9,999 bases of DNA, from contig JAJZXP010000280.1 in the NCBI GenBank assembly GCA_021806345.1, positions 1 through 9,999 of the forward strand. Direction: 5' to 3'. This stretch comes from Thermoplasmata archaeon (GTDB taxonomy: Archaea > Thermoplasmatota > Thermoplasmata > Thermoplasmatales > Thermoplasmataceae). This document shows positions 1 through 9,999 of this stretch, piece by piece. The notes under the pieces are model-generated. The model was not told the DNA's origin. It made no database searches and saw only the letters and a program-made list of their open reading frames with translations. Numbering within the stretch: position 1 is the stretch's first letter; every line of letters begins with the position of its first letter. The position numbers and the translations under genes were made by a program.

Positions 1-1
1 T

Positions 2-541
2 GGATTGAGAGAACCTCTTCTGTTCATAGCAGATGGTATACCTAAACTGGATGAGGAGATACGTAAAATATTTCCAAGAGCTGAATTCCAGCTATGCACC
101 ATACATGCATCCAGGAACTTAGAAGCAGATGTGAGAGAATCAGATAAGAACGAGATCGATCGAGACCTGAAAGCAATATTCCTTTCAGATACAAAGGATT
201 CTGCCATAAACAAATTCAATCAATTCAAGGGCAAATGGTCCTCGAAGTATCCTAGATCTATATACAATATGGAAAAGAAGCTTGGATATCTGTTCACATA
301 CTTCCAGTATCCTGAGAGCATCAGGAGATCTCTGCATTCATCGAACATAATAGAAAGAATGAACAAGGAGATAAGAAGGAGAATAAAGGTAATTGACTCA
401 CTGCCCACTGAAAGTGCAGCAATGAAGATAATATATCTCAGAATAGCTGAATTGAATGAGAAATGGTCACACAGAGTCATGAAAGGATATTATAAATGCA
501 AGGATGAGATCAGTGACATGTTCAGGGAGAGGTATCCTTAA
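2..541 (+). CDS. IS256-family transposase, C-terminal part (5' truncated by window edge)
   Basis: This is the catalytic C-terminal part of a DDE transposase of the IS256/mutator family, which cuts and pastes its own element. The frame is open to the left edge; the TTG at 5 is probably internal, since full family members are about 390-400 residues and about 180 are visible. Numbering from that TTG, the second catalytic Asp lies in FIADG (D10), followed by the family C-x2-H motif (C31, H34 in QLCTIHASRN). The catalytic Glu is in SNIIERMNKEIRRR (E117), 107 residues after the Asp, which is normal family spacing. The gene stops with TAA at 539-541, directly before the terminal repeat. No frameshift or stop is visible, so the element may be intact. 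The first Asp lies outside the window. Confidence 0.9.
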   Translation, partial: GLREPLLFIADGIPKLDEEIRKIFPRAEFQLCTIHASRNLEADVRESDKNEIDRDLKAIFLSDTKDSAINKFNQFKGKWSSKYPRSIYNMEKKLGYLFTYFQYPESIRRSLHSSNIIERMNKEIRRRIKVIDSLPTESAAMKIIYLRIAELNEKWSHRVMKGYYKCKDEISDMFRERYP

Positions 542-566
542 TCTTACACATAATTCTGGACACTAC
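542..566 (+). repeat. Right terminal inverted repeat of the IS256-type element
   Basis: Immediately after the transposase stop lies CTTACACATAATTCTGG followed by ACACTAC. This resembles IS256-family ends as I recall them (left-end form starting GTAGTGTCCAGAATT). The matching left repeat is outside the window, so the assignment rests on position and resemblance. Translation of frame +3 runs straight through it into the downstream NYN reading frame. Confidence 0.65.
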
Positions 567-998
567 GTCAAACTTGATTACAAGGCATTTTGTGATTTGT
601 TATGCAAAAAACACAATTCATCTTTATTTAGAACCTATGTGTATGATTGTGAGTTCAAATCAAACGAATTATTGCTGGATAGACTTGAAAAGTTGACCAA
701 TTTTAAAATTAGGCGGGGAGAGAAACAAAAGCTAGGATTTCACTATGTACAAAAACAGTTCGACATTCAGCTTGCAGTGGACATGATAACACTCTCTAAA
801 TCGAACATACAAGACATCATTTTAGTATCTGGAGATTCTGATTTCATTCCAGCTGTCAAATATGTTCAAGATCAAGGAACAAGAGTTTATCTTTGGAGTG
901 CTAAGAAAGACAAGAATGGTGAACTTGCCAGAAACTGTGATGGTGCTAATGCATTAACTGAAGAAGTACTTGTTAGGTATTCGCCACTGCACCATTAA
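567..998 (+). pseudogene. NYN/PIN-like ribonuclease domain protein (LabA/DUF88 type), 5' end removed by IS insertion
   Basis: The frame encodes most of a NYN-domain protein, a PIN-like fold metal-dependent RNase family. Visible features are KLDYKAFCDLL (the helix that normally follows the first strand), the KQFDIQLAVDM segment with two conserved Asp (codons near 762 and 780), and the SGDSDFIPAV motif with two Asp (834-842) typical of NYN domains. The expected first beta strand with its catalytic Asp and D-x-x-N motif, about 20-25 residues, is absent; sequence upstream of 567 is the IS end. The frame stays open through the IS to an ATG at 504 inside the transposase gene, giving a 164-codon chimera whose first 21 residues are IS-encoded. 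Without the first Asp, catalysis is doubtful. It is AT-rich like the next gene. The domain call is firm; pseudogene status is inferred. Confidence 0.72.
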
Positions 999-1047
999 GA
1001 ATCCATAAATTAACAAATATCGGCTAAAATATTACCGCATAAAAGGA

Positions 1048-1055
1048 TTTATAAT
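1048..1055 (+). promoter_or_regulatory. TATA box (TTTATAAT) for the gene at 1079
   Basis: TTTATAAT is centred about 27 bp before the GTG at 1079. That is the normal archaeal TATA-to-start-site distance, so transcription would begin at or next to the start codon (leaderless mRNA). This supports the GTG start. Confidence 0.55.
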
Positions 1056-1078
1056 AATTTACATTTGCTTACTTTAAG

Positions 1079-1498
1079 GTGAGTGAATTACCTGAACAAA
1101 TAGAAAGTGAACGTCAAAAAGATATAACTACCGTAATTAAAGAGAAGAACTTACTTATGGTCACATGCCGGTTGCTGAGCGATTTGATACCAAGTAAATT
1201 TATAAAAGATGTAAAAGAGATGGAAGAAAATAAACCAAGGGAAATAAATAGACTTCTAATTGATATATCAACTCATTTAAGTAATATTGGAGGATTTTGT
1301 GATGAACGCAGTCGTAAAAGTATCTCTGCTGTCGTGAAATTTCTGTCTGTGGTAATGATTACACCCATGGCGTATTTACAACTTAAATCCTTATTACCGA
1401 TAATATCAGGTTTAGAAGTAAACTTTAATAAACGACCTTTTAAGATTATCAAATTTTCGATACCTGGAATCATTAATACGGAATTTAAAAGAGAATAA
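1079..1498 (+). CDS. Hypothetical protein, 139 aa, AT-rich accessory gene
   Basis: I do not recognise this protein. It starts with GTG, chosen because a TATA box lies about 27 bp upstream and the codon then falls at the expected transcription start. The N-terminal half is charged and probably helical. Residues about 80-110 form a moderately hydrophobic stretch (AVVKFLSVVMITPMAYLQL) that could be a buried helix or one weak membrane segment. The C-terminus is basic. No cysteine pairs, nucleotide-binding loops or nuclease motifs are evident. It follows the damaged NYN gene on the same strand after 80 bp and shares its AT-rich composition, unlike the core genes beyond the tRNA-Gly, so it probably belongs to the same acquired segment. 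Coding status is supported by the uninterrupted frame plus promoter; function is unknown. Confidence 0.6.
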   Translation: MSELPEQIESERQKDITTVIKEKNLLMVTCRLLSDLIPSKFIKDVKEMEENKPREINRLLIDISTHLSNIGGFCDERSRKSISAVVKFLSVVMITPMAYLQLKSLLPIISGLEVNFNKRPFKIIKFSIPGIINTEFKRE

Positions 1499-1632
1499 GT
1501 TGTTCAACTCTCATATTTATTCAATGAAGAATAAAATAACGTTAATATATAATTAAACATTATTGGAACCACAAATAAATTTTTGAGGAAACTTCTGATT
1601 CCATGAGTTGATATATTGAAGTTTTATCTTTA

Positions 1633-1707
1633 TGCAGGTGCCGGGATTTGGACCCGGGTCGAAAGCTTGGAAGGCTTCCGTGCTAGACCAGTCTACACTA
1701 CACCTGC
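1633..1707 (-). tRNA. tRNA-Gly (anticodon TCC)
   Basis: Read on the minus strand, the gene folds into a full cloverleaf. The acceptor stem is GCAGGTG/CACCTGC. The D arm begins GTGT and closes with GCAC. The anticodon stem GAAGC/GCTTT encloses loop CTTCCAA, giving anticodon TCC. The T stem CCGGG/CCCGG has loop TCCAAAT, and the discriminator base is A. It is 75 nt long with no intron and no encoded CCA. An AT-rich TATA-like motif lies 28 bp upstream of the 5' end (about 1731-1739 on the plus strand). Its 3' end faces the AT-rich accessory region at 541-1632, the arrangement expected when a tRNA 3' end has served as an integration site. Confidence 0.96.
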
Positions 1708-1748
1708 CTTGAAAGGGTTATAATTATGGGCTTAATATGAGTTTTCTC

Positions 1749-2423
1749 TCAAGTTGGTGTGTTGAATATGGTGTCGAAGGTGTTTGAATAATAACTACCA
1801 TGTGAAAGAACCGATACTGTGAAATCGTAGGTCGCAGTGGATACGGTTTCATTGAAATAGACATAACTGTTGTGATAGTTTGAGGTTAATGTTATCGGGC
1901 TGCCTCCAGCGGTCGAATAAGATACAGAAACATTTTGAATTGCTCCTATGTATGAAACATAAACTCTGAACGAGAGTGGATCGTTGTTGTGTGGTATGGG
2001 GAACGCATAAAAACCATTTTTCTCGCTCAATGATGTCCAGTTTCCATGCGAATCAGAGACCTGGAGGTTGCTAATCTGTGGACCTGCGATATTGCTGATT
2101 GGCGGATTTAGGAAAATTGTCCAGAAAATTATCCATGTGAGAAAAAATACCATCACAAGCAAGAACACATGGGTTCCACGCTGTGGGAGCTTAAGATGCA
2201 GAGCAGTGAAAACTTTCCTGAAATATACAAGAATTCCCAGCATTATGAGGACGCCCACGTACCATATCCCTATGATGTAAAAATATCCTGAAAGTAAACC
2301 CAGGACTGCTGCTATAAGGAATATTACTACGGTTGCTTTTGCCCTCTCCTTTTCATATTCAAGAAATTCCTTCTCGTTGAATTCAGGTTCAACAAAAACT
2401 TCCTGATCTTTATCTTTTGCCAT
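1749..2423 (-). CDS. Membrane-anchored surface protein, three TM segments plus external beta-rich domain
   Basis: This 224-residue protein has a charged acidic N-terminus (about 1-29), three hydrophobic segments (about 30-48, 49-69 and 84-105) and a hydrophilic C-terminal domain (about 106-224) rich in Ser, Thr, Tyr and Asn with alternating hydrophobic residues, suggesting an immunoglobulin-like beta sandwich. The basic loop between segments 2 and 3 (YFRKVFTALHLKLPQRG) favours a cytoplasmic N-terminus and loop, placing the C-terminal domain outside. That domain carries three N-glycosylation sequons (N128, N164, N191), fitting the heavily glycosylated surfaces of Thermoplasmatales. The start is ATG, 14 bp after the triosephosphate isomerase stop on the same strand, so the two are probably cotranscribed. 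I know no function for it; it may be restricted to this order. Confidence 0.8.
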   Translation of the reverse strand: MAKDKDQEVFVEPEFNEKEFLEYEKERAKATVVIFLIAAVLGLLSGYFYIIGIWYVGVLIMLGILVYFRKVFTALHLKLPQRGTHVFLLVMVFFLTWIIFWTIFLNPPISNIAGPQISNLQVSDSHGNWTSLSEKNGFYAFPIPHNNDPLSFRVYVSYIGAIQNVSVSYSTAGGSPITLTSNYHNSYVYFNETVSTATYDFTVSVLSHGSYYSNTFDTIFNTPT

Positions 2424-2437
2424 TTAACCAGGGTGAA

Positions 2438-3091
2438 TTAAAAATTGATTAATGAATTTATTGCGTTTTTCGGATCTGTGGAAAGAACAACTCCCGAGGC
2501 CACGAGAATGCCATCTGCGCCAAGTTCAATTGAACGTTTGACATCTTCTGCCTTCTTTATACCGGCCCCCACAAGTAGTCGGACACCAGATTTTTTGCAT
2601 ATTTTACTGGCCCGTTCAATGACATCCGGTTTTGATGTGGAAACCGATATATTCCCACCGATCAGAGAAGGCGGTTCATACGCTATAGAATTTGGAGAAA
2701 ATTGTGCGATTCTGGATACCTCGTCCTCGTCTGCTGCACATACTGTTATTTCAAAATCAACTTCCTTTGCCCGCTTAATTGTTGATTCTATGTGCGTGAG
2801 TGAGACCCTGTTTTCAGAATGATTCAACAGAGATCCCCTGATTCCGATCGAAAGAAGCGAATCGATTGAGACCTTGCCAGTGTAAGGTCCATATGTAAAT
2901 GGGTCCACATGCTGCCCGATTATTTCCTTGCCCGATGTTCTTGAAGCTGATTCAAGGTCAATTGGATTCACGGCATATGAGATCTTCCAGCCATAATTGG
3001 TGAGATCATCTGGACATTTACTAAGAAATTCAGAATTAAGATTTCCGGTAGCGATTTCATAAGACTTCAGGTTTACTATGAAGGATAACAT
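2438..3091 (-). CDS. tpiA: Triosephosphate isomerase (archaeal short type)
   Basis: This cytosolic TIM-barrel enzyme interconverts dihydroxyacetone phosphate and glyceraldehyde 3-phosphate in central carbon metabolism. At 217 residues it matches the short archaeal form rather than the roughly 250-residue bacterial one. Visible motifs, numbered from this start, are the substrate-binding Asn and Lys in VNLKSY (N7, K9), QHVDP, the catalytic His in LLNHSENR (H91), the catalytic Glu in AYEPPSLIGG (E139), and phosphate-binding segments VGAGI and GADGILVASGVV. The ATG at 3091 was chosen because MLSFIVNLKSY aligns in length with the Thermoplasma enzyme as I recall it; an in-frame GTG at 3100 would add three residues and cannot be excluded. 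It is divergent from the acyl-CoA synthetase gene and leads a likely two-gene unit with the downstream surface protein. Confidence 0.95.
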   Translation of the reverse strand: MLSFIVNLKSYEIATGNLNSEFLSKCPDDLTNYGWKISYAVNPIDLESASRTSGKEIIGQHVDPFTYGPYTGKVSIDSLLSIGIRGSLLNHSENRVSLTHIESTIKRAKEVDFEITVCAADEDEVSRIAQFSPNSIAYEPPSLIGGNISVSTSKPDVIERASKICKKSGVRLLVGAGIKKAEDVKRSIELGADGILVASGVVLSTDPKNAINSLINF

Positions 3092-3130
3092 ATTTTTCAC
3101 GTGCCTTCAAGTGTAACATAGAAGGATCAA

Positions 3131-3150
3131 TAAATTTTATTACTATAAAT
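3131..3150. promoter_or_regulatory. Shared AT-rich promoter region between tpiA and the acyl-CoA synthetase gene
   Basis: The gap between the two divergent genes is only about 65-73 bp and contains one strongly AT-rich block. On the plus strand TAAATTTTATT is centred about 27 bp before the ATG at 3165, predicting a leaderless transcript. On the minus strand the same block reads ATAAAATTTA and would start tpiA transcription near 3109, with a leader of roughly 10-18 nt. Both promoters appear to overlap, so initiation complexes could compete. Confidence 0.5.
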
Positions 3151-3164
3151 CATCTGACTATCTT

Positions 3165-4874
3165 ATGGTTGAGCTTGAAAGTAGCCCTCAGACGCTTGAA
3201 GAATTGTGGAAGAAGAGCTACCCCAAAGGTAATGAAAGGAGTATAGAGATTCCTGATAAGAGTGTTTATCAATTGTTAAAGGACTCTGCAACTAAGTTCC
3301 CTGATTCAGTCGCATTAGTCTTCTTTGGAAAAAAAGTCACCTATAAGGCATTCCTCGCCATGGTGGATGCCCTGGCATTCAATTTAAAAGAAAAACTTAG
3401 ACTTTTCAAGGATGCAAAGGTGGGATTTATACTTCCAAATACGCCACAATATGCAATCTCATTTTTTGCTGTTGCAAAGATAGGCGGTGTCGTCGTACAG
3501 ACAAATCCCATATACACTGAAGCAGAAATACACGATGAATACAAGAGCACTGAGGTCTCTGCTGTCATAACACTGGATCTATACTATGAAAAAGTTGCAA
3601 ATCTTGCGAAGAATGACATTTCAATTGTGGTCACAAAGGTGAAAGATTTTCTGACTCCTCTTGCCGCATTTGTATACAAGAGAAAGACAAGGAATGATCC
3701 AAAGCCGCCTGTTATTAACTACACAGGTAGAATATTCCGATTCACCGATTTGATAAAGAGTGGAAATTCGCCTGAGGAAAAGATAGATCCACAATATGAT
3801 CCCGTGCTTTTCCAGTTCACAGGTGGAACCACAGGAACACCGAAAGCGGCTATGCTCTCACACAGAAATCTTGTCGCAAACACGTCTCAGCTTAAAGCAT
3901 GGCACTCAAGCCTGAATAATCCTGGCATATACATGTCAACCCTGCCGTTCTTCCATGTGTATGGAATGATGACCTCTCTTGTCCTGCCTGTTACAACGGG
4001 TTCAAAAATGATTTTTGTTCCGGATCCCAGAGATACAGAAACGCTTCTGAAATTGATCAACAAATACAAGCCTGACTATCTGCCAGGTGTTCCCACTCTA
4101 TATAAATCATTGATAAACAGGCCTGATATAGCAAAATATAACCTTAAATCCATCAAGGTGTGCGTTTCAGGCGGAGCACCTCTGCCAGTTGAGACACAGA
4201 AGAGATTTGAGGATATAACCGGTGGTCTTCTTATAGAAGGATACGGATTGAGTGAAACTTCACCTGTTGTTACTGCCAATCCTGTCGATCGTAATGCAAG
4301 AAAGATAGGGTCTGTAGGGTTACCGCTCCCAAACACCGAGTTAAGATTGGTAAACCAGTACTCACTTGAGACCGTTGCCCTTGGTGAAGAGGGCGAGTTG
4401 ATGGTTAAGGGTCCACAGGTCATGCTTGGTTACTGGAGAAATGAAGCTGAAACCTCAGAGGTAATTATTGACGGCTGGCTCAGAACGGGAGATATTGGCA
4501 AGTTCGATTCTTCTGGTTTTCTATACCTGGTGGACAGGAAAAAAGATATGATAATCTCCAGCGGGTACAATGTATATCCCCGTGAAATAGAGGAGGTGTT
4601 CTACAAACATCCCGATGTGATTGAGGCAGCTGCCATAGGCGTTCCAGATCCCAAGAGGGGGCAGAGTGTAAAGGTCTATGTTGTAAAGAAGGAGGGTTCG
4701 CCTGTAACTGAACAGGAACTCCTGAATTTTGCTTCAAAACAGCTGGCACCTTACAAGAGACCGAAATCCGTGGAATTCAAGAAAGATCTCCCGAGAACTC
4801 TTGTTGGCAAGGTTCTGAAAAGAGAACTTCGCACGGACAAACCTGACACCTCGAGGATCAAAAGAAACCTCTGA
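3165..4874 (+). CDS. AMP-forming acyl-CoA synthetase (long/medium-chain fatty acid-CoA ligase type)
   Basis: This 569-residue ANL-superfamily adenylate-forming enzyme joins a carboxylic acid to CoA through an acyl-AMP intermediate. All core motifs are present: the ATP-binding loop FTGGTTGTPKA (218-228), the adenine-binding segment EGYGLSETSP (358-367), the TGD motif with D443, the hinge region LVDRKKDMIISSGYNVYPREIE (455-476, with R458), and the catalytic lysine in VGKVLKREL (K549). Length and motif wording resemble FadD-like ligases more than acetyl-CoA synthetases, but the chain length or aromatic nature of the substrate cannot be read from sequence. Archaeal lipids are isoprenoid, so the likely role is uptake and breakdown of environmental fatty or organic acids. 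It has its own leaderless promoter, and no beta-oxidation genes adjoin it. The ATG start fits family N-termini. Confidence 0.93.
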   Translation: MVELESSPQTLEELWKKSYPKGNERSIEIPDKSVYQLLKDSATKFPDSVALVFFGKKVTYKAFLAMVDALAFNLKEKLRLFKDAKVGFILPNTPQYAISFFAVAKIGGVVVQTNPIYTEAEIHDEYKSTEVSAVITLDLYYEKVANLAKNDISIVVTKVKDFLTPLAAFVYKRKTRNDPKPPVINYTGRIFRFTDLIKSGNSPEEKIDPQYDPVLFQFTGGTTGTPKAAMLSHRNLVANTSQLKAWHSSLNNPGIYMSTLPFFHVYGMMTSLVLPVTTGSKMIFVPDPRDTETLLKLINKYKPDYLPGVPTLYKSLINRPDIAKYNLKSIKVCVSGGAPLPVETQKRFEDITGGLLIEGYGLSETSPVVTANPVDRNARKIGSVGLPLPNTELRLVNQYSLETVALGEEGELMVKGPQVMLGYWRNEAETSEVIIDGWLRTGDIGKFDSSGFLYLVDRKKDMIISSGYNVYPREIEEVFYKHPDVIEAAAIGVPDPKRGQSVKVYVVKKEGSPVTEQELLNFASKQLAPYKRPKSVEFKKDLPRTLVGKVLKRELRTDKPDTSRIKRNL

Positions 4875-4876
4875 CC

Positions 4877-4882
4877 TTTTTT
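4877..4882 (+). terminator. T-run terminator after the acyl-CoA synthetase gene
   Basis: Six consecutive T residues begin three bases after the TGA stop, within an AT-rich stretch. Archaeal RNA polymerase typically stops at such U-runs without a hairpin, and none is evident here. The call rests on position and composition only. Confidence 0.4.
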
Positions 4883-4920
4883 ATCCTAATTATTATTCGA
4901 TAACCTGCAAAGACTATTGA

Positions 4921-4930
4921 GCAATAATTA
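4921..4930 (+). promoter_or_regulatory. TATA-like element for the 659-aa membrane protein
   Basis: GCAATAATTA is centred about 25 bp before the ATG at 4950, consistent with a leaderless or nearly leaderless transcript. The match is weaker than the other promoters in the window. Confidence 0.4.
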
Positions 4931-4949
4931 CATTCTGGTATAGGTCTGA

Positions 4950-6929
4950 ATGTTCATTCCTGTTTACTACATTCTCGTCTTGTTGATGCTGCTGATGGGT
5001 GCAGGAATGAGTTTTTCAATATATCTTGCACGTACCGCAGATAATCATGTCAGGAGGATGTTTGCCTATGTTCTGCTTGATATGATGACTGGAATGGTTT
5101 TAGGTCCGTTCATTCTGCTCGCATATCCCGGCAGGATAACTGTACCTGATACGATAGAGATTACATTCATTACAATGGCAGTTCTACTCGCGCCTTCAAT
5201 GGCATATTTCTTAAGAGCGATTATGCAGGATTCCATTGCTGGAAGCCGGAACTTTATTGTTGTATTTACTGCATTTTTCATAATATTTGATGAGATCGTA
5301 ATGAGTTTGGATTTCAATCTGTTCCTATCACCAGTTAAATTCCATAATTTACTTTTTACCGATACCCTGTCTTCAGTTGCCTATTCAGTATCAACTTACT
5401 GGTTTGTAATTCCAATGGGCATAGAGATGGTACTTTCAATTTTGTATGTTCGCAGATCACTTGGAAGTTTTTCTATCGTCATTTTCTCCGTACAGGCGGT
5501 CTCGATGATACTGGCTCCTGCTGCTTTCAAGGCCACCTTGTGGGTGCCGGTTGCGGTATATCTGTCGGGTGCTGTCATGACTGGATTTTTTGTTTTTCTC
5601 TTCGAGCATCTTTACCGTAAGATGTCGATACATCAGAATGCATCAAGATACCTTCTGTATCTTCTTACGGCTTATTCAGTAATGATGGCTGGTGTCTTTC
5701 TCTGGATGGCATACCACACCTATCTGGGAATTGCAGCTGGAATGATATTTGACATGATCATTTACATCAGGGCAGCTACCTATCCGGGATACCTGAATTC
5801 TGGTACCAAGATATTCTGGCTTGCAAAGAGGAACTGGTCTTTCCTCTTTCTTCTCATGATCTTCGTTTCTGAATTCTTCATGGGTGCTGTATTTGACCTG
5901 CAATTTTATGGTCCTTCTAGATTCATGAGTTCTTTGAGCCTTCAAACAATATCAGGATCTTTTATTGCAATGATGGAAAAATCGCTGTTTGACTTTTTTT
6001 ACTTCTTCAGCATAGTTTCTCTATCGACCTGGTTCCTTGTGATGATGGGCATAGAGATGGGTTCCCTTGTAGTGTTCAAGATCATGAAAACAAGGGAACT
6101 TGAAACCAGAATCCGCCTGGTACTGATGCTTTTTGCCTATGGTGTCTATTCGATCCTGATCCCGTCATTCCTGGTACCCGATTCATCACTGTTTCCATTC
6201 ATTGGCTGGACAATGGGGATAGGATCTGGGGGTGGCCTGGCACCGTACCTGATCATTCCCATGCTCGTCACATATCTGATTAGCGGTATCCTGTCCTATC
6301 TGTTTGGATCAAGACAATTGTGCTCAGTTTTCTGCACTGCACCCGTAATGTATCAGGGAACTTTTTATGATTCAATGAAAAAATTCAATACGTCATCTGA
6401 TTTTACAAAGAAACTCACTTATAAGGAAACCGGCAGGAATCCCATATATTCTGTTGTATCAAAGATGGTATATTTTTCTGTCATTGCTGCCGGGATCGTA
6501 TCCTATCTGGATTCCACGGGATATCTAAGATTGACATTTTACGGTGTTGATCCAGAATACATGCTCTACCTCTTTTACTTTGGCTTTCTATGGTACGCCG
6601 TATTCATAACAATGCCCTTTTTTGGATCCTACGGCTGCATCAAAACTGGATATTGCCACTGGGGTAATTTCAACAGGTTCATCTCTAAATTCGGTTTCTT
6701 CAGGTTGAAGGTTCGGGATCCGAACCAATGCATCAACTGTAAGACGAAAGACTGCGCTACAGCCTGTCCGGTGGGAAATCATTCTCAACCAGGAAACTTC
6801 ATAGAGAAGGGTGAATATAAGGATTCAAGGTGCATTGGAATCGGGGACTGCGTCGATGCATGCCCATACGAAAACATATTCTATTATGATGTCAGGCACT
6901 GGTTGAAGGAAAAGATTTCTAACCGGTAG
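4950..6929 (+). CDS. Polytopic membrane iron-sulfur protein: duplicated six-TM unit fused to a NapH/NosR-like ferredoxin module
   Basis: This 659-residue protein has about 15 hydrophobic segments and a C-terminal iron-sulfur domain. Residues 37-222 and 232-452 look like two copies of a six-helix unit. Each has a Glu in its third helix (FDEIVM, E115; VSEFFM, E308) and a W-F-x4-M-G-I-E-M motif in its fourth (E159; E369). Two cysteine patches follow: C458/C462 in QLCSVFCTAP and C563/C569 in GCIKTGYCHWG, placed like the Cys patches of NapH/NosR/CcoG proteins. A two-cluster ferredoxin domain ends the protein: C594, C597, C602, C606 (CX2CX4CX3CP), then C628, C634, C638 with Ile631 where a fourth Cys is usual. 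This suggests electron transfer between a soluble carrier and the membrane, perhaps the quinone pool; that role is inferred. The N-terminal unit is homologous to the convergent 302-aa protein, and the two coding ends overlap by 11 bp. Confidence 0.85.
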   Translation: MFIPVYYILVLLMLLMGAGMSFSIYLARTADNHVRRMFAYVLLDMMTGMVLGPFILLAYPGRITVPDTIEITFITMAVLLAPSMAYFLRAIMQDSIAGSRNFIVVFTAFFIIFDEIVMSLDFNLFLSPVKFHNLLFTDTLSSVAYSVSTYWFVIPMGIEMVLSILYVRRSLGSFSIVIFSVQAVSMILAPAAFKATLWVPVAVYLSGAVMTGFFVFLFEHLYRKMSIHQNASRYLLYLLTAYSVMMAGVFLWMAYHTYLGIAAGMIFDMIIYIRAATYPGYLNSGTKIFWLAKRNWSFLFLLMIFVSEFFMGAVFDLQFYGPSRFMSSLSLQTISGSFIAMMEKSLFDFFYFFSIVSLSTWFLVMMGIEMGSLVVFKIMKTRELETRIRLVLMLFAYGVYSILIPSFLVPDSSLFPFIGWTMGIGSGGGLAPYLIIPMLVTYLISGILSYLFGSRQLCSVFCTAPVMYQGTFYDSMKKFNTSSDFTKKLTYKETGRNPIYSVVSKMVYFSVIAAGIVSYLDSTGYLRLTFYGVDPEYMLYLFYFGFLWYAVFITMPFFGSYGCIKTGYCHWGNFNRFISKFGFFRLKVRDPNQCINCKTKDCATACPVGNHSQPGNFIEKGEYKDSRCIGIGDCVDACPYENIFYYDVRHWLKEKISNR

Positions 6930-7827
6930 CTGTTTTTTCATGCAGTTTCTTGGTATTGTAGTTCTGGTACATCCCCATTATTATGTTGAAATAAAGTGCC
7001 ATGGCAATTATCATGGAAACCGCAAAGACGAGATATGAAAGCCCAAAGTTTGCTGGCAGAATAACTGGACCTATGAAGCTGAGTGATGTGAGCAGAAATA
7101 GGAATACAAAATCGATCGCAATATTTCTTTCTTTACTCCTTTGTCCATCACTTTGATCAAATATCTTCCTGTTTCTATATACCGCACGGAAAAAATAAAC
7201 TATTGACACAATCATAAGCACAGAATATGCAATGAGCAATATGGAAATAAAACGTGAATTACCGAACATTACTGGATCTGCTATTTGCATCAGGAGAATT
7301 GAGATTGCAATTTGCTTTTCAATTCCGGACCTAAGCTGCAAGAATATGAATACAACCATTTCTGTGATCATTGGCAGAAGAAAGAGTATGCTTGTTATAG
7401 ATAGGCTAAAGAAGCTGAGACTATCGACAAACGAATCTTGACCCGCAGTACCGAATGCGACCACCCGAAGTAAAACAGCCATCGAAATTTCGTTCCAGAC
7501 AAGCAAAAATGACAATGTACCTGATATAGACCTTGAAATTCCGCTGAATTCTCCTCTTGCAGCAATAACCAACAGGTAAACTATTGCCACCGTCATTAGG
7601 ATCATAGAAAAGTTGACTGCTAAAACAGTGTTTATAAATGAACTGGGAGCGACCAGATAATATGTTATTCCATTAAACATGCTGGCCATCATCGCAAGAA
7701 AGAATACAGAAACTGAGAATGTCTTGAGTTTAAGATTGGATAGATCTGACCGCAGATAATAGATGACCCAAATTAGAAATAAGGTCATAGCGACTTCAAT
7801 GAAAATTACAACCGGAAGGTTTTGCAC
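6919..7827 (-). CDS. Polytopic membrane protein, paralogue of the N-terminal half of the 659-aa iron-sulfur protein
   Basis: This 302-residue protein has about nine hydrophobic segments and no cysteine motifs. It aligns colinearly with residues 1-275 of the convergent 659-aa protein. WNEISM (E113) matches FDEIVM (E115), and FLLPMITEMV (E156) matches FVIPMGIEMV (E159), with Glu-Glu spacings of 43 and 44. The helix after each ends in a similar Arg-Ser, and LLTSLS matches LLTAYS further on. It lacks the ferredoxin part, so it may be a partner subunit or an independent relative. The start is GTG, supported by a TATA box about 25 bp upstream and by end-to-end agreement with the paralogue. The last 11 bp, including the stop, overlap the end of the opposite gene. 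I do not recognise the family; membrane location is certain, function unknown. Confidence 0.82.
   Translation of the reverse strand: MQNLPVVIFIEVAMTLFLIWVIYYLRSDLSNLKLKTFSVSVFFLAMMASMFNGITYYLVAPSSFINTVLAVNFSMILMTVAIVYLLVIAARGEFSGISRSISGTLSFLLVWNEISMAVLLRVVAFGTAGQDSFVDSLSFFSLSITSILFLLPMITEMVVFIFLQLRSGIEKQIAISILLMQIADPVMFGNSRFISILLIAYSVLMIVSIVYFFRAVYRNRKIFDQSDGQRSKERNIAIDFVFLFLLTSLSFIGPVILPANFGLSYLVFAVSMIIAMALYFNIIMGMYQNYNTKKLHEKTATG
6933..6938 (+). terminator. T-run terminator for the 659-aa gene, inside the convergent gene
   Basis: Six T residues begin four bases after the plus-strand TAG stop and would give a U-run in the transcript. The run lies within the coding region of the convergent gene, so the 3' ends of the two mRNAs would be complementary. 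Position and composition are the only support. Confidence 0.4.
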
Positions 7828-7847
7828 AACACGGCATTTAAAAATGT

Positions 7848-7856
7848 TATTATAAG
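7848..7856 (-). promoter_or_regulatory. TATA box (CTTATAATA) for the 302-aa membrane protein
   Basis: On the minus strand CTTATAATA is centred about 25 bp before the GTG at 7827. It predicts a leaderless transcript and supports the GTG as start, since no in-frame ATG lies near it. Confidence 0.55.
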
Positions 7857-7928
7857 TTAATTGGAATTGTTTTTATTTCTGCCTCTAAGAGATGCATGGG
7901 GCATTAAAAATTATGAAATGATACAAAA

Positions 7929-8504
7929 TTATAGATTTGCAATTATTTCAGATGATTTTTTTACAAGCATCATTCTTGACATATTGGTCAGAGAGCGTTT
8001 GTGCGCTTCCTGATCGCCAGAAGAAACTGCATCTTCAGCGATTACAGAATAAAATCCCCTGTTTAATGCATCCCTTGCACTGGATTCTACGCCAATTTCA
8101 GTAGCTATTCCAGTAAATATTAAAGTCTTGATTCCTGCATTTCTTACCATAAGCTCGAAATTCGTCCCAATAAAGATACTTGCGGTGTTTTTATTGAGAA
8201 CAATATCGTCCTTTTCAGGTTTTACGGTGAGATCCCAGACTGTAGGATCTGTCGGCATCTGCCCCCACCTGTTTGCCAGTCTTGGCCCGGATTCGAATCT
8301 TTCGGGCAGTGGTGTGATCTTGGTGAAAAAGATAGGTATACCTTTCTCTCTTGCTTTCTTGATCAACGAATTTAGATTACTAAGAAATTCATCCTTGTTG
8401 TATATTCTGCCAACAAGCAAGTTCTGAACGTCCCACACTATGAGCGCAGTATGATCTGGCCTAACAACATCCTTAAGCTCTTTAAAAACATCATTTCTTT
8501 CCAT
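7929..8504 (-). CDS. Isochorismatase-fold (cysteine hydrolase family) protein with Gly in place of the catalytic Cys
   Basis: This 191-residue single-domain protein has the isochorismatase-like hydrolase fold, used by isochorismatases, nicotinamidases and related amidases. Visible features are the first strand with the conserved Asp in ALIVWDVQN (D25), the family Lys in VLNKNTASIF (K105), and the nucleophile-elbow region TGIATEIGVESSARDAL. In that last segment, the position normally held by the catalytic Cys (as in T-x-x-CV) is Gly138. The cis-peptide segment GIATE and the later AEDAVSS segment are intact, and length is normal. Either the enzyme uses another chemistry, as in Cys-less relatives such as PhzD, or it has lost hydrolysis and binds ligand only. 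The ATG start has a TATA-like element about 25 bp upstream, so it is probably leaderless and monocistronic. The substrate cannot be deduced; neighbours do not form a pathway with it. Confidence 0.87.
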   Translation of the reverse strand: MERNDVFKELKDVVRPDHTALIVWDVQNLLVGRIYNKDEFLSNLNSLIKKAREKGIPIFFTKITPLPERFESGPRLANRWGQMPTDPTVWDLTVKPEKDDIVLNKNTASIFIGTNFELMVRNAGIKTLIFTGIATEIGVESSARDALNRGFYSVIAEDAVSSGDQEAHKRSLTNMSRMMLVKKSSEIIANL

Positions 8505-8524
8505 GCTTCGAATATGGTAACATC

Positions 8525-8532
8525 ATATTTAA
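8525..8532 (-). promoter_or_regulatory. TATA-like element for the isochorismatase-fold gene
   Basis: On the minus strand TTAAATAT is centred about 24-25 bp before the ATG at 8504, in an AT-rich gap, predicting a leaderless transcript. Confidence 0.45.
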
Positions 8533-8610
8533 GAAATGAGAAACTGTATATCCAGAAATCAGCCCGGAAATTAATGGAATTCGTGTTATTGCAGCATTTA
8601 ATTCTGGATT

Positions 8611-9132
8611 TTAATTGTCAGGAATGTTATCTTCCTTTTCCATTCCCTTTGCTATCAGGAAACCTCTTGCCCTTTCCGTGTACTTATATTCATTGACCTT
8701 TCGCCAGAACTCTTTCGAGTGGTTGCTGTATATCAAATGGGCCATCTCATGCATTAAAACGTAGTCTAAGACCCACACAGGCATATCAATTAAATTATGC
8801 GAAATCCTGATCGTCTTATTGGCTGGAGTGCAGCTTCCATTCCTATACTCCTGTCGTTCTGAAAATGATAGAGATGCCTCCAACTTACCTGAGAAAAACT
8901 TGTTGTTCAGGAAATTGAACCTTCTTCCAAGCAATTCTCTATTTTTAGATTCCTGAGCATTCTTTCTCATCTCAAGGCGCTTCTGCATTTTCTGTATAAT
9001 TAATGTTTCCTCGGATTTTGAAAGGCCTGTGGGGATCTGGATAATGATCTTGCCATTCTGCATATGTGCATTAATCGTCTTCTTTCTTTTTGGGCTTCTC
9101 TTAACTATAACTTCCAATAGATCACTGATCAA
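8611..9132 (-). CDS. YgjP-like (DUF45) zinc metallopeptidase domain protein
   Basis: This 173-residue protein belongs to the YgjP/SprT-related group of small metal-dependent peptidases. The zinc-binding motif is MHEMAHLIY with H128, E129 and H132; the third ligand is probably H138 in NHSKEFW, the usual family order HExxH-x5-H. The N-terminal part has the basic VKRSPKRKKTI segment followed by strand KIIIQIP, as in family members, and a charged helix (about 40-70) links it to the catalytic part. Length is slightly short for the family (often 170-240), and no signal peptide is seen, so it should be cytosolic. The start is a TTG, the first possible start after an in-frame TAA at 9169-9171; a TATA-like CGTTATTTGG about 27 bp upstream supports it. 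A second TTG at 9117 would remove five residues. Substrate unknown. Confidence 0.85.
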   Translation of the reverse strand: MISDLLEVIVKRSPKRKKTINAHMQNGKIIIQIPTGLSKSEETLIIQKMQKRLEMRKNAQESKNRELLGRRFNFLNNKFFSGKLEASLSFSERQEYRNGSCTPANKTIRISHNLIDMPVWVLDYVLMHEMAHLIYSNHSKEFWRKVNEYKYTERARGFLIAKGMEKEDNIPDN

Positions 9133-9178
9133 ATAGATGATAAGAACATTTGTCCAAATAACGATTCGTTATGTCCAT
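9122..9178 (-). other. Possible 18-codon leader ORF overlapping the metallopeptidase start
   Basis: On the minus strand an ATG at 9178 opens a short frame encoding MDITNRYLDKCSYHLFDQ and ends in TGA at 9122-9124, inside the first codons of the metallopeptidase in another frame. A good Shine-Dalgarno-like AGGTGATT lies just upstream (9182-9189), one of the clearest in the window. If transcription starts upstream of it rather than at 9132, it could couple translation of the two. It may also be chance. Confidence 0.25.
9156..9162 (-). promoter_or_regulatory. TATA-like element (GTTATTT) for the metallopeptidase gene
   Basis: On the minus strand GTTATTT is centred about 27 bp before the TTG at 9132, which would give a leaderless mRNA. 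It competes with an alternative reading in which the transcript starts near 9185 and includes the short leader ORF. Confidence 0.35.
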
Positions 9179-9207
9179 TATAATCACCTATTCTTAGTTT
9201 CCAAAGG

Positions 9208-9215
9208 TATAAATT
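9208..9215 (+). promoter_or_regulatory. TATA box (TATAAATT) of the tRNA-Lys gene
   Basis: TATAAATT is centred about 27 bp before the tRNA 5' end, preceded by purine-rich AAAGG that could act as a BRE. This is a near-ideal archaeal promoter with transcription starting at or next to the mature 5' end. Read in reverse, the same box could serve the minus strand. Confidence 0.7.
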
Positions 9216-9238
9216 GTTATGTAATATGCCGTTAATGC

Positions 9239-9312
9239 GGGTCCGTAGCTTAGCCAGGTAGAGCGATGGACTCTTAATCCATAGGCCGGGGGTTCGAACC
9301 CCTCCGGACCCG
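9239..9312 (+). tRNA. tRNA-Lys (anticodon CTT)
   Basis: A complete cloverleaf is visible. The acceptor stem is GGGTCCG/CGGACCC with discriminator G. The D arm lies in GCTTAGCCAGGTAGAGC. The anticodon stem ATGGA/TCCAT encloses loop CTCTTAA, giving anticodon CTT. The T stem GGGGG/CCCTC (one G-T pair) has loop TTCGAAC. It is 74 nt long with no intron and no encoded CCA. The 3' end faces an AT-rich gene that begins about 140 bp downstream. Confidence 0.97.
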
Positions 9313-9424
9313 CTCTACATAAGATGTAGTTTTCCTGAATAATACGAAAAAATTATACATGTAATCATATAATTTTGTACTGACCCTTTTTGATCTAATT
9401 GAACTTGTGAGCAACCGATAGGAC

Positions 9425-9432
9425 TTTATAAA
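9425..9432 (+). promoter_or_regulatory. TATA box (TTTATAAA) for the gene at 9456
   Basis: TTTATAAA is centred about 27 bp before the ATG at 9456 and predicts a leaderless transcript. It selects 9456 over the out-of-frame ATG at 9451, which meets a stop after two codons. Confidence 0.65.
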
Positions 9433-9455
9433 CAAGTATTTTTAGCTAAGATGAT

Positions 9456-9999
9456 ATGACGAATAATGTTGATTGGATACAAAAGAGCTTACAAACTGTG
9501 TATGAAGAAGGATATTTAAATAGATTGGTAAACATTTACCCAATAAATGAAAATAGTTTCAGAGATGTTAGTAAAGAGCTAATTGAAGACATAAAAGACT
9601 CTTACAATAAAAGAGATCCCATTGGAGTTGTAAAACATTGCTTATGCTTAGAAAAGTTCCCAATTGACAATCCATATATTTCCATGATCAGGGAAAAGAG
9701 AATTTTTGAAAAGAATTTGGAGGTAGTAGAAACGATAGGAAACCTCTTATTAAAAATGGAAATAAGGAATTTAGAAACACTAATTAAGGCACCAAAATCT
9801 GGAAGCAGACAATTTGGTCATTCATTTAAGTTGTGGCTAAAAAGTAATTATGAAAAAAATTTTTTAATATATGATAAATTTGAACAATATCATGATAACG
9901 GACTGAAATTTTTAGATGGGTCAGACGATACTTTGAAGCATTATATCAGTAATAACTTCGAGATCAATACTGAAAAAGGATTGGATTTAGTGTTTAAAA
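9456..9999 (+). CDS. AT-rich accessory gene, 3' truncated; possible type II restriction endonuclease
   Basis: The frame is open from the ATG to the right edge; 181 codons are visible and the C-terminus lies outside. It is hydrophilic, Lys/Asn/Ile-rich and strongly AT-rich. Two segments remind me of type II restriction endonucleases: KAPKSGSRQFGHSFKLWL (111-128), and KGLDLVFK at the very end (174-181), which in such enzymes leads into the catalytic core with GLD supplying an acidic residue before an E-x-K motif. The decisive E-x-K would lie just outside the window, so this is resemblance, not demonstration. The start is fixed by the TATA box 27 bp upstream. It lies just downstream of the tRNA-Lys 3' end; a partner methyltransferase, if the call is right, should be on its far side. 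No methyltransferase is visible here. Confidence 0.6.
   Translation, partial: MTNNVDWIQKSLQTVYEEGYLNRLVNIYPINENSFRDVSKELIEDIKDSYNKRDPIGVVKHCLCLEKFPIDNPYISMIREKRIFEKNLEVVETIGNLLLKMEIRNLETLIKAPKSGSRQFGHSFKLWLKSNYEKNFLIYDKFEQYHDNGLKFLDGSDDTLKHYISNNFEINTEKGLDLVFK

Follow-up and report, generated by a model that had tools for sequence, protein, structure and literature searches.

The locus raises the question of what a polytopic membrane protein fused to a polyferredoxin module might do together with a standalone relative encoded beside it. In the window (the whole 9,999-nucleotide stretch of archaeal DNA analysed), the fused protein, which we call poly, is a 659-amino-acid membrane protein encoded on the plus strand (4950..6929) and defined by its open reading frame, 334 homologues and a structural model with a mean pLDDT of 82. 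The names of its matches are from Thermoplasmatota, Nitrososphaerota, Thermoprotei and Marsarchaeota. The standalone membrane unit, sa (minus strand, 6919..7827; 302 amino acids, GTG start), has nine main helices. The two reading frames are convergent and their 3' ends share 11 bases.

Homology and pairing of sa and poly

Sequence comparison shows that sa is homologous to the N-terminal part of poly. Profile-profile comparison with hhalign (88 rows for poly, 49 for sa) aligned sa residues 12-296 colinearly with poly residues 14-289 at a probability of 98.9% (E 3e-17), compared to 0.2% for reversed sa, 0.4% for COX1, 0.8% for UbiA and 1.4% for N493, a membrane family described below. The initial annotation had claimed a colinear alignment over about the first 275 residues of poly and had named a profile comparison without significant similarity as one result that would speak against it; the alignment was recovered and that result was not seen. 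By BLASTP, the two proteins were 24% identical over 212 columns (29 bits, E 2e-4). Their Smith-Waterman score of 119 was reached by none of 1000 whole-protein shuffles (z 6.6), none of 1000 shuffles in 20-residue windows (z 6.0), and 1 of 1000 in 10-residue windows (z 4.8). The homology extends past unit A of poly (residues 1-229; 4950..5636, plus strand), the membrane unit delimited by hhalign and conservation, to residue 289, and includes M269. In the structural models, the predicted boundaries of the nine helices correspond one to one, and a positive-inside count gives sa an N-out/C-in topology.

The two glutamate pairs singled out at the outset (E115/E113 and E159/E156 in poly/sa) align, with conservation of 95% and 100%, respectively, across 81 membrane units. 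The LLT-x-x-S motif described with them does align between sa and poly; as a feature of the family it falls away, being absent from the family-wide conserved columns.

The pairing of poly and sa is under selection: 28 of the 30 standalone sa genes with enough flanking DNA adjoin a poly gene. In a tree, sa clusters with the N-terminal units of a paralogue, poly2 (39 rows, 100/99), and not with the adjoining poly, which speaks against a recent tandem or inverted copy of the adjoining gene as the origin of sa. The earlier suggestion of duplication with inversion therefore finds no support as a recent local event, and 3 of the 28 neighbouring pairs have a tandem arrangement. The accompanying suggestion that sa is a partner subunit gained support, both from the adjacency and from poly relatives of ~990 amino acids that have extra membrane-unit sequence within one chain.

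The membrane core and the polyferredoxin module

The conserved core of the membrane unit is dominated by methionine, a residue ordinarily exchanged freely in evolution. Of the 49 columns conserved at 95% or more in poly residues 1-430, 18 are methionine against an expected 2.4; sa has 13 against 2.6 in 41 such columns, and the C-terminus of poly 1 in 62. When 83 membrane units with a mean pair identity of 24% were compared across the sampled subfamilies, 12 columns were conserved at 95% or more: eight methionines, two glutamates, a phenylalanine and a proline; with two fragment rows removed (81 units), 10 methionines and two glutamates were among the 17 columns conserved at 85% or more. Proteins of the oxidase cluster, used as controls with fewer and more similar rows, had methionine in 8 of 203, 12 of 293 and 2 of 68 conserved columns. 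The core residues are M16, M45, M46, M49, M76, E115, M118, M156, E159, M160, M186 and M210 in unit A of poly, and M14, M46, M47, M50, M75, M78, E113, M116, M153, E156, M157, M180, M205, M272 and M276 in sa. The membrane parts contain no histidine column at 95% conservation; the membrane part of poly thus has no obvious heme site, and on this ground a heme-binding membrane cytochrome was rejected.

The membrane unit, of seven to nine helices, occurs once in sa, once with a partial repeat in poly, and in another one-and-a-half copies in some longer relatives. The repeat lies further along poly, in its second stretch of membrane sequence (residues 230-452; 5637..6305, plus strand). Here residues ~262-382 weakly repeat residues 73-172 over ~100 columns (hhalign of A against B at E 1e-6 and probability 91, compared with 1.1 for the reversed control) and keep the E-x2-M (E308, M311) and M-x2-E-M (M366, E369, M370) signatures. 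The conserved methionines, this repeat and the NapH-like C-terminus had been overlooked in the initial annotation. Its view that the membrane unit matches no nameable family held, as did the ferredoxin fusion: a Pfam search gave no model above cut-off for sa and only Fer4-type models for poly. A transporter of known fold was also considered and gained no support: Foldseek gave no significant match, and its MFS and 7TM matches were generic.

We assign poly residues 442-650 (6273..6899, plus strand), from model matches and conservation, as a polyferredoxin module of the NapH/YccM type. The best curated model was that of NapH, the periplasmic nitrate reductase ferredoxin protein (NCBIfam NF007013, E 1.4e-6), although the score of 27.6 bits is far from the equivalog cut-off of 234 and, unlike NapH, poly has an extra membrane part. 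The module matched E. coli NapH (E 4.5e-7) and YccM (E 1.4e-6) by hhalign, and neither the membrane part of poly nor sa matched these proteins. Its 11 conserved cysteines are C458 and C462; C563 and C569; C594, C597, C602 and C606; and C628, C634 and C638. The first ferredoxin motif has four cysteines and the second has three (C628-x5-C634-x3-C638) rather than a complete set of four, so the second cluster would be [3Fe-4S] or differently liganded. CX3CP is a hallmark of CcoG; the motif is CSTLCP in the five poly2 proteins inspected and CSVFCT, without the proline, in P0001, where the second cysteine pair is CX5C. The charge pattern puts the module on the cytoplasmic side. No Pfam match to the FixG Ig-like C-terminal domain was found in poly at E<=1, and poly ends (residue 659) 20 residues past its Fer4_10 match.

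These features resemble those of bacterial cupric reductases. A review (PMC7558416) reports that CcoG reduces Cu(II) and has two copper sites along with two Fe-S clusters, terms YccM a CcoG homologue that also lacks the FixG C-terminal domain, and places ccoG near the heme-copper oxidase genes. In our data, poly2 is likewise encoded near a heme-copper oxidase. Like CcoG/RdxA/FixG and YccM, the C-terminal module of poly has membrane helices, CX3C(P) cysteines, and ferredoxin motifs that the charge pattern assigns to the cytoplasmic side. What sets poly apart is a further Met/Glu membrane part of ~430 residues, a 4+3 set of ferredoxin cysteines and a partner encoded by its own gene; poly also lacks the C-terminal domain of FixG. 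The membrane unit itself is reminiscent of the CcoA-type MFS copper importers, whose intramembrane motifs MXXXM/HXXXM are thought to bind copper and which are tied to oxidase biogenesis (PMC5829832, in excerpt). However, poly and sa had no MFS Pfam match, their Foldseek matches to MFS chains were not significant, and their conserved set is without histidine and has far more invariant methionines.

Genomic neighbourhoods and terminal oxidases

The paralogue poly2 is frequently encoded near a terminal oxidase. Heme-copper oxidase subunit I (COX1) was present within the fetched DNA in 17 of 24 poly2 loci, most of which also have COX2, a cupredoxin and a UbiA prenyltransferase that is probably heme O synthase. 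Often poly2 is accompanied by N493, a second unnamed membrane family with an invariant SCQCE motif and methionine in 8 of 55 conserved columns. Of 292 genomes of the phylum, 28 contain N493, and 27 of these 28 also have poly. Among the 23 genomes with N493 as well as COX1, 18 have the two genes no more than 6 kb apart. Judging from the matching neighbourhood, poly2 is apparently the Thermoplasmatales gene called 'Fd' or 'polyferredoxin NapH superfamily' in the sulfocyanin-oxidase cluster (PMC12524180, PMC11349054). The available portions of these papers name that gene only, with nothing on the membrane unit, the methionines, poly1 or sa, and in a search of open-licence PMC papers, within the portions returned, neither the membrane unit nor sa was described.

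Other poly loci have different surroundings. Labelling with 16 query families marked neither an oxidase nor a cupredoxin gene alongside any of the 28 poly1-sa pairs, and even the most recurrent neighbour family occurred in at most 6 of 26 pair loci. All stop-to-stop frames around 14 poly loci from 13 other Thermoplasmatota genomes contained no query family, sa or N493, with COX1 elsewhere in 12 of the 13; this result slightly lowered our estimate for the copper reading presented below. In Thermoplasma-type genomes poly is close to Rieske/cytochrome b, a neighbourhood that suits an electron-carrier role equally well. An exported neighbour of 236-238 amino acids in these genomes was considered as a cupredoxin and left unconfirmed (no Pfam or PDB sequence match; by hhalign, the 238-residue protein gave 50% to SoxE, over its N-terminal part, and 1.8% to COX2).

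Each of the 40 genomes with poly has a terminal oxidase: COX1 in 34, and cytochrome bd in the 6 that lack COX1, five of which are Thermoplasma-type. Because 96 COX1-positive genomes of the phylum sample have no poly, poly is not a general oxidase factor. Cox11 was found in none of the 40 poly genomes and in 1 of 14 control genomes by the identical search. SCO1 gave weak matches in 19 of the 40 (at most 27 bits), and these were not counted, even though three exceeded the cut-off, because they are weak and cover part of the model. The copper-insertion route in poly genomes is therefore otherwise unassigned.

Proposed copper handling and its rivals

Based on these results, we tentatively favour, at somewhat short of an even chance, a single membrane module composed of two chains, poly and sa, whose substrate would be a soft metal ion, copper being the likeliest, and which would serve aerobic respiration. 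The membrane unit would bind the metal, and the metal-linked redox role suggested initially is plausible. A cytoplasmic donor would pass electrons to the C-terminal clusters of poly; Cu(II) would become Cu(I) at the CX3C/CX5C cysteines of the membrane interface, perhaps close to the Met/Glu site; and the thioether core would hold, bind or pass Cu(I) toward copper centres outside the cytoplasm (CuA/CuB of the oxidase, or blue copper proteins). With poly, sa would make up a two- or three-unit assembly, and poly2, often with N493, may have a like role beside the terminal oxidase operon. The mode of action would be akin to that of CcoG, plus a new metal-handling membrane part. The copper reading is favoured by the methionine-dominated core without conserved histidine, the relation of the module to NapH and to the CcoG homologue YccM, the proximity of poly2 and N493 to COX1, the terminal oxidase in every poly genome, the absence of Cox11 with weak SCO1, and the intramembrane methionine motifs of established copper transporters. 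It is weakened by the lack of a labelled oxidase or cupredoxin beside the poly1-sa pairs and by the six poly genomes without COX1. The conserved methionines could bind another soft metal or have a structural or redox role.

The chief rival, which we consider a real though doubtful possibility, is that poly belongs to a respiratory electron-transfer complex, in which cytoplasmic ferredoxin or a similar donor feeds the Fe-S module and the membrane unit hands the electrons on to quinone or to a membrane cupredoxin serving the oxidase, with sa as an accessory subunit. NapH-type modules are known electron-transfer parts, and the published gene names, the oxidase/sulfocyanin genes beside poly2, the Rieske/cytochrome b genes near poly and the terminal oxidase of either kind in all 40 poly genomes all suit such a complex. 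However, the membrane part has no histidine at 95% conservation and no known quinone-site family, and electron transfer leaves unexplained both the methionine dominance in the cores of poly, sa and partly N493 and why sa retains the core without the cluster cysteines.

It is improbable that the metal is iron, or some other metal than copper, taken up or reduced by this architecture in, for instance, acidic waters rich in metals. In transporters, methionine ligates iron poorly, and many poly2 neighbours are copper enzymes. In favour of iron, the core includes glutamate and the hosts include Ferroplasma (L047), an iron oxidiser according to the part of PMC12524180 available. More improbable still is that poly2 donates electrons to heme a synthase (CtaA/COX15), with a similar heme step for poly1-sa. 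Ferroplasma-type loci have a 261-amino-acid gene after poly2 (in L047 it starts 5 bases past the last sense codon of poly2), probably the COX15 placed next to 'Fd' in the cluster (PMC12524180, in excerpt), and the title of a published work ties mitochondrial ferredoxin to Cox15; against this, the 261-residue protein had no Pfam match, five Thermoplasma-type genomes have poly and no COX1, and no neighbour recurs beside the poly1-sa pairs. That sa is a decaying or neutral poly2 relic with no function shared with poly, as its grouping with poly2 in the tree and its missing ferredoxin module might suggest, is very hard to credit given 21 columns invariant across 49 sa rows, its adjacency to poly while other neighbours vary, and the duplication of the membrane unit inside the poly chain in another lineage.

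A more far-reaching form of the copper reading, possible but on balance unlikely, is that the Met/Glu unit is an undescribed archaeal Cu(I)-conducting or -inserting family in which Fe-S-driven reduction of Cu(II) is coupled to the passage of Cu(I) within the membrane. Its units would act in pairs or as fusions and, together with N493, would replace SCO1/Cox11 in respiring Thermoplasmatales. The family is a clear case of a membrane core that conserves almost nothing but methionine and is joined to an iron-sulfur module. It bears on how, in hot acid, heme-copper oxidases and blue copper proteins acquire their copper in archaea that have no clear SCO1 or Cox11, and it supplies named genes and exact residues with which copper loading may be tested.

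Homology and modular architecture

The open reading frames for poly (659 amino acids; 4950-6929, plus strand) and sa (302 amino acids; 6919-7827, minus strand) are convergent, overlap by 11 bases, and encode homologous membrane proteins. BLASTP of poly against sa gave E 2e-4, and hhalign of poly residues 1-455 against sa gave a probability of 98.9 (E 3e-17), colinear across poly 14-289. The poly profile had 88 rows: the window protein (P0001) plus 87 taken from 120 listed matches (334 in total). The 49 rows of the sa profile were likewise selected from the sa of the window and its listed matches. Control profiles (reversed sa, COX1, UbiA, and N493, a second unnamed membrane family) reached at most 1.4% probability, and the Smith-Waterman score was reached by 0, 0, and 1 of 1000 sa shuffles in three sets. 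These results bear out the homology claimed in the initial annotation. Within poly, residues 73-172 aligned with residues at about 262-382 with a probability of 91 (E 1e-6), against 1.1% for the reversed control; this internal repeat is partial and weaker than the sa-poly homology.

Poly is composed of an unnamed membrane part (about 1-440) and a NapH/CcoG-type polyferredoxin, because matches were confined to the C-terminal module. Above the cut-off, Pfam found only Fer4-type domains, inside residues 588-642, and NCBIfam matched NapH to residues 442-650, confirming the ferredoxin fusion proposed earlier. The C terminus aligned with E. coli NapH (E 4.5e-7) and YccM (E 1.4e-6), neither of which matched the membrane part or sa. 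Pfam found no domain above cut-off in sa.

In the predicted models (mean pLDDT of 74.6 for sa and 82 for poly, mostly about 90 or higher in poly 1-400), the positions of nine helices corresponded one to one; neither model significantly matched a solved structure. Positive-inside counts (17 K/R in odd loops versus 2 for sa; 13 versus 3 for poly loops 0-9) predict an external N terminus and internal C terminus for both proteins, so that the ferredoxin module would be cytoplasmic. The later half of poly fits this topology only with residues 338-378 as one crossing; if they are taken to cross twice, the sums become 15 and 14.

The window starts within a Mutator-family transposase gene (PF00872; 3' part, 2-541), whose end is overlapped by the ORF of an NYN-domain protein (504-998), and ends within a gene for a Tsp45I-type restriction enzyme (PF06300; 9456-9998). 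A YgjP/SprT-like zinc metallopeptidase is encoded at 8611-9132 (minus strand). Triose-phosphate isomerase (2438-3100) and acyl-CoA synthetase (3165-4874) are also encoded; of 26 pair loci, only L002-L006 likewise have them next to the pair, and apart from poly and sa themselves no gene family neighboured the pair in more than 6 of the 26.

Pairing and descent of the membrane units

Searching genome contigs with sa yielded 55 loci, titled Thermoplasmata, Thermoplasmatota, or genera thereof, save two sources ('Euryarchaeota archaeon', L051; one 'uncultured archaeon' clone, L028 and L045). Poly matches extended, by name, to Nitrososphaerota, Thermoprotei, and Marsarchaeota. The 55 loci and the window contained 25 convergent poly-sa pairs (including L049 and L053, with disrupted ORFs) and 3 tandem pairs. 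Four sa genes had no poly in the fetched DNA, two at contig ends (L001, L054) and two with flank (L031, L034); thus, of the 30 standalone sa genes that had flank, 28 adjoined poly. In the other 24 loci, the matching part was the N-terminal unit of a poly paralogue, poly2. The sa-like genes without an adjoining poly are at 1794-2504 in L031 (short, 237 amino acids, and adjoining N493) and 10001-10903 in L034. The same adjacency was seen among 292 genomes of the phylum, several of them also among the 55 loci: all 10 standalone sa matches adjoined a poly match, a count that omits one 123-amino-acid frame at a contig end (G219:C2).

In an unrooted IQ-TREE tree (83 units, 304 columns), one branch (support 100/99) separated sa, poly2, and Thermoplasma-type poly (39 rows) from poly1 (the poly type of the window), other archaeal poly, and long fusions. 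The 14 main sa rows formed a single clade (100/98), and six distant sa rows fell outside it, yet on the sa/poly2 side. Sa is therefore not a recent duplicate of its neighbour. Among 16 listed relatives longer than 760 amino acids, 10 (983-1045 amino acids) had, ahead of a whole poly, an additional N-terminal copy that corresponds to poly positions of about 16-347, and the remaining 6 had parts of such a copy; both unit copies of the long proteins were sisters in the tree. Extra units thus arose independently, in one case inside a single chain and in the other as a gene of their own.

A conserved methionine and glutamate core

Methionine accounted for 18 of 49 columns at least 95% conserved in poly 1-430 and 13 of 41 in sa, compared to 1 of 62 in the poly C terminus and a background of 5-6%. 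In all 83 units taken together, which span poly1, poly2, sa, and other archaeal forms (mean pair identity 24%), 12 columns reached this level: 8 with Met, 2 with Glu, and one each with Phe and Pro. Same-loci controls, with fewer and mostly more similar rows, had Met in 8 of 203 (COX1), 12 of 293 (Ferroplasma-type COX1), 2 of 68 (UbiA), and 8 of 55 (N493) conserved columns. E-x2-M and M-x2-E-M signatures were present in sa, in the poly unit shared with sa, and in the internal repeat; the glutamates singled out in the initial annotation belong to this core.

Respiratory neighbours and candidate function

COX1 was in the fetched DNA of 17 of 24 poly2 loci, several of the other 7 being at contig ends. 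Two layouts were seen: poly2 diverges from a UbiA-copper protein-COX1-COX2-DUF7312 operon, or it lies a few kilobases away from Ferroplasma-type sulfocyanin-oxidase genes. Published cluster descriptions name its gene 'Fd' (PMC12524180) or 'polyferredoxin NapH superfamily' (PMC11349054).

N493 (about 490-540 amino acids; L066:7790-9253, L045:12776-14254, and L047:8327-9940, among others) has Met-rich conservation and an SCQCE motif invariant in a 10-row alignment; Pfam matched none of three N493 proteins scanned. It recurred in poly2/oxidase clusters, adjoined poly at five Thermoplasma-type loci, and stood beside the poly-sa pairs of L039, L052, and L053. In L067, poly is two overlapping ORFs (8664-9491 and 9458-10582, minus strand), cut between the membrane part and the iron-sulfur module, and the adjoining N493 is likewise split, by either natural fission or frameshifts. 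Upstream of N493-poly, L066:7069-7782 and its equivalents in L067-L070 encode an exported protein of 236-238 amino acids that has one N-terminal hydrophobic stretch and, towards its end, a CuA-like C-x3-C-G; it may be a cupredoxin.

Among the 292 genomes, poly was in 40, COX1 in 130, bd in 28, and N493 in 28. The poly genomes included 34 with COX1, 25 with bd, and 27 with N493, and none lacked both oxidases; the Fisher values (1.8e-8, 1e-22, and 3e-27, respectively) are descriptive only, because shared ancestry inflates them. Counting against a link, COX1 was absent from 6 poly genomes and poly from 96 COX1 genomes, and none of the 28 poly1-sa pairs had a labelled oxidase or cupredoxin gene beside it. 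Cox11 was found in 0 of the 40 poly genomes, and SCO1 matches were weak. A further result against a link is that neither sa nor N493 nor any of the 16 query families turned up at 14 poly loci, which come from 13 other Thermoplasmatota genomes. A role for poly in respiratory electron transfer is a plausible alternative that ranks close behind copper handling.

Copper handling is, tentatively, the best single explanation for poly and sa, because in the membrane methionine and glutamate are conserved and histidine is not, the iron-sulfur module is akin to the cupric-reductase (CcoG) group (described in a review, PMC7558416), and a paralogue lies near copper enzymes. The homology, the modules, the conservation, and the gene linkage are demonstrated here; beyond them, the metal may be copper, and poly and sa might reduce it, transport it, or form a complex.
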